From Caldicellulosiruptor morganii (GTDB taxonomy: Bacteria; Bacillota; Thermoanaerobacteria; Caldicellulosiruptorales; Caldicellulosiruptoraceae), in assembly GCF_026810225.1 (NCBI RefSeq), contig NZ_CP113865.1, positions 659,001 to 723,000 on the forward strand: a DNA stretch of 64,000 nucleotides, given 5' to 3'. The notes below the pieces were generated by a model. It did no database searches. It was given only the letters and a program-made list of their open reading frames with translations, and was not told where the DNA came from. Positions 1-64,000 of this stretch are shown in pieces; the first letter of the stretch is position 1; each line of letters begins with the position of its first letter. The position numbers and the translations under genes are program-made.

Positions 1-328
<328 letters not shown>

Positions 329-335
329 AAGAAAA

Positions 336-375
336 AAGGGGTATGCCCGATAGAACTTTTAGAGGCATACCCCTT
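336..375 (+). terminator. Hairpin after rpoC (possible attenuator/terminator)
   Basis: AAGGGGTATGCC (336-347) pairs perfectly with GGCATACCCCTT (364-375). No good U-tract follows, so it is a weak intrinsic terminator or an RNA-stabilising 3' hairpin separating rpoC from the next promoter. Confidence 0.55.
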
Positions 376-408
376 GAAAAAGCCTAAAAGCTGCTTTAGC
401 AAACTTTC

Positions 409-437
409 TTGACATAAAATAATTTGAGTGTTATTAT
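409..437 (+). promoter_or_regulatory. Sigma-A type promoter of the str operon
   Basis: TTGACA (409-414), a 17-nt spacer and TATTAT (432-437) lie ~50 nt upstream of the L7Ae-like gene. This lets rpsL-rpsG-fusA be expressed separately from rpoBC. Confidence 0.7.
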
Positions 438-487
438 ATTTGAGTGTAATTTTACACCTTCCATTGTGAAAAAGGGAGGAAGTGAAT

Positions 488-739
488 TTGTCATCAGACT
501 TAGAAGCCTTAAAAACTTCTCCTAAGACAGTAGGGGCGCGCCAAACTGCCCAAGCTATCCAGAAAGGGAAAGCCAAAATAGTATTCGTGGCAAAAGATAG
601 CGACGAATGGGTAGTGAGGGATATTATAGAGATGTGCAAACAAAAAGGTATAAAGCTTGTGTTTGTTGATTCCAAAAAGGAACTTGGAAAGATTTGCGGT
701 ATAAGTGTGGCAGCATCCTCTGCCGCAATAATTGAATAA
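488..739 (+). CDS. L7Ae/L30e/Gadd45-family ribosomal-type protein (YbxF-like)
   Basis: A small (83 aa) RNA-binding protein of the L7Ae/L30e/S12e/Gadd45 family. Bacillus YbxF, located at the same place before rpsL, binds kink-turn RNA. Visible family features are the central TAQAIQKGKAKIVFVAKDSD segment and the later KLVFVDSKKELGKICGISV segment ending in an Ala-rich helix. I chose TTG at 488 because the Shine-Dalgarno GGGAGGA (474-480) sits 7 nt upstream; GTG at 482 is also in frame but lies too close to it. It heads the str operon, 25 nt before rpsL. Confidence 0.85.
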   Translation: MSSDLEALKTSPKTVGARQTAQAIQKGKAKIVFVAKDSDEWVVRDIIEMCKQKGIKLVFVDSKKELGKICGISVAASSAAIIE

Positions 740-764
740 GATTTTCGACAAGGAGGTGTAATGA

Positions 765-1202
765 ATGCCAACAATAAACCAGCTTGTAAGATATGGGCGT
801 GAAAAGAAGATTGATAAGTCAAAAGCACCAGCGCTCCAGAAAGGTTTTAATTCACTTAAAAAGAAGTACTATGATATAAGCTGTCCACAGAGAAGAGGTG
901 TTTGTACAGTTGTAAAAACTGTTACACCAAAGAAGCCAAACTCTGCTTTAAGAAAGGTTGCCAGAGTAAGGCTTACAAATGGTATTGAAGTGACAGCATA
1001 CATTCCTGGTATTGGTCACAACCTGCAGGAACACTCTGTTGTTCTTGTAAGAGGTGGAAGAGTCAAGGACCTGCCGGGTGTAAGGTACCATATTGTAAGA
1101 GGAACTCTTGACTGTGCTGGTGTTGCTAACAGAAGACAGGGCCGTTCCAAATATGGAGCAAAAAGACCAAAGCAGCAGGCAGCTGGCGCGGCAAAGAAAT
1201 AA
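765..1202 (+). CDS. rpsL: 30S ribosomal protein S12
   Basis: S12 lies at the decoding centre of the small subunit. The signature [17 protein letters not shown] and the second conserved loop [21 protein letters not shown] are intact, as is the C-terminal [10 protein letters not shown]. The protein is 145 aa. Extra residues around [18 protein letters not shown] before the core are, from family knowledge, typical of clostridial S12. AAGGAGGTG sits just upstream of the ATG. Lysines in both loops are the wild-type residues associated with streptomycin sensitivity. Confidence 0.98.
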
Positions 1203-1281
1203 TGAATATGACAGGGTAGCGTAGAGCAGGATACAAGCTTTAAAAAAGATGATTGTAGTTTTTAAAAAGGAGGGGTAGAGT

Positions 1282-1755
1282 TTGCCAAGAAAAGGACCAG
1301 CAAAGAAAAGAGAAATATTGCCAGATCCAGTCTATAATGACAGAGTGGTGGCAAAGCTTATAAACAAGGTAATGAAAGATGGAAAAAAATCTATTGCACA
1401 GAAGATAGTATATGGTGCATTTGATATAGTTAGAGAAAAAACCGGTAAAGATCCGCTTGAGGTGCTGGAACAGGCACTTAATAATGTTATGCCAGTACTT
1501 GAGGTAAGGCCAAGAAGAGTTGGTGGTGCAACATATCAGATTCCGATTGAAGTATCACCTGACAGAAGACTTTCGCTTGGTGTTAGATGGCTTGTTGAAT
1601 ATGCAAGGGAAAGAAAAGACAAAAGAACAATGAGGGAAAAGCTTGCTGCAGAGATTATGGATGCAGCAAACAATACAGGCGGTGCAGTCAAGAAGAAAGA
1701 AGATACACATAGAATGGCAGAGGCAAATAGAGCATTTGCACATTATAGATGGTAA
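1282..1755 (+). CDS. rpsG: 30S ribosomal protein S7
   Basis: S7 (157 aa) nucleates the 30S head by binding 16S rRNA. The N-terminal [20 protein letters not shown] and the [18 protein letters not shown]...[20 protein letters not shown] ending are characteristic. The start is TTG at 1282, set by the Shine-Dalgarno AAAGGAGGGG (1266-1275). It lies 79 nt after rpsL and 32 nt before fusA in the same operon. Confidence 0.98.
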
Positions 1756-1787
1756 TATTACTTTTTTGACAAGGAGGACAGAAGAAA

Positions 1788-3863
1788 TTGCCCAGGCAGT
1801 TTCCGCTTGAAAAAACAAGAAATATAGGTATTATGGCTCATATAGATGCAGGGAAAACTACAACAACAGAGAGAATTCTTTTCTATACCGGTAAGGTTCA
1901 TAAACTGGGAGAAGTCCATGAAGGTACAGCTACCATGGACTGGATGGAACAGGAACAGGAAAGAGGTATTACAATAACCTCGGCTGCTACAACCTGTGAG
2001 TGGAGAGGGCACAGAATAAACATCATTGACACACCAGGGCATGTTGACTTCACGGTTGAAGTAGAAAGGTCTCTGCGTGTGCTTGACGGTGCAATAGCTG
2101 TATTCTGTGCAAAAGGCGGTGTTGAGCCACAGTCAGAGACTGTGTGGAGACAGGCGGACAAGTATCGTGTTCCGAGAATTGCGTATGTTAACAAGATGGA
2201 TATAATGGGTGCTAACTTCTTCAATGTCATTGAGATGATGAAGGAAAGACTGGGTGCCAACCCTGTTGCGATTCAGGTACCAATTGGCAAAGAGGACACT
2301 TTCAGAGGTGTTGTAGACCTTCTTACAATGAAGGCTATTATATATGTAGATGACCTTGGTAAGGTTTCTCAGGAGACAGAAATTCCAGATGATGTAAAAG
2401 ATGTTGCAGAAGAGTATCGCACAAAACTTTTAGAAGCGGTGGCTGAAACAGATGAAGAGATCATGGTAAAATATTTAGAAGGTGAAGAGATTACAGTTGA
2501 TGAGCTCAAAGCTGCTATAAGAAAAGCAACAATAAACATGCAAATGACACCTGTTTTGTGCGGTTCGTCATATAGAAATAAAGGTGTTCAGCCACTTTTA
2601 GATGCTGTTGTTGACTATTTACCATCACCGGTTGACATTGCAGCTGTTAAAGGATTTTCGCCTGACACTGGCGAAGAGATTGAAAGAAGAACAAGTGAAG
2701 ATGAGCCATTCTGTGCTCTGGCGTTTAAGATTATGTCTGATCCATATGTTGGTAAGCTCACATTCTTAAGGGTTTACTCGGGTATACTTCATGCAGGTTC
2801 CTATGTATATAACTCAACAAAGAACAAGAAAGAGAGAGTTGGAAGACTTCTTCAGATGCATGCAAATCACAGAGAAGACATTGATGCAGTATATGCAGGT
2901 GACATTTGTGCAGCAATAGGTCTTTCCAATACAACAACAGGTGATACCCTGTGTGATGAAAACCACCCGATAATACTGGAGTCAATGGAATTTCCAGAGC
3001 CTGTTATTCAGGTTGCAATTGAACCAAAGACAAAGGCTGACCAGGAAAAGATGGGTATTGCACTGCAAAGACTTTCTGAAGAGGACCCGACATTTAGAGT
3101 GTCAACAAACCATGAAACAGGTCAGACACTAATTGCAGGTATGGGTGAGCTGCATTTAGAGATTATTGTTGACAGAATGAAAAGAGAGTTCAAAGTGGAT
3201 GTAAACGTTGGTAAACCACAGGTTGCTTACAAAGAGACAATTAAAAAGTCGGTCAAGGTTGAAGGTAAATACATCAGGCAATCAGGTGGTAGAGGTCAAT
3301 ACGGTCATGTATGGCTTGAACTTGAGCCGCTTGAAAGAGGCAAGGGATATGAATTTGTTAACAAGATTGTTGGTGGTGTGATTCCAAAAGAATTCATACC
3401 ATCGGTGGACGCGGGAGTTCAGGAAGCTATGCAGACAGGTGTTCTGGCAGGGTATCCTGTTGTGGATGTAAGAGTAACTCTGTTTGATGGTTCTTACCAT
3501 GAAGTTGACTCAAGTGACATGGCGTTCAGGATTGCGGCGGCTCAGGCTTTCAGAGAGGGTATGAAAAAGGCAGACCCGGTTCTGCTGGAACCTATTATGA
3601 AGGTTGAAGTTGTTGTGCCCGAAGAGTATATGGGCGATGTAATGGGTGATATTAACGCAAGAAGAGGTAGAATTGAAGGTATGGAACTCAGAGGAAATGC
3701 GCAGGTTATCCGTGCATATGTTCCACTTGCTGAAATGTTTGGATATGCAACAGACCTGAGGTCTAAAACACAGGGTCGTGGCACATATACAATGCAGTTT
3801 GATCACTATGAAGAGGTTCCAAAGAATATTGCTGATAAGATTCTTGAAATGAAGAACAAATAA
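1788..3863 (+). CDS. fusA: Elongation factor G
   Basis: EF-G (691 aa) is the GTPase that drives ribosomal translocation. The GTPase motifs are AHIDAGKTT (residues 17-25), DTPGHVDF and NKMD. Domains II-V follow, with [17 protein letters not shown] in domain IV and the C-terminal [16 protein letters not shown]...[22 protein letters not shown]. Translation starts at TTG 1788, with AAGGAGG at 1771-1777. It is the third gene of the str operon; about 90 nt separate it from tuf. Confidence 0.99.
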
Positions 3864-3953
3864 ATGATAAAATAATTCATAAGCCGTGGTTGTAATTTTA
3901 AACATTAACATAAATCAAAAAATATTATTATCGTGAAGGAGGATAAAACGAGG

Positions 3954-5156
3954 ATGGCAAAGGCTAAATTTGAAAGAACAAAACCACACGTAAACATAGG
4001 TACAATTGGACACGTTGACCATGGTAAGACAACATTGACAGCAGCAATCACAAAGGTTTTGGCGCTAAAAGGTAAAGCTCAGTTTATGGCTTATGACCAG
4101 ATTGACAAGGCTCCAGAGGAAAGAGAAAGAGGTATCACAATCAACACAGCACACGTTGAGTATGAGACAGATGCAAGACACTATGCACACGTTGACTGCC
4201 CAGGACATGCTGACTATGTAAAGAACATGATAACAGGTGCTGCTCAGATGGATGGTGCTATCCTGGTTGTATCTGCAGCAGATGGTCCAATGCCACAGAC
4301 AAGAGAGCACATTTTGCTTGCAAGACAGGTTAACGTTCCATACATCGTTGTATTCCTCAACAAGGTAGACATGGTAGACGACCCAGAATTAATTGAGCTT
4401 GTTGAGATGGAAGTTAGAGAGCTTCTGTCAAAGTATGGTTATCCTGGTGATGAGGTACCAATCATTAAAGGTTCTGCTTTAAAGGCGTTGGAGTCAACAT
4501 CACAGGACCCGAATGCACCGGAGTATCAGTGCATTTTAGAGCTTATGGATGCGGTTGACAAATACATTCCAACACCACAAAGAGACATTGACAAACCATT
4601 CTTGATGCCAATTGAGGACGTGTTCTCAATTACAGGTAGAGGTACAGTTGTTACAGGTAGAGTTGAAAGAGGAACACTCAAGACAGGCGAAGAGGTTGAA
4701 ATTGTTGGTTTTGCACCGGAGCCAAGGAAGACTGTTGTAACAGGTATTGAGATGTTCAGAAAGGTACTTGACGAAGCAGTTGCAGGTGACAACGTAGGTT
4801 GCTTGCTCAGAGGTATCCAGAAGAATGAGGTTGAAAGAGGTCAGGTTCTTGCAAAGCCAGGCACAATCAAACCTCACACCAAATTCAAAGCACAGGTTTA
4901 TGTACTGACAAAAGAAGAGGGTGGAAGACATACACCATTCTTCAACGGTTACAGACCGCAGTTCTACTTCAGAACAACAGACGTTACAGGTACTATTACA
5001 CTACCAGAGGGTGTTGAAATGTGCATGCCTGGCGACAATGTTGAGATGACAGTTGAACTTATTTCCCCAATTGCAATTGAATCAGGACTCAGATTTGCTA
5101 TCCGTGAAGGCGGAAGAACAGTTGGTGCAGGTTCTGTTACAACAATAATCGAGTAA
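3954..5156 (+). CDS. tuf: Elongation factor Tu
   Basis: EF-Tu (400 aa) delivers aminoacyl-tRNA to the ribosome. G1 is GHVDHGKT (residues 19-26), with [26 protein letters not shown] (G3) and NKVDMVDD (G4), and the C-terminal barrel ends [16 protein letters not shown] place the start at ATG 3954 ([17 protein letters not shown]). The GTG at 3933 lies within and before the Shine-Dalgarno GAAGGAGG (3934-3941), so it cannot be the start. A strong terminator follows. Confidence 0.98.
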
Positions 5157-5160
5157 TAAA

Positions 5161-5220
5161 AAAAGCCCAAGCCTATGGGACGGGATATGGTTTTCTCCCC
5201 CTTAGGTTTGGGCTTTTTTT
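5161..5220 (+). terminator. Intrinsic terminator of the str operon
   Basis: AAGCCCAAGCCTA (5163-5175) pairs with TAGGTTTGGGCTT (5203-5215), followed by a T-run. The large, GC-richer stem ends the rpsL-tuf transcript 6 nt after the tuf stop. Confidence 0.92.
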
Positions 5221-5264
5221 GACATATAGAAAATTACAAAAGGGGGCTTTAAGTTTTAAGATTT

Positions 5265-6827
5265 ATGGCAAGGATAAGAGAATACTACAGAGACCTCATT
5301 GAAAAGCTCAGGCGCTACAAAAGCGACGAGTATATGATAGACCAGTTTATCTACAATGGTTTAAAAGAAATCTCCCAGAAACTGAATAAAGAAGTTGCTG
5401 TGATAATGAACAGGAAGGGTAACATTGAAGAGGTTGTAATTGGAGAAAAGGATAAGATAGAGATTGAAGATAAACTTAAGCCTCAGAAAAAAGCAGCCAT
5501 CATCCATACTCATCTGACAAACCAGTCCAGCCCCTCTATGAGTGATTTGTCAACACTGATTTTGGAAAAATATGATTATATAATGACAGTTTCGCTAAAG
5601 ACAGAAGAAGCGACTGTAGCGTTTTGGGGTAAAGCACTTAAAGATATTGAAATACTCGGTCCTTTTAAGGTTGAGTATTTCTATGGATTTGACATATCAC
5701 ACAAAATTTCAGAAATTGACCGAAAGCAAAAAGAAAGAGAAAAAATCTATGATATTGATAGTGATAAGATTGAAGAAAAGGCTCTTTTGGTTGATGTGTG
5801 GGCAAGAAGTGATTCTGAAATTGACAAATATCTGTTTGATGAACTTGAAAGCCTGTGTCACACAGCAGGTGTAAAGGTAATTGACAGGGTTGTCCAGGTA
5901 AGACGCAACATAGACCCTGCATATTTTATAGGCAGGGGTAAAGTGGAAGAGATCTTACAAATATGTCAGCAAAAAGACATTGATGTTGTAATCTTTAACA
6001 GGGAGCTGACTCCGGCACAGATAAAGAATCTTGAAGAGGCCCTTTTGAGAAAAGTAATTGATAGAACAGACGTCATACTTGACATATTTGCAAGAAGGGC
6101 AAGGACAAAAGAAGGAAAACTTCAGGTGGAGCTTGCCCAGCTTCTTACGCTGCTTCCACGACTTCGTGGAATGGGGACCATACTTTCAAGACTTGGTGGT
6201 GGGATTGGCACAAGAGGTCCCGGTGAGACAAAGCTTGAGCTTGATAGAAGACATATCCAAAGACGTATAGAAGAGATCAAAAAGGAACTTGAAAAGGTAA
6301 AGAAAAGCAGAGAAATACAGAGAAAAAGTAGAATAGAGAACAATGCCCCGGTTGTTTCTATTATAGGTTATACAAATGCCGGCAAATCAACTTTGATGAA
6401 CGTACTTTCAAAAGCAGATGTACTTGTTGAGGATAAGCTATTTGCTACTCTTGATACCACAACAAGAAGAGTGTACCATAAAGGTAAAGAGTTTTTGGTT
6501 ACAGATACAGTTGGTTTTATACGCAACCTTCCACATCATTTGGTAGAAGCCTTTTCTTCAACTCTTGAAGAGGTGAGATATTCAAATTTAATTTTAAATG
6601 TTGTGGATGTATCAGACCCGTTCTACTTTGAACACATAAAAGTCTCGGAGGATTTACTAAAGCAGCTTGGTGCTGACAACATTCCTATTATTAGAGTGTA
6701 TAACAAGATTGATAAAGTCAACTCTTTCGATTTGCACATTTTTGACCGGGTTCCGTCTGTTTTTATTTCAGCTAAAAATAAAGCAGGTATTGACAGGCTT
6801 CTTGATATGATTGTTGAGAGGATATAA
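5265..6827 (+). CDS. hflX: GTPase HflX
   Basis: HflX is a ribosome-binding GTPase that can split stalled or heat-damaged ribosomes. The 520-aa protein has an extra ~150-residue N-terminal region, then the HflX N-domain (ELESLCHTAGVKVIDRVVQVR...YFIGRGKVEEI), a coiled linker with GGIGTRGPGETKLELDRR, and the GTPase domain. The G1 motif is GYTNAGKST (368-376), followed by DTVGFIRNLP, NKIDKV and a SAKN motif near the end. The N-terminal extension makes it longer than E. coli HflX (~426 aa). The ATG at 5265 has only a distant GGGGG Shine-Dalgarno, but an in-frame stop just upstream leaves no other start. Confidence 0.95.
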   Translation: MARIREYYRDLIEKLRRYKSDEYMIDQFIYNGLKEISQKLNKEVAVIMNRKGNIEEVVIGEKDKIEIEDKLKPQKKAAIIHTHLTNQSSPSMSDLSTLILEKYDYIMTVSLKTEEATVAFWGKALKDIEILGPFKVEYFYGFDISHKISEIDRKQKEREKIYDIDSDKIEEKALLVDVWARSDSEIDKYLFDELESLCHTAGVKVIDRVVQVRRNIDPAYFIGRGKVEEILQICQQKDIDVVIFNRELTPAQIKNLEEALLRKVIDRTDVILDIFARRARTKEGKLQVELAQLLTLLPRLRGMGTILSRLGGGIGTRGPGETKLELDRRHIQRRIEEIKKELEKVKKSREIQRKSRIENNAPVVSIIGYTNAGKSTLMNVLSKADVLVEDKLFATLDTTTRRVYHKGKEFLVTDTVGFIRNLPHHLVEAFSSTLEEVRYSNLILNVVDVSDPFYFEHIKVSEDLLKQLGADNIPIIRVYNKIDKVNSFDLHIFDRVPSVFISAKNKAGIDRLLDMIVERI

Positions 6828-6859
6828 ATAAAGATTTTTCACATTCTAAGATGCTCAAG

Positions 6860-6888
6860 TTGAATATAATGCATAAAGAGGGTATTAT
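6860..6888 (+). promoter_or_regulatory. Candidate promoter of the Nudix gene
   Basis: TTGAAT (6860-6865), a 17-nt spacer and TATTAT (6883-6888) lie 45 nt upstream of the Nudix start. Confidence 0.5.
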
Positions 6889-6932
6889 TAATTTAAGGGG
6901 GAAATTTTAATTTAAATAAAAAAGGAAAGGGG

Positions 6933-7364
6933 TTGTCCGCAGTGCTTATTAGAAACTGTGCTGGTGGGGTTGTATTCTATCAGGGCAAAATTTTTATTAT
7001 GAAAAATGAAAAAGGTGAATGGGTGTTTCCCAAGGGCGTTATCAGGAACGGTGAGATTGCACCTGAGGTTGCTGTAAGACGGGTAAAAGAAGAGGTTGGG
7101 ATTGATGCTTCAATTCTGTCAACTGCAGGTCAAACAAGTTACGAATTCTATTCGGTGACACGTCAGAAGCCAGTGTGCAATAAAATAGTCTGGTATATCA
7201 TGGAGGCAAAATCCCCGGAGTTTTTGAAGGAGAATAAAGAAGAGAATGTATATGATGCAGGATATTTTGATATTGAAGAGGCTCTTCAGAAGATTACTTA
7301 TAGTCAGGATAAGGCTTTGGCTTCCTGTGCGTATCAGCAATACAAGCAGCTTGTGAATATTTAA
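6933..7364 (+). CDS. Nudix hydrolase-like protein
   Basis: A 143-aa protein of the Nudix fold, which usually cleaves nucleoside-diphosphate-linked compounds with a metal ion. The Nudix box runs from G35 to I57 (PKGVIRNGEIAPE...VKEEVGID). It fits GX5EX7REUXEEXGU except that the E of the RE pair is R50, giving RRVKEE. That glutamate is normally a metal ligand or base, so activity or specificity may be altered. The start is TTG 6933 after AAAGGA (6921-6926); an in-frame GTG at 6942 is equally possible. The gene appears monocistronic: it has its own promoter and a terminator follows. Confidence 0.85.
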   Translation: MSAVLIRNCAGGVVFYQGKIFIMKNEKGEWVFPKGVIRNGEIAPEVAVRRVKEEVGIDASILSTAGQTSYEFYSVTRQKPVCNKIVWYIMEAKSPEFLKENKEENVYDAGYFDIEEALQKITYSQDKALASCAYQQYKQLVNI

Positions 7365-7397
7365 ATTGATGTCTATAATATAATTGATAGAGGCTAA

Positions 7398-7440
7398 AAG
7401 GGGGCTGTCATTAAATCAAAATATGACAGCCCTTTTGCTT
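7398..7440 (+). terminator. Intrinsic terminator after the Nudix gene
   Basis: GGGCTGTCAT (7402-7411) pairs with ATGACAGCCC (7423-7432), followed by TTTTGCTT. Confidence 0.85.
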
Positions 7441-7491
7441 CTGCTTCTAACCAGGGAAAATGAGGGCTAAAAAAGGGAAGGGAATGGGGAT

Positions 7492-8112
7492 ATGGGCTTT
7501 AAAACTATAAGAGAAAACACACGAGCAGAGATTGTAGAAAAAAAATCCAGATTTATTGCCTCAATATTTAGAGTGGAAAATCAGCAGGAAGTGGATTTTT
7601 ATTTAAATGAAATACGAAAAGAGTTTTACGATGCAACTCATAATGTATATGCCTATACATATGGCATTGAATATCCGGTTCAAAAATACTCGGATGATGG
7701 AGAACCACAGGGCACAGCAGGGCTGCCTGTGATGGAGGTTATAAGAAAAAACGGGCTTTCCAATGTTCTGCTGGTTGTTACCCGTTATTTTGGTGGAATA
7801 CTCCTTGGTGCATCAGGACTTGTGAGAGCGTATACCCAGGCTGCCGCAGTTTGTATTGAAAAGGCAGGAGTTTTGGAGTATCATGAGTGTGAGAAGATAG
7901 CCATAACTGTGGATTATCCTGACTATGAAAAAGTCAGGTGGTTGATTGAGAAAAATAGGACTAAAATACTTGAAATAGAATACTCGCAGGTGGTGGACAT
8001 CCTTGTTTTGGTGAAAGCAGAACATGCCGACGAATTTGTAAAATTACTTTCTGACCTTACAGGGGGTAACTTTTTGGTCGAAAGAAAAGGCCTGTGTCTT
8101 GAAGCAATTTAA
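7492..8112 (+). CDS. YigZ/IMPACT family protein
   Basis: A 206-aa protein of the YigZ/YvyE (IMPACT N-terminal) family. Family marks are KKSRFIA near the N-terminus, YSDDGEPQGTAGLPVMEVI and VTRYFGGILLGASGLVRAYT, followed by a ferredoxin-like C-terminal domain. The precise molecular role is not established; the eukaryotic relative IMPACT modulates GCN2. ATG 7492 has GGAAGGGAATGGGG upstream. It is 40 nt upstream of a membrane protein gene on the same strand and may be cotranscribed with it. Confidence 0.9.
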   Translation: MGFKTIRENTRAEIVEKKSRFIASIFRVENQQEVDFYLNEIRKEFYDATHNVYAYTYGIEYPVQKYSDDGEPQGTAGLPVMEVIRKNGLSNVLLVVTRYFGGILLGASGLVRAYTQAAAVCIEKAGVLEYHECEKIAITVDYPDYEKVRWLIEKNRTKILEIEYSQVVDILVLVKAEHADEFVKLLSDLTGGNFLVERKGLCLEAI

Positions 8113-8152
8113 ATACTTCAGGTAATTTTACAAAAAAGGAAGTGAATGGTCT

Positions 8153-8767
8153 GTGAACAAAAAAGAAAATATGTACAGGAATGCTATCTTTAATCCTTTG
8201 AATTTTATCAGGGATGTTTCACTTATAAATAATTTTCCTGCTGGAATAGCAATTTATTTAATTTATCTGGTTTTATTTTCATTGTATGTGTATGTGCAGA
8301 TTAAGGGCAGAAATGAGATGCTGCCACAAGAATCAGGTCTTATCTTTTTTGCAGATAGAATAATAAACTATGATATTGAGAATTTGAGACTGGCAAAACT
8401 TGTAATAAACTTATTTTCAGCAGAAATTTTAAGACTTTTTGTTATGAGCGTAATTTTGTTTATAGTATCCTCAATACTGACAGGAAGAAGAACAAAACTA
8501 TCCCAGATTACAACAATATTAACAGTATCATACTTAATCCCCTGTTATGTGTTTCTCATAGGAGTTGTATTATCATTTTTGCCTTTGAGCTTTGTGATTT
8601 TTAAAGCAGCCGAATTGGCGTTTTTAATATCTTTGTATGAAGCATTTTCAAAAGGTTTTGGTATATCAAGACCGAAAGCATTTGTGAGTTTATTTGTAAT
8701 TGTTGTAGCTCAGGCACTGCTTTATGTGTATGTACCCTCAGTTTTTCTCACACCATTTTTCATATAA
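8153..8767 (+). CDS. Yip1-like integral membrane protein
   Basis: A 204-aa protein with about five predicted membrane helices (strongly hydrophobic around residues 28-45, 90-110, 120-145, 150-165 and 178-202). The N-terminal sequence IFNPLNFIRDV and the helix arrangement resemble bacterial YIP1/DUF1282-type proteins. No catalytic motif is visible and no function can be given. GTG 8153 has AAGGAAGTG upstream. Confidence 0.6.
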   Translation: MNKKENMYRNAIFNPLNFIRDVSLINNFPAGIAIYLIYLVLFSLYVYVQIKGRNEMLPQESGLIFFADRIINYDIENLRLAKLVINLFSAEILRLFVMSVILFIVSSILTGRRTKLSQITTILTVSYLIPCYVFLIGVVLSFLPLSFVIFKAAELAFLISLYEAFSKGFGISRPKAFVSLFVIVVAQALLYVYVPSVFLTPFFI

Positions 8768-8781
8768 ATAATAAATTCTAT

Positions 8782-8811
8782 TTGACATTAATCCTAAATT
8801 GAATTTATAAT
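8782..8811 (+). promoter_or_regulatory. Candidate promoter of yebC
   Basis: TTGACA (8782-8787), an 18-nt spacer and TATAAT (8806-8811): a near-consensus promoter ~110 nt upstream of the yebC start. Confidence 0.6.
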
Positions 8812-8920
8812 TTCTGTGTACTGAATGCTTTTGTTAATTCATATAAGCTAAGATATTCGTCAAAGGCAAAAATTGAAAATTATTCATGTATACTATACAA
8901 ACGGGGTAGGTGTGAGATGG

Positions 8921-9646
8921 ATGGCTGGACATTCAAAATGGGCAAATATAAAACATAAGAAGGAAAAAACTGATGCTCAGAAAGCCAAAATTTTCACAAA
9001 ACTGGGCAGGGAATTGATGGTTGTAGCCAGATTGTATGGTCCTGACCCTGAAGCAAATCCCAAACTCAGAGATGTGATTGCAAAAGCAAAAGCTAACAAT
9101 ATGCCCATGGACAAGATAATGGGGTTTATAAAAAAAGCAGCCGGTGAAATTGACACTACAGGGTACGAAGACATTACATACGAAGGCTATGGTCCTGGCG
9201 GTGTTGCTGTAATTGTTGAGGCTATGACAAACAACAGGAACAGAACTGCCGGGGAAATCAGACATATCTTTGACAAAAATGGTGGTAATTTGGGGCAAAC
9301 TGGTTGTGTATCCTGGATGTTCAGCAGAAAAGGTGTGATTATAATAGACAAAGAGAGTTTTCCTGATGAAGATTTTGTGATGGAGAAAGCTTTGGAGTAT
9401 GGAGCAGAAGATTTTTCTTCAGAAAATGATATATATGAGATAATAACTTCTCCTGAGGATTTTTCAAGGGTGAGAGAAGGTTTGGAGAGGGATGGATTTA
9501 CTTTTATAAGAGCTCAAATAGAGATGATTCCCCAGACCACTGTAAAGCTTTCTGAAGAGGATGCCCAGAAGATGAGAAGACTGATTGACATGCTTGAAGA
9601 CAACGATGATGTAAAAGAGGTATATCATAACTGGGAAGAAGAGTAA
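8921..9646 (+). CDS. YebC/PmpR family protein (TACO1-like)
   Basis: A 241-aa protein of the YebC/TACO1 family. Members act as transcription regulators or as translation factors that relieve stalling at proline stretches. The hallmark N-terminus [19 protein letters not shown] fixes the start at ATG 8921; the open frame extends 16 codons upstream to 8873 without family similarity. [42 protein letters not shown] and the acidic C-terminus ([19 protein letters not shown]) are typical. Length matches the family. Confidence 0.95.
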
Positions 9647-9847
9647 GTTTTTATGTATAGCAGTGAGAGTGGCAGGGAATAACAGTAAAAAAGCAGGTAT
9701 TATTTGGGAATTTTTTAGATGCAAGAATTTATTTTAAAGCTGCCCTTCTTACTGCTATTATTTTATATAAATTGAGGATAACATTTTAATTTTTGCTGAA
9801 TTGTAGTATAAAATATGAATATATCCTATAGATTAGAGGGATTTTGA

Positions 9848-10498
9848 ATGTTAGAAGACATTCTAAAGATCATGTTTGCAATCTTAGCAGGTGGTCTTAT
9901 TGGCATTGAGCGCGAAAATGTCCACAGACCCGCAGGCTTTAGAACTCATATTCTGGTGTGTGTGGGCTCTACTCTTGTTATGATGACGTCAGAGTACATT
10001 TTTAATGTATACTATAAGGGACATGCCAACATAGACGTTGCAAGGCTTGGTGCTCAGGTAATCTCGGGGATTGGTTTTTTGGGTGCAGGCACTATAATAA
10101 AAGATGGTGCTACAGTAAAGGGTTTAACAACAGCTGCAACACTGTGGGCTGTTGCATGTATTGGGCTGGCAATTGGAATTGGCTATTATAAAGGTGCGGC
10201 TCTGGCAACAGCTGCTGTATACCTTACATTAATTTTTTTGAAGAAATTTGAAGTGAGATTTGTTTCCAAAGGGATTTTAAGGTCGATTGTTGTTGAGGGG
10301 CACAATCTCAAGGATTCAATCCAGAAGATTGATTCTATTCTGTCCGCACATGCTATTGCAATAAAAGACCTTAAATTTATTCATGAGGAGACAGAAAAGA
10401 TTTATTACAAAGTTCTTGTGCTTCCCGATGCAAACATAAATCAGCTCATTACAGACCTTTATCTTGTAGAGGGAGTCAGCCGCATTTTCTTTGAATAA
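9848..10498 (+). CDS. MgtC/SapB family membrane protein
   Basis: A 216-aa MgtC-like protein. The N-terminal half has about four membrane helices with the family motifs GGLIGIERENVHRPAGFRTHILVCVGSTL, GAQVISGIGFLGAGTI and KGLTTAATLWAVACIGLAIGIGYY. The C-terminal ~80 residues form an ACT-like cytosolic domain. MgtC proteins are linked to Mg2+ limitation and ATP synthase control in pathogens; the role in this organism is not evident. The 200 nt upstream hold no gene that I can see. Confidence 0.93.
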   Translation: MLEDILKIMFAILAGGLIGIERENVHRPAGFRTHILVCVGSTLVMMTSEYIFNVYYKGHANIDVARLGAQVISGIGFLGAGTIIKDGATVKGLTTAATLWAVACIGLAIGIGYYKGAALATAAVYLTLIFLKKFEVRFVSKGILRSIVVEGHNLKDSIQKIDSILSAHAIAIKDLKFIHEETEKIYYKVLVLPDANINQLITDLYLVEGVSRIFFE

Positions 10499-10566
10499 AA
10501 AAGTACTTTTAAAAAAAATGAAGTGTGGTATAATTATCAATCAGAAAATTAAAAAAATAAAAGTGG

Positions 10567-12048
10567 ATGGAGGCAGGGCAGAATAAGGTGACAAAGGAGG
10601 ACCAGAGCAAAACACCCCTTTTTGATGCTGTAAAAAGACACATTGAGAAAAATATTATACCATTCCATGTGCCGGGGCATAAATATGGAAGAGGTCTTAA
10701 AGAGTTTACTGACTTTGTCGGGCAAAACGTCATGCTAATGGATCTGAATGGTATGGAGGATCTGGACAATGCAAACAACCCGATAGGAGTGATTTATGAA
10801 GCAGAAAGGCTTTTTGCAAGTGCATTTGGCGCTCAGTATGCATACTTTCTGGTGAACGGGACAACATCGGGTGTACAGACAATGATAATGTCGGCCTGTG
10901 AACCTGGCGATGAGATAATATTGCCTCGAAACGCTCACAAAAGCGTGTTTGGGGGTATAATCTTAAGCGGGGCAATTCCGGTGTATGTTCAACCGGAGGT
11001 AAATGAAGAGCTTGGCATTACTATGGGTGTGACAATTGAAAATGTTAAAAAGGCAATAATGAAACATCCTCATGCAAAGGCTGTGTTTGTTATAAATCCA
11101 ACATATTATGGTATTGCAAGTGATTTGAAATCCATCACAAGAACTGCACACAAGTTTGGCATGGCAGTTTTGGTTGATGAGGCGCATGGTGCACATATGG
11201 GCTTCCACAATGATTTTCCACTGACAGCAATGGAAGTTGGGGCTGATATGAGTGCTGTTTCAACCCATAAAACGGGTGGTTCTCTTACCCAGAGTTCGGT
11301 ACTTCTTCTGCGCGGGCACAGAATTCAGCCCGAGACAGTAAAACAGGTTCTAAACCTCACAATGACAACAAGCTCATCCTATATATTGATGTGTTCGATT
11401 GACGTTGCAAGAAAACAGCTTGCAATGTACGGTGAAGAGATGCTGGAGGAGACATTGAGGCTTGCCAGAATGGCAAGAGAAGAGATAAACAAGATTGAGG
11501 GACTTTATGCATTTGGTAAAGAGCTCATCGGCACCCCTGGTGTTTATGACTTTGATGAGACAAAACTTGGGATCAATGTCCGAAGACTTGGAATTACTGG
11601 TTATGAGGCTGAAAGGATATTGAGAGATGAATACAACATACAGATAGAGATGTCTGACCTTTATAATATTCTTGCAATAATCACTCTGGGTGATACTCAG
11701 GAGAGTGTGGAAAAGCTAATCGAAGCGCTGCGCGATATGGCAAAGAAACTTGGTGTAAAGGATGTAAAGACCCCAACAATTGTGCTTCACTCACCGCAGG
11801 TTATTGTATCACCGCGGGATGCCTTTTACAGTTCAAAGAAGGTTGTTGAGCTTGACAATGCAGTAGGTGAGATTTCTGGCGAGATGGTAATGGCATATCC
11901 ACCGGGAATACCACTTATTTTGCCCGGTGAAAGAATAACAAAGGACCTTGTGGACTACATTAAGCTTTTAAAAGAAGAGGACTGCCAGCTTCAGGGTACT
12001 GCCGACCCGTATGTCAATACAATAAGAGTACTGGGAACTGCTGATTAG
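10567..12048 (+). CDS. Orn/Lys/Arg decarboxylase family PLP enzyme
   Basis: A 493-aa fold-type-I PLP enzyme of the Orn/Lys/Arg decarboxylase group (SpeA/YaaO type), probably making agmatine or cadaverine. The order is: IPFHVPGHKYGRG near the N-terminus, VNGTTSGVQTMIMSACEPGDEIILPRNAHKSV, DEAHGAHMGFH, then STHKTGGSLTQSS with the PLP lysine at K235. The C-terminal domain has AYPPGIPLILPGERI. ATG 10567 has a poor Shine-Dalgarno; GTG 10588, downstream of GGAGG, is an alternative start. Which amino acid is used cannot be told from sequence. Confidence 0.9.
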   Translation: MEAGQNKVTKEDQSKTPLFDAVKRHIEKNIIPFHVPGHKYGRGLKEFTDFVGQNVMLMDLNGMEDLDNANNPIGVIYEAERLFASAFGAQYAYFLVNGTTSGVQTMIMSACEPGDEIILPRNAHKSVFGGIILSGAIPVYVQPEVNEELGITMGVTIENVKKAIMKHPHAKAVFVINPTYYGIASDLKSITRTAHKFGMAVLVDEAHGAHMGFHNDFPLTAMEVGADMSAVSTHKTGGSLTQSSVLLLRGHRIQPETVKQVLNLTMTTSSSYILMCSIDVARKQLAMYGEEMLEETLRLARMAREEINKIEGLYAFGKELIGTPGVYDFDETKLGINVRRLGITGYEAERILRDEYNIQIEMSDLYNILAIITLGDTQESVEKLIEALRDMAKKLGVKDVKTPTIVLHSPQVIVSPRDAFYSSKKVVELDNAVGEISGEMVMAYPPGIPLILPGERITKDLVDYIKLLKEEDCQLQGTADPYVNTIRVLGTAD

Positions 12049-12104
12049 AGAAGAGGAGTGTGTGAGTAACTTTTAAAATTTATTTAAGAGAGAGTGTTGA
12101 TAAA

Positions 12105-12497
12105 TTGCTTAGCCCTTTGGTATATGCTTATATTGGTGATGCAGTGTATGAGTTATATGTAAGAAATAAAGTGATATCCGAAAATCCTGATTTGACTCCT
12201 TATCTTTATTACTTGAAAACTACTATGTATGTAAGAGCTTCAAGTCAAGCGATAGCTATAAAAAAATTGTATGAAAAGCTTGATGAAAATGAAAAGTGGA
12301 TTGTGAAGAGAGGTAGAAATGCAAAGACTAAAACTATTCCTAAGAATGCTAAGTTGAGTGATTACAAATATGCTACAGCCCTTGAAACATTAATTGGGTA
12401 TTTGTATTTAGAAAATAATATTGAAAGATTGGAATATGTTCTTTCACAAGCATACGAAATAATAACTCAAGAGTACAAAATGATTAAAAACAACTGA
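12105..12497 (+). CDS. mrnC: Mini-ribonuclease 3
   Basis: A 130-aa protein with the RNase III catalytic fold but no dsRNA-binding domain. LVYAYIGDAVYELYVR matches the Mini-III active-site helix (Asp in GDA, Glu in YEL), and ALETLIGYLYL matches the second one. MrnC matures 23S rRNA ends in Bacillus. In B. subtilis it is in a cysS-mrnC-rlmB-yacP-sigH block; here the rlmB-yacP-sigH part lies 5 kb away and cysS is not in the window. Start TTG 12105. Confidence 0.9.
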   Translation: MLSPLVYAYIGDAVYELYVRNKVISENPDLTPYLYYLKTTMYVRASSQAIAIKKLYEKLDENEKWIVKRGRNAKTKTIPKNAKLSDYKYATALETLIGYLYLENNIERLEYVLSQAYEIITQEYKMIKNN

Positions 12498-12529
12498 TTT
12501 GAAAATCAATTTTGAAAGGATTGATGAAT

Positions 12530-13555
12530 ATGATCACTGGATTAATAGTTCTCCTTTTGATTATTTTATTTTTGCCTTTTTTTGTTAAGGCAGTAGAACA
12601 CAATTTAGAGTATTTTTTGTTCATAATGGGCATTATAGGTGTTGTTATCTCTAAGCAGATGAGCTTAGATTTATTTGAGCATATCCTTAAAAATCATCTG
12701 CTTTATTATATAACTTTTGCTGTTTTAATAGCTGGAATGTTGTTTTTCTTCTTTAGAAATAAAATAAACACAATGATAGAATTATTGACTCGTAGAATTT
12801 CTATCCAATTTTTTGTGTTTATTGTAATTATTATTTTGGGATTAAGTTCAAGTTTTATTACTGCCATAATTGCGTCATTGTTATTAACCGAAATAATGCA
12901 TCACACGCCACTTGATAGGAATACGAAGATAAAGGTTATTGTATTGGCATGTTTTGCAATTGGATTTGGTGCTGCATTGACACCAGTGGGTGAGCCATTG
13001 GCAACAATTACTATTTCAAAACTCAAAGCAGATTTTTTCTATTTAGCAAGAGCAGTTGGAGTAGAGATTATTATCACAACACTGTTAATGGCTTTTTTAG
13101 CAGCTCTTGTTGTTAAAAAGGCAAGTAAAGTAGATAAAGATGAATTTACTGAAAGTGTAGAAACCATTAAAGATGTGTTTTTGAGGGCTTTTAAAGTTTT
13201 TGTATTCGTATTTGCACTTGAGCTGTTAGGGACTGCTTTTAAACCATTAATAGATTTGTACATTATAAAGTTAGATGCCAGAATTCTTTACTGGGTCAAC
13301 ATGATTTCTGCTATAGTTGATAATGCTACCCTGGCAGCTGCAGAAATTTCAAGAGATATGACAGATGAACAGGTCCGAGCAATTATTCTTGGAATGATTA
13401 TAAGTGGAGGAATGTTAATTCCTGGGAATATACCAAATATAATATCAGCAGGAAAGTTCAAAATTAAAAGTAAAGAGTGGGCAAGGATTGGGGTTCCGAT
13501 AGGTTTGGTTTTGATGTCTGTATATTTTGTTTTGGTATTTATAATTAAACTGTAA
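12530..13555 (+). CDS. DUF1646 family membrane protein (ion-transporter superfamily)
   Basis: A ~341-aa polytopic protein with about ten hydrophobic helices. The segment FGAALTPVGEPLATITISKL and the late GGMLIPGNIPNIISAGKFKIKSKEWARIG resemble DUF1646 and the wider arsenite/citrate permease-like (IT) superfamily, so it is probably a cation or anion transporter of unknown substrate. I chose ATG 12530 because AAAGGA (12515-12520) sits 9 nt upstream; the frame opens earlier at 12512. Confidence 0.75.
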   Translation: MITGLIVLLLIILFLPFFVKAVEHNLEYFLFIMGIIGVVISKQMSLDLFEHILKNHLLYYITFAVLIAGMLFFFFRNKINTMIELLTRRISIQFFVFIVIIILGLSSSFITAIIASLLLTEIMHHTPLDRNTKIKVIVLACFAIGFGAALTPVGEPLATITISKLKADFFYLARAVGVEIIITTLLMAFLAALVVKKASKVDKDEFTESVETIKDVFLRAFKVFVFVFALELLGTAFKPLIDLYIIKLDARILYWVNMISAIVDNATLAAAEISRDMTDEQVRAIILGMIISGGMLIPGNIPNIISAGKFKIKSKEWARIGVPIGLVLMSVYFVLVFIIKL

Positions 13556-13591
13556 AAAATTTCAAAAAGTTAGGAAAGGAAGATGTAGTTG

Positions 13592-14014
13592 ATGTATGAT
13601 ATTACCAGTATACTACATATTCTTCCACACAGATATCCTTTTTTGCTTGTTGATAGAATAATTGAAATAGAAGAAGGAAAAAAGGCAAAGGGGATTAAAA
13701 ATGTAACAATAAATGAGCCTTTTTTTCAGGGGCATTTCCCAAAAGAGCCTGTTATGCCGGGTGTTTTAATTGTTGAGGCAATGGCTCAGGTTGGAGCTGT
13801 TGCAATGCTTTCAAAAGAAGAGTTCAAAGGGAAAACTCCATTTTTTGCGGGTATTGATAAAGTGAGGTTTAAGAAGGTTGTAAGACCGGGAGATGTGCTT
13901 TTGATTGAAACAGAGCTTATATCTCTCAAAGGCTCAATTGGCAAGGCAAAAGCTGTTGCCTGTGTTGAGGGTGAAGTTGTCTGTGAGGGAGAGCTACTTT
14001 TTGCAATAAAATAA
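13592..14014 (+). CDS. fabZ: 3-hydroxyacyl-ACP dehydratase FabZ
   Basis: FabZ (140 aa) dehydrates 3-hydroxyacyl-ACP in type II fatty acid synthesis. It is a hot-dog-fold protein with [15 protein letters not shown], then the catalytic segment [23 protein letters not shown], with H48 and E62 as the expected catalytic pair. ATG 13592 follows AGGAAAGGAAG; TTG 13589 is also in frame. No other fab genes are adjacent, which is common for dispersed fabZ copies. Confidence 0.97.
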
Positions 14015-14024
14015 ATTAAAGCAG

Positions 14025-14074
14025 AAAAGGGTAACCGCTATAACTTCTTGAAAGTTTTTGGGGGTTACCCTTTT
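14025..14074. terminator. Bidirectional terminator between fabZ and the Uma2 gene
   Basis: AAAAGGGTAACC (14025-14036) pairs with GGTTACCCTTTT (14063-14074). A runs and T runs on both sides serve the two convergent genes. Confidence 0.88.
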
Positions 14075-14077
14075 ACT

Positions 14078-14659
14078 TTATAACACCTCTTTTATCTGAG
14101 CAAAATCTATTATAAGATCATCAAAGATTAAGACTTTGATTTTGTCATCAAAAGTATAAAGTGATGGTGGTAAATAGTCTTGGTTATCTTTTAGTTGATA
14201 AACTAAAATGGTCTGGTTTTGTGGATTTACAATCCAGTATTCTTTTACTTTAAATTGGGTGTAAAGATTTAGCTTTCTAATATAGTCATGGGAAAAGTTG
14301 TTTTGGGATACCACTTCAATTATCATGTCAGGTGTTCCGATACAACCTTGTTCAGTAAGTTTCTTTTTGTCACATATAATTGAAATATCAGGCTGAACTA
14401 CATTCTTAGCTTTATTCACCTCATTTCCTTCCTCTACTAAGATGACGTCAAAAGGAGCTGTATAAACCTTGCAAGGTTTTTTATTCTGCTTTATATAGTT
14501 TCCAATAATCAGTGTTAATTCAAAGATAATTTCTTGATGTATTCTTGAAGGAGCAGGGCTCATGTTATAAATGACACCATCAATAATTTCCACTCTTTCC
14601 TCTTTAGGAAATTTCAAATAATCTTCATATGTCCAGAACTTTGGTAATATCTCTTCCAT
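14078..14659 (-). CDS. Uma2 family putative endonuclease (DUF820)
   Basis: A 193-aa protein of the Uma2/DUF820 family, which has a PD-(D/E)XK nuclease fold. YEDYLKFPKEERVEIIDGVIYNMSPAPSRIHQEI at the N-terminus, VVQPDISIICD (catalytic D) and TPDMIIEVVS (catalytic E) match the family, and KEYWIVNP follows. The biological role is unknown; copies are often numerous in mobile or genome-plasticity contexts. The gene is 47 nt downstream of the helicase-loader gene on the same strand, preceded by GAGAGGAAG. Confidence 0.85.
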   Translation of the reverse strand: MEEILPKFWTYEDYLKFPKEERVEIIDGVIYNMSPAPSRIHQEIIFELTLIIGNYIKQNKKPCKVYTAPFDVILVEEGNEVNKAKNVVQPDISIICDKKKLTEQGCIGTPDMIIEVVSQNNFSHDYIRKLNLYTQFKVKEYWIVNPQNQTILVYQLKDNQDYLPPSLYTFDDKIKVLIFDDLIIDFAQIKEVL

Positions 14660-14706
14660 ACAAGATGCACTTCCTCTCTTTAGAATTATATTGAAAAAAT
14701 TGAATT

Positions 14707-15744
14707 TTATGTCGCACGTTTTTCCAACTGAGTTTTGGCTTTTATAACCCTTATATCTTCACCAAACAGGTGCAAAAACATGAAATACTCATGAAGCCTT
14801 CCCATTGTCTTGTCTGAATAGAGTTTTAAAAGTCCATCAATGTTATAGTTTGTTGTTATAATTGTCTTTTTGTTTGTCATATAGCGTTTGTCCAAAAAGC
14901 TCTGGAAAACGCCGTGACAGAACTCAGTGCCTTTTCCTTCATTACCAAGGTCATCTATAATCAAAAGATCCACCTCTTCAAGGCTTTTGTACTCTTCGTC
15001 ATCCACCTCATCGTACAGCCTCACCATTTTGGAATATTTTTCTTTTAAGATCTCAAAAAAGGCAATGCTGTCAAGGAATATTACCGTTTTTTTTCTGTCA
15101 ATAATCTCTTTTGCAATACAGTGTGCTAAAAAAGTTTTGCCAAGCCCGGTTGAGCCATAAAAAAGTAGACCTTTTTGAGAAGGCTTGTCAAAATTCTTTA
15201 CAAATTTTTTCACTTCTTTTATGATATTCAGCATATTCTCGTATGGCGATATGCCCTCTTTTGGGTCTATCTCTTTTGAATAGAATTCAAGGTTAAAATT
15301 TTTAAAGTTATGCTCTTTTAAAATGTCCTTCAACTTGCTCTGTTGATATAAAAGTTCTATAAAAAGCTGAGTTCTGCATCTGCAAACTTCAATTCCTTTT
15401 TCACCCACCACAAAACCTGTATCTTTGCAAGTTTGGCAGGTATAGCCGGGTTCTAAATAGTCCTTTCCAAGTCCAAGGCTGATAAGTAGTTTTGTCCTCT
15501 TTTGAATCAGGTTGTCTAAAACTTTTGTGTACTTTTCTATATCAGCCTGATTCTGAGAAAGAGAAGCCTGTGAAAGTTTTAAGCCAGCTTTTATTATCTT
15601 CTGGTTCAAATCGGCAAATTCTTTTGACTTAGAAGATAATTCTGCAATTTTTTTCTCTCTTGCAATCTCAGCATTTTGTCGCCTTTGCTGATATATTCTG
15701 TTTATTGTTTCAACTATCTTCTTTTTATTCATCATCGTCATCAT
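14707..15744 (-). CDS. DnaC/DnaI-like helicase loader ATPase
   Basis: A 345-aa AAA+ ATPase that probably loads the replicative helicase. Residues 1-90 form a helical/coiled region. A zinc-ribbon-like segment follows, with C103, C106, C121 and C123 (CQTC...CRC). Walker A is GSTGLGKT (197-204), Walker B is LLIIDDLGNE (260-269), and sensor sequence TTNYN comes later. It overlaps the end of the DnaD-like gene by 20 nt, suggesting translational coupling. Start ATG 15744, with AGAGG 9 nt upstream. Confidence 0.92.
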   Translation of the reverse strand: MMTMMNKKKIVETINRIYQQRRQNAEIAREKKIAELSSKSKEFADLNQKIIKAGLKLSQASLSQNQADIEKYTKVLDNLIQKRTKLLISLGLGKDYLEPGYTCQTCKDTGFVVGEKGIEVCRCRTQLFIELLYQQSKLKDILKEHNFKNFNLEFYSKEIDPKEGISPYENMLNIIKEVKKFVKNFDKPSQKGLLFYGSTGLGKTFLAHCIAKEIIDRKKTVIFLDSIAFFEILKEKYSKMVRLYDEVDDEEYKSLEEVDLLIIDDLGNEGKGTEFCHGVFQSFLDKRYMTNKKTIITTNYNIDGLLKLYSDKTMGRLHEYFMFLHLFGEDIRVIKAKTQLEKRAT

Positions 15745-16744
15745 CTCTGTTACCTCTCAGAGCTTTTTTATAAAGTTCCTCCAAGGCAGTATATGTAGAG
15801 GGGTCCCTTTCTTCGTGGGTTACTTTTTTGGAAGCTGTTTTTTTATTCTTTTCTCTTTTCTGAGCATTTTCAAGCTCAAACTTCTTGATTGACTCTAAAT
15901 CTCTGAGCCCTGCCTCATACCATCGTTTTATTATACCATTTACATAGTTAACGGTAGGATTGTTGACATTTTTTATAAGACTCAGTGCATACATTATTAC
16001 CTCTTCGGGCATCTTCCAGTCATTTATCCAGACGTTCATTATCTCATCTTCAACCTTGGTAGGAGCTCTGTTGTAAATTCCAAGGTTTTGAAGCACAAGT
16101 CTTTTTATTCTGCCGGTGCTTTCCTGAAGCCTTATATACTCCTCAGCTTTCTCGATACTATCTATGTTCAGTTCCTTCCACTTGATGGCAATCTGCTCGA
16201 GGTATTTCAGGTTCTTATTGTTCTTGTTTATTGTAACATAGTTGATGAGAAGATATATAACCTCAATAGGGAGTTTTAACCAGTCGTAAATTTCAAGAAG
16301 CACATCTATATCGTTTTTATTGAATGTTCTGCAGTACTGCTTCTGGGCAAATTCCAAAAGGTTTCTGAACTTCTCATCTGTCTCAAAAAATCTTGATAAA
16401 TCGTCTGTTGTGTATACAGGAGGTGTTGGTTTGGTTTCAGCAGTTTCAAAATCAAGTTTTTCGTCAAAAAAGTCAACTGTGATGTTTCCATCTGTATCTT
16501 TTGAAATCTTTATAAGTTTCCTTTCAGCCCAGAATTCAATGGCTTTGATTACATCGCTTTCAAGAAGATTCAGGTCCTGAGCTATTTTATTTACTTCGAT
16601 AAAATCCACTTTGTTTTGCAGCAAAAACTTCAGGTAAATATATACCTTTACAAACTCACCGTCTGAAAAAGGCATATGGTTTTTTATAAAGTCATGGGTT
16701 ATCACAACAAAGTTTTGTACCTTCTGTTGAAAAAAAAGCTTCAT
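15725..16744 (-). CDS. DnaD-domain replication initiation protein
   Basis: A 339-aa protein with an N-terminal winged-helix (FVKVYIYLKFL...VNKIAQDLNLLESDVIKAIEFWAERKLIKI) and two DnaD-like DDBH2 helical domains (FLRF-type FAQKQYCRTFNKNDIDVLLEIYDWLKLPIEVIYLLINY, and IMNVWINDWKMPEEVIMYAL...NYVNGIIKRWYEAGL). In Bacillus, DnaD and DnaI act together in primosome assembly; here the two genes overlap. The tail is charged (NRDDDDDE). The start ATG 16744 follows AAAAGGGGG on the minus strand. Confidence 0.92.
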   Translation of the reverse strand: MKLFFQQKVQNFVVITHDFIKNHMPFSDGEFVKVYIYLKFLLQNKVDFIEVNKIAQDLNLLESDVIKAIEFWAERKLIKISKDTDGNITVDFFDEKLDFETAETKPTPPVYTTDDLSRFFETDEKFRNLLEFAQKQYCRTFNKNDIDVLLEIYDWLKLPIEVIYLLINYVTINKNNKNLKYLEQIAIKWKELNIDSIEKAEEYIRLQESTGRIKRLVLQNLGIYNRAPTKVEDEIMNVWINDWKMPEEVIMYALSLIKNVNNPTVNYVNGIIKRWYEAGLRDLESIKKFELENAQKREKNKKTASKKVTHEERDPSTYTALEELYKKALRGNRDDDDDE

Positions 16745-16763
16745 ACCTGTAAAATGCCCCCTT

Positions 16764-16790
16764 TTTGTGATAAAATAATTTTATCACAAA
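16764..16790. promoter_or_regulatory. 27-bp perfect palindrome between dnaD-like gene and thyX
   Basis: TTTGTGATAAAAT (16764-16776) and its exact reverse complement (16778-16790) flank one central base. It lies 20 nt upstream of the dnaD-like start and 58 nt upstream of thyX, in the middle of a divergent promoter region. This is where a dimeric repressor would be expected to bind. No T-run or transcript logic suggests a terminator here. The protein that binds it is unknown. Confidence 0.6.
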
Positions 16791-16847
16791 TTGAGCATTA
16801 TTTTTATACCAAAAAAATGAATGAATACACTAATATGGAGGAAAAAA

Positions 16848-17636
16848 ATGGGTTTTAAAGTTAGCCTGCTGTCGCACACGCCGGAACCAGAAAAGGTTGT
16901 TGCAACGGCTGCAAAGCTCTGCTATTCAAATACATCTGTGGAGAATATTTTTGACAGGCTTGATGATGAAGCAATAAAGAACTTTCTGAGTTTTTTGGTT
17001 GAGATAGGGCACCAGTCTCCGCTTGAGCATGTTAGCTTTACTTTTGGAATAGAGGGTGTTAGTAGGAGCTTTACACACCAGCTTGTGCGGCATAGAATTG
17101 CTTCATATTCCCAGCAGTCGCAAAGGTATGTAAGGCTTGATGGCTTTGAATATGTAATTCCACCGAGTATAGAAGAAGATGAAGAGTTAAAAACAATCTT
17201 TGAGGATACCATGAGAGAGATTGCAAGAACCTACAGAGTTTTGACAGAAAAGCTTCAGGAAAAACACAGAGCTGCTTTTGTAAGTAAAGGTTTTAGCGAT
17301 AAAGAAGCTTTTAAAAGGGCTGAGAAAATGGCAATTGAAGATGCAAGATATGTTTTGCCAAACGCATGTGAGACAAAGATAATCATGACAATGAACGCAA
17401 GGGAGCTTTTGCATTTTTTTGGTGAGCGTTGCTGCAACAGAGCACAGTGGGAAATAAGAAGTGTTGCTGATAAAATCTTGGAGATAGTAAAAGAGGTTGC
17501 ACCAAATATTTTCAGGTTTGCAGGACCAAAATGTATAAAGCTTGGATACTGTCCCGAAGGGAAGTTTTCCTGCGGGGAGTTTGAACAGGTGAAGAAGAAA
17601 TACCTTGGAAAGAGGGAAAAAGATGAGAACAATTGA
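16848..17636 (+). CDS. thyX: FAD-dependent thymidylate synthase
   Basis: ThyX (262 aa) makes dTMP from dUMP using FAD, NADPH and methylene-THF. The ThyX motif is present as [17 protein letters not shown]81, H82, R83, with S91 and R93. The C-terminal half has [22 protein letters not shown], typical of the family. ATG 16848 follows GGAGG (16837-16841); the frame opens earlier at 16821 without similarity. It overlaps rlmB by 14 nt. Confidence 0.96.
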
Positions 17637-18384
17637 GGGCAAAAATCCTGTGAAAGAGGCGTTGAAGGCAGGAAGTTCTATTGCAGAGGTGTATGTGTCA
17701 AATACTGCAAAGGATAAAACCATTTCAGAGATCATAAATCTTTGCAAGCAAAAAGGTATAGTTGTAAAATTTGTTGACAGAAATAAGATTGACAGAATGG
17801 CAAAGACCAAAAACCCACAGGGAGTAATTGCAATTGCTCAGGAGTACAGATACTATGACATAGATGACATCTTGCTTGAAGCATCAGGAAGAGGCGAAAA
17901 ACCTTTTCTGGTTTTGCTGGATGAGATTACTGACCCTCACAATTTCGGCTCTATTATAAGGTCTGCACATTTGTGCGGTGCACATGGGATTGTGATTGAA
18001 GCGAGAAACTCATGCCCGATTACCCCGGCTGTTGAAAAGGCTTCAGCGGGTGCAATTGAGTATATAAAGATTGCAAGGGTTGTCAATTTGAGAAGGACAA
18101 TTGAGGAGTTAAAACAAAAGGGTATCTGGGTGTATGCAGCAGATAACAATGCTACACAACTTTTATTTGATTGTGACTTCAAGATTCCAACATGTATTAT
18201 AATTGGTTCTGAAGGGAAAGGCATTTCAAGACTTGTTAAAGAAGGTGCTGACTTTTTAATAAAAATCCCCCAAAAGGGTAAAGTCAACTCTTACAATGCT
18301 TCTGTTGCTGCCGGGATTATCTTTTTTGAGGTTTTGAAACAAAGAATTCAAGAAGGAGAAGGAAAAGGTGCACTTGATAGTTGA
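17623..18384 (+). CDS. rlmB: 23S rRNA (guanosine-2'-O-)-methyltransferase RlmB-like
   Basis: A SpoU/TrmH-family methyltransferase of 253 aa. The N-terminal L30e-like substrate-binding domain ([16 protein letters not shown]) is followed by the SPOUT domain with [16 protein letters not shown] (motif 1), [10 protein letters not shown] (motif 2) and [21 protein letters not shown] (motif 3), including the knot-forming AdoMet site. ATG 17623 lies inside the end of thyX and has GAGGGAAA upstream, implying coupling. In Bacillus the orthologue sits beside mrnC and yacP. Confidence 0.93.
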
Positions 18385-18880
18385 TGGATATAACTTTATA
18401 AATGCATGGAGTTATTTGAGAATGATTGCTGAAGATGATCTGGAAGCAGCAAGGAAGAAGTTGATAGATATTCTGGCTGACTTTTCTGGCTATAAAGGTT
18501 ATAGAATAACCGTTGTTTTTGACTCGCATCTGGTCAAAGGTGCCCGGCGAAAGAAAGAGGTTATAAATGATATAGAGGTGGTATTTACAAAAGAGGGTGA
18601 AACAGCTGATAACTACATAGAGAAGTATGTTTACAAAAACGCAAGCATTGAGAAGATAACGGTGGTTACATCTGACTACTTAGAGCAGCTTATGATTCTG
18701 GGCGATGGAGCCATCAGGATGACCCCAAGAGAGCTTATTTACCAGTTAGAGAGTTATAAAAAGGAGCTTGAAAGAAAAGCAGGCGAAAAAACCTTAAAAA
18801 AAGAGAGAGTGGAGGATGCACTTGACTGCTCTGTTATCAAAAAATTGGAGAAATTTAAAAAGAAATTGGACCAAGCTTGA
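18368..18880 (+). CDS. NYN (PIN-like) domain protein, YacP/Rae1-like
   Basis: A 170-aa protein of the YacP family. [12 protein letters not shown] at the start, VFDSHLVKGARRKKEVINDIEVVFTKEGETADNYIEKYV and VVTSDYLEQLMILGDGA carry the conserved acidic residues of the NYN/PIN nuclease fold. The Bacillus orthologue Rae1 is a ribosome-associated mRNA endonuclease. GTG 18368 overlaps rlmB by 17 nt. The C-terminal helix is charged and coiled-coil-like. sigH follows, as in Bacillus. Confidence 0.92.
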   Translation: MHLIVDGYNFINAWSYLRMIAEDDLEAARKKLIDILADFSGYKGYRITVVFDSHLVKGARRKKEVINDIEVVFTKEGETADNYIEKYVYKNASIEKITVVTSDYLEQLMILGDGAIRMTPRELIYQLESYKKELERKAGEKTLKKERVEDALDCSVIKKLEKFKKKLDQA

Positions 18881-18906
18881 TATGTTTTATGGCAATAATA
18901 TATAAT
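18877..18906 (+). promoter_or_regulatory. Candidate promoter of sigH
   Basis: TTGATA (18877-18882), an 18-nt spacer and TATAAT (18901-18906), 72 nt upstream of the sigH start, beginning at the yacP stop. Confidence 0.55.
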
Positions 18907-18977
18907 TATGATGTGGGAGAATATCTTGATTGAAATTATTTTACAAAAAGGCTTAAAAAATTAAGGAGGCTTTTGCC

Positions 18978-19616
18978 TTGACATCACAAAAACAGCTACT
19001 GAATTTCAAAGACTGTACTGATGAAGAGCTTGTAAGGTATTCAAAAGAGGGTATAAAGGAAGCTACAGAAGAGCTTCTAAACAGGTATCAAAATTTTGTA
19101 AAGGCAAAGTGCAGGGTATATTTTCTGATCGGTGCTGAAAAGGACGATATTTACCAGGAGGGTATGATAGGACTTTTTAAAGCTGTACGTGATTTTGATG
19201 AGAGCAAATATCCCACTTTCAGGTTATTTGCCGAGCTTTGCATTACAAGACAGGTGATAACTGCAATAAAAACTGCAAGCAGGCAAAAACATATCCCTCT
19301 TAACACGTACATATCCCTGAACAAACCTGTGTATGAGGAAAATGATGAAAGGACGTTGCTTGACACTATTGCAAATTCTCTAATATCTGACCCCGAGGAG
19401 GTTATGATTACAAAAGAGGAGTTTGAAAACGCGTTAAATGTTATCACGGGGTGCTTGAGCCCTTTTGAAAACAGGGTTTTAAGCCTCTATCTTGAGGGAA
19501 GGAGCTATCAGGAAATTGCCGAGATGATTAACAAGGATGTAAAGTCTATTGACAATGCGCTTCAGCGAGTTAAAAAGAAGATTGAAAAATACTTTGGAAG
19601 TATGCATAACCAGTGA
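18978..19616 (+). CDS. sigH: RNA polymerase sigma-H factor
   Basis: A 212-aa sigma-70 family factor of the SigH/Spo0H type. Region 2 is VKAKCRVYFLIGAEKDDIYQEGMIGLFKAVRDFD...FRLFAELCITRQVITAIKTASRQKHIPLN. Region 4 is LSPFENRVLSLYLEGRSYQEIAEMINKDVKSIDNALQRVKKKI. SigH controls transition-state and early sporulation genes in Bacillus. The host group is usually regarded as non-sporing, so its regulon here is uncertain. TTG 18978 follows AAGGAGG (18963-18969). Confidence 0.93.
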   Translation: MTSQKQLLNFKDCTDEELVRYSKEGIKEATEELLNRYQNFVKAKCRVYFLIGAEKDDIYQEGMIGLFKAVRDFDESKYPTFRLFAELCITRQVITAIKTASRQKHIPLNTYISLNKPVYEENDERTLLDTIANSLISDPEEVMITKEEFENALNVITGCLSPFENRVLSLYLEGRSYQEIAEMINKDVKSIDNALQRVKKKIEKYFGSMHNQ

Positions 19617-19658
19617 TGTAAGTGGTCAATAAATGTTTGCTGTAAGGATATGTGTTTG

Positions 19659-19699
19659 AAAAAGATGGTCATGTGGTTTTTACTGGCCATCTTTTTTTT
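19659..19699 (+). terminator. Intrinsic terminator after sigH
   Basis: AAAGATGG (19661-19668) pairs with CCATCTTT (19687-19694), followed by a run of T. Confidence 0.85.
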
Positions 19700-19704
19700 G
19701 TTTG

Positions 19705-19732
19705 TTGTAAAAATTTTAAACTATATTATAAT
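19705..19732 (+). promoter_or_regulatory. Candidate promoter of the phosphohexomutase gene
   Basis: TTGTAA (19705-19710), a 16-nt spacer and TATAAT (19727-19732), about 40 nt before the start codon. Confidence 0.5.
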
Positions 19733-19771
19733 ATACTTGTCCAATTTTTTTAGAAGGAGGTCAAAATAAAT

Positions 19772-21175
19772 ATGACAAAGATAACCTTTGGAACAGATGG
19801 CTGGCGAGGTATAATTGCTGACGATTTTACATTTGATAATGTAAAAATAGTTGCTCAGGCAATTGCTGATTATGTTTCAGAAACTTACACTGACCCGAAA
19901 ATAATCATTGGTTATGACTATAGATTTCACTCCGAAAACTTTGCAAAGATTTGTGCAGATATTTTAACTTCAAATGGTATTCAGGTGCTGTTTTCAAAAA
20001 ATCCAATTCCCACTCCGGCTGTTGCACATGCAGTTGTAAAATACAAAGCAAGCGGGGCTATTATGATAACAGCAAGCCATAATCCCTACTATTACAACGG
20101 TATAAAGTTTATACCTCATTATGGTGGACCTGCAAATACACAGATTACAGATAGGATTGTAAAGAATGTTGAAAGAATTCAAAATAGTGGGATTTCAGAA
20201 ATAAATCCGGATTCCAGCCTTGTTGAGTTTTTTGACCATAAAGAGGAGTATTTAAATGATTTGCTTGCGTTAATTGACAGAAGTGCGTTTGAAGGCAGGA
20301 GGTTGAAAGTGCTTGTAAATCCAATGTATGGCTGCGGGATAGGGTATGTTGACGAGGCACTGAGAAGGCTTGGATGTGAAGTAAAGGTAATCAATAACCA
20401 TCGTGACCCACTTTTTGGCGGGCATTTACCCGAACCAAATTTGGAAAACATGAAAGATTTGCTTGAAATTATTAAGACAGAAGAGTTTGATCTGGGTCTT
20501 GCAACAGACGGCGATGCCGACAGGTTCGGTGTTGTAAATCCAGATGGAGAGTTCATATCAGCAAACCAGGTAATATCCATGCTGACCGATTACCTGATAA
20601 ACACAAGAGGCAGGGCGTCATCGGTTGCAAGAACAGTTGCAACAACCTCTATGGTTGACAAGATTGCAGAAAGACATGGTATGAGATGCATTGAGACACC
20701 GGTTGGATTTAAGTACATTGCAGAGTGTCTTATGAAAGAGGATAGTTTGATTGGCGGGGAGGAATCAGGTGGACTTTCTATAAAAGGACATGTGCCAGAA
20801 AAGGATGGAATTTTAGCAGACATTCTTGTTGCAGAGGCGGTTGCCAGACTTCAAAAGTCACCCAAGGAGATTCTGGATAAAGTTGAATCTGAATATGGTA
20901 AACTGTATAATAAAAGAATTGATATCAGAACAACTCACAGCAAAAAACAGGAAGCACTGGAGAGGATAAAAAATTTCGGCAAAGACAGCGTGGCTTCTCT
21001 GAAGTGTCTTGAGTACAGAACAAGAGATGGTCTTAAGGTCATTTTGGAAAATGAGGCATGGTTTTTGGTAAGGGCATCTGGCACGGAAGATTTGATTAGA
21101 ATATATGCAGAGAGCAGGGATATGGATACGCTTGAGAAGATACTTTCTGAAGTAAAGGAATACTTAGGGCTGTAA
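19772..21175 (+). CDS. Phosphoglucomutase/phosphomannomutase family protein
   Basis: A 467-aa alpha-D-phosphohexomutase. Domain I starts FGTDGWRGIIADDFT and has the phospho-serine loop TASHNPYYYNG, with S102 as the active serine. The metal loop DGDADR spans 246-251. GGEESGGLS is the sugar-binding loop and VRASGTEDLIRIYAE the phosphate-binding loop. Substrate (glucose or mannose phosphate) cannot be fixed from sequence; the family is used for glycogen and cell-wall sugar supply. ATG 19772 follows AGAAGGAGG. Confidence 0.93.
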   Translation: MTKITFGTDGWRGIIADDFTFDNVKIVAQAIADYVSETYTDPKIIIGYDYRFHSENFAKICADILTSNGIQVLFSKNPIPTPAVAHAVVKYKASGAIMITASHNPYYYNGIKFIPHYGGPANTQITDRIVKNVERIQNSGISEINPDSSLVEFFDHKEEYLNDLLALIDRSAFEGRRLKVLVNPMYGCGIGYVDEALRRLGCEVKVINNHRDPLFGGHLPEPNLENMKDLLEIIKTEEFDLGLATDGDADRFGVVNPDGEFISANQVISMLTDYLINTRGRASSVARTVATTSMVDKIAERHGMRCIETPVGFKYIAECLMKEDSLIGGEESGGLSIKGHVPEKDGILADILVAEAVARLQKSPKEILDKVESEYGKLYNKRIDIRTTHSKKQEALERIKNFGKDSVASLKCLEYRTRDGLKVILENEAWFLVRASGTEDLIRIYAESRDMDTLEKILSEVKEYLGL

Positions 21176-21285
21176 ACAAAAAAAGGGAATAAATTAGTTT
21201 ATATATGAGGAATAAAGAGGAATAAAATTAGAAAGTTTATGAATATATAAATTTACAAAAAGCACATTCTGGAGGTAATTTGTAG

Positions 21286-22380
21286 ATGACCAAATTAAAT
21301 GTTGCTGTTTTATTCGGTGGAGTTTCAACAGAACATGAGGTTTCTATAGTATCTGCAAAATCGGTTATGCAAAACCTTGATAAAGAGAAGTATGAAATAA
21401 TACCTATCGGTATTACAAAGGAAGGCAAATGGCTTTTGTATACCGGTAAAATAGAAGATTTGGACAGTAAATGGACAGTGTATTCTATTGAATGCTTTAT
21501 CTCACCTGACAGGACCAGAAAGGCGCTTGTCAAGATAAAAGATAGCGAAGCTACTTTTATTGACATTGACGTTGTATTTCCTGTCCTCCACGGATTGAAT
21601 GGTGAGGATGGTACAGTGCAGGGACTTTTGGAGCTTTCAGGGATTCCATATGTTGGATGTGGTGTGCTGTCATCAGGCATATGCATGGACAAAGCTTTTG
21701 CCAAAAAGCTTGCACTTTTGGAAGGTATTCCACAGGGTCATTTTTTGGTGATTTACCAGAATGAATATCTTTCAAAAAAAGACTACTTTATAAGAAGGAT
21801 AGAGAGTGAATTTTCATATCCTGTGTTTGTAAAACCTGCAAATTCAGGTTCTTCGATAGGGATTTCAAAGGCAAAGGACAGAGATGATCTGATTTTAGCA
21901 ATCAACCAGGCTTTTTATTATGACACAAAGATTTTAATTGAAGAGGCTATAGATGCGCGGGAGATTGAATGTGCACTGCTCGGGAATGATGAAATTTTTG
22001 TCTCTGCTCTGGGCGAGATAATACCTTCCCGTGAATTTTATTCATATGAGGCAAAGTATATAGATAACTCTTCTGAGCTGATTATTCCTGCAAAGCTTGA
22101 AAAGCAGGTGGAAGATGAGATAAAAGAACTTGCTGTAAAGATTTACAGACTATTTGAGTGCAGCGGTATGGCAAGAATAGACTTTTTTGTAGACAGAAAG
22201 ACCAGCAAAGTATATTTCAATGAAGTAAATACAATCCCCGGCTTTACAAGTATTTCTATGTATCCAAAGCTTATGGAGTACAGCGGTATACCCTATTCAC
22301 AGCTTCTTGATAGGCTAATTGAACTTGCAATTGAAAGAAATTCCAGAAAACAGAGTATAAAATACAGCAAAGAGGGTTGA
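21286..22380 (+). CDS. ddl: D-alanine--D-alanine ligase
   Basis: Ddl (364 aa) joins two D-alanines for peptidoglycan precursors. It has an ATP-grasp fold: [22 protein letters not shown] at the N-terminus, [36 protein letters not shown] and the metal-binding [18 protein letters not shown] near the end. ATG 21286 follows GGAGGTAA. It lies 6 nt before murI, so two cell-wall precursor genes are adjacent. Confidence 0.96.
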
Positions 22381-22386
22381 AGCTTT

Positions 22387-23190
22387 ATGGATACACGACC
22401 AATTGGCATATTTGATTCAGGTCTTGGTGGGCTTACTGTCTTCAAAGAGATTGTGAAACTTATGCCAAACGAGAATATTGTATATTTTGGTGATACTGCA
22501 AGAATACCATACGGTTCTAAGTCCAGAGAGACTGTGACAAAATTTGCTGCCCAGAACACAAGGTTTTTGCTATCAAAGAATGTCAAGATTGTGGTTGTTG
22601 CCTGCAATACAGCCTCTGCATATGCATATGAATATTTAAAAAATCAGTTTGAGATTCCGGTTGTTGCTGTTATTGAACCTGGAGCAAAAGCAGCGGTTTT
22701 CACCACAAAGAATAAAAAGGTTGGTGTGATTGGGACCGAAGGAACAATTGCCAGCGGTTCTTTTGAGAAAAAAATTCTGGAGTTTGATCCTGAGATAGAG
22801 GTGTTTTCAAAGCCCTGCCCTCTGTTTGTGCCTCTTGTTGAGGAAGGTTGGGTTGACAAAGAGGTCACATATCTTGTGGCAAGAGAGTATCTGGAGGAAT
22901 TTAGGCAAAAAGGCATAGATACTCTTGTTCTGGGGTGTACACACTATCCATTTTTGCAAAAGGTGATAAAGAAGGTATTGCCGGGTGTTTCTCTGGTAAA
23001 CCCGGCGCTTGAGACAGCAAAACAGACATATGAGGTATTAAAGCAGGCAGACATGCTGAACCTATCTTCTGAAGAGCCCACTTACTATTTTTATGCAAGT
23101 GACAATTTAAAGAAATTTGAATCGGTAGCCTCAATATTTTTGAATGAAAAGATAAAATGTGAAGAAAAGATTGACATTGAAAAATACTAA
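22387..23190 (+). CDS. murI: Glutamate racemase
   Basis: MurI (267 aa) makes D-glutamate for peptidoglycan. IGIFDSGLGGLTVFKE holds the first conserved Asp/Ser. The two catalytic cysteines are C73 in VACNTAS and C184 in LGCTHYPFL. Length matches the family. It follows ddl by 6 nt, with AAAGAGGG before ATG 22387. Confidence 0.96.
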   Translation: MDTRPIGIFDSGLGGLTVFKEIVKLMPNENIVYFGDTARIPYGSKSRETVTKFAAQNTRFLLSKNVKIVVVACNTASAYAYEYLKNQFEIPVVAVIEPGAKAAVFTTKNKKVGVIGTEGTIASGSFEKKILEFDPEIEVFSKPCPLFVPLVEEGWVDKEVTYLVAREYLEEFRQKGIDTLVLGCTHYPFLQKVIKKVLPGVSLVNPALETAKQTYEVLKQADMLNLSSEEPTYYFYASDNLKKFESVASIFLNEKIKCEEKIDIEKY

Positions 23191-23215
23191 ATTGCAATGT
23201 TTTCGGGGTGAAAGT

Positions 23216-23653
23216 ATGAAAAAGGATGTCCTAATTTTTGTCAGAGGCACTCAGGAGTACCCCGCAGGTAGTCCGGAGAATAGCATAGAGTTTTTTACAG
23301 AAGGAAAGTTTTATAAAAAAGGTGAAAGTTTTTATGTGACATACAAAGAAAGTGAGATTACCGGGCTTGAGGGCACAACCACCACATTCAAGATTCAGCA
23401 GGACCATATAACCCTGATTCGCTATGGTGATGTCACATCAACACTGATATTTGAGCCTGGCAGGAGGCATATATCAACATATATTACCGAAGATGGTGTG
23501 ATAATGATAGGTGTTTATACAAAAAGGATGAAGGTAGATTTGAGTGAAAATGGTGGAGAGGTTTTTGTTGAATATGCCATTGATTTGGATTCACGTATGA
23601 TGTCCGAGAACGACTTTTTACTCCAAATAAAAGAGGCAGGTGTAAAAAATTGA
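23216..23653 (+). CDS. DUF1934 (YwiB-like) calycin-type protein
   Basis: A 145-aa protein matching DUF1934, predicted as a calycin-like beta-barrel. Visible features are KDVLIFVRGTQ, YVTYKESEITGLEGTTTTFKI and a series of beta-strands ending FVEYAIDLD. Function is unknown. B. subtilis ywiB likewise lies just before argS. ATG 23216 follows GGGGTGAAA; the frame opens earlier at 23159 inside murI. It overlaps argS by 4 nt. Confidence 0.85.
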   Translation: MKKDVLIFVRGTQEYPAGSPENSIEFFTEGKFYKKGESFYVTYKESEITGLEGTTTTFKIQQDHITLIRYGDVTSTLIFEPGRRHISTYITEDGVIMIGVYTKRMKVDLSENGGEVFVEYAIDLDSRMMSENDFLLQIKEAGVKN

Positions 23654-25335
23654 ACTTGGTAAAGCTTGCAAAAGACCAGATAAAAGAAACCATCGAGAAA
23701 GCTGTAAATAGCTGCATTGAAAAAGGGATTTTTCAACTTGACCGGCTGCCACAAATAATGATTGAAAAACCCAGAGAAAAGGCACATGGTGATTTTGCAA
23801 CAAATATTGCAATGGAGCTTGCAAGAAAGCTTAAGAAAAATCCACGTGAATTAGCTCAGAATATTGTTGATAATATTGACCTTGCAACAACACTTATTGA
23901 AAAAGTTGAAGTGGCAGGTCCCGGTTTTATAAATTTCTTTTTCAAAAAAGAGTGGCTTTACAGGGTTGTTGATGTTATACTTTCTGAGGGAGATAATTAT
24001 GGCAAAGTTGACATTGGCAACCGTAAAAAAGTTATGGTTGAATTTGTCTCAGCAAATCCGACAGGTCCCATGCACATGGGAAATGCACGGGGCGGTGCTC
24101 TTGGAGACTGCCTTGCAAACCTCCTGAAGTGGGCGGGGTATGATGTCACCAAGGAATTTTATGTAAACGATGCAGGGAATCAGATTGAAAAGTTTGGGGA
24201 AAGTCTTGAGATAAGATACAGGCAGCTAAAAGGAGAAAAGGTTGACCTGCCCGAAGACTGCTACCATGGTGAGGATATAATCGAAAGAGTAAAAGAGTAT
24301 TTGAATGAAAATGGTGATGATTTGGAATCTTTACCTTCTGATCAGAGAAGGAAGAAGCTTGTTGAGTTTGCGCTAAGGAAAAATATTGCACTGATGAAAG
24401 AACATTTGCAAAAGTATGGCATCGAATATGATGTGTGGTTTCACGAAAGTAGCCTCTATAGCAGTGGGGAGGTTTTTGAGACAATTGAAGAACTAAAAAG
24501 GCGTGGGTTTACCTACGAAAAAGACAATGCTTTGTGGTTTGCCGCATCCAGGATAGATGAAAATTTAAAGGATGAGGTTTTGATAAGGACAAACGGTATA
24601 CCAACCTACTTTGCGGCAGACATTGCTTATCACAGAAATAAGTTTGAAAAAAGAGGATTTGGCATTGTGATTGACATCTGGGGAGCGGATCATCACGGAC
24701 ATGTACCGAGGATGAAGGCTGCTATGAAGGCACTTGGGATTGACCCGGACAGGCTTATTATAATACTCATGCAGCTTGTAAGACTTGTCCGTGGCAGGGA
24801 AGTTGTGCGAATGTCGAAAAGAACAGGCAAAGCTATAACTCTTATTGACCTGATAGAAGAGATTGGGAAAGATGCAGCAAGATTTATGTTCAACACAAAG
24901 TCTGCCGACACACATATTGAGATTGACCTGGACCTTGTGACACAGCAGACGCTTGACAATCCTGTGTTTTATGTCCAGTATGCTCATGCAAGAACATGTG
25001 GAATAATAAGAGCTCTTTCTGAAGAGGGAATTGTTCTGAAGAAAGAAAAAATAAGGCTTGATCTTTTGCAGCAGGAAGAAGAGCTTGAACTTCTGAAAAA
25101 GCTTTTGGAGCTTCCGGAAGAGATAGAGATTGCAGCACGCAATTTGGATGTTAGCAGAGTTACCAAATATCTTTTGGACTTGGCTTCACTCTTTCACGCT
25201 TTTTACAACGCATGCAGAGTAAAAAATGAGAATGAAGAACTTATGCACACAAGGCTTTCACTTGTTGAATGTGTAAAAATTGTAATTAAAAATATGCTGT
25301 CTTTGCTTGGTGTTGACGCTCCAGAAAAGATGTAG
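23650..25335 (+). CDS. argS: Arginyl-tRNA synthetase
   Basis: ArgS (561 aa) charges tRNA-Arg. It is a class I synthetase: an N-terminal ArgRS-specific domain (KLAKDQIKETIEKAV...KPREKAHGDFATNIAMELA), the HIGH-like motif HMGN at H142 in ANPTGPMHMGNARGG, an MSKR motif at 388-391, and a DALR anticodon-binding domain at the C-terminus (DNPVFYVQYAHARTCGI onwards). TTG 23650 sits in a TTGA overlap with the DUF1934 stop, indicating coupling. A terminator follows. Confidence 0.97.
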   Translation: MNLVKLAKDQIKETIEKAVNSCIEKGIFQLDRLPQIMIEKPREKAHGDFATNIAMELARKLKKNPRELAQNIVDNIDLATTLIEKVEVAGPGFINFFFKKEWLYRVVDVILSEGDNYGKVDIGNRKKVMVEFVSANPTGPMHMGNARGGALGDCLANLLKWAGYDVTKEFYVNDAGNQIEKFGESLEIRYRQLKGEKVDLPEDCYHGEDIIERVKEYLNENGDDLESLPSDQRRKKLVEFALRKNIALMKEHLQKYGIEYDVWFHESSLYSSGEVFETIEELKRRGFTYEKDNALWFAASRIDENLKDEVLIRTNGIPTYFAADIAYHRNKFEKRGFGIVIDIWGADHHGHVPRMKAAMKALGIDPDRLIIILMQLVRLVRGREVVRMSKRTGKAITLIDLIEEIGKDAARFMFNTKSADTHIEIDLDLVTQQTLDNPVFYVQYAHARTCGIIRALSEEGIVLKKEKIRLDLLQQEEELELLKKLLELPEEIEIAARNLDVSRVTKYLLDLASLFHAFYNACRVKNENEELMHTRLSLVECVKIVIKNMLSLLGVDAPEKM

Positions 25336-25346
25336 ATATACAATAT

Positions 25347-25390
25347 CCCCCTTGACCATTTTTTACAAATGGTTGAGGGGATTTTTTATT
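25347..25390 (+). terminator. Intrinsic terminator after argS
   Basis: CCCCTTGACCATT (25348-25360) pairs, with two mismatches, with AATGGTTGAGGGG (25368-25380), followed by ATTTTTTATTT. Confidence 0.85.
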
Positions 25391-25428
25391 TATTCTAAAT
25401 AAAAATTAGATTAATAGCTTTTAATCTA

Positions 25429-25458
25429 TTGTTAAACTTTGAGATGATATGATATAAT
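25429..25458 (+). promoter_or_regulatory. Candidate promoter of the PaaK-like gene
   Basis: TTGTTA (25429-25434), an 18-nt spacer and TATAAT (25453-25458), 41 nt upstream of the start. Confidence 0.5.
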
Positions 25459-25498
25459 TCTACATAGTAAAGTCTGAAAATCTTAGGGGCGCTATTGT

Positions 25499-26914
25499 AT
25501 GGATTTATTTGCGGTGCTTATAAGAAATATGTTTTTTCCTCTGATGGAAATCTTTAAGGGAAACAGGATTAGAAAAAAACTGAACATTTTGAAAAGTGTT
25601 CAATCAAAAAGCAAAATCGAAATTGAAGAGATTCAGAGAGAAGAGCTAAAGAAATTGCTTCTTTTCTGCATTGAACATGTTCCGGCATACAAAAAGTTCG
25701 GGTATTTGAAGGAAAAGATTTTGAAAGATCCATATACTGCTTTGCTTGAATTTCCTGTACTGGAGAAAAAAGAATTTAACCAGAATAGAGATTTGTACCT
25801 GTCTGAAAAAGCTGATCTGTCGCAGTGTATACCAAATAAAACAGGCGGTTCTACAGGTGAACCTGTAAAGTTTTACATGGATAGAGAAACTGTTGAGTGG
25901 TATGAGGCTGCAAGATATTTGGGCCTTTCATGGTGGGGAATAAATATTGGCGACAGGTGTGTTATGCTCTGGGCGTCTTTGAATGACATAAAAAACACAA
26001 AGGATTTGAAAGGAAAATTAAAAGAGCTCATTTTAAAGAACAGATTGATTATATCAGCCTGGGATATAAATGAAAAAAACATAAAAGAGATTGCAAAAAA
26101 GATTCAGAAGTACAAACCTGTCTTTATATATGCATATCCTTCGGCTGCTTATAAACTTGCAAGATTGATTAAAGAAAATGGCATAGACCTTAAGATTAAG
26201 CTTAAAGCTGTTGTCACAACAGCAGAGAATTTGTACAGCTATCAGAGGGATTTAATAGAAGAGGTTTTTGGATGTCCGGTGGTAAATGAATATGGTGCAA
26301 GGGATGGAGGCATCATTGCCTATCAGTGCAGAAAAGGAAAGATGCATTTGATGACTTTAACAGGTTATTATGAATATATTAACATTGAAGGTGCAGAAGA
26401 TGAAAACAAAAAGGCTATTCTGGTTACAGACCTTCATAACTACACAATGCCACGACTGAGATATAAACTTGGTGATGTTGTAACACTGGACAGTGATGGG
26501 TGTGACTGTGGCATAGGATTTCCAACCATAAAAGAGATAGACGGCAGGGTGGATGAAATTTTCTTCACCAGAAATGGGGAAGTATATGATAGCCATTTCT
26601 TTAATATATTAGCAAGAGAAATGGAAGGAGTTTTGCAGTATCAGCTGATTCAGCATGATGTGGATAACATGACCCTGAGGATTGTAAAAGGGAAGGCTTT
26701 TAAAGAAGGTGAAGTTGAGAAATTTATAAAAGAGATTAAAAACAGGTTTGGCGATGTTTCAATAAAGGTTGACTATGTTGATGAGATTCCGGTAGGACCG
26801 TCTGGCAAAGCAAGATATACTATCAGGGAGTATAAGATCCCTGCGATGAAGTTGCTTTTACTTCTTGCAAAGATTGCTTTTGTGATGCTGTCTTTGCCCG
26901 GCATAGAAATATAA
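25499..26914 (+). CDS. Phenylacetate-CoA ligase-like (PaaK/CapK) adenylate-forming protein
   Basis: A 471-aa ANL-superfamily protein. The phosphate-binding loop TGGSTGEPVKF, the acceptor motif NEYGARDGG, the hinge region RLRYKLGDV and KEIDGRVDE, and the late GPSGKARY match the PaaK/CapK branch. Such proteins activate carboxylates as adenylates; CapK-type members occur in polysaccharide and unknown pathways. The C-terminus ends in a hydrophobic stretch (LLLLLAKIAFVMLSL) that may contact the membrane. Substrate is unknown. ATG 25499; weak Shine-Dalgarno. Confidence 0.8.
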   Translation: MDLFAVLIRNMFFPLMEIFKGNRIRKKLNILKSVQSKSKIEIEEIQREELKKLLLFCIEHVPAYKKFGYLKEKILKDPYTALLEFPVLEKKEFNQNRDLYLSEKADLSQCIPNKTGGSTGEPVKFYMDRETVEWYEAARYLGLSWWGINIGDRCVMLWASLNDIKNTKDLKGKLKELILKNRLIISAWDINEKNIKEIAKKIQKYKPVFIYAYPSAAYKLARLIKENGIDLKIKLKAVVTTAENLYSYQRDLIEEVFGCPVVNEYGARDGGIIAYQCRKGKMHLMTLTGYYEYINIEGAEDENKKAILVTDLHNYTMPRLRYKLGDVVTLDSDGCDCGIGFPTIKEIDGRVDEIFFTRNGEVYDSHFFNILAREMEGVLQYQLIQHDVDNMTLRIVKGKAFKEGEVEKFIKEIKNRFGDVSIKVDYVDEIPVGPSGKARYTIREYKIPAMKLLLLLAKIAFVMLSLPGIEI

Positions 26915-26994
26915 ACCGATTGTGCCGGCAATTATTTATAAATTTACAAAGTACAAACATTAAATCAAATGTAGAAGGGGAGGATGGTTTTAGG

Positions 26995-28584
26995 ATGAAT
27001 TTGAGAAGGCCAAATGCAAATGAAGCAACAGGTACTTTTAACCGTTCAAAAGATGTTGTTCCAATGTCGGGTATCTGTACACGCTGTGTGGACGGTTGCC
27101 AGGGTAACTGTGAAATCTTTTTATCCTCATTCAGAGGAAGAGAGGTTTTGTATCCTGGACCTTTTGGTGAGGTCACTGCGGGTGCAGACAAAAACTATCC
27201 TGTTGACTATTCGCACCTGAACATACAGGGCTATGCGGTTGGTGCAAAGGGGCTTCCGGAAGGGGTTGAAGCCAATTCTGACACAGCAATCTTTCCCAAT
27301 GTTGATACAACCACCGAGTATGGCTGGGAAAAGAAGGTAAAGTTGAAGGTTCCAATATTTACAGGTGCACTTGGTTCAACAGAGATTGCGCGCAAGAACT
27401 GGGAGCACTTTGCAGTTGGAGCAGCCATTTCTGGAATCACACTTGTGTGTGGAGAAAATGTCTGTGGAGTTGACCCTGAACTTGAACTCTCTTCAGATGG
27501 CAAGGTCAAAAAATCTCCTGAGATGGACAGAAGAATCACAACATACAAGAGATTTCATGATGGCTGGGGCGAGATACTTGTTCAGATGAATGTTGAAGAC
27601 ACACGTCTTGGTGTTGCTGAATATGTCATTGAGAAGCATGGTCTTGATACCATTGAGCTAAAATGGGGTCAGGGCGCTAAGTGTATAGGCGGAGAGATCA
27701 AGGTAAAAAGCCTTGAGAGAGCTCTGGAACTCAAAAAGAGGGGATATATAGTTCTTCCTGATCCAACTTTGAAAGAGGTTCAGGAGGCATTCAAAAAGGG
27801 TGCTATCAGAGAATTTGAAAGACATTCAAGGCTTGGTTTTGTTGAAAAGGAAAGCTTTTTGAAAGAGATAGAAAGGCTCAGAAGCCTTGGTTTTAAGAGA
27901 ATTACTTTAAAGACGGGTGCATATTCTGCGGTTGAGCTTGCAATGGCACTGAGATTTGGTGCTGAGGCAAAGCTTGACCTTATAACAATAGATGGTGCGC
28001 CGGGCGGTACCGGTATGAGCCCGTGGCCAATGATGAATGAATGGGGAATTCCAACATTCTATTTGGAAGCACTGGCGTATCAGTTTGCTGAAAAGCTTTC
28101 AAAGAAGGGCTTCAGAGTGCCTGACCTTGCGATTGCAGGTGGATTTTCAACAGAGGATGGAGTGTTCAAAGCAATTGCAATGGGCGCTCCATATGTAAAA
28201 GCAGTATGTATGGGAAGAGCTTTGATGATACCCGGCATGGTGGGTAAGAACATTGAAAAATGGCTCAAAGAAGGTAATTTACCAAAGACAGTTTCAAAGT
28301 ATGGAACAACCCCCGAGGAGATTTTCATAACATATGAGGAGCTCAAAGAGAAGTTTGGCGATGAGATGAAGAACATCCCGCTTGGAGCTGTTGGAATTTA
28401 CACATTTGTCCAGAAGTTCAGGATAGGGTTGCAGCAGCTTATGGCAGGTTCAAGAAACTTTAGAATCTCCACAATCTCAAGAAAGGATTTGATTGCGCTC
28501 ACAGAAGATGCTGCAAAGATATCAGGCATTCCGTATGTAATGGATGCATACAGAGAAGAGGCAGAGAGAATTTTGGAAGAATAG
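26995..28584 (+). CDS. FMN-binding glutamate synthase-like protein
   Basis: A 529-aa protein with the FMN/alpha-beta barrel of the glutamate synthase large subunit (GltB2-like) but no amidotransferase domain. The N-terminus has a cysteine cluster (SGICTRCVDGCQGNCE). Barrel motifs include GALGSTEIARKNW, ELKWGQGAKCIGGEIK, ITIDGAPGGTGMSPWPMM and AIAGGFSTEDGVFKAIAMGA. It may work with a separate reductase or a ferredoxin. ATG 26995 follows GGGGAGGATGG; the frame opens earlier at 26920 without similarity. Confidence 0.85.
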   Translation: MNLRRPNANEATGTFNRSKDVVPMSGICTRCVDGCQGNCEIFLSSFRGREVLYPGPFGEVTAGADKNYPVDYSHLNIQGYAVGAKGLPEGVEANSDTAIFPNVDTTTEYGWEKKVKLKVPIFTGALGSTEIARKNWEHFAVGAAISGITLVCGENVCGVDPELELSSDGKVKKSPEMDRRITTYKRFHDGWGEILVQMNVEDTRLGVAEYVIEKHGLDTIELKWGQGAKCIGGEIKVKSLERALELKKRGYIVLPDPTLKEVQEAFKKGAIREFERHSRLGFVEKESFLKEIERLRSLGFKRITLKTGAYSAVELAMALRFGAEAKLDLITIDGAPGGTGMSPWPMMNEWGIPTFYLEALAYQFAEKLSKKGFRVPDLAIAGGFSTEDGVFKAIAMGAPYVKAVCMGRALMIPGMVGKNIEKWLKEGNLPKTVSKYGTTPEEIFITYEELKEKFGDEMKNIPLGAVGIYTFVQKFRIGLQQLMAGSRNFRISTISRKDLIALTEDAAKISGIPYVMDAYREEAERILEE

Positions 28585-28611
28585 TTTTGCAGCAGAGCAA
28601 TATACAATAGT

Positions 28612-28640
28612 AAAGAGGGGCTTTTGCCTCTCTTTTTTTT
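28612..28640 (+). terminator. Intrinsic terminator before the first toxin gene
   Basis: AAAGAGGGGC (28612-28621) and GCCTCTCTTT form a short stem with TTTT loop, followed by a T-run. Confidence 0.85.
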
Positions 28641-28675
28641 ACCTTCGCTTGATTTTTCAAAAAACAACGTTTGAA

Positions 28676-28704
28676 TTGACACATTATCACAAATTTTATA
28701 AAAT
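28676..28704 (+). promoter_or_regulatory. Promoter of the first toxin operon
   Basis: TTGACA (28676-28681), a 17-nt spacer and TAAAAT (28699-28704), 38 nt upstream of the start: a strong sigma-A-like signal. Confidence 0.65.
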
Positions 28705-28741
28705 ATCAACAAAATATTTTATAAATCTTGGAGGGGTTGTG

Positions 28742-31700
28742 ATGAAAAAGAATTTAAAAAAACTTTTGACCATGATTATTTTGTGTGCTTTTACAATGAA
28801 TATTTTGATTCCTTATTTTGTTAAAGCTGAAAGTTTACCTGCCAATACTTCAGCTTACACAGGAGCGACACCTCAGGATACTTCTCTCATTAAAAGTCCA
28901 AGGCAGATTTTGTTTGAACAAATTGAAAGGTTATCAGGTTTGCCAGAACCTTTCTATGATCAAAAGCCATCTTATGACGAAAAAATCAAACAGGTGAAAA
29001 TTGCACTGATAAAGGCTTTAAACTTTTTTGACAGTGACACCACCATCTTTGACAGGAACTTTTTTGATTATGTTGAAAAGGCAGTCAGAAAGCTTAAGTA
29101 TTATTTGCATCATGGGAACCTCAAAAAAGATATAGCTCCAACCATAAACGAGATAAGAACAAGCTGCATTCTGGCAGCAAAGCTGGTTGTAGAAAATTTA
29201 AAGAAGGTATGTGAAGAAAATGAGAGCATTTTTACCCAAAAACAGAAAAAGGAGTTTTTGAAAGCAGTTGAGGAATATAATAAAGGCTGTGATTTTGAAA
29301 ACAAAAAGAACAATGAGCAGGCTATTCATTTTTACAGAAATTCATGGGAACGTTTAAACCAGCTCAAAAAAGCAATTTTTCAGCTTCAGGACAAAGACAG
29401 TGACAGTTGTCCCGATTTTCTTGAAGAAAAATTTGGGCTTAAGACTAACAAGAAGGATACAGATGGAGATAACCTTTCGGACTTCTTTGAAGTTTTAAAG
29501 CTTTTCAATCTGACAGATGGTAAATCCATTGACACAGACAGAGATGGCATACCGGACAGTCAGGAAGATCCGGATGAAGACAAACTTGTAAATATTGAAG
29601 AGCAGAGATTTGGCACAGACCCTCTTTTGCCCGATACAGACGGTGACGGACTGGATGATTATTTTGAAATTTTTACTTTTAAAAGTTCACCGCTGAAAAT
29701 TGATACTGACGAGGATGGTCTGCTGGACAAAAGTGAATATCTACTTGGCACAGACCCGAATACGCCTGATACAGATCAGGATGGTATTTTTGATGGACTT
29801 GAAGAGTATAAACAGGTGTTTACAGATAAAGAAACTGGTGCAAAGGTGGAAATTACAGCAGAGGGTGACATTTCAGAATTTGTTACAACAAGAAATCTCA
29901 GCAACGAAGAAATATTCCAGCATGTTTATGGTTTGGTTTCTGAACCTGTTGATTTTGAGGTATATGTGCCTTTTAAGGAAGCTACAGTATATATTCCAAT
30001 TGACACAACAAAAGTTCCAAACGGTGATATACAGAATGTAAAAATGTTTTATTTTGATGAAAATTTGATGACTTTTGTTCCACTTGATGAACAAGGTGTA
30101 GATGTTGAAAAAAAGCTTGTATGGGCAAAGACAGACCATTTTACAACTTTTGTACTCTTCTATATACCAACATGGAAAGCAGTTTGGGAAGTTCCAATAA
30201 ACAAAGGCGAAAGGGAAGTTAGCCATCAGACAAAGTATATAGACATAGTATTTGTGCTTGATTCATCTGGGAGCATGAGCTGGAATGACCCGAACGATTA
30301 CAGAAAAACAGCCGCCAAGTCTTTTGTAGATGCCCTTGTGCAGGGAGACAGGGCAGCTGTTGTAGATTTTGACAGTTACGGATACTTATTGCAACCACTT
30401 ACACATGATTTTGAAGCGGTCAAGAGTGCAATTGACAGGATTGACAGCAGCGGTGGTACAGACATAGCAGCAGGTATAAGGATTGCAAATCAGCAATTAA
30501 TTTCACAGAGTTCTGACGACAGGATAAAGGTAATAATACTTTTAACAGACGGTGAAGGATACTATGACCAGAGCCTCACTGCTCAGGCAAAAGACAGCAA
30601 TATAAATATCTACACAATAGGTTTGGGTACAAGCGTTGATGAAAATCTTTTACGTAATATAGCAGCGCAGACAGGCGGAATGTATTTTTCAGTATCTTCT
30701 GCTTCTCAACTCCCACAGGTATTCAGCAGAATAACAGAAATAGTAACAGAACCGGTTGACACTGATGGAGATGGAATACCGGACAGTGTAGAGGTATCAG
30801 GTGCGCGAACAGGTTTTGGAACTTTGGTATATTCAGACCCCAATAATCCAGACACAGATGGAGATGGGATAGAAGATGGTGAAGAAATAGGTGTACTTGT
30901 TAACGGGCCCAATGGTGAATATTACAAGTCATCCACAAACCCTGCTATTAAAGATAGCGATCAGGATGGGCTTTTTGACGCTGAAGAGGATGAATATGGA
31001 ACAAAGCCATATAATAGCGACACAGATGGTGATGGGCTGTCCGATGGTATTGAAGTTAGCATGGGATACTCACCGCTTCACAAAAACTATGACGGCGATT
31101 CATATACAGACAAAGAAGAAGCTGAAAGAGGACTTGATCCGTACCTGTATGATAAAACATGGTTCGAACATATAAAAGATATTCTGGCAGGTGCAACATG
31201 CGGTGATGCAGGTGAGATACTTGTAAAGTATGGTATACTGGCAGAAAGAACTTTGAAATCTCTTGGCTATTTGATAGGACAAATTGCTTCGGGATTTATT
31301 CCATTTTCCAACATAAGAGATGCTGTTGCAAGCCTTGTAAAACTTGACTTTGCAGGGGTGTTTACTAACCTGCTTGCGTCTGTGCCGGGTGCTGGTAATA
31401 TTGCTGATGTTATAAGAGGATTTTTAAAGTTTATAGGGCTTGGAGATGAGTGTATCAAAATTGCGGCAAGGCTTATATATGAAAAGTTTGATGCATGGAG
31501 GAGTATATTTGCATCTGATGTATTCATGCCTGTTTTTGCGTTACTTTCAAAGGGAAAAGACAATCTTAAAGCATTGGAAGATGCTGTGGAAGATAGAAAG
31601 TTTTACAAAGCTGTACCAGAACTTGCACAGCATAATTGTATTGATGAGGTGGCAGAGTGCCTTAATAATGCAAAAGACAAGATAATATTAAAAGAGATTG

Positions 31701-32272
31701 AAAAAATACAAAATATTGAAGATATAGAAACAAGAGTAAATAAATACATGATAAAAAATAATCTAAAAAGTGAAGTGATAAAAGCAGAAAGGTTTGCAGT
31801 TGAAGCTGCAGTTGATTACTTTACATCTCTTGGCTATATATGCGTATACAAAGCACCCCATGGAGTAAAGGGACCTGACTTAGTTTTCAGAAAAGGTGAT
31901 GATTATTTAATAGTAGAGGCAAAAGGAGCAGTAGATACTACTAAAAATCCGACAGTAGGAAGTGGAAGGCTGTTTAATTATGTGAAAGACGAAGAAACAG
32001 GGGTGAAAGAAAAATTTGCCCAGCTTTCGTGGAAATGGCTGAGTACAAATTCAGAAAGGTATCTGGGTGTTATGAAAAGAGAAATGGACCCTGTGGAATT
32101 TGAGAAATTCAAGAAATTTTTGCGAAATGAAGGGCAGTATGAGGCAGCTGTTGTGTATGCGGCAAAGAATGAGAAGATAAAATGGGATGGGGGAATTGCA
32201 AAATACCTGAAAGAAGCTGTTGCAAACAATGAGCATATCAAAAGCATGACAATGATCAAGATGACATTTTAA
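28742..32272 (+). CDS. Secreted polymorphic-toxin-like protein: Ca repeats, vWA, pre-toxin, PD-(D/E)XK nuclease domain
   Basis: A 1176-aa protein with a signal peptide (about 1-29, MKKNLKKLLTMIILCAFTMN...VKA), then helices. DxDxDGxxD calcium-binding repeats of thrombospondin type-3 kind span ~216-358. A beta domain ends in DHFT (H466). A vWA domain (~499-675) has the MIDAS sequence DSSGSMS, and more repeats run ~672-805. A hydrophobic Gly/Pro segment (~840-920, ASGFIPFSNIRDAV...ASVPGAGNIADVI) looks like a pre-toxin domain. The C-terminal domain (~1010-1176) has SLGYICVYKAPHG, then GPDLVF and VEAKG, giving D1046, E1059 and K1061 as a PD-(D/E)XK active site. The layout is that of a contact-delivered nuclease toxin; toxicity is inferred. 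The start is ATG 28742 after GGAGGGG. Candidate immunity genes follow. Confidence 0.82.
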   Translation: MKKNLKKLLTMIILCAFTMNILIPYFVKAESLPANTSAYTGATPQDTSLIKSPRQILFEQIERLSGLPEPFYDQKPSYDEKIKQVKIALIKALNFFDSDTTIFDRNFFDYVEKAVRKLKYYLHHGNLKKDIAPTINEIRTSCILAAKLVVENLKKVCEENESIFTQKQKKEFLKAVEEYNKGCDFENKKNNEQAIHFYRNSWERLNQLKKAIFQLQDKDSDSCPDFLEEKFGLKTNKKDTDGDNLSDFFEVLKLFNLTDGKSIDTDRDGIPDSQEDPDEDKLVNIEEQRFGTDPLLPDTDGDGLDDYFEIFTFKSSPLKIDTDEDGLLDKSEYLLGTDPNTPDTDQDGIFDGLEEYKQVFTDKETGAKVEITAEGDISEFVTTRNLSNEEIFQHVYGLVSEPVDFEVYVPFKEATVYIPIDTTKVPNGDIQNVKMFYFDENLMTFVPLDEQGVDVEKKLVWAKTDHFTTFVLFYIPTWKAVWEVPINKGEREVSHQTKYIDIVFVLDSSGSMSWNDPNDYRKTAAKSFVDALVQGDRAAVVDFDSYGYLLQPLTHDFEAVKSAIDRIDSSGGTDIAAGIRIANQQLISQSSDDRIKVIILLTDGEGYYDQSLTAQAKDSNINIYTIGLGTSVDENLLRNIAAQTGGMYFSVSSASQLPQVFSRITEIVTEPVDTDGDGIPDSVEVSGARTGFGTLVYSDPNNPDTDGDGIEDGEEIGVLVNGPNGEYYKSSTNPAIKDSDQDGLFDAEEDEYGTKPYNSDTDGDGLSDGIEVSMGYSPLHKNYDGDSYTDKEEAERGLDPYLYDKTWFEHIKDILAGATCGDAGEILVKYGILAERTLKSLGYLIGQIASGFIPFSNIRDAVASLVKLDFAGVFTNLLASVPGAGNIADVIRGFLKFIGLGDECIKIAARLIYEKFDAWRSIFASDVFMPVFALLSKGKDNLKALEDAVEDRKFYKAVPELAQHNCIDEVAECLNNAKDKIILKEIEKIQNIEDIETRVNKYMIKNNLKSEVIKAERFAVEAAVDYFTSLGYICVYKAPHGVKGPDLVFRKGDDYLIVEAKGAVDTTKNPTVGSGRLFNYVKDEETGVKEKFAQLSWKWLSTNSERYLGVMKREMDPVEFEKFKKFLRNEGQYEAAVVYAAKNEKIKWDGGIAKYLKEAVANNEHIKSMTMIKMTF

Positions 32273-32344
32273 AATCAACCTGAGGGATGGTTTTTTTATA
32301 GGGAGCAGGTTTTAATATTCAGGCCAAAAGGGGGAAGTTTGCTT

Positions 32345-33073
32345 ATGTGGTGGGAGATAAAGCTCAACAGTAAAAGACTAAAAAAGATGATTGAAGAGGA
32401 GCTGGATTTTTATCAAAGAGGCTATAGAGATATATTTACATTGATAGCGCTTGGGAGAGCATATATGTATCTGGGGGAGTATGAAGAAGGCAGGAAATAT
32501 ATGTTAAAGTGCATAGAGAAATCGTGGGAAATTGTAGAAGAAGCAAGAGTTAAATACGGATATGAGAGTGCGTCAGTAGCCCTGAATATAGCAAGGACAG
32601 CCAAATATAGGAGATGGATAGGTGAGTTAGAGCAGATGAAGGAAGAGTTTGCGGAGGCGAGCAGGATATTTGGAAGGGTGTATGAGAAGAAGAGAGAAGA
32701 AGGAAGTGTGCTGGCATTGCGACCATGGGGTCATCCTGATTTTTATGTATTATGGGCAACAGCCGAGTATTATACAGGGAATCTGCAGAAAGCTGTTGAG
32801 ATAAAAAGATTAATGGAGGGAAGAAGAGGAGTAATTCCTGGTGGTTTTGCGGAATGCATTCTCAAGAAAGACCCGGAGGGGATAAAAAAGATAATGAGTA
32901 ACATTATTGGTGTTATAAAAGAAGAAAAAATACCACCCCATGGTGATGAACTTGTGGATGACCCGTGGCACTGGTATGAGGAGGGCAAAAAGATACTGGG
33001 GTTTCCGAGCATATTTGATGTGTATGATAAAACTCCCCCCATATTCAATTACTCTGAGTTTGAGAATGGCTGA
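32345..33073 (+). CDS. Candidate immunity protein, copy 1 (TPR-like helical)
   Basis: A 242-aa, apparently all-helical protein with TPR-like pairs (LIALGRAYMYLGEYEEGRKYMLKCIEK; LWATAEYYTGNLQKAVEIKRLME). I know no named family with certainty. It follows the nuclease toxin by 72 nt on the same strand and is one of three tandem paralogues. This is the usual arrangement for immunity genes, so I infer it neutralises the toxin's C-terminal domain. ATG 32345 follows AAAGGGGGAAG at good spacing. Copy-specific patches include SWEIVEEARVKYGYESASVAL and KIPPHGDEL. Confidence 0.6.
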   Translation: MWWEIKLNSKRLKKMIEEELDFYQRGYRDIFTLIALGRAYMYLGEYEEGRKYMLKCIEKSWEIVEEARVKYGYESASVALNIARTAKYRRWIGELEQMKEEFAEASRIFGRVYEKKREEGSVLALRPWGHPDFYVLWATAEYYTGNLQKAVEIKRLMEGRRGVIPGGFAECILKKDPEGIKKIMSNIIGVIKEEKIPPHGDELVDDPWHWYEEGKKILGFPSIFDVYDKTPPIFNYSEFENG

Positions 33074-33155
33074 GTACAAATTAGAATTAACCTGAGGGAT
33101 GGTTTTTTAAAATGAGCAGGTTTTAATATTCAGGCCAAAAGGGGGAAGTTTGCTT

Positions 33156-33884
33156 ATGTGGTGGGAGATAAAGCTCAACAGTAAAAGACTAAAAAAGATG
33201 ATTGAAGAGGAGCTGGATTTTTATCAAAGAGGCTATAGAGGTACATCTACATTGATAGCGCTTGGGAGAGCATATATGTATCTGGGGGAGTATGAAGAGG
33301 GCAGGAAATATATACTCAAGTGCATAGAGAAGAGAAGAGAGCTTGTAGAAGAAGTAAAAGTTAAATATGGATATGAGAGTGATTCGGTAGCTATAAATAT
33401 AGCAAGGATAGCCAAGCATATGAGATGGATAGGTGAGTTAGAGCAGATGAAGGAAGAGTTTGCGGAGGCGAGCAGGATATTTGGAAGGGTGTATGAGAAG
33501 GAGAGAGAAGAAGGAAGTGTACTGGCATTGCGACCATGGGGTCATCCTGATTTTTATGTATTATGGGCAACAGCCGAGTATTATACAGGGAATCTGCAGA
33601 AAGCTGTTGAGATAAAAAGATTAATGGAGGGTAGAAGAGGAGTAATTCCGGGTGGTTTTGCGGAATGCATTCTCAAGAAAGACCCGGAGGGGATAAAAAA
33701 GATAATGAGTAACATTATTGGTGTTATAAAAGAAGAGAAGATGCCGCCTGATGAGGATGAACTTGTGGATGACCCGTGGCACTGGTATGAGGAGGGCAAA
33801 AAGATACTGGGGCTTCCGAGCATATTTGATGTGTATGATAAAACTCCCCCCATATTCAATTACTCTGAGTTTGAGAATGGCTGA
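33156..33884 (+). CDS. Candidate immunity protein, copy 2
   Basis: Second tandem paralogue (242 aa). It shares the N-terminus and the C-terminal TPPIFNYSEFENG with copy 1. The middle RRELVEEVKVKYGYESDSVAINIARIAKHMRW and KMPPDEDELVDDP are shared with copy 3. It is the only copy with VYEKEREEGS. This patchwork points to gene conversion between the copies. Same spacer and Shine-Dalgarno as copy 1. Role inferred from position after the toxin gene. Confidence 0.6.
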   Translation: MWWEIKLNSKRLKKMIEEELDFYQRGYRGTSTLIALGRAYMYLGEYEEGRKYILKCIEKRRELVEEVKVKYGYESDSVAINIARIAKHMRWIGELEQMKEEFAEASRIFGRVYEKEREEGSVLALRPWGHPDFYVLWATAEYYTGNLQKAVEIKRLMEGRRGVIPGGFAECILKKDPEGIKKIMSNIIGVIKEEKMPPDEDELVDDPWHWYEEGKKILGLPSIFDVYDKTPPIFNYSEFENG

Positions 33885-33969
33885 GTACAAATTAGAATCA
33901 ACCTGAGGGATGGTTTTTTTATAGGGAGCAGGTTTTAAAATATCCAGGCTAAAAGGGGGAAGTTTGCTT

Positions 33970-34695
33970 ATGTGGTGGGAGATAAAGCTCAACAGTAAAA
34001 GGCTTAAAAAGATGATTGAAGAGGAGTTTGATATGTTAAGCAAGGGGTATTTTCTGCATGATTTAAGGGCACTGACTTTAGGGAGAGCATATATGTATCT
34101 GGGGGAGTATGAAGAGGGCAGGAAATATATACTCAAGTGCATAGAGAAGAGAAGAGAGCTTGTAGAAGAAGTAAAAGTTAAATATGGATATGAGAGTGAT
34201 TCGGTAGCTATAAATATAGCAAGGATAGCCAAGCATATGAGATGGATAGGTGAGTTAGAGCAGATGAAGGAAGAGTTTGCAGAGGCGAGCAGGATATTTG
34301 GAAGGGTGTATGAGAAGAAGAGAGAAGAAGGAAGTGTACTGGCATTGCGACCATGGGGTCATTCTGATTTTTATGTATTATGGGCAACAGCCGAGTATTA
34401 TACAGGGAATCTGCAGAAAGCTGTTGAGATAAAAAGATTAATGGAGGGTAGAAGAGGAGTAATTCCGGGTGGTTTTGCGGAATGCATTCTCAAGAAAGAC
34501 CCGGAGGGGATAAAAAAGATAATGAGTAACATTATTGGTGTTATAAAAGAAGAAAAGATGCCGCCTGATGAGGATGAACTTGTGGATGACCCGTGGCACT
34601 GGTATGAGGAGGGCAAAAAGATACTGGGGCTTCCGAGCATATTTGATGTGTATGATAAAAGCGGACCTTTGTTTGAATGTAGTTCTGAAAAGTAG
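33970..34695 (+). CDS. Candidate immunity protein, copy 3
   Basis: Third tandem paralogue (241 aa). The N-terminal patch EEEFDMLSKGYFLHDLRALTLGRAY replaces the ELDFYQRGYR version of copies 1 and 2, and the last residues (DKSGPLFECSSEK) also differ. The middle of the protein is almost identical to copy 2. The divergent ends may alter which toxin variant it recognises. It is followed after 22 nt by a different small gene. Confidence 0.6.
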   Translation: MWWEIKLNSKRLKKMIEEEFDMLSKGYFLHDLRALTLGRAYMYLGEYEEGRKYILKCIEKRRELVEEVKVKYGYESDSVAINIARIAKHMRWIGELEQMKEEFAEASRIFGRVYEKKREEGSVLALRPWGHSDFYVLWATAEYYTGNLQKAVEIKRLMEGRRGVIPGGFAECILKKDPEGIKKIMSNIIGVIKEEKMPPDEDELVDDPWHWYEEGKKILGLPSIFDVYDKSGPLFECSSEK

Positions 34696-34717
34696 ATTAA
34701 ATGGAGGTGTTGAAAAG

Positions 34718-35185
34718 ATGAGCATCCCTTCCTATGTTATTTTAGAGTATGAATTTAGAGTCAATGGCAGAGTTCAATCAGACGATATTATAAAATTCGA
34801 AGATGTATTTGTTGAGTTCATACACAACTTTTGTGAAATTACTCTTCTAAACATAGAAGGTTATTTTCCTAACGATGCAACGTTCAACATTTTCTGGCCC
34901 AACATTCATGCTGAATTGACACAAATTGAGAGAGTTGGTGAAAACTTATTTAAAGTTAAGCTGTGGTTTGCTTATGATATGACATTATCAAAAAAGGGGA
35001 AAAAGAAATTAATAGAAAAATGTAAAGAGTTTATAAGAAGAATGAACAGGTTTTTTGAGCTGTTTGAATATAATGTCAGATTTGGAGACGAACCTATTAG
35101 CGAGGAAGTGTATGATCCTGCTGAAGAATCGGGAATAGTCCCTGATTATGAAGATTTGTTTCTTGATGATGACGATGAAGAATAG
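34718..35185 (+). CDS. Small acidic protein at the end of the toxin operon
   Basis: A 155-aa protein of no recognised family. It is predicted alpha/beta, with a lysine-rich helix (LSKKGKKKLIEKCKEF) and a strongly acidic tail (YEDLFLDDDDEE). Acidic immunity proteins often mimic nucleic acid to block nucleases, so it may be a further immunity protein of the toxin operon; that is inference. ATG 34718 follows GGAGGTG. It is the last gene before a bidirectional terminator. Confidence 0.6.
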   Translation: MSIPSYVILEYEFRVNGRVQSDDIIKFEDVFVEFIHNFCEITLLNIEGYFPNDATFNIFWPNIHAELTQIERVGENLFKVKLWFAYDMTLSKKGKKKLIEKCKEFIRRMNRFFELFEYNVRFGDEPISEEVYDPAEESGIVPDYEDLFLDDDDEE

Positions 35186-35292
35186 TTAATAAATTTTTAT
35201 TAGCCAGTTTTCAAAATTTATCAGAGCAATAAAATAGTGCGATAACTCTGCAGTGTAATATTTTTGTGGATTATTAGTAATTTAAAATAATA

Positions 35293-35326
35293 GGCTGTTA
35301 TTCCCGGTAAAAAAGGAATAACAGCC
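35293..35326. terminator. Bidirectional terminator
   Basis: GGCTGTTATTCC (35293-35304) pairs perfectly with GGAATAACAGCC (35315-35326) between the toxin operon and the convergent FAH gene. Confidence 0.85.
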
Positions 35327-35352
35327 TGCTTCCTTTGAAACTCACAGGCAAT

Positions 35353-36102
35353 TTATACAACAAAATTTGTAAGCACTCCGATTCCTTCTATTTCAACTTC
35401 AACCACATCACCCTGTTTCATTGGACCGATGCCTGAAGGAGTGCCGGTTATAATCACATCAAATGGCTTTAAAGTCATTATTGAACTTATGTAGCTTACC
35501 AGGTTTTCCACAGGAAAGATGAAGTTGCTGGTGTTTGAACTTTGAACAGGCTTTCCATTCAGATAGGTCCTGATGTTGCTATTATTGGGGTCAATCTCAT
35601 CTGTTATAACAGGACCAAGAGGCAGGAATGTGTCAAATGACTTTGCAACTGTCCACTGACCATTTTTTGGCTGAAGATCTCTTGCTGTAACATCATTTGC
35701 ACATGTATAGCCCAGTATGTACTCATTTGCCTGCCCGGGAGTGATATTTCGACATTCCTTTTTTATGACAATTGCAAGCTCGCCCTCATAGTCCACTTGT
35801 TTGCTCATATGCTTGGGGTATATAATATTCTCCATGTGTCCAATCACACATGTTGGTGGTTTTAAGAATAGAACCGGTGTTTCAGGGATTTCAAGCTTTA
35901 ATTCGCATGCATGGTCCCTGTAGTTAAGTCCCACGCAGATTATCTTTGAAGGTTTTACAGGCGGCAGGATTTTAAGGAGATCTTTTGGGTAAATTTGGCT
36001 ATCTACAATCAGCGGGTCTATACTTTTAACAGGTTTTACAATATCATCTTCCACAAGTCCAAAGAATGTCCTGTTTGCATAAAAAAATCTTCCAAGTTTC
36101 AT
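35353..36102 (-). CDS. Fumarylacetoacetate hydrolase (FAH) family protein
   Basis: A 249-aa FAH-family enzyme, probably a hydrolase or decarboxylase/isomerase of a beta-diketo acid. KIICVGLNYRDHACEL, PVLFLKPPTCVIGH, the metal-ligand segment VDYEGELAIVI, GYTCANDVTARDLQ and GTPSGIGPMKQGDVVEVEIEGIG are all family features. The substrate cannot be told. ATG 36102 follows GTGAGGTGA. An IS copy begins 35 nt upstream, and the probable native promoter is now at 58343-58371, so expression may be lost or driven from the IS. Confidence 0.92.
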   Translation of the reverse strand: MKLGRFFYANRTFFGLVEDDIVKPVKSIDPLIVDSQIYPKDLLKILPPVKPSKIICVGLNYRDHACELKLEIPETPVLFLKPPTCVIGHMENIIYPKHMSKQVDYEGELAIVIKKECRNITPGQANEYILGYTCANDVTARDLQPKNGQWTVAKSFDTFLPLGPVITDEIDPNNSNIRTYLNGKPVQSSNTSNFIFPVENLVSYISSIMTLKPFDVIITGTPSGIGPMKQGDVVEVEIEGIGVLTNFVV

Positions 36103-36124
36103 TTATAGCTGTCACCTCACAACA

Positions 36125-36136
36125 CTGAATGATAAT
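36125..36136. repeat. Target-site duplication A, left (outer)
   Basis: CTGAATGATAAT directly left of IS copy 1; the same 12 bases lie directly right of IS copy 2 (58319-58330), not right of copy 1. Confidence 0.92.
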
Positions 36137-36204
36137 TAGCCTTTTGCAGAAACGCTCAATATGAGCGTTATCAAGCTTTATAAAGATTCGAAAAAGTCTG
36201 GTCA

Positions 36205-36265
36205 CCCTCCTCATAGTTGTAGTAAAATATGATTATATAAAACAAATTTTCTACTATGAGGAGGG
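36205..36265 (+). promoter_or_regulatory. Inverted repeat masking the transposase ribosome site
   Basis: CCCTCCTCATAGT (36205-36217) is the exact complement of ACTATGAGGAGGG (36253-36265), which contains the Shine-Dalgarno of the transposase. Transcripts entering from outside would fold this and hide the ribosome site. The AT-rich loop could hold the element's own start of transcription. The same structure is in copy 2 at 56551-56611. Confidence 0.75.
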
Positions 36266-36273
36266 GGTCCAAA

Positions 36274-37704
36274 ATGTTCAACAACAAACCTAAACAACTT
36301 TCTTTCCTCGATCTATTCTCCCACCTAAAGGCTTCGGCTCTCTACAAGCCTGAAAGCCTCTTGGGCTTGTTCAATAAATTCATCAACTTATCAGACTACA
36401 TACCTTCTTCTTTCTACAATGCCTACTACAAATACTTTGGTAAGCATAGATGCTTCTCCTTAGAATCTATGCTCCTTTGCTTTTTTGTCCAAAAATTACT
36501 CAAACTCAATACTCTTACTCAGCTCCGCGCTGTGCTTCTTAACTCCTATGAACTTCGTTCATTCTGTAACTTAAATGGTAATGTTCCCTCTATTTCAACC
36601 TTCTCTCGCTTCAGAAAAATCTTCAACAACGAAATCCATAAACTTTTTCAAAATATCTCTATCCATGCACACAATATTTCTCTTAGGCAATCCCCTGAAC
36701 TTGCTTCAATCTTAATCTTCGATACAACCGGTATTGTCCCAAAGGTCCGTGAAAATAACCCTAAATTCATTCAATCTCTCTTGAAAAATACCTCAAAAGC
36801 TAACCCTGAGCTGTCCTCTGATAAAATCTACTCTCTTGTTTATTCTTCCTTGCCTAAAACTGCTAATGCTAATTCTAATATCCGTCTTATGTTCGTAAAT
36901 GGCCATTTCTGCTGGGCTTTAAAATTCGCTGTCATTACCAATGCTCTCGGTATTCCTTTGGCTTTAGTACCTCTGTTTAACTCTGACTCTCCTTCTTCTG
37001 ACCCTCAAGAAGCAAAGGCTATCTCTGACTCTAAAGCTTTATTTCCTTCGCTCGAAACTCTATTCTCTTACATTCCCAAAAATTTCTCCACTTTCATCGC
37101 TGACAGTGCCTTGGATGCACATAACATCTACTCAACTTTAAAAAACACTTTCAACTTCTCCAAAATCATTATCCCTCTAAATCCAAGAGCCTCTAAAAAT
37201 ACTACACCTACTTCAGACCCTAATATCGTTATATCTGAAGATGGTGTCCCTATCTGCAAAAAGTTCAATCAACCTTTTAAACCTGAAGGCAAATGTCAGG
37301 GTAAAAATCGTTCTGTGCGTCTTAAATGGGTCTGCCCCATGTCTTGTTATAAAGACGGCAAACGCATTTGCTCTTGCCCTCAACCTTGTACTAACTCTAA
37401 ATCTGGCAGAATGTTCTACACTTACCCTGACGATTTTCGCTCTTCCCCAGGTATCAACAGAAATTCTCAAGAGTTTTTAGACCTCTACAATAAACGTGTC
37501 GCTGTAGAGCAGACTATTTATCACCTAAAATCCTATATGGGCTCCGATGTCATCTGTACTTATGACCATATTTCTATCTTCTCTGATTTTTTACTCTCTG
37601 CAATTACTTACTCACTTTTGTTTATCCTTGCTCACAATATCAAACTCTATTGTTCTAAATTAACTATCAAAAAGCTTAACAAACTCAAAAAACTTATCGC
37701 TTAA
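36274..37704 (+). CDS. Transposase of IS copy 1 (DDE, IS4-superfamily-like)
   Basis: A 476-aa DDE-type transposase. Likely catalytic segments are LIFDTTGIVPK (first D), FIADSALDAHNIY (second D) and KRVAVEQTIYHLKSYMG (E). A cysteine-rich insert (VCPMSCYKDGKRICSCPQPC) lies before the last motif. The sense strand is pyrimidine-rich, the opposite of the purine-rich host genes, marking it as foreign. I chose ATG 36274 because GGAGGGGG (36260-36267) precedes it; ATG 36256 lies within the Shine-Dalgarno. It is unrelated to the two other transposases in the window. Confidence 0.9.
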   Translation: MFNNKPKQLSFLDLFSHLKASALYKPESLLGLFNKFINLSDYIPSSFYNAYYKYFGKHRCFSLESMLLCFFVQKLLKLNTLTQLRAVLLNSYELRSFCNLNGNVPSISTFSRFRKIFNNEIHKLFQNISIHAHNISLRQSPELASILIFDTTGIVPKVRENNPKFIQSLLKNTSKANPELSSDKIYSLVYSSLPKTANANSNIRLMFVNGHFCWALKFAVITNALGIPLALVPLFNSDSPSSDPQEAKAISDSKALFPSLETLFSYIPKNFSTFIADSALDAHNIYSTLKNTFNFSKIIIPLNPRASKNTTPTSDPNIVISEDGVPICKKFNQPFKPEGKCQGKNRSVRLKWVCPMSCYKDGKRICSCPQPCTNSKSGRMFYTYPDDFRSSPGINRNSQEFLDLYNKRVAVEQTIYHLKSYMGSDVICTYDHISIFSDFLLSAITYSLLFILAHNIKLYCSKLTIKKLNKLKKLIA

Positions 37705-37969
37705 AACTACAATTTTTCTTAAATCATTAATCTACCAAAAATTTGTGACTTTGTTTTTTACTTAACCTTCTAAAGCCAAGAAGCTAGAAGGCTTAGGATA
37801 CTATTGTCTTTTTTGATATTGTTAATTTTTGTCATATGTTTGTTGCTGATTATTTTTGTTTGCATTGATAATATTTGGTTGTCATTTTGCTTTTCTTTTT
37901 GTATCTTGATAGTATTTCATGTTAGTATTGGCATCTGTTACCTTCAATCACCAACCATTTTGCAAACGG

Positions 37970-38824
37970 CTATAGAGGATTATTAAAATACAAAATATTT
38001 GAACAAGGTTCGGTTTGTAGTAGTAATCTTTTATCATAAAGTGAAAAAAACTTAAAAATGGTGTTATTAGGCTCCAAATATTCCATTGTTACAAGGTAGC
38101 CATCACTTTCACAAATATCTATACATCTTTCTTTTTTGTTAAACTTAAATGTGTTGTAATTCTTAGTAACTATTTTTTTTCCTAAATAGAGAGCTTCTAT
38201 AATACTTATTTCTTGATTTTCAACTATTTCTCTTGCAATGTAAAGAACATCTTTTTTATCAATCTTCTTTACTTTAATAATTTTGTAATTGGTATAACTA
38301 GAATTTTCTAATATTTTTTCCCTGATGGTACAAATAAGATGTGAAGAATTATTCTTCTCAAGAAGATTAATTTTGTAAAATTCAGATTTATTTTCATTAA
38401 CATATGTTTTAAGATAATAATAGTTATCATTCTCAATGAAATAAAAGGGTAAAACAGCATCGAATTGAGTACATGTAAAAGTGTATTTTTCGAAATCTAC
38501 TGTATCTTTTAAAATATCAACTTTTAATTGTTCAATAGGATAAATTATGTGCTTTTGAGTAAAATGATCGGTTGAAACAATATCACTTCCTTCTTTATTA
38601 TTGACAAGGAGATCATGTTTTTCGGAACTTCCAAGGTTGTTAATTTCAAAAAATAAGTATTTAGAATCAAACAGATGTACTTGGACCACGTTGATATGTT
38701 TTATTTTTTTTGATAGTCGAGAAGACAATAGATAATATTTTTTTGCTATAATATCAATAAAAATAAATAATGGTTCAAACATCTCTAATTTGTTATTCTT
38801 ATCAAAGTATAGCATTAATTTCAC
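37970..38824 (-). pseudogene. Interrupted member of an unknown paralogous family
   Basis: A 284-aa open frame, cut at its 3' end by IS copy 1; the stop codon is supplied by the IS end (37970-37972). The missing end (DNEEILVVPY, stop) is at 56428-56460, left of IS copy 2, in frame across the 22-bp duplication. It is clearly related to the gene at 55310-56278: IIYPIEQLKVDI..VDFEKYTF versus IIYPLRKFFEDI..VDLERYCF, and NDNYYYLKTYVNENKSEFYK versus NDEFFYIKTFITQNKSELIR. It lacks the ~170-residue N-terminal part of its relatives, and an IS1182-like element begins 40 nt upstream, so it is probably a fragment. Function unknown. Confidence 0.7.
37973..37994. repeat. Target-site duplication B, inner copy right of IS copy 1
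   Basis: 22 bases beginning TAGAGGATTATT, identical to 56461-56482 on the left side of IS copy 2. It codes for the end of the interrupted minus-strand gene. Confidence 0.92.
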
Positions 38825-38933
38825 AAAGATATATCTTTTATCTAATAATTTTGCATGTATTGAATATTGATTCTAGTAGCTTGTTGAATAAAACATATTG
38901 ACATAAAAGTAATAAATTTATAAATGGAAAAAA

Positions 38934-38995
38934 CCATCCTCCTTGAGATAAAATTTTAAGAAGAGAATACTAAAAAACCCAAGCAAGGAGGATGG
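38934..38995 (+). promoter_or_regulatory. Inverted repeat masking the nested IS transposase ribosome site
   Basis: CCATCCTCCTTG (38934-38945) is the exact complement of CAAGGAGGATGG (38984-38995), which covers the Shine-Dalgarno AAGGAGG just before the ATG at 38998. Folding would block translation of transcripts that include both arms. Confidence 0.75.
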
Positions 38996-38997
38996 CA

Positions 38998-39945
38998 ATG
39001 ACTAATTTTATTAAAGCACAAAAACAAAAATTTTTAAAGATATTTATGACAATTGAAAAAGTAATAAAAGATTTAGGATTGAAGATAAAAAACAACAAAA
39101 GAGGAAGACCGAAGAAATTTAAGCTGAGCCATATAATAGCTTGTTTTGTTTATAAAGTCAAAAATAGGATAAACAGCTTTAGGGAATTAGAGTACAAGAT
39201 AAATGAAGATGAAGAATTTAGAAAGGTCATAGGAATAGAAAAGAGCCCCGATCATTCATATTTTTCAAAATGGGCTAAAATGATTGAAGAAGAATATATA
39301 GAAGCAATAGCAAGAATTTTAGTAAGAGAAATAGATCCCAAGACAAGAGTTTGTGCTATAGATTCTACACCTTTGAGAAGCTCGAGGGGTGATAGAGAAG
39401 CAGGAGTAGGAAGATGTGTTAGTTTAGGTTTTTACAATGGGTATAAATTACATGTGCTAGCAACAGTTGAAGATGAGGTCATACCGATAGTATGGTGGTT
39501 GACATGTGCAAATATTCATGATAGTAAAGCGGTAGAACTTTTGTATGAAGCTAAGATATTTGGACCTGATGTAATATTAGCAGATGCAGGTTATGATTGT
39601 ACAAAGTGGTTTGATGTGGCTGATAGACTTGGAATAAAGTTTGTAGCGGGTATAAATAAGAGAAATACTAAGGATTTTAACAATGTCAAAAATATTCTGA
39701 GAGCACAAAACATAGAATTTTTAAGAAGTAAAGAAGGACAAAGAGTATATAAGCAAAGGATAAAAATTGAAAGATTATTTGGGAAGCTGAAAGGAGAATA
39801 TAATTTAGAACAAGTACGGCTAAGAGGTTTTAGAACATATAAGAGACATGTTGACTGGATAATGGTTACTTATTTGATAGAGCTTTATATTCAAAAAATT
39901 GAAAACTGTAAATTTTCTTTTAAATATGCATGGAATAATTTATAG
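38998..39945 (+). CDS. Transposase, IS5/IS4-superfamily DDE
   Basis: A 315-aa transposase. A helix-turn-helix-like N-terminus (KRGRPKKFKLSHIIACFVYKVKNRINSFRELEYKI) precedes the DDE core: AIDSTPLRSS (D), ILADAGYDCTKW (D) and KIERLFGKLKGEYNLEQVRLRG (E with Y/R spacing). ATG 38998 is 6 nt from AAGGAGG; the in-frame ATG at 38992 touches the Shine-Dalgarno. The frame is intact, so the element may be active. Confidence 0.92.
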   Translation: MTNFIKAQKQKFLKIFMTIEKVIKDLGLKIKNNKRGRPKKFKLSHIIACFVYKVKNRINSFRELEYKINEDEEFRKVIGIEKSPDHSYFSKWAKMIEEEYIEAIARILVREIDPKTRVCAIDSTPLRSSRGDREAGVGRCVSLGFYNGYKLHVLATVEDEVIPIVWWLTCANIHDSKAVELLYEAKIFGPDVILADAGYDCTKWFDVADRLGIKFVAGINKRNTKDFNNVKNILRAQNIEFLRSKEGQRVYKQRIKIERLFGKLKGEYNLEQVRLRGFRTYKRHVDWIMVTYLIELYIQKIENCKFSFKYAWNNL

Positions 39946-40148
39946 TCCCATATAGTTACATTAATAGTAGAATTATTTATTCAACAACTTAGATTCTAGT
40001 GTAAAAACTCAATTTTAGAATCTGCCTTTCTGTATTTTGAAAATTTATTCAGGTAAATTGTGGTAATTTATGCCCATGATAACAAAAATCCAGTCTAAAA
40101 TCTGCCGAGAAAAACTTATGTATTACCTCTATAATACGTTATTACCAT

Positions 40149-41156
40149 TTATTGTACCAATACGGGCGCACTTCCCCCCTGGCTCTCTCCAATAGCTTTT
40201 TTAGCTCGCTCCAACATGTATCTTGCAAAACGCTTAAAATTCTGGGCCAATACCTTTAAACCTACGTTTACTCTACATTTTACAAGTCCCCTTACTCGAA
40301 GTTTCGAAAGACCATGACCCCTCTTCAAGGCTGAATTAGTACCTTCTATTGCTGCTCTTTTGCTCTTGTTTTCCTCACACCTGCATTCTATCTTTTCCCG
40401 TTGTTTGGTTGCTTCTATCGATTTTAGATTTACCCTCACCACATAATCTTTTTTCTGCTCTTTGCAATAACATTGATTTTTTAATTCACACTTTGCACAG
40501 GCTTCTTTTGGAAAATGGGCTACCGTCTGCCCTTTCTTAACACTTGCATGAATGGGTATTATTCCCCTTGGGCATTTTTTTATCACTTTCGTCTCTTCAT
40601 CTATTTCATATTCGCTCACTGACATCCTAACAGGCTTCCTACCGTTTAAATCAGTAAAATGAACTTCTACACAGTTCTCTTTTGCAATTTGTACTACTTC
40701 TTTGGAGTAATAACCACCGTCTACATAGACTTCTTGACATTTTGTATTCTGTTTTACAATAGGTAGTCTCTCTTTTAAAAGCTCTACATCACTCTTTATG
40801 TTCTTTTCTACCGTATAGTCTGTTATGAGCTGAAAAGAATTTTCTTTTGCACAGGTTTCGCTAAGGTTTAAAACATATCCGCTTTCAGCTTTGTTCCCCT
40901 TCTTGCGATAAGTAGCATCCTCATCATATGCTGACTGAAGAGAATCGCTGGGTATACTTTTGCTATCTTTGGCCTTGAGCTTCTTGGTTTGTTCGTCGTA
41001 GTACGCCTGTTCCGACAAAAATCTTTCAAGGATCCTATACGCATCGGAGTTTTTTAGTTCAGAAATGTTTTCAATTGTTTCTTTTGTTTCTTGGCAAAGA
41101 TTCAAGAGCATTTCCAGCCTGCTTTCGCCTTCTGAAGGCTTGGTTTTGTGTATCAC
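40149..41156 (-). CDS. IS1182-family transposase, C-terminal part (second frame)
   Basis: A 335-aa frame with the second half of an IS1182-type transposase. Features include VYVDGGYYSKEVV (second catalytic D), the cysteine cluster CAKCELKNQCYC, and the ERxxIEGTNSALKRGHGLSKLRVRGLVKC region with the catalytic E. It joins the upstream frame at a 6-A run: a -1 shift at A_AAA_AAG gives ...ENLKKVLNPEFRTEVIHKTKPS, a seamless IS1182 sequence. It is probably not translated alone, as there is no Shine-Dalgarno before the GTG at 41156. Confidence 0.85.
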   Translation of the reverse strand: MIHKTKPSEGESRLEMLLNLCQETKETIENISELKNSDAYRILERFLSEQAYYDEQTKKLKAKDSKSIPSDSLQSAYDEDATYRKKGNKAESGYVLNLSETCAKENSFQLITDYTVEKNIKSDVELLKERLPIVKQNTKCQEVYVDGGYYSKEVVQIAKENCVEVHFTDLNGRKPVRMSVSEYEIDEETKVIKKCPRGIIPIHASVKKGQTVAHFPKEACAKCELKNQCYCKEQKKDYVVRVNLKSIEATKQREKIECRCEENKSKRAAIEGTNSALKRGHGLSKLRVRGLVKCRVNVGLKVLAQNFKRFARYMLERAKKAIGESQGGSAPVLVQ

Positions 41157-41782
41157 TTCTGTCCTAAATTCAGGGTTGAGAACTTTTTTAGGTTCTCTGA
41201 AAGTCTGTCTTCAGGAATGGATTTTACTGCCCTGTAAAGTACATCAAAGGCAAGGGCAACTCTTCCTGCTTTTTTGATGTTTGACATGAACATGGTGGAG
41301 TCTATCCGCTGTTCTTTCATGCATATACCTGCTTCTTTGGCAAAAATCATGGTAAGATTTAAAAACTGCCCGAATATTAAGTCCTCTTGTTCAGGATGTT
41401 TTATGAGGTATTTGTATATCCTTGTTCTAAAGTCATACAAGGTTTTCTCTGAAAGGTTCATACCTCCTAATGTTCTTATTCCTACAGCATAATTTATCAG
41501 GTAATTGAAGTTGAAATTTTCGATAAGTTCATCATCAGAGTAGTTTTTAAGGTGTTTTATGTATTCCAAAGAAAGAAGTATGTTAACCGGGAAGTTAGCC
41601 CTTCCTGTATCACTGTATAAAACTGAAAAGGGTTTTTCATCGATGTTGCAGAACACGTATTTATAAAATATGGGAGCCCATGATTTTTCAAGTTTAGCCT
41701 TTATCCTTGAATCCATGAAGTTAACACTTTCAAATAATGATTGTTGGAGATGGTTGTTATTTTCTCTAAACAAGTACAACAC
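41153..41782 (-). CDS. IS1182-family transposase, N-terminal part (first frame)
   Basis: A 209-aa frame with the IS1182-type N-terminal domain: RANFPVNILLSLEYIKHLKNYSDDELIENFNFNYLINYAVG, NLSEKTLYDFRTRIYKYL and the first catalytic D in QRIDSTMFMSNI. It ends 12 codons after the heptamer A_AAA_AAG (41183-41189). The full protein, ~540 aa after a -1 shift, would match the usual IS1182 length. Either the shift is programmed, or a single A was lost and the element is dead. Confidence 0.85.
   Translation of the reverse strand: MLYLFRENNNHLQQSLFESVNFMDSRIKAKLEKSWAPIFYKYVFCNIDEKPFSVLYSDTGRANFPVNILLSLEYIKHLKNYSDDELIENFNFNYLINYAVGIRTLGGMNLSEKTLYDFRTRIYKYLIKHPEQEDLIFGQFLNLTMIFAKEAGICMKEQRIDSTMFMSNIKKAGRVALAFDVLYRAVKSIPEDRLSENLKKFSTLNLGQK
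41183..41189 (-). other. Slippery heptamer A_AAA_AAG in the IS1182-like transposase
   Basis: In the reading frame CTA-AAA-AAG the seven bases form the classic bacterial -1 frameshift signal. Slippage puts the ribosome exactly into the second transposase frame. Confidence 0.6.
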
Positions 41783-41936
41783 CCCATTTGTCGTAATTTT
41801 TGCTCCTTTGATTCTAACATAATTCTATAAAAATTTGTACTACATATATTTTTATGTTTATTTATTCAATTCTAATTTTATATTTATACTTCTTCATAAA
41901 GAAAAAAGGCTTTTTACACCAGAATCAACTTTGAAT

Positions 41937-42162
41937 TCTGAAAACTTAAAGTGTCGAAAATGAAAAAAACATGACATCAACAGCAAACTACTTTTCAAGA
42001 AACAGAGGTATTGTCCAAAGTTTTTAATTTCGTTTAACTATTAACACCTGTCAATTTCCTCTAATTGCCAAAACAAAATGGCATTTAACAATATTAAATT
42101 ATACCAATAAAGTTAAATTCAGGACATTAGAATATTAATACTTCAAAAAGCAAATAATTTTC
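41937..42162. other. AT-rich intergenic stretch, no gene seen
   Basis: With the IS1182-like end at its left (41783-41936), this makes a gene-free gap of ~380 nt. I see no convincing coding frame, RNA gene or N-terminal remnant of the interrupted gene at 38824. Confidence 0.6.
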
Positions 42163-43296
42163 TTATTCTCTATTTTTATGTTTCCTTTTTTCAGCTTCAT
42201 AAAGACTGTGTGACAATACTTTGATATAGTGCAGAGTGGAAGCTTTTCGTATTAACATAAATACAAAATAAAGATATTTACTGTCTTTCACTTCTTCACT
42301 ATTTAAGTCTACTCTTGCTCTCGCATAACAGAAACTATCATATTTAACCTTGTTAAATATCTCAATTGGAAGTTGAAAATAAAGAGCAGTCGAAGCAGGG
42401 TCGATAATTAAATAACCGTTCTTTTTATCAATAATAAATCCTTCATCTTGCCATTTAAACATGTTTTCACCCAGATAAGAACGAGCAAACTCTTTAAGTA
42501 ACATATTCAAATAAGAAATTTCAAAGGTCACTGGGGATTCTTTCAAAGCTTTGTTAATTTCTTTACAAGCAAGTAAAAAGACTTCATTAGGGCTCCATAT
42601 TTCTATTCGTTTTCTTCTCATACCAGCACATAAACCATAAAAGGAATCAGGGAAAAATAAATTAACTGCAACTGTTTTTGCATGCGGATTGTTACTATAT
42701 ATATAATTTCTGAAAGCACTGTCAAAAGTATTTTTGTTAGTATATCCATACCAGTCGTAATTGCTTTCTACAGGTCTGTAATTGAACAGCTTGTCAATTA
42801 AAAATTCAAAAAGATTTTTGTTCATTCTTTTCAGAAATTTAATACTCTTTTTCTCTTCCATAATCAAATTATAAGAATAAGCAATAGCAAAAGCTTCTTC
42901 TTTCTGCCATATTCGACTACAGTTATTTATTCTGGCAAAAACATCACAGAAGTGGTAAAATTCGAAGCGAGAATAAATGGTTTTTAAAATAATATAAACA
43001 ACTTGGGCAAGTTCTTTTTCTGAACTTATTGTGAAACCATTTTGGTAAACAAGTTTTAAAATTTCAAGCATTAACTGCAAAACTGCTTCAATTTTAATTC
43101 TTAAAAAACCTATCTGCTTGTCAGGAATGTAATATCCTAAAACTTTATTTACAGAACCATAATATACTTTTTGGTAAATTTCCAGCTGAGTATTTTCTAT
43201 TTCTTTTTCAAGAAACTCAACATAGAACAAACCGTTATTATATTTTTTTCCAGATAAAACCTCAACATATTTTTGGAAGAAAACATCAAAAAGCAT
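42163..43296 (-). CDS. Unknown protein divergent from the second toxin gene
   Basis: A 377-aa protein I do not recognise. It looks mainly helical with aromatic-rich patches (ESNYDWYGYTNKNTFDSAFRNYIYSN; FFPDSFYGLCAGMRRKRIEIW) and has no signal peptide or membrane helix. It is divergently arranged with the second toxin gene across 136 nt. That would suit an accessory or regulatory partner, but this is only positional inference. ATG 43296 follows AGAGGTG on the minus strand. Confidence 0.65.
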   Translation of the reverse strand: MLFDVFFQKYVEVLSGKKYNNGLFYVEFLEKEIENTQLEIYQKVYYGSVNKVLGYYIPDKQIGFLRIKIEAVLQLMLEILKLVYQNGFTISSEKELAQVVYIILKTIYSRFEFYHFCDVFARINNCSRIWQKEEAFAIAYSYNLIMEEKKSIKFLKRMNKNLFEFLIDKLFNYRPVESNYDWYGYTNKNTFDSAFRNYIYSNNPHAKTVAVNLFFPDSFYGLCAGMRRKRIEIWSPNEVFLLACKEINKALKESPVTFEISYLNMLLKEFARSYLGENMFKWQDEGFIIDKKNGYLIIDPASTALYFQLPIEIFNKVKYDSFCYARARVDLNSEEVKDSKYLYFVFMLIRKASTLHYIKVLSHSLYEAEKRKHKNRE

Positions 43297-43373
43297 GTAT
43301 TATTTATTTTCACCTCTTTCGAATATTTACATATTTTTATCATACCTTAAGTTTTAATTTGTTTCAAGCTATA

Positions 43374-43403
43374 TTTACAAAAATAAACTGGATATGATAT
43401 TAT
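43374..43403 (+). promoter_or_regulatory. Candidate promoter of the second toxin gene
   Basis: TTTACA (43374-43379), an 18-nt spacer and TATTAT (43398-43403), 30 nt upstream of the start. Confidence 0.45.
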
Positions 43404-43432
43404 AAAATTAAAAAAATGGTGGGGTATAGAGG

Positions 43433-46400
43433 ATGCCAAAAAGAGTAATATCTTTTGTTATGCTTTTGTCTTTTTTAATTTCAATTTTACTTTCCTATCA
43501 AGCTTTTTCGTATTCAGATAAAGTTCTAAAAGACATTTCAATATTTGTGACAAAAGTTGAGAGGCTTGACAATAACCAGTATAAAGCAACATGGGGATAT
43601 GAAAATCCGAATAAGAGTACAATAATGCTTCCGAAAGGGCACTCTAAACTATTTGGCGATATCAAAAGAGGTGACTGTATTTACAGATTTGAACCGGGGA
43701 AACATGCAACTGCTTTTTCAACATTATTTACTGGTGACAGGGTGATTTGGGAGATAAAAAACATTTCGGGAAAAGAAAAAAGGGCTATAGCTTACAAAGA
43801 GGCTGCAAATTTAGATTTTAACTCTTCTCTTATATCTATTAATTTTCAGCCGTATATAAAAGGACAAAATAATATTTTAACAGAAGGTTTTATACCAGAC
43901 AGTGGTGAAGTTTTTTCAAATCAATTCGGGCTTGATTTTGGATTTGAAAAGAAGGCGAAAACCTTCAGGGATAATGCTTGCAAAGACCCTCTTGTTTGTA
44001 CCGGCGTGATATTAGAACATAACAATAAATGGCAGATAAAACTTCCCAATGGAGCTTATGATGTTGTAATAAGTGTGGGGAGTGCAAATAAGGACACATG
44101 TAACACAGTTATTGTGGAAGGGCAGGAGTTCTGTTTAAATTTGAAACTCAAAAGAGGTGAATTTCAGCAGATAAAAAAGAAAGTAATTTTAAATGATGAA
44201 TACCTTACACTCAGCACATCTTTTCACGGTAATTCAAAAACAGTTTTAAATTACATACAGATATTCTCAAAAAAAGTTTGTAGCATCAGCTTAGAGCCGA
44301 AGGAAATGGAAATTGAAATAGGTGAGAGTTTATATTTATTTGCTAAAGTTATTCCAGAGTGGGCGGATAATCAAGAAGTAATTTTTAGCAGCGAAAACCC
44401 TTCAATTGCCGAAGTAGACCAAAAAGGTATGGTAACAGGAGTTGCAGCCGGAACCACAAATATAATTGCACAAACTAAGGATGGAGGATATAAGGCTGTA
44501 TGTAAAGTCACTGTTGTAGAGTCTGGTGTGCCATATCAGATTTCTTTTGCAAAGACTCGTTTGGATGTAGAGATTGGCAAAAGCAGAAAGATAGAATATA
44601 TAATTGAACCTGTAGGGTATAAAGGCAAGATTGAGTGGATTAGCTTAAATCCTGATATTGCTGAGGTGGACTCACAGGGCAATGTAAAAGGAGTTTCAGT
44701 AGGAGAGACAAGGGTTAAGGCAAATCTGCCTGAGACAGGAAGTTTTGATGTTTGCAGGATTGTTGTCCACGACAAGTATCCTTATCCATTTGTTCTTATG
44801 GCAGACAGTGTCTATGGAGATGTTTATCTTGAATGGGATGAAGTTTGCAATGCTGAATATTATGTTGTAAAGAGAAAAGCAGAAACTGAAGAGAATTACA
44901 AAGAAATAGCAAAGACAAAAAATACAAGTTTTGTAGATACAACATGTTATGAAGATGGCAGATATTATTACGTGGTGTATGCTTACAACAGCTTTGGAGA
45001 GAGTCATTCAAACGAAGAAATAGTAGATGTTCGCAACCTCGACAGCGATTTTGATGGCATAAATGACAAGAAAGAGAGCATGCAGGGTTTGAACTCCAAA
45101 GTGCAGGATAGTGACCGAGATGGGCTTGAAGATAGTTATGAAGCAGAGCTTGGCACAAATCCACTTTCTAAGGATTCTGATAATGACGGACTGAGTGATT
45201 ATTTTGAACTTGAAATTTCGAAAACAGACCCACTCATTTCTGATTCTGACAGTGATGGCATTATTGATTCCAAAGAAGATTTTGACAATGATAAGCTTGA
45301 TAATTTGTCTGAAGAAAAGACTTTTACATCTCCAATTTTTGCAGACACAGATTTTGATGGAATTAGTGATTATGATGAAATATTTATCTCAAAAACAAAT
45401 CCAATAAAAGTAGATACTGACGAAGATGGTTTGTTTGATAAAACAGAAGTAGATAGTGGTTTAAATCCACTTAGCAAAGACAGTGACGGCAATGGCGTGA
45501 TTGATGGAGAAGAAAGTATCTACCAAGTTGTGTCAGGCGAAAGGCTAAGAAGTGTTAATCAAAATGAACAGGTTGTCTTTGGACTCAAGATAAAAGCAAA
45601 GGGTGAAATAGTCAACAGTGTTGTTGTCCAAAAAGTTTATAATTCATCCACATTTTTTGCAAATGGCTTTATAGTAGGAGAACCTGTTAAAATTGAATGT
45701 TTTGAACCGTTTGAAGTAGCCCAGCTTCAATTTAGGTTAAATGACACTGTTTTAGAGGGAGATCAGCTGAGCCATTTTGCGGTTGTGTGCTATGATACCA
45801 AAGGCGGCAAGTTTAGCTTACCAAAGGCAACATATAATGAGAGTTCAAAAACTATTACTGTTGAAACAAATCATTTCAGTGTATACTATCTTATAAATCT
45901 TAAGAAATATTTAGACATCACTGGTTTAAAAAGTGGGACTGTTTCACCTTCCGGGCAGGCTGATATTGTGTTTGTTATAGACACAACAGGTTCAATGTCA
46001 GACGAAATAGATGCTGTCAAGCAAAACATTAACAATTTTGTAGATAAGCTAAAAACAAAAGATATTAGTGTAAATTTGGGGCTTGTAACATACAAAGATA
46101 TAACATGTGATGGTCCAAATTCAACAGTAGGTCATGGATTTTTCTCATCAGCAGATGACTTCAAAAATGCACTCGGCAGTATAAAAGTTGATGGTGGTGG
46201 CGATACACCTGAGACACTGATTGATGCTCTTGAAACTGCAAGGTTGCTTGGCTTTAGAGAAAACAGCACAAAATTCATAGTTGTTTTAACAGATGCCAAC
46301 TATAAGCTTGAGAACAGGTTTGGAATAAAGTCAGCAGATGAGATAATAGAAAGACTCAAAAGTGATAATATTATTGTTTCAGTTGTAAGTCCTACGTCGT

Positions 46401-47953
46401 TTGAAGAATTGTATTTTGCTTTTTCCAGCCAAACAAAAGGTATTTTTGCAGACATCTATTCTGACTTTTCTTCAACACTTGAAAAGTTAATTGATTTAGC
46501 AAACCAATATGTCAATGATGGCAGCTGGATTGTTTTGTCCAATCTGGATATAATCAAACTTAAAAAAGCTCCAGATTTAAACGACAGTGTTACCGACACT
46601 GATGGAGATGGACTTACTGACTCTGAGGAGCTAAAGAACTCCCAGAAAATAACACTGGAACTTCCATGGGGTGGATTGCTGGAAAATTTAGAAATTTGGG
46701 ATTTTGTAAGCTATCCTACCAAAGTTGATAGTGATGAGGATGGACTTTCAGATTACGATGAGGTACTTAAATACAAAACATCTCCTATCGATTATGATAC
46801 CGACTGCGACCTTTTGAGCGATCTTGAGGAAATAGAAGCAGGGACAAATCCGGTTGTTGTTGATAGCGATGAAGATGGTTTGAGTGATAGTGTTGAGTTT
46901 TATCTATTTCCTGGTGATGAAGCTTTTGATCCTAACACTGAAACAACTTTGTGGGGATGTGACTATGAAGAAGCACTCCTCTATTTAAGAGAAGAGCTTC
47001 CGCTTTATGTGAAAAGAAACACAGTTGAGGATGTAATCTTAACAACAACATACTCTCTTTACAAAAAGCAGCAAACTTTAAATAATTCCAGAAAAAGAAG
47101 CAAAGTTACAATGTTGAATAAAAACATAGTTTTTTGCTCAAGAAATGATGAAAAACTTCTGATTGAACCGGATGAAGAGTTAATAATTTGTGAGGGCTCA
47201 ACTATTTATGTTAACAGCAAATACCCTGAATTGTTTAAAGTTTACGGCTCTTTAAAAATAGGTGGACCTAACAAAAAAACTTATGTGAAAATAGGAAATC
47301 CAAATAATTCATCAAAGTCCAATACACTCAAAGCAATTAGAGAATATACTTCAAGAATGACCATTTTTGCGGTAGTAGCCCCAATGGAGTGTGGTAACCA
47401 ACCCAGATGCGAAATTACGAATATAGAGCTTTCTTCATTTGCGGGTTTTTTAAGCATAGGACACAAGGGATATGTTAAGATAGATGGTTGCACACTTAAG
47501 AATGTGAAGACGGGTGTATATGTAAGCCCGGTTTGTTCTCCGCAGGGTTCCCAGCTTTTGATTTCAAATACCACATTCCATAGCTGCTCAACAGCCGGGC
47601 TGTGGCTTTGCGCAAATATCAAACCTGTCAGGATAAATAAGAGCATATTTTATAGTGCCCCTGTTATAGTTGACAGCAAGGATGCAAATTTGAGGTTTGA
47701 TGAATGTATATTCGAAAACTGCAATAACAGCAAAGATGAACCGGCATTTAGAACACTGCAAAGAGGCTCAAAAAACATTCTATTTTTATCCTGTGCATTT
47801 AGAAACAATAGCATTGGAATACATGCTTATTATCACAAAACAATAGTATTTATAAATGATTGTGTATTTGAAGGGCACAAATATTGCTCAATTTTACGCC
47901 AAGTAAATCCTAAGGTTATTGTAGATAGACATACACGGTTTTTAGAAACATAG
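43433..47953 (+). CDS. Secreted multidomain protein: BIG2 x2, FN3, Ca repeats, vWA, beta-helix (polymorphic-toxin N-part)
   Basis: A 1506-aa secreted protein. Signal peptide ~1-26; a beta-rich malectin-like region to ~280 (GFIPDSGEVF...WQIKLPNGAYDVVISVG); two BIG2 domains (~283-363, ~367-445: SENPSIAEVDQKGMVTGVAAG and NPDIAEVDSQGNVKGVSVG); FN3 (~446-535); DxDxDGxxD repeats (~540-695); a beta domain ending NHFS (H814); vWA (~843-1030) with DTTGSMS; further repeats (~1053-1165); and a right-handed beta-helix-like end (~1240-1506). It resembles the toxin at 28742 in the repeats, HF[ST] and vWA part. The stop TAG at 47951 follows a five-T run; a shift there would fuse it to the downstream pre-toxin/nuclease frame. 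ATG 43433 follows GAGG. Confidence 0.85.
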   Translation: MPKRVISFVMLLSFLISILLSYQAFSYSDKVLKDISIFVTKVERLDNNQYKATWGYENPNKSTIMLPKGHSKLFGDIKRGDCIYRFEPGKHATAFSTLFTGDRVIWEIKNISGKEKRAIAYKEAANLDFNSSLISINFQPYIKGQNNILTEGFIPDSGEVFSNQFGLDFGFEKKAKTFRDNACKDPLVCTGVILEHNNKWQIKLPNGAYDVVISVGSANKDTCNTVIVEGQEFCLNLKLKRGEFQQIKKKVILNDEYLTLSTSFHGNSKTVLNYIQIFSKKVCSISLEPKEMEIEIGESLYLFAKVIPEWADNQEVIFSSENPSIAEVDQKGMVTGVAAGTTNIIAQTKDGGYKAVCKVTVVESGVPYQISFAKTRLDVEIGKSRKIEYIIEPVGYKGKIEWISLNPDIAEVDSQGNVKGVSVGETRVKANLPETGSFDVCRIVVHDKYPYPFVLMADSVYGDVYLEWDEVCNAEYYVVKRKAETEENYKEIAKTKNTSFVDTTCYEDGRYYYVVYAYNSFGESHSNEEIVDVRNLDSDFDGINDKKESMQGLNSKVQDSDRDGLEDSYEAELGTNPLSKDSDNDGLSDYFELEISKTDPLISDSDSDGIIDSKEDFDNDKLDNLSEEKTFTSPIFADTDFDGISDYDEIFISKTNPIKVDTDEDGLFDKTEVDSGLNPLSKDSDGNGVIDGEESIYQVVSGERLRSVNQNEQVVFGLKIKAKGEIVNSVVVQKVYNSSTFFANGFIVGEPVKIECFEPFEVAQLQFRLNDTVLEGDQLSHFAVVCYDTKGGKFSLPKATYNESSKTITVETNHFSVYYLINLKKYLDITGLKSGTVSPSGQADIVFVIDTTGSMSDEIDAVKQNINNFVDKLKTKDISVNLGLVTYKDITCDGPNSTVGHGFFSSADDFKNALGSIKVDGGGDTPETLIDALETARLLGFRENSTKFIVVLTDANYKLENRFGIKSADEIIERLKSDNIIVSVVSPTSFEELYFAFSSQTKGIFADIYSDFSSTLEKLIDLANQYVNDGSWIVLSNLDIIKLKKAPDLNDSVTDTDGDGLTDSEELKNSQKITLELPWGGLLENLEIWDFVSYPTKVDSDEDGLSDYDEVLKYKTSPIDYDTDCDLLSDLEEIEAGTNPVVVDSDEDGLSDSVEFYLFPGDEAFDPNTETTLWGCDYEEALLYLREELPLYVKRNTVEDVILTTTYSLYKKQQTLNNSRKRSKVTMLNKNIVFCSRNDEKLLIEPDEELIICEGSTIYVNSKYPELFKVYGSLKIGGPNKKTYVKIGNPNNSSKSNTLKAIREYTSRMTIFAVVAPMECGNQPRCEITNIELSSFAGFLSIGHKGYVKIDGCTLKNVKTGVYVSPVCSPQGSQLLISNTTFHSCSTAGLWLCANIKPVRINKSIFYSAPVIVDSKDANLRFDECIFENCNNSKDEPAFRTLQRGSKNILFLSCAFRNNSIGIHAYYHKTIVFINDCVFEGHKYCSILRQVNPKVIVDRHTRFLET

Positions 47954-48927
47954 AGCCTATCGTAAAATTTGAGGGAGCATCAACAAGCGAAACTCTATTT
48001 TCAGCTATTTTAGGATTATTAGATCCTTGTGGTATTAAAGATATCATAGAAATATTAGCAGGCGAAGACATCATAACTGGCGAAGAGATTCCAGGTATCG
48101 AGAAAGTTGAAAGGTTACTGTTTTTAACTTTAAATGCTAATGATATAAGAAGAGCAGATGATATTGAAAAGTGGCTTAAATATTTGGATGAAATAGAGAA
48201 AAATTCAAGTAAAGAATTCAGGAACTCTGTTGCGAAATATTCACCTGAGTTTGCCGAAAAAATTTGCAGGAAATTGTCGAATTCTGAAATATCAGCGGCA
48301 GGAAGACTGTATAATAAGATAGGCGAATTTTTTACCCAAGGATTAAATATCTATATAGACTCACATTACAAAAAACTGATGGAATTATCAGAAGAGTATG
48401 GCAGAGAGGCAGTTTATTTGAGCATTCACGAGGGGTTGGAGAATGCCGAAAGAAGACTGGCTGTGATTTTTAAAAATACAAGAGAGATAAAAAATAAAGA
48501 AGATTTAGTATATTTTATAAATAGCGGCGATGAGCTGGCAAAGTCGCTGGGTGTGAGTGCTTTCAAAGAATCCAACTATCGAGATTGTTTGTATAAATAT
48601 CTGGGTATAGATAACATAAAGGATTTGGCAAACAAGGCATATCAAGTTCACCACATATTTCCACAGAGTTTATTTGGGGAAGGTGGTCTTTATGAATCGA
48701 TATTTAAAAGAGCGGGGTTGAATGTCCACGATGTGAGGTTTTTGGGGCTGTGGGATGCAAAGGACCATTTGAAGAAAAAGTATGATTATAATAGAGAATG
48801 GTTAGAGGAAATGAGGAAGTTGCTGAGAAAACATGGAGATCGGATAGAGGATATTGATATAATTGAAGTGATAGAAAAAGGAAGGGAGATAGCGGATAGA
48901 TATGGGTTCACAAGGGTTAGATTTTAG
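47953..48927 (+). CDS. Pre-toxin TG plus HNH nuclease tail of the second toxin (frame-shifted)
   Basis: An open frame without a credible start codon. It is open from 47929; the first possible start is TTG 48184, without Shine-Dalgarno. It begins EPIVKFEGASTSETLFS, then LLDPCGIKDIIEILAGEDIITGEEIPGIEKVERLL, which matches pre-toxin TG domains. The end holds VHHIFPQSLF (His-His at 48649-48654) followed by GLNVHDVRFLGLWDAKDHLKKKYDYNREWLEEM, an HNH-type nuclease resembling the HHIFPQ toxins of Myxococcales. It is best read as the C-terminus of the preceding gene, in the -1 frame. Either translation shifts, or a one-base deletion disabled the toxin. The domain itself looks intact. Confidence 0.75.
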   Translation, partial: EPIVKFEGASTSETLFSAILGLLDPCGIKDIIEILAGEDIITGEEIPGIEKVERLLFLTLNANDIRRADDIEKWLKYLDEIEKNSSKEFRNSVAKYSPEFAEKICRKLSNSEISAAGRLYNKIGEFFTQGLNIYIDSHYKKLMELSEEYGREAVYLSIHEGLENAERRLAVIFKNTREIKNKEDLVYFINSGDELAKSLGVSAFKESNYRDCLYKYLGIDNIKDLANKAYQVHHIFPQSLFGEGGLYESIFKRAGLNVHDVRFLGLWDAKDHLKKKYDYNREWLEEMRKLLRKHGDRIEDIDIIEVIEKGREIADRYGFTRVRF

Positions 48928-49495
48928 CTTTTATGATAATTTTTATCATCTTAGATCTGATTGGCGCTCAATGCAAGTAGAATTGCGACAGGAAGACTAT
49001 TTAAGTGGTAAATATTTAGAGATATTAAGACGAGGGCATGAGATAGTGGAAAAAGAAGGGGCGATAGAGTTTTGGAGGATAAGGAATAAAAGGTTATCAG
49101 ATGTTCTTACCACAGGAAGTGACATACTGATAGTGTCGATCAGGGTGATAGAGATTTTGGAGAGGTATGGACTTACGGGTTGGAGGAAATTTAAGGTAGT
49201 GATAAAGGATGAGAGGAAGGGTGTAATAAGCGAAGGTTACTGGGGAATAAGTGTTGTGAGTAATATATTGAGAAACAGGTGGGATTTATATCGCGAGATA
49301 GTAGAGGAGAGGCTGGATGGGACTAAGAAGATAAGGAAGTTTGGATGGTATTTTGAGCCTGAGGACTGGGACGGCAGTGATTTTAACCTGCTTGATGGTA
49401 TATCTTTAATAGTTACAAAGAGGGTAAAGGATGTGTTTGAGAAGGAGAAGGTAAAGAATATAAGTATTAAGAGTGTGCATGATATTAGTGTTTAA
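48902..49495 (+). CDS. Candidate immunity protein, DUF1629/Imm11-like
   Basis: A 197-aa protein whose C-terminal segment (DWDGSDFNLLDGISLIVTKRVKDVFEKEKVKNISI) resembles DUF1629-type immunity proteins, in which a WDGxD/LxDxxxLIVSxRV pattern recurs. ATG 48902 lies within the end of the HNH toxin frame (26-nt overlap), so it is translationally coupled to the toxin. This is the expected arrangement for its antidote. The family call is from memory of the pattern and is moderate. Confidence 0.65.
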   Translation: MGSQGLDFSFYDNFYHLRSDWRSMQVELRQEDYLSGKYLEILRRGHEIVEKEGAIEFWRIRNKRLSDVLTTGSDILIVSIRVIEILERYGLTGWRKFKVVIKDERKGVISEGYWGISVVSNILRNRWDLYREIVEERLDGTKKIRKFGWYFEPEDWDGSDFNLLDGISLIVTKRVKDVFEKEKVKNISIKSVHDISV

Positions 49496-49516
49496 TGATA
49501 TTGAGGACTTTTGAGA

Positions 49517-49541
49517 GGGGCAGAAGAGCCCCTTATTTTTT
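49517..49541 (+). terminator. Intrinsic terminator after the second toxin operon
   Basis: GGGGC (49517-49521) and GCCCC (49528-49532) form a short stem followed by TTATTTTTT. Confidence 0.75.
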
Positions 49542-49716
49542 AATATGCTATAAAAAATTTTGACACTTCTTCTGTAAAGAACTTTTAAAAAGTATGCTTA
49601 AGAGTATATTAAAAGGTTTCTCACAAGGTTTATTTATCCCTCTATATCTTATTCACTTGTGAATATTAAATGTTCTATAATAATGTTATACTCAAAGAAA
49701 AGGGGGCTACTAGTTT

Positions 49717-50640
49717 TTGAAAGTTGTCTGCTACGGAGAGGTTTTGATAGATTTTTTGAATGTAAAAGAAAACCTTTTTGAAGCAAACCCGGGTGGTGCA
49801 CCGGCAAATGTTGCAGCGGCTATCTCAAAGTTTGGAGGAACGTCCTATTTAATTTCACAAGTTGGGAATGACATGTTTGGAAAAATGATTATAGATAGCC
49901 TTTCTGCCTGTGGTGTTGACATTTCAAATGTTAAAATAACAGATGAATATTTTACGACACTTGCGTTTGTAAAGCTTGATAGCAGGGGCGAGAGGTCTTT
50001 TTCGTTCTCAAGAAAATATGGTGCAGATGTTTACCTGAGAGTGGAAGATATTGATATGAATATCGTAAAGTCAGCTGATATATTTCACTTTGGCTCACTT
50101 ACAATGACATATGAACAAAACAAAAGAACCACCTTAGAGCTTTTAAAGATTGCAAGACAAAGTGGCAGCGTCATCTCATATGCCCCAAATTACAGAAGTA
50201 GCCTTTGGGAAAGCCAAAAAAAGGCTTTGGATACCATGATTGAACCTGTTGAGAGTGGGTTTGTTGATATTCTGAAGATGTCTGAGGAAGAGGTTTTGCT
50301 ATATGAAAAGGACGTAAATAACTTTTATAATAGAATAAAAGATAAGGTAAAGATTTTTCTTGTGACATTTGGCGAAAAAGGTAGTATGGTTTTCTTTAAG
50401 GAGAAGTCATATTTTGTTGATACAATAAAAGTTGATGTGGTTGACACAACAGGATGTGGAGACTGCTTTGTCGGCATGGTTTTGTACGAAATTTCAAAGT
50501 TTTTGCCAGTTGAAAATCTTTCAGAAGATGAAATTATTAAAATTGTAAGAAAGGCAAACATAGCAGGGGCTCTCTGTGCAACCAAAAAAGGTGCTATTCC
50601 TGCAATTCCTGAGTACACTCAAGTTTTAGAAAGGCTTTGA
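49717..50640 (+). CDS. PfkB family sugar kinase (fructokinase-like)
   Basis: A 307-aa ribokinase/PfkB-family kinase. The substrate-side signature PGGAPANVAAAISKFGG and the C-terminal DTTGCGDCFVGMVL, with catalytic base D249 after the anion-hole residues, are intact. SYAPNYRSSLWES is at the position of the usual DxNxR motif, as A-P-N-Y-R. Sequence is closest in feel to fructokinases. TTG 49717 follows AAAGGGGG. It heads a run of four genes reaching to dapF. Confidence 0.88.
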   Translation: MKVVCYGEVLIDFLNVKENLFEANPGGAPANVAAAISKFGGTSYLISQVGNDMFGKMIIDSLSACGVDISNVKITDEYFTTLAFVKLDSRGERSFSFSRKYGADVYLRVEDIDMNIVKSADIFHFGSLTMTYEQNKRTTLELLKIARQSGSVISYAPNYRSSLWESQKKALDTMIEPVESGFVDILKMSEEEVLLYEKDVNNFYNRIKDKVKIFLVTFGEKGSMVFFKEKSYFVDTIKVDVVDTTGCGDCFVGMVLYEISKFLPVENLSEDEIIKIVRKANIAGALCATKKGAIPAIPEYTQVLERL

Positions 50641-50685
50641 AGTTCAAAAAGCCCTTTATTAAAAAATTTTTTGGGGGAAAGAATT

Positions 50686-50955
50686 ATGAGAGCAATAATA
50701 ACGGTTGTGGGTAAAGATAAAGTTGGCATAATTGCGGCAATCTCGAGCTTACTTGCCCAGAACAATGTAAATATTCTTGATATAAGCCAGACAATTATGC
50801 AGGGATTTTTTACAATGATAATGCTTGTTGACCTTCAAGATTGCAAATTGAAGTTTTCTGAACTGAAAGATCTTCTCATAAAAAAAGGGCAGGAAATAGG
50901 CGTTGATGTAAATATGCAGCACGAAGACCTTTTCAATAGCATAAACAGGATATAG
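50686..50955 (+). CDS. ACT domain protein (UPF0237-like)
   Basis: An 89-aa single ACT domain: RAIITVVGKDKVGIIAAISSLLAQNNVNILDISQTIMQGFFTMIML matches the small stand-alone ACT proteins (UPF0237). These are usually encoded directly before a PFL/DUF711 gene, as here. It probably senses a small ligand; the ligand is unknown. ATG 50686 follows GGGGGAAAG. Confidence 0.92.
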   Translation: MRAIITVVGKDKVGIIAAISSLLAQNNVNILDISQTIMQGFFTMIMLVDLQDCKLKFSELKDLLIKKGQEIGVDVNMQHEDLFNSINRI

Positions 50956-51023
50956 TAATTTTACTTTTTTGAGGAGATGAAAGCAGAAAGTTTACATCGC
51001 AGGAGATAATTGAAACCATCAAT

Positions 51024-52346
51024 ATGGTGAAGCAAAGCAATTTAGATATTCGAACAATCACAGTGGGGATAAGCCTTTTTGATTGTAGCTCTGACATTCC
51101 CCAAAGGTTTATTGATAACATGAGAAAAAAGATTATAAAATATGCGGGGAATCTCAAAAATGTGGCAAATGAGATTGAGGATATGTTTGGACTTCCAATT
51201 GTCAACAGAAGGGTTGCGCTAACACCTATTTCTCTTTTGACCTTTTCTTATTCATATGAAGACCTCATAAAGGTTGCAACTGCCATTGATGATATTGCCA
51301 AAGAACTTGAGGTTGACCTGATAGGTGGTTACTCTGCTGCTGTTCACAAAAACTATGATGAAAATACAAGGAAATTTATATCTTCTATCCCAGATGCGTT
51401 GGCATCAACAGATAGACTATGTTCTTCGGTTGATGTTGGGACAACAAGGTCGGGTATTAACCTTGATGTGATTGCCCATCTTGGGTTTATAATAAAAGAG
51501 ATTGCACAAAAAACTAAAGACAAAGACAGTTTCGGATGTGCAAGGTTTGTTGTGTTTGCAAACGCACCAGATGACAATCCATTTATGGCAGGTGCGTTTC
51601 ATGGGACAGGCGAGGGAGATTGCAGCATCAATGTTGGAATCTCAGGCCCTGGTGTTGTGAAAAGAGCATTGGAAGAGAAGAAAGACGCTTCAATTGATGA
51701 GATTTATGAGACAATAAAAAAGATGGCATTTAAAATAACAAGGGCCGGTCAGCTTGTTTTGCAGTATGCTTGCAAGAAACTTGGTATTCCTGCAGGGATT
51801 GTAGATTTGTCTCTTGCGCCAACTCCGAAGGTAGGTGACAGTATTGCGGAGATACTTGAAGAAATTGGGATAGATAAGGTTGGAGGGTATGGAACAACAT
51901 TTGCTTTAGCAATTTTAAATGATGCAGTTAAAAAAGGCGGTGCAATGGCTGCAACATTTACAGGGGGTTTATCTGGTGCGTTTATTCCTGTCTCAGAAGA
52001 CAGTGGAATGGTAAAAGGGGTTGAAAGTGGTTCGCTTACGTTGGAAAAACTTGAAGCTATGACAAGTGTTTGTTCTGTTGGGCTTGATATGATTGTTGTG
52101 CCGGGAGATGTTGAACCTGAATTGATTTCAGGGATGATAGCAGATGAGATAGCAATTGGTGTATATAATAACAAAACAACTGCTGTGAGAGTCATTCCTG
52201 CGTATGGTAAAAAAGAAGGCGATGAGGTTAACTTTGGTGGGCTTTTGGGAGGTTCAAAAGTGATGAAAATAAATAGAAGCTCACCAAAAAGGTTGATTGA
52301 ACGTGGAGGAAGAGTTCCACCACCTATAATTTCGCTTAGAAACTAA
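51024..52346 (+). CDS. DUF711/UPF0210 (PFL family) protein
   Basis: A protein of ~440 aa of the UPF0210/DUF711 family, related to glycyl-radical enzyme folds but of unknown function. [66 protein letters not shown] and [12 protein letters not shown] are recognisable. The first ATG is at 51024, but family-like sequence continues upstream in frame ([11 protein letters not shown] from 50991). At 50988, where a start codon would be expected 11 nt after GAGGAG, the codon is AAG. The true N-terminus is therefore uncertain. Confidence 0.88.
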
Positions 52347-52371
52347 AAATTTTGAAAAGGAGGTACAAAAA

Positions 52372-53208
52372 ATGCTTTTTTCCAAGATGCACGGACTTGG
52401 CAATGACTTTATTGTAATAGATGCAAGAGGCAAAGAGGATATTGATTACAACTCTCTTGCAAAGAGGATGTGCCACAGACACATTGGTGTTGGAGCAGAC
52501 GGACTGCTGCTTGTTTTAGATTCGAAGCTTGCTGATATCAGGATGAGAATTATAAACTCAGACGGGTCTGAGGCTGAGATGTGTGGAAATGGAATTCGGT
52601 GCTTTTCTAAATATGTGTTTGAAAGAGGAATAGTAAAAAAAGACAAATTCAAGGTTGAGACATTGGCAGGAATAATAGAACCAGAGCTTATTTTAAATGA
52701 ATATGGGCTTGTGGAGAAGGTAAAGGTCAACATGGGAAAACCAAGCTTTAAAAGAAAGGATATTCCTATGCAAGGCGACCCAGAAAGCGATGCTATAAAT
52801 ACATCAATAGAGGTTGATGGTAAAGAGTATAAGATTACATCTCTGTTGATGGGTGTTCCTCACACAGTGTTGTTTGTTGATGATGTAGAAAAGGTTGACA
52901 TTTATACTTTAGGTCCTAAAATAGAAAGGCATGAGGTATTTCCAAGGAAAACAAATGTCAATTTTGTTCAGGTGATTGACAAGAATAATATTAAGGTGAG
53001 AACGTGGGAAAGAGGAGCCGGAGCTACATTTGCATGTGGAACAGGCTCTTGTGCCTCTGTGATAGCATCAAACTTGAACGGTTTTACAGAAAAGAAGGTA
53101 AACGTCCACCTTTATTTTGGCATGCTTGAAATAGAGTGGCAAGATGATGGCACAGTATTCATGACAGGACCTGCCGAGGAGGTTTTTGTTGGAGAGTATT
53201 TGGATTAA
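52372..53208 (+). CDS. dapF: Diaminopimelate epimerase
   Basis: DapF (278 aa) converts LL- to meso-diaminopimelate for lysine and peptidoglycan. MLFSKMHGLGNDFIVID at the start and the two catalytic cysteines, C71 in EMCGNGIRCF and C222 in FACGTGSCA, are present. GGAGG lies before ATG 52372. This core gene lies inside the segment bounded by the two IS copies, which argues that the segment came from a chromosome. Confidence 0.96.
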   Translation: MLFSKMHGLGNDFIVIDARGKEDIDYNSLAKRMCHRHIGVGADGLLLVLDSKLADIRMRIINSDGSEAEMCGNGIRCFSKYVFERGIVKKDKFKVETLAGIIEPELILNEYGLVEKVKVNMGKPSFKRKDIPMQGDPESDAINTSIEVDGKEYKITSLLMGVPHTVLFVDDVEKVDIYTLGPKIERHEVFPRKTNVNFVQVIDKNNIKVRTWERGAGATFACGTGSCASVIASNLNGFTEKKVNVHLYFGMLEIEWQDDGTVFMTGPAEEVFVGEYLD

Positions 53209-53230
53209 AGATTATTTTTAGAAATTACAG

Positions 53231-53299
53231 AAAAAAGCTCTCTTATCTTGGTTATAAAGCTTATAAATAGAAATAGATGCCAAGAATGAGAGCTTTTTT
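53231..53299. terminator. Terminator between dapF and convergent minus-strand genes
   Basis: AAAAAAGCTCTC (53231-53242) and the following ATCTTGG pair with CCAAGA and GAGAGCTTTTTT (53288-53299). Confidence 0.85.
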
Positions 53300-53321
53300 A
53301 TTTAACAATTAAAATTTGGTA

Positions 53322-54668
53322 TTATATAATTAATAAAAATTTATCTTTAGTTCTACTTTTTTCAACAAGTGTAATTGTAAAAGGACTTGAAAGGGGATAT
53401 TTTGTGGTAAATTCAAGAAAAGCTGAAGAAGAATCTAATGAATATACCTTTATTTTATAATGCTTTGGAATATCTCTATAGTCAAAACGAGGGGAGAAAG
53501 TTAAAAAAAGACCATGTTTTAAGATGTACTTGTACATGATATCTGGCATAAATTGCTCTTCTTTGCTCAGGAGAATATTTACACTTTTTGTATTGTTACC
53601 ATTTAAAAATTCTTTACTTATTCTTAACAGATTTTGTTTATCATTTATTTCTTCAATTGATAAAGAAATAGTCGTTAGTAAACCATTATTATAGTGCAGG
53701 AATTTATTATCAAGATTGATTGAAGTTTGCATTATCTCTTTTGTATAATTTTTAAGTTCTAATTTTATAAGTCTGGATAAATTAGTTTTTATAGATTTCT
53801 TAATATAGTAGAAGCACAAATCTTTTATCGATTCAATATCATCTAAAAAGCGAAAAGAAAAATTTTCTGAGACACGTTCAACAATATAAGCGTCTAAAAA
53901 TAATTTTTGATTTTTAATGTCTTCAATAAATTTATTCAGTGGATAAAATGCAAAAGCCTCCCAAAAGTGTCGAGTCATTTTTGAATTTTCTGGTAGCCAA
54001 TACATTTCCTTTTCCTCAGCGTCAATTTGTCCAAATTTAATAAATATAAAACCATCAGCGTTGCTAACAGGAAAATACCTTATATAGGATATAGGAAACG
54101 GCTTTTTAGGATCATTATCGTAAATGTAACTATAGAATTTATTTTCAAAAAGGTCTATTACATAAATTTGCCATTTATTATTAGAGTTGGAAGCATAGAA
54201 CTTGTCGTGTATAGTTATTATATAGCGAAAATTTACCATTTCAAAAAAAAGAAGGGGAGGCACAATGAAATTACTTATACCTTCCTGTTTTAAGTGATTT
54301 TCCCATAGCTTTAATTCAACAATAGGAATTTCAAAAATGTCTTTTTCGTCTCTATTTAGCAGGTTAATACTCCTGACAGTAATTTTAACATAGTCATCTG
54401 CAATATTCCAGTAATACCCATATAGTGTATTATTTATTTCATCAAAATAAATGATTTTATCTAATTCTTTTTTAAACAGGTAAGTTTTAAGTTGAAGATT
54501 TGAGATATCAATAAAACATATACCAACAGATTTATATGTGCTTCGGTTTAATACACTTCTTAATAAGAAATTTTTGCACTCTATTGGTAAACTACCCAAT
54601 TGATTATTTTTTAAAACATTATGCATTTCGGATGATAAATCTTGGATATAAACAACATCAATGTTCAT
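53322..54668 (-). CDS. Unknown 448-aa protein, paralogous family member
   Basis: A protein of no recognised family, related to the frames at 55310-56278 and 37970-38824. The common pattern is a beta-rich repeat (IYVIDLFENKFYSYIYDNDPKK; ISNLQLKTYLFKKELDKIIYFDE) that could form a propeller, then FYPLNKFIEDIKNQKLFLDAYIVERVSENFSF. No signal peptide or catalytic motif is visible, so it is probably cytoplasmic. ATG 54668 follows AGGAGGA. It is the only apparently full-length member in the window and the best representative of the family. Confidence 0.65.
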   Translation of the reverse strand: MNIDVVYIQDLSSEMHNVLKNNQLGSLPIECKNFLLRSVLNRSTYKSVGICFIDISNLQLKTYLFKKELDKIIYFDEINNTLYGYYWNIADDYVKITVRSINLLNRDEKDIFEIPIVELKLWENHLKQEGISNFIVPPLLFFEMVNFRYIITIHDKFYASNSNNKWQIYVIDLFENKFYSYIYDNDPKKPFPISYIRYFPVSNADGFIFIKFGQIDAEEKEMYWLPENSKMTRHFWEAFAFYPLNKFIEDIKNQKLFLDAYIVERVSENFSFRFLDDIESIKDLCFYYIKKSIKTNLSRLIKLELKNYTKEIMQTSINLDNKFLHYNNGLLTTISLSIEEINDKQNLLRISKEFLNGNNTKSVNILLSKEEQFMPDIMYKYILKHGLFLTFSPRFDYRDIPKHYKIKVYSLDSSSAFLEFTTKYPLSSPFTITLVEKSRTKDKFLLII

Positions 54669-54744
54669 TATTTTTATCCTCCTAAATAAAAGTATTTGAC
54701 TGCTTTGTTAAAAGACAAGAAGTAGCTTTGAAAAGTTTGTTTAG

Positions 54745-54890
54745 CTACCTCTTTGTAATTTTTGTATTACAAAATTTTACTAAACCATAACCAAAGATAT
54801 TGTCTTTTCCTTCTTTTCCTATGTCTTTAGATAATTTCAAAAGCACTTTATAAATTTCATTAGCTATCAAGAATAAATCAGTAAAAATAT
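54745..54890 (-). pseudogene. Possible remnant of a subtilase C-terminus
   Basis: A short minus-strand frame reads LIANEIYKVLLKLSKDIGKEGKDNIFGYGLVKF before a stop at 54745-54747. GKDNIFGYGLVKF resembles the closing strand of S8 (subtilisin-like) peptidases. There is no start codon, and the catalytic Ser region is absent. If correct, it is the tail of a deleted gene. Confidence 0.35.
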
Positions 54891-55210
54891 ATCAGTGTCT
54901 CCATTTGATTATAAGGATTATCTAAAACCATATCTTTATATAGCATGTGAACTTGATCTTGAGAATCAATAAACTGTTTATTAGAGCAACTATAAGACTT
55001 GTAAGTTAAATAAAGATGGTCGGGATTTTGCAATATATCTTCTTCATTAAAATGCATTTTACATGTAATTATGTAATCTTTTTTTAAATTTAATTTAATG
55101 ATATTTTCATTTCCCTCAAATTCAAAATAAAAGTCCCTCTTAATTATCCTTTTTCCAAAAAACAAAATAGTAACTTTAAAACAATACGAATTTATTTTAT
55201 TGGCTTTCAC
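54878..55210 (-). CDS. Small hypothetical protein
   Basis: A 110-aa frame with alternating strands and lysine/aromatic-rich sequence (YCFKVTILFFGKRIIKRDFYFEFEGNENIIKLNLKKDYIITCKMHF). No family is recognised. The start is GTG 55210 without a clear Shine-Dalgarno. It may be a real small gene or a decayed piece of the neighbouring family. Confidence 0.4.
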   Translation of the reverse strand: MKANKINSYCFKVTILFFGKRIIKRDFYFEFEGNENIIKLNLKKDYIITCKMHFNEEDILQNPDHLYLTYKSYSCSNKQFIDSQDQVHMLYKDMVLDNPYNQMETLIYFY

Positions 55211-55309
55211 AATATAAAATATAAAATAAATTCTTTTTTTGGAATTTTATTGCTGTCCAATATACGTTCTTTTACGAACATTGAATCACTTAAAATTCTC
55301 TCATCAAGG

Positions 55310-56278
55310 CTACAGACGGTTTCTTTTGTTTTTACACCTAGAAACTTTGACTCTTATTAGTTCTGACTTGTTTTGAGTTATAAAAGTCTTTATATAGAAA
55401 AACTCATCATTTTCGAACCATCTGCAACAAGTTGGCACAACAACATTGAAATCCATTCTCTCAAAACAATATCTTTCGAGATCAACATTACGAATAGAAA
55501 TGTCTTCAAAAAATTTCCTGAGAGGATAAATTATCATCTTTTGATTAACACGGAAATTAGAAAGCTCAAAATTTTCTTTTTTTTCTTGTATTGCCTCAAA
55601 GATAATATCAAATTTTTCAGAATCACCAATTCTACCAGTTTGAAAAAGAATATATTTTCCTCCCAACAAGGTTGTCTGAACTATTTCAATTTCTTTTATA
55701 AACTTTTCAGAAATGTATGAAAGGTAATAAATTTTCTCAACTGTTGAGTCAAAGAAGAAAAGATAAGATTTATCTTTTTTCTTTTTATTCATTGTTTCTA
55801 TCAAACAATCTATTGTAAAAATAGAATATTTACCATCAAGAATCTTAGTTTGACAGAAACATTCTATCTGATTTAAGGAAATTTTAGATTCAGTTTTCCG
55901 AAACTGTAGCAGTTTTATTTCATATAAGTTTACTTCGGCATGGTTTAATATATCTATTTTTAATATGCAAAAAGCCGAAGAGTTTTGCTCTATAGACAAA
56001 CCATAGACAATCATTTTTGTCTTATCAATACCAATAATATTATCTATTGGTATTTTTAAACTGTATTCAGTCAAAAGGTGAAGACGTTTATCTGCTTCAA
56101 GAGTGTATATTAGCAAATTTGTAATTTTTAGATTAGAAGAATTTTCCTCTCTTGTTGCAATAAATAAAGTATCTTCGTGGTACAAAAGTCTCGTCTTAGA
56201 ACAAATTTTTAATGGATTTTCAGACAATATGCTTTTTTGTGGAATAAACAAATGTCCTACAAAAGTTACATTACCCAC
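55310..56278 (-). CDS. Unknown protein, paralogous family member (C-terminally shortened)
   Basis: A 322-aa frame related to 53322-54668 and to the interrupted gene at 38824. It begins with beta-rich repeats (LYHEDTLFIATREENSSNLKITNLLIYTLE; SYLFFFDSTVEKIYYLSYISE), then MIIYPLRKFFEDISIRNVDLERYCFERMDFNVVVPTC. It stops about 120 residues before the end of the related 38824 frame, so it may be truncated. GTG 56278 follows GAGGTG. In the joined-circle arrangement it would follow the 38824 gene directly. Confidence 0.6.
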   Translation of the reverse strand: MGNVTFVGHLFIPQKSILSENPLKICSKTRLLYHEDTLFIATREENSSNLKITNLLIYTLEADKRLHLLTEYSLKIPIDNIIGIDKTKMIVYGLSIEQNSSAFCILKIDILNHAEVNLYEIKLLQFRKTESKISLNQIECFCQTKILDGKYSIFTIDCLIETMNKKKKDKSYLFFFDSTVEKIYYLSYISEKFIKEIEIVQTTLLGGKYILFQTGRIGDSEKFDIIFEAIQEKKENFELSNFRVNQKMIIYPLRKFFEDISIRNVDLERYCFERMDFNVVVPTCCRWFENDEFFYIKTFITQNKSELIRVKVSRCKNKRNRL

Positions 56279-56427
56279 TTATTTACACCTCAATTGATAT
56301 TTCTATTTTTGACTTTTTGGCGTCACAAGCTTATTTTGCATACATTATTCTAATTGTTGTCCAAACCACTTTTGACAACTAGAAAACGACTGTAATTCAA
56401 AGAATACCAATGATTAGAAACTTTATA

Positions 56428-56482
56428 TCAATATGGTACAACCAAGATTTCCTCATTATCTAGAGGATTATTAAAATACAAA
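56428..56482 (-). pseudogene. Detached 3' end of the gene interrupted by the IS
   Basis: On the minus strand, 56482 to 56428 reads the last codons shared in the 22-bp duplication and then DNEEILVVPY with a TGA stop (56428-56430). It is in frame with the gene broken at 37970. The stretch 56279-56427 otherwise shows no gene. Confidence 0.7.
56461..56482. repeat. Target-site duplication B, inner copy left of IS copy 2
   Basis: Identical over 22 bases to 37973-37994; the match stops exactly at the IS end. Confidence 0.92.
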
Positions 56483-58318
56483 TAGCCTTTTGCAGAAACG
56501 CTCAATATGAGCGTTATCAAGCTTTATAAAGATTCGAAAAAGTCTGGTCACCCTCCTCATAGTTGTAGTAAAATATGATTATATAAAACAAATTTTCTAC
56601 TATGAGGAGGGGGTCCAAAATGTTCAACAACAAACCTAAACAACTTTCTTTCCTCGATCTATTCTCCCACCTAAAGGCTTCGGCTCTCTACAAGCCTGAA
56701 AGCCTCTTGGGCTTGTTCAATAAATTCATCAACTTATCAGACTACATACCTTCTTCTTTCTACAATGCCTACTACAAATACTTTGGTAAGCATAGATGCT
56801 TCTCCTTAGAATCTATGCTCCTTTGCTTTTTTGTCCAAAAATTACTCAAACTCAATACTCTTACTCAGCTCCGCGCTGTGCTTCTTAACTCCTATGAACT
56901 TCGTTCATTCTGTAACTTAAATGGTAATGTTCCCTCTATTTCAACCTTCTCTCGCTTCAGAAAAATCTTCAACAACGAAATCCATAAACTTTTTCAAAAT
57001 ATCTCTATCCATGCACACAATATTTCTCTTAGGCAATCCCCTGAACTTGCTTCAATCTTAATCTTCGATACAACCGGTATTGTCCCAAAGGTCCGTGAAA
57101 ATAACCCTAAATTCATTCAATCTCTCTTGAAAAATACCTCAAAAGCTAACCCTGAGCTGTCCTCTGATAAAATCTACTCTCTTGTTTATTCTTCCTTGCC
57201 TAAAACTGCTAATGCTAATTCTAATATCCGTCTTATGTTCGTAAATGGCCATTTCTGCTGGGCTTTAAAATTCGCTGTCATTACCAATGCTCTCGGTATT
57301 CCTTTGGCTTTAGTACCTCTGTTTAACTCTGACTCTCCTTCTTCTGACCCTCAAGAAGCAAAGGCTATCTCTGACTCTAAAGCTTTATTTCCTTCGCTCG
57401 AAACTCTATTCTCTTACATTCCCAAAAATTTCTCCACTTTCATCGCTGACAGTGCCTTGGATGCACATAACATCTACTCAACTTTAAAAAACACTTTCAA
57501 CTTCTCCAAAATCATTATCCCTCTAAATCCAAGAGCCTCTAAAAATACTACACCTACTTCAGACCCTAATATCGTTATATCTGAAGATGGTGTCCCTATC
57601 TGCAAAAAGTTCAATCAACCTTTTAAACCTGAAGGCAAATGTCAGGGTAAAAATCGTTCTGTGCGTCTTAAATGGGTCTGCCCCATGTCTTGTTATAAAG
57701 ACGGCAAACGCATTTGCTCTTGCCCTCAACCTTGTACTAACTCTAAATCTGGCAGAATGTTCTACACTTACCCTGACGATTTTCGCTCTTCCCCAGGTAT
57801 CAACAGAAATTCTCAAGAGTTTTTAGACCTCTACAATAAACGTGTCGCTGTAGAGCAGACTATTTATCACCTAAAATCCTATATGGGCTCCGATGTCATC
57901 TGTACTTATGACCATATTTCTATCTTCTCTGATTTTTTACTCTCTGCAATTACTTACTCACTTTTGTTTATCCTTGCTCACAATATCAAACTCTATTGTT
58001 CTAAATTAACTATCAAAAAGCTTAACAAACTCAAAAAACTTATCGCTTAAAACTACAATTTTTCTTAAATCATTAATCTACCAAAAATTTGTGACTTTGT
58101 TTTTTACTTAACCTTCTAAAGCCAAGAAGCTAGAAGGCTTAGGATACTATTGTCTTTTTTGATATTGTTAATTTTTGTCATATGTTTGTTGCTGATTATT
58201 TTTGTTTGCATTGATAATATTTGGTTGTCATTTTGCTTTTCTTTTTGTATCTTGATAGTATTTCATGTTAGTATTGGCATCTGTTACCTTCAATCACCAA
58301 CCATTTTGCAAACGGCTA
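56483..58318 (+). mobile_element. Insertion sequence, copy 2 (1836 bp)
   Basis: Same ends, orientation and length as copy 1, displaced by exactly 20,346 bp. Includes the ribosome-site-masking inverted repeat (56551-56611) and the non-coding tail (58051-58318) with its CCTTCTA/TAGAAGG hairpin. The unchanged sequence indicates a very recent duplication or continuing gene conversion. Confidence 0.93.
56620..58050 (+). CDS. Transposase of IS copy 2
   Basis: A 476-aa protein identical to the copy 1 transposase over the whole translated length, with the same catalytic segments (LIFDTTG, FIADSALDAH, AVEQTIYHLKS) and the same start choice (ATG after GGAGGGGG). With both copies intact, either can mobilise or recombine with the other. 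Deletion of the intervening 18.5 kb, including dapF, by homologous recombination is possible in principle. Confidence 0.9.
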   Translation: MFNNKPKQLSFLDLFSHLKASALYKPESLLGLFNKFINLSDYIPSSFYNAYYKYFGKHRCFSLESMLLCFFVQKLLKLNTLTQLRAVLLNSYELRSFCNLNGNVPSISTFSRFRKIFNNEIHKLFQNISIHAHNISLRQSPELASILIFDTTGIVPKVRENNPKFIQSLLKNTSKANPELSSDKIYSLVYSSLPKTANANSNIRLMFVNGHFCWALKFAVITNALGIPLALVPLFNSDSPSSDPQEAKAISDSKALFPSLETLFSYIPKNFSTFIADSALDAHNIYSTLKNTFNFSKIIIPLNPRASKNTTPTSDPNIVISEDGVPICKKFNQPFKPEGKCQGKNRSVRLKWVCPMSCYKDGKRICSCPQPCTNSKSGRMFYTYPDDFRSSPGINRNSQEFLDLYNKRVAVEQTIYHLKSYMGSDVICTYDHISIFSDFLLSAITYSLLFILAHNIKLYCSKLTIKKLNKLKKLIA

Positions 58319-58330
58319 CTGAATGATAAT
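58319..58330. repeat. Target-site duplication A, right (outer)
   Basis: CTGAATGATAAT directly right of IS copy 2, matching 36125-36136 left of copy 1. Together they mark the original empty site. Confidence 0.92.
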
Positions 58331-58342
58331 ATTTTGGTTAAA

Positions 58343-58371
58343 ATTATACAACATGACCCTTGAAAACACAA
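58343..58371 (-). promoter_or_regulatory. Probable original promoter of the FAH gene, now detached
   Basis: On the minus strand: TTGTGT (58371-58366), a 17-nt spacer and TATAAT (58348-58343). With the insertion removed, this would lie about 46 nt upstream of the FAH start at 36102. It now fires into the right end of IS copy 2. Confidence 0.6.
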
Positions 58372-58394
58372 ATTTTAAATTGCAAGAAAACATA

Positions 58395-58423
58395 TTGTAA
58401 AGTTTCATTTCAGGTGGTATAAT
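58395..58423 (+). promoter_or_regulatory. Promoter of the aldehyde oxidoreductase operon
   Basis: TTGTAA (58395-58400), a 17-nt spacer and TATAAT (58418-58423). A leader of ~125 nt precedes the ferredoxin gene; I recognise no riboswitch in it. Confidence 0.65.
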
Positions 58424-58555
58424 AAGATTGTTAAAAAATAAACAAAAAAATATTTGATTGTTCTGGGGCTTTTATGGGTATAAATACTTATATATTGCTC
58501 AATTTAGGAAAATACTATTAAGATAGAGTCAAATATGAATAGGTGGTGATTTAAA

Positions 58556-58966
58556 TTGCCAAAAGTATTAAGAGCCGATAATATGAACAAGTGTCTCGGA
58601 TGTTTTACATGTATGCTTACATGTGCAGCTGTAAATCATAACAATCACAACTTAGCAAAGAGCTCTATAAAAGTTAAGACAAGAGGAGGGCTTCAGAGCA
58701 AGTTTGCAGCAACCATTTGTGTTGCCTGCAAAGAGCCTGCCTGCGCCGAGGCCTGTCCAACAAATGCGCTTGTTAAGCGTCCGGGTGGAGGCGTGAGGTT
58801 AATAGAAGAAAAGTGTATTGCCTGTGAAAAGTGTGTTTCGGCTTGCATTGTTGGTTCCATTCACATGGACTATGACAGAAAAATTCCAATTGTATGTAAG
58901 CACTGCGGAGCATGTGTTAGAATGTGCCCGCATAACTGTTTGAGCATGGAAGAGGTGAGTGAGTAA
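58556..58966 (+). CDS. Four-cluster ferredoxin-type protein of the AOR operon
   Basis: A 136-aa iron-sulfur protein with four cysteine groups, CLGCFTCMLTC, CVACKEPACAEACP, CIACEKCVSAC and CKHCGACVRMCP. These can hold about four [4Fe-4S] clusters. It resembles the DMSO-reductase-type/HycB electron-transfer subunits found beside aldehyde:ferredoxin oxidoreductases, so it probably carries electrons from the tungsten enzyme encoded next. TTG 58556 follows AGGTGGTG. The gap to the next start is 1 nt. Confidence 0.9.
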   Translation: MPKVLRADNMNKCLGCFTCMLTCAAVNHNNHNLAKSSIKVKTRGGLQSKFAATICVACKEPACAEACPTNALVKRPGGGVRLIEEKCIACEKCVSACIVGSIHMDYDRKIPIVCKHCGACVRMCPHNCLSMEEVSE

Positions 58967-58967
58967 A

Positions 58968-60728
58968 ATGATTGGAACAGATTTTATTAGAGTTTTATAC
59001 ATCGACCTTACGAGCAAAAAGGCAGACATACAGGAAAGAAAGGACCTGTATAAATACTTAGGCGGAGCGGGAGTTGCAGCAAAGCTTCTTGAAGAGAACA
59101 TGAAAAAGGATTTACCACCCCTTCATGAACAGCAGCCACTTATACTTTCTATTGGTCCGCTTTCGACAATATTTCCTGTTGTGACCAAAGCTGTTGCAAC
59201 ATTTATCTCACCCCACACAGGTGAGTATGGTGAGAGCCATGCAGGTGGAAGGCTTGCAATGGCAATCAGAAATGCAGGCTACGATGCAATTGTTATAACC
59301 GGAAAGGCTGAAAAGCCCACATATCTTGTTATAACAGACAAATCTATAGAGTTCAAGGATGCGCGTGCCATGTGGGGGCTTGATGTTGAAGAGGTTGGAA
59401 GGGTTATCAGAGAAAGAGAGCCCGGCCCCGGCAAGAGGAGTATTATAAGAATTGGGAAAGCGGGCGAAAACCTTGTGACATATTCGTGCGTGAATGTTGA
59501 CACATACAGACATTTTGGAAGACTTGGAATTGGAGCTGTGTTTGGTAGCAAGAACCTAAAAGCAATGATGATAATGGGCGAAGAAGACATACCAATTTCC
59601 AATCTCAAAGAGTATTTTAAAACATACCAGGAGATCTACAAAAAGGTCACGCAAACAGATGCTATGGCAAAGTATCATGAACTTGGAACGCCCATGAACA
59701 TCAAAGTTTTAAATGCTATAAATTCCCTGCCAACAAAGAACCTTTTGCAATCCACTTTTGAGTATGCAGATAACATATCAGGCGAGACCTTTGCAGAAAA
59801 GAATCTGATAAGAAAGGTTTCATGTGTTGGCTGCCCGATAGGGTGTATTCATATTGGACAGTTCAGACGCGAATTTGACAAAGGGTATGAATACGAATCA
59901 ATAGCAGTGTCATACGACCATGAGCTAATTTATGCTCTGGGGAGCCTTCTTGGGATAAAAACAACTGATGAGGTTTTGCAGATAATCGATGAGGTTGAGC
60001 TTGCAGGGCTTGATGCAATTTCGACCGGTGTTGTTCTGGCATGGGCAACAGAGGCACTCAACAAAGGCCTTATAACAAGAGAAGATACTCTGGCTGACCT
60101 TGAATTTGGCAACACCATGGAGTATATAAAGGCAATTGACAACATTGCAGACAGGGTAAATGAGTTTTACTATACAATTGGGAATGGTCTTAAAGAGGCG
60201 GTCAAGAAGTACGGTGGCGAGGAGTTTGCACTTTTATATGGCGGAAATGAGATGGCTGGTTATCACACAGGGTATGCTTTTGCGCTTGGTCAAACAGTTG
60301 GTGCAAGACATTCGCACTTAGATAATGCAGGATATTCATATGACCAGAGCGCAAAAGAGTTAAAAGATGAAGAAATAGTGGATTATGTGATAAAGGAAGA
60401 AAAAGAGAGGGATGTTTTAACATCGCTTTGCATCTGTCTTTTTGCAAGAAAGGTATATGACAGACCTACAATATTGAAGGCTTTGAATACAATTGGCATT
60501 AACTGGACAGATGAAGACCTGACCCGGCTTGGCAATGACATTTTCTTTACAAAACTTAAAATAAAAAAAGAACTTGGTTATTCGCTTGAAAACTACAGAT
60601 TCCCCAGGAGAATTTTTGAAACGCCAACTCTCTGGGGTAAGATGGATGAGCAGAGGTTAAGCAGGCTTTTGAAGATGTACATTGAAAGGGTGGAGAAGGA
60701 GTATGAAGATTGGAGTAGAGGTGAATGA
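58968..60728 (+). CDS. Aldehyde:ferredoxin oxidoreductase family (tungsten enzyme)
   Basis: A 586-aa AOR-family protein that should oxidise aldehydes to acids using a tungsten-bis-pterin site and a [4Fe-4S] cluster. The N-domain has YLGGAGVAAKLLEENM, SIGPLSTIFPVVTKAV and GESHAGGRLAMAIRNAGYDAIVITGKA. Cluster ligands C286, C289, C293 (CVGCPIGC) and C488/C490 (SLCICLF) are spaced as in Pyrococcus AOR. The pterin-binding GGNEMAGYHTGYAFALGQ follows. ATG 58968 is chosen; GTG 58959 overlaps the previous gene. The aldehyde used is unknown. Confidence 0.92.
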   Translation: MIGTDFIRVLYIDLTSKKADIQERKDLYKYLGGAGVAAKLLEENMKKDLPPLHEQQPLILSIGPLSTIFPVVTKAVATFISPHTGEYGESHAGGRLAMAIRNAGYDAIVITGKAEKPTYLVITDKSIEFKDARAMWGLDVEEVGRVIREREPGPGKRSIIRIGKAGENLVTYSCVNVDTYRHFGRLGIGAVFGSKNLKAMMIMGEEDIPISNLKEYFKTYQEIYKKVTQTDAMAKYHELGTPMNIKVLNAINSLPTKNLLQSTFEYADNISGETFAEKNLIRKVSCVGCPIGCIHIGQFRREFDKGYEYESIAVSYDHELIYALGSLLGIKTTDEVLQIIDEVELAGLDAISTGVVLAWATEALNKGLITREDTLADLEFGNTMEYIKAIDNIADRVNEFYYTIGNGLKEAVKKYGGEEFALLYGGNEMAGYHTGYAFALGQTVGARHSHLDNAGYSYDQSAKELKDEEIVDYVIKEEKERDVLTSLCICLFARKVYDRPTILKALNTIGINWTDEDLTRLGNDIFFTKLKIKKELGYSLENYRFPRRIFETPTLWGKMDEQRLSRLLKMYIERVEKEYEDWSRGE

Positions 60729-60933
60729 TTTTTTCAGAAGATATGGTAGCAGAGTTGGCAGATTTGAACTTGAAATAGGGGAAAACACCAGTGTCCAGGC
60801 CCTTCTTCAAAAGCTCAATATTCCAGCTGACAAAGTTGGCTTTGTCATTGTAAACCAGAAAAGGGTTGACAATGACTATGTTTTTTCAGACAATGATAGT
60901 GTGTATATAACTCCATTTGCAACTGGAGGCTAA
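60703..60933 (+). CDS. MoaD/ThiS-like sulfur carrier
   Basis: A 76-aa ubiquitin-fold protein ending in Gly-Gly (FATGG), the site of thiocarboxylate formation. FELEIGENTSVQALLQKLNI and VIVNQKRVDNDYVFSDNDSVYITPFATGG fit the family. It overlaps the AOR gene by 26 nt and precedes a MoeB-like gene. This suggests dithiolene sulfur delivery for the pterin cofactor of the AOR. ATG 60703 follows GAGAAGGA. Confidence 0.9.
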   Translation: MKIGVEVNDFFRRYGSRVGRFELEIGENTSVQALLQKLNIPADKVGFVIVNQKRVDNDYVFSDNDSVYITPFATGG

Positions 60934-60939
60934 GGTTTT

Positions 60940-61620
60940 ATGCAAAAAAGGTTTCTAAAAAATATAGGTGCGTTGACCGAAGAAGGGCAAAAAAGAATTT
61001 TTTCAACAGTTGTTGCTGTTGTTGGTGTTGGTGGCATAGGCGGATTTTTGATTGAGGGTCTGGCAAGGCTTGGAGTAAAGAAGATTATAGCAGTTGATAT
61101 GGACACATTTGATGAGACAAACCTCAACAGGCAGATAATATCGAATATTAACAATTTGGGCAAATACAAGGTTTTTGAAGCAGAAAAAAGGGTGAAAGAG
61201 ATAAATCCCGGTGTGTATTTTGAACCAATAAAAGAAAAAGCATACCTTGAGAATCTTGATGTTTTTCTCTATGAAGCCGACTATATATTTGATGCGACAG
61301 ATAACATGGAGATAAGAAAAAGCTTATCTAAGTTTGTACAGAATACAGGCAAGGTTTTAATCCATGGCGGGTGTGCTGGCTGGTATGCACAGGTTGCAAT
61401 CATCACAAAAGATACACCCGGGATAGAAAGGCTTTTGGGAGAGATAAATGTTGAAGGTGCAGAAAAAGAGCTTGGCAATCCTGTTTTTGCACCAATGCTG
61501 ACAGCAGCACTTGAGCTTTCTGAGTTTTGCAAACTTGTTTCAAAACAGGGAGATATACTTGTTGGCAGGTGCTTGCTTGTAAACCTTTTGACAAATGAAT
61601 ATAGAACCTTTGAATTTTAA
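60940..61620 (+). CDS. MoeB/ThiF/HesA-family adenylyltransferase
   Basis: A 226-aa E1-like enzyme that would adenylate the C-terminus of the MoaD-like protein. VAVVGVGGIGGFLIEGLARLG is the nucleotide loop, DMDTFDETNLNRQI the conserved Asp/Asn/Arg motif, and ADYIFDATDNMEIRKSL the following strand. It lacks the two CxxC zinc pairs of classic MoeB/ThiF and is shorter than MoeB, like HesA-type proteins beside AOR genes. It lies 6 nt after the MoaD-like gene. The riboswitch stem starts one base after its stop. Confidence 0.9.
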   Translation: MQKRFLKNIGALTEEGQKRIFSTVVAVVGVGGIGGFLIEGLARLGVKKIIAVDMDTFDETNLNRQIISNINNLGKYKVFEAEKRVKEINPGVYFEPIKEKAYLENLDVFLYEADYIFDATDNMEIRKSLSKFVQNTGKVLIHGGCAGWYAQVAIITKDTPGIERLLGEINVEGAEKELGNPVFAPMLTAALELSEFCKLVSKQGDILVGRCLLVNLLTNEYRTFEF

Positions 61621-61621
61621 A

Positions 61622-61737
61622 AATCTTTCCGAGCCATTGCAGCCTAAAAAGAGGCTTTTGCCTCTTCATGGTGCTTTGGCCGATAGGGTGCAGGTTCAGG
61701 GAAACCACTGCGCCTCCCGCTTTGGAAAGGAAAGATT
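61622..61737 (+). ncRNA. Moco/Tuco-type riboswitch aptamer
   Basis: The RNA matches the molybdenum/tungsten cofactor motif. P1 is AATCTTTCC (61622-61630) with GGAAAGATT (61729-61737). TTTCCGAGCC is at the 5' side. A hairpin AGAGGC/GCCTCT lies at 61650-61665. GGCCGA follows, then GGTGCAG (61687-61693) pairs with CTGCGCC enclosing GGTT...AACC. The conserved CACTGCGCCTCCCG with TTTGGAAAGG closes the core. It directly follows the MoeB-like gene and precedes an intrinsic terminator and a Tup-type transporter. Cofactor-dependent termination is inferred. Mo versus W preference cannot be read with certainty. Confidence 0.85.
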
Positions 61738-61739
61738 CA

Positions 61740-61793
61740 AAAAGGGTACTCTTTCTGGTTTTTCAAAGCGGGGAGTACCCTTTTGCTTTTTTT
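61740..61793 (+). terminator. Riboswitch expression-platform terminator
   Basis: AAAAGGGTACTC (61740-61751) pairs perfectly with GAGTACCCTTTT (61773-61784), followed by GC and seven T. It starts 3 nt after the aptamer P1, as expected for transcriptional control of tupABC. Confidence 0.9.
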
Positions 61794-61824
61794 AAGCTTT
61801 TGATTAAAAAGGGGTATATTGGAA

Positions 61825-62634
61825 ATGAAAAGGTATATAGCCAGAATTTTATTTAGCATATTTTTTGCCATTTTGATTTTAAGTTTTTATTCTTATTCGG
61901 AAGATATGAAAAGCTTCAGGATAGCCACCACAACAAGCATCTATGACAGTGGTTTTTTGGATTTTGTTGCTCCTGAGTTTGAAAAAAAGAGCAATATAAA
62001 ACTCAGTTTTCTCTCTGTTGGAAGTGGTCAGGCTGTGAGAATATTTAAAAATGGGGATGCTGATGGAATAATAATCCATGAGAAATCTTTTTTGGATGAC
62101 CTGAAAAAGCAAAAACTTATTCAAAAGTATACTCCTTTTGTTTCAAACCAGTTCATACTTGTTGGTCCAAAAAGCAAAAAGGATTTATTCAAAAAGGTAA
62201 AATCCATTCACGCAGCATTTTTGATAATAAAAGACAGAAATTTGAAATTTGTATCACGTGCAGACAATTCTGCAACATATATAAGAGAGCTTGAAATATG
62301 GAAACTGGCAAAGACAGAGCCTGATTTTAAAGGTTATATTAAGTCGGGGCAGGGTATGGGAATGAGTTTGAATCTGGCAAACGAGAAAGAAGCTTTTATT
62401 TTAACTGATGAAGCAACATTTTATAAAATGAAGGACAAACTTGACAGGCTGGATATTGTGTATCAAAATCCCGGGGAAGAAATATTGTCAAACACATATT
62501 ACTTTGCTTTTTCACCCGGAAAAACAAAGCTTGCCTTTTTTGAAATGTTTTTAAAAAGCAAAGAGTTTAAAAGGCTTGTTGCTTCTTTCAATCAAAAGTA
62601 TTTTAAAAAAGAGATTTACAGAGCAGCAAAATAA
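61825..62634 (+). CDS. tupA: TupA-like tungstate/molybdate-binding protein
   Basis: A 269-aa extracellular solute-binding protein. A hydrophobic N-terminus (RYIARILFSIFFAILILSFYSYS) serves as signal or anchor; no lipobox cysteine is seen. The ligand motif RIATTTSIYDSGFLDFVAPEFEKK, then VGSGQAVRIFKNGDADG and FVSRADNSATYIRELEIW and GQGMGMSLNLANEKEAFILTDEATF, match the TupA branch of tungstate-binding proteins. ATG 61825 is 10 nt from AAAAGGGG; TTG 61819 is too close. It is under the riboswitch and probably serves the adjacent tungsten enzyme. Confidence 0.85.
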   Translation: MKRYIARILFSIFFAILILSFYSYSEDMKSFRIATTTSIYDSGFLDFVAPEFEKKSNIKLSFLSVGSGQAVRIFKNGDADGIIIHEKSFLDDLKKQKLIQKYTPFVSNQFILVGPKSKKDLFKKVKSIHAAFLIIKDRNLKFVSRADNSATYIRELEIWKLAKTEPDFKGYIKSGQGMGMSLNLANEKEAFILTDEATFYKMKDKLDRLDIVYQNPGEEILSNTYYFAFSPGKTKLAFFEMFLKSKEFKRLVASFNQKYFKKEIYRAAK

Positions 62635-62653
62635 AAGGTAGAGGTTAAATTCA

Positions 62654-63286
62654 ATGATTGCAAATGTTATTGTATCAACCCTAATTGTCTGTATTCCATC
62701 AACAATAATTTCACTTATTATAGGGATTCCCGCAGGTTTTTTTCTCAAGATAAAAAGATTCAGGGCTCGAAGACTGGTTTTAAGGCTTGTATATACTTTT
62801 TCGGGACTTCCTCCTGTGCTGGCAGGGCTTTTTGTGTATATAATACTTTCCAGAAAAGGTCCTCTTGGTTTTTTGAATATTCTTTTTACCAGGTGGGCAA
62901 TGATTATTGCCCAGGTAATTTTGATTGTGCCAATAGTTATTATGTATACACTGTCAGGACTTAAAAATGTGCAAATGGTTTTGGACAATCTGGACTTTTT
63001 AAATGTAAAAGGTAAAAAAAGGTACATTGCACTTGTAAGAGAGTATTCAAAAGAGCTAATTTATGCAACCATCCTTGGGCTTTCGCGTGCGATCTCCGAG
63101 GTGGGAGCTGTTTTGATTGTTGGTGGGAATATAGAAGGAGAGACTCGAATACTTACAACAGCCATTATATATGAAATAACAAAAGGAGAATTTTCAAGCG
63201 CGCTTTTGCTGGGGGCAGTTTTGCTCATTATATCATTTGCATTTAATACTATTTTGCAAATACTGCAGGGTGATATAGTTGATTGA
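62654..63286 (+). CDS. tupB: TupB-like ABC transporter permease
   Basis: A 210-aa inner-membrane permease with about five helices. The cytoplasmic loop EYSKELIYATILGLSRAISEVGAVLIVGGNIEGETRILTTAI carries the EAA-type coupling motif of molybdate/tungstate permeases. The first helices include SGLPPVLAGLFVYIIL, typical of TupB. ATG 62654; overlaps the ATPase gene by 8 nt. Confidence 0.88.
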   Translation: MIANVIVSTLIVCIPSTIISLIIGIPAGFFLKIKRFRARRLVLRLVYTFSGLPPVLAGLFVYIILSRKGPLGFLNILFTRWAMIIAQVILIVPIVIMYTLSGLKNVQMVLDNLDFLNVKGKKRYIALVREYSKELIYATILGLSRAISEVGAVLIVGGNIEGETRILTTAIIYEITKGEFSSALLLGAVLLIISFAFNTILQILQGDIVD

Positions 63287-63863
63287 GGTAAAAGAGGTTG
63301 AAAAGTTCTTTGAAGACAGGTTTTTGTTCAGATGTGAAAACTTAAAATTCGAAAATAAAGGTCTTTACATCATAAAAGGTCCAAATGGATGCGGAAAGAC
63401 AACTTTTTTGATGATGCTCTTTGGAAAAGATAGAAATTTCAATGGGATTATAGAGAATACATTCTATGAAAAGGTTATGCTTCCGCAGCAGCCGTATTTT
63501 TTCAAAGGAAGTGTTTTATATAACCTTTCTTTGAGTTTAAAAGGGGAATTGCTCAGGGAAGCGATAAATATACTCAAAGCGTTTTCAATAGACCCTGATT
63601 TGAACATACACTCTCTTTCGCTTGGTCAAAAACAGCTTGTTGCCTTTTTGAGAGTTTTCTTTGCAAAGTCTGATGTCCTTTTTTTGGATGAACCTGATTC
63701 ATATCTTGGCAGTGCTGTTAAAGATTTTATATTTGACAGAATAGAAAAAGATGCCCGAAATAGATGTATAATTGTTGTGACACATGATTCATGGGAAACA
63801 AAGCACGCAAAAGAGATCTATTTTGAGAACAATCAAATAAAAGAAAAAGGTGGTGCAGTATGA
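63279..63863 (+). CDS. tupC: TupC-like ABC transporter ATPase
   Basis: A 194-aa ATPase that powers the importer. Walker A is IKGPNGCGKTTFLMM, the signature is HSLSLGQKQLVAFLRVF (LSLGQ instead of LSGGQ), Walker B is DVLFLDEPDSYLG, and the switch His is VVTHD. It is short for an importer ATPase: no C-terminal regulatory domain. TTG 63279 lies within the end of tupB. The stop overlaps the moeA start (ATGA). Confidence 0.9.
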   Translation: MIEVKEVEKFFEDRFLFRCENLKFENKGLYIIKGPNGCGKTTFLMMLFGKDRNFNGIIENTFYEKVMLPQQPYFFKGSVLYNLSLSLKGELLREAINILKAFSIDPDLNIHSLSLGQKQLVAFLRVFFAKSDVLFLDEPDSYLGSAVKDFIFDRIEKDARNRCIIVVTHDSWETKHAKEIYFENNQIKEKGGAV

Positions 63864-64000
63864 AGGTTTTGAAGACTTACTTTGAAGTGTTTGATATTTT
63901 AAGAAATGAATTTTTGGACTTTAAACTCAGAACAGAGATTGTCCCTATAAAAGATGCTGTTAACAGGATATGTGCAAAGGATGTTGTATCAAGCATTGAC
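63860..64000 (+). CDS. moeA: Molybdopterin molybdenumtransferase MoeA, N-terminus (partial)
   Basis: The first 47 codons, cut by the window end. VPIKDAVNRICAKDVVSSID matches the MoeA N-terminal pattern (A-x-G-R-x-L-A-x-D). MoeA inserts molybdate or tungstate into adenylylated molybdopterin, fitting its place after the Tup transporter. ATG 63860 overlaps the tupC stop by 3 nt in an ATGA arrangement. Confidence 0.8.
   Translation, partial: MKVLKTYFEVFDILRNEFLDFKLRTEIVPIKDAVNRICAKDVVSSID

Follow-up and report, generated by a model that had tools for sequence, protein, structure and literature searches.

The window analysed here is a 64-kb stretch of DNA in which genes for a tungsten enzyme are followed by genes for metal uptake and pterin synthesis. 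The gene order is worS-worL-worX-moeB, riboswitch, tupA-tupB-tupC-moeA-moeA-moaA-moaC, with mogA convergent. The following genes were annotated around the RNA:

58556–58966, + strand: worS, 4Fe-4S ferredoxin-like small subunit
58959–60728, + strand: worL, large subunit of the tungsten aldehyde ferredoxin oxidoreductase family (PF02730/PF01314; PDB 1aor, E 2e-64)
60703–60933, + strand: worX, ThiS/MoaD-like sulfur carrier (PF02597)
60940–61620, + strand: moeB/thiF-like adenylyltransferase (PF00899), stop codon TAA at 61618–61620
61825–62634, + strand: tupA-like tungstate-binding protein, ATG at 61825 (NF041772, 126 bits; PDB 3lr1, E 1e-36)
62654–63286, + strand: tupB-like permease (NF041773, 120.6 bits, under the cut-off of 320)
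63279–63863, + strand: tupC-like ATPase (PF00005)
63860–64000, + strand: start of moeA; the operon runs past the window (moeA2, moaA and a moaC-MOSC fusion)

The worL product contains the AFOR_N and AFOR_C domains (E 1e-65 and 6e-59), which assigns it to the AFOR family. The binding protein reached 126 bits against a cut-off of 400 for the TupA equivalog NF041772, the only family listed for the binder; it is called TupA-like here because it lies below this cut-off, yet a tungstate-binding protein is among its best relatives of solved structure. The RNA is located 5′ of Mo/W cofactor and transport genes, as is characteristic of RF01055 members. MoaE (PF02391, molybdopterin synthase large subunit) was found in none of the 12 genus genomes, while the rest of the pathway is present. 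Among 61 relatives it was absent from all 32 WOR-bearing genomes and was detected in only four, none with WOR. In the operon studied, which lacks MoaE, the MOSC domain is fused to MoaC; a MOSC protein has been suggested as a MoaE replacement in Dehalobacter (PMC4751268).

A covariance-model search with RF01055 (Rfam Moco/Tuco) gave a full-length match with 63.5 bits (E 6.5e-13) against a gathering score of 36 bits, and the RNAs of the relatives score above this cut-off too. It was the sole match both in the window and in the whole 2.48-Mb genome, and the class named by the original prediction, for which such a match was decisive, was thereby upheld. The RNA comprises the following elements:

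61615–61748, + strand: Moco/Tuco riboswitch aptamer (RF01055) without P3 (CGATA joins P2 to P4)
61622–61630, + strand: 5′ strand of P1 (folding)
61729–61737, + strand: 3′ strand of P1 (folding)
61740–61784, + strand: intrinsic terminator hairpin, −20.7 kcal/mol, with a T-rich tract running to 61793 (folding)

The conserved core described earlier was recovered (CCGAGCC, GGCCGATAGGG, GCGCCTCCCG and TTTGGAAAGG), and folding also returned the expected 9-bp P1, 61622–61630 with 61729–61737, which starts one base past the moeB stop codon as had been claimed. The terminator does follow P1 directly, though with a gap of 2 nt rather than 3 nt. The neighbours named in the original prediction, a W-type AOR/WOR on the 5′ side and a TupA-like binder on the 3′ side, are likewise in place, as is the terminator platform. 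The fold of the whole RNA was better than all 200 dinucleotide shuffles (z −4.5). It should be noted that a simple terminator scan did not list the 61740–61784 hairpin, probably owing to the loop limit of the scan, and that it was folding that found it. A translation-type platform was rejected, as the Shine-Dalgarno region of tupA is situated past the terminator and, in the folds seen, pairs with no part of the aptamer. The possibility of a P3 hidden inside the long P2 hairpin was also rejected, since the additional nucleotides belong to the apical portion of P2, and this portion covaries.

RF01055 occurs exactly once per genome in the genus (12 genomes) and in its sister genus, in every case right at the moeB stop codon, and the order worL-worX-moeB-RNA-tupA-tupB is kept across both genera. 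In the relatives compared, the 5′ strand of P1 begins within a few bases of this stop, and where P1 is longer the stop codon lies inside the helix. The abutment is not unique to the lineage, as a few other RNAs are placed alike, for example after mobA-like genes in genomes G041 and G085. In an alignment of 16 sequences, 94.5% of the cells were paired and 16 pairs had changed on both sides, which none of 500 shuffles reached; the conserved structure is thus backed by covariation. Based on its sequence and this covariation, the element is a true riboswitch of the known Moco/Tuco class, P3-less in type and well conserved. With that class (Regulski et al. 2008, PMC2408646) it shares P1, P2, P4 and P5, the GAAA loop in P4, the tetraloop receptor region, a site 5′ of tungstate transport and pterin genes, and the terminator platform. 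Caldicellulosiruptor is not named in the main text of that paper.

The same operon with the RNA was found in Caldicoprobacter oshimai, C. algeriensis and one MAG. The TupA encoded here is 67% identical to that of Caldicoprobacter and only about 48% identical to that of the sister genus of the same family. Together with the synteny of the whole operon, these identities suggest horizontal transfer of the riboswitch-bearing operon. In a sister species (G006; locus L103, G006:C1:1884000-1894500), a transposase gene lies on the opposite strand between the riboswitch terminator and tupA, and the switch may no longer control tup there. This transposase resembles one encoded in the window at 56602–58050. 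Some relatives (G051 and similar genomes) carry up to 14 RF01055 copies, several of them in tandem.

The position of the RNA behind moeB raises the question of which transcripts reach it, for which the following features are relevant:

58395–58423, + strand: promoter-like TTGTAA-17-TATAAT 5′ of worS, the inferred operon promoter (10/12 matches, TG before the −10)
58428–58445, + strand: Rex-operator-like TTGTTAAAAAATAAACAA, just 3′ of the −10 (11/14)
61577–61594, + strand: second Rex-like site TTGTAAACCTTTTGACAA, inside the 3′ end of moeB (sequence match)

The element at 58395–58423 is the best promoter upstream of the riboswitch. The tungsten-enzyme genes are bracketed by two palindromes that resemble Rex operators, the first at this promoter and the second 27 nt before the riboswitch. 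The locus resembles Athe_0820-0826 of C. bescii, described as a tungsten oxidoreductase (XOR/GOR) locus (PMC6391272), in the order ferredoxin, oxidoreductase, tungsten transport system and in the corresponding places of the Rex sites; in the part of that report consulted, control is ascribed to Rex and a riboswitch is not mentioned. There, the Rex site 5′ of Athe_0820, the homologous gene, binds Rex in vitro, while the site 5′ of Athe_0824, the counterpart of 61577–61594, was bound weakly; in the rex mutant both genes rise, and tup goes up together with the WOR genes (PMC6391272). An increase of both genes despite one good Rex site is consistent with transcription that reads through from the enzyme genes to tup.

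It is somewhat unlikely, though a serious alternative, that a separate promoter in the last part of moeB serves the riboswitch, which would then be a conventional 5′ leader for the tup operon, with read-through from the WOR genes being minor. A candidate is indeed present: TTGACA (61588–61593), a 16-nt spacer and TTGAAT (61610–61615), from which the start would fall near 61622. Published unit predictions also separate Athe_0820 and Athe_0824 (PMC6391272). However, the second A that is conserved in −10 elements is missing here, the sequence in question encodes protein and is conserved at that level, CTGACA is found in most relatives, and the joint rise of tup and WOR genes in the C. bescii rex mutant occurs with Rex binding well only 5′ of Athe_0820 (PMC6391272). 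The earlier claim that read-through from the enzyme genes is gated by the RNA is borne out by position and agrees with the rex-mutant expression, but a weak promoter just before P1 is possible.

As for the ligand, Regulski et al. used the P3 stem to subdivide the class and suggested the tungsten cofactor as the ligand of its P3-less members; when P3 was deleted in the E. coli RNA, regulation was disrupted and specificity did not change (PMC2408646). P3 was scored on a covariance-model alignment, as the counts obtained with regular expressions, MAFFT columns and pairwise alignment were unreliable. The set comprised 154 matches to the covariance model, almost all of them from the phylum to which this genome belongs, and it included related sequences, 16 of them from this lineage. 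The length of the P2-P4 joint fell into two clear peaks, 2–7 nt (P3 absent, n = 102) and 16–27 nt (P3 present, n = 52). At 5 nt (CGATA), the joint of the window RNA belongs to the first. Like other RNAs of the P3-less 'Tuco' (Wco) subtype, it adjoins a tungsten enzyme gene (WOR, upstream) and a Tup-like transporter (a TupA-like gene, downstream), although its apical P2 hairpin is longer than in most P3-less RNAs sampled. Where tupA or worL was present and no Mo-type gene lay downstream, 42 of 43 RNAs lacked P3, as against 18 of 35 RNAs with modA or DMSO-reductase-family genes. The latter make up 18 of all 102 P3-less RNAs, so the loss of P3 is no proof of tungsten specificity: RNAs in a tungsten context almost all lack P3, but the lack of P3 alone does not imply tungsten. 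The tungsten-cofactor reading gains weight from the missing P3.

The metal use of the genome was considered as well. One WOR is encoded here, and WOR is present in all 12 genus genomes; no enzyme of the xanthine-dehydrogenase type was found in the genome. Exclusive use of tungsten was rejected, given a DMSO-reductase-family protein with mobA and a nif cluster with modAB. The single DMSO-reductase-family protein adjoins a mobA-like gene, and another pterin cofactor may exist. In the nif cluster (L035, G000:C1:448000-464000), modAB lies between nifB-like and nifV-like genes, and molybdate uptake is thus explained by nitrogenase. ModA is missing in three of the 12 genus genomes, with no WtpA above the cut-off there either, and all three keep the RNA, WOR and Tup-like genes. 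This retention favours tungsten as the metal, though a second cofactor may be present.

Accordingly, the same riboswitch and attenuation mechanism could sense the molybdenum cofactor, or either metal form, with the loss of P3 being a lineage variant of no metal meaning. The 18 P3-less RNAs preceding modA or DMSO-reductase-family genes speak for this, as do the mobA-linked DMSO-reductase-family protein and the nif-linked modA of this genome. We regard it as unlikely, because tungsten-gene contexts number 42 P3-less RNAs versus one with P3, because every gene under this copy serves tungstate uptake or pterin synthesis, and because the riboswitch is kept in the three genomes without a ModA or WtpA match. 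The ligand is likely the tungsten rather than the molybdenum cofactor.

The terminator contains the complement of the conserved 3′ core of the aptamer, CUCCCGCUUUGGAAAG. In its loop and 3′ side, CAAAGCGGGGAG is the reverse complement, with one bulge, of the conserved aptamer CUCCCGCUUUG. A mutually exclusive helix of about 20–21 bp can therefore join the core CUCCCGCUUUGGAAAGGAAAG to CUUUCU...UUUUCAAAGCGGGG of the terminator loop and 3′ side:

61714–61734, + strand: 5′ strand of the antiterminator, the aptamer 3′ core (end of P4, P5 with its loop, 3′ half of P1)
61750–61773, + strand: 3′ strand of the antiterminator, CAAAGCGGGG (61764–61773) and the preceding U/C tract, within the terminator (equalled by 0/500 shuffles)

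In stepwise folding, whose energies leave aside tertiary contacts and the ligand, the antiterminator was preferred over the aptamer by 12.2 kcal/mol when the transcript had reached 61774, and the two states became equal (0.2 kcal/mol) once the terminator arm was complete at 61786. At 75 °C the antiterminator was ahead by 7.0 and 1.3 kcal/mol, respectively. When the terminator stretch was shuffled, none of 500 sequences yielded such a competitor. The computed, ligand-free folds thus contain what defines an attenuator, an intrinsic terminator and a mutually exclusive antiterminator overlapping the aptamer.

The partial transcripts of all 16 relatives favour the antiterminator by 5 to 17 kcal/mol, with a helix of 17–22 bp. 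Little compensatory change is to be expected within the lineage, as ligand binding presumably holds the bases of the aptamer constant; the in-lineage evidence for the antiterminator is instead the conserved loop complement. A terminator that only keeps two units of transcription apart, with no regulation through the aptamer, is very improbable: the hairpin is strong (−19 to −29 kcal/mol in relatives), but its loop keeps the aptamer-core complement in 16/16 relatives while the flanking loop bases drift, and the P5 loop matches the terminator across the class.

This matching was seen in the wider set of Moco/Tuco RNAs. Pairing between the aptamer core and downstream sequence reached p ≤ 0.05 in 23 of 71 further RNAs in which a terminator could be detected (3.6 expected), and in 22 of the 23 the pairing partner was inside the terminator. 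In a swap test with 61 non-redundant RNAs with terminators, the variable P5 loop paired with its own terminator better than with those of others (0/10,000 permutations; z −4.3 for the P5 loop and −5.6 for the full core). Examples are CCTGTATGG with TCCATACAGGA and CCGTGTTTTGG with TCCAAAACACC. This result is cross-lineage covariation for a predicted antiterminator that uses P5. In their main text, to which this comparison is confined, Regulski et al. name terminators and no antiterminator for Moco RNAs (PMC2408646), whereas the present analysis defines an alternative helix of about 20 bp, for which we claim no priority. The triple P3-less RNAs in the seven-gene operon of Syntrophomonas wolfei (PMC2408646) also have terminators and pterin and Mo/W transport genes; by comparison, a single RNA here splits enzyme from supply genes and abuts the upstream stop codon.

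Based on the above results, we consider it probable that this P3-less Moco/Tuco riboswitch acts as a default-on, ligand-off transcription attenuator inside the operon, with the tungsten cofactor as its likely ligand. From the aptamer, the terminator and the mutually exclusive helix, which were established by sequence and computation, we infer the following ligand-dependent steps. When the cofactor is absent, the emerging terminator loop would capture the 3′ core of the aptamer, the terminator would be blocked and the polymerase would continue into tupABC-moeA-moeA-moaA-moaC. When the tungsten cofactor is bound, the aptamer would keep its 3′ core and P1, so that the terminator would form and transcription would stop at about 61793. 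The upstream enzyme genes and moeB would stay on, with tungstate uptake and pterin synthesis alone being cut. Most likely, a sufficient supply of cofactor thus makes the switch halt transcription of the genes for tungstate uptake and cofactor synthesis. In this lineage a second input can be proposed: a ribosome halted at the moeB stop would sit on the P1 5′ strand and keep the aptamer from folding. The joint proposal, that the P5 loop with the GGAAAGG core is the antiterminator half in most terminator-type Moco/Tuco RNAs and that the moeB ribosome additionally acts here, is doubtful as a whole.

If read-through dominates, the RNA would leave the enzyme genes free and limit the supply genes only. 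If the ribosome input is true, tungstate uptake would depend on both the cofactor level and the translation of the upstream sulfur-transfer gene. In the published work compared, as far as consulted, the assignment of P3-less RNAs to the tungsten cofactor has rested since 2008 on gene context, with no such RNA demonstrated to sense it. The locus offers a clean test case, with one copy per genome, one WOR family enzyme and a dedicated Tup-like transporter; its host is closely akin to species already used for genetics, and the antiterminator supplies the exact bases to mutate. What is new here is a defined switch, that is, the competition between aptamer, antiterminator and terminator. The most useful addition is the P5-loop antitermination rule, which predicts how other Moco/Tuco RNAs with terminators would switch.
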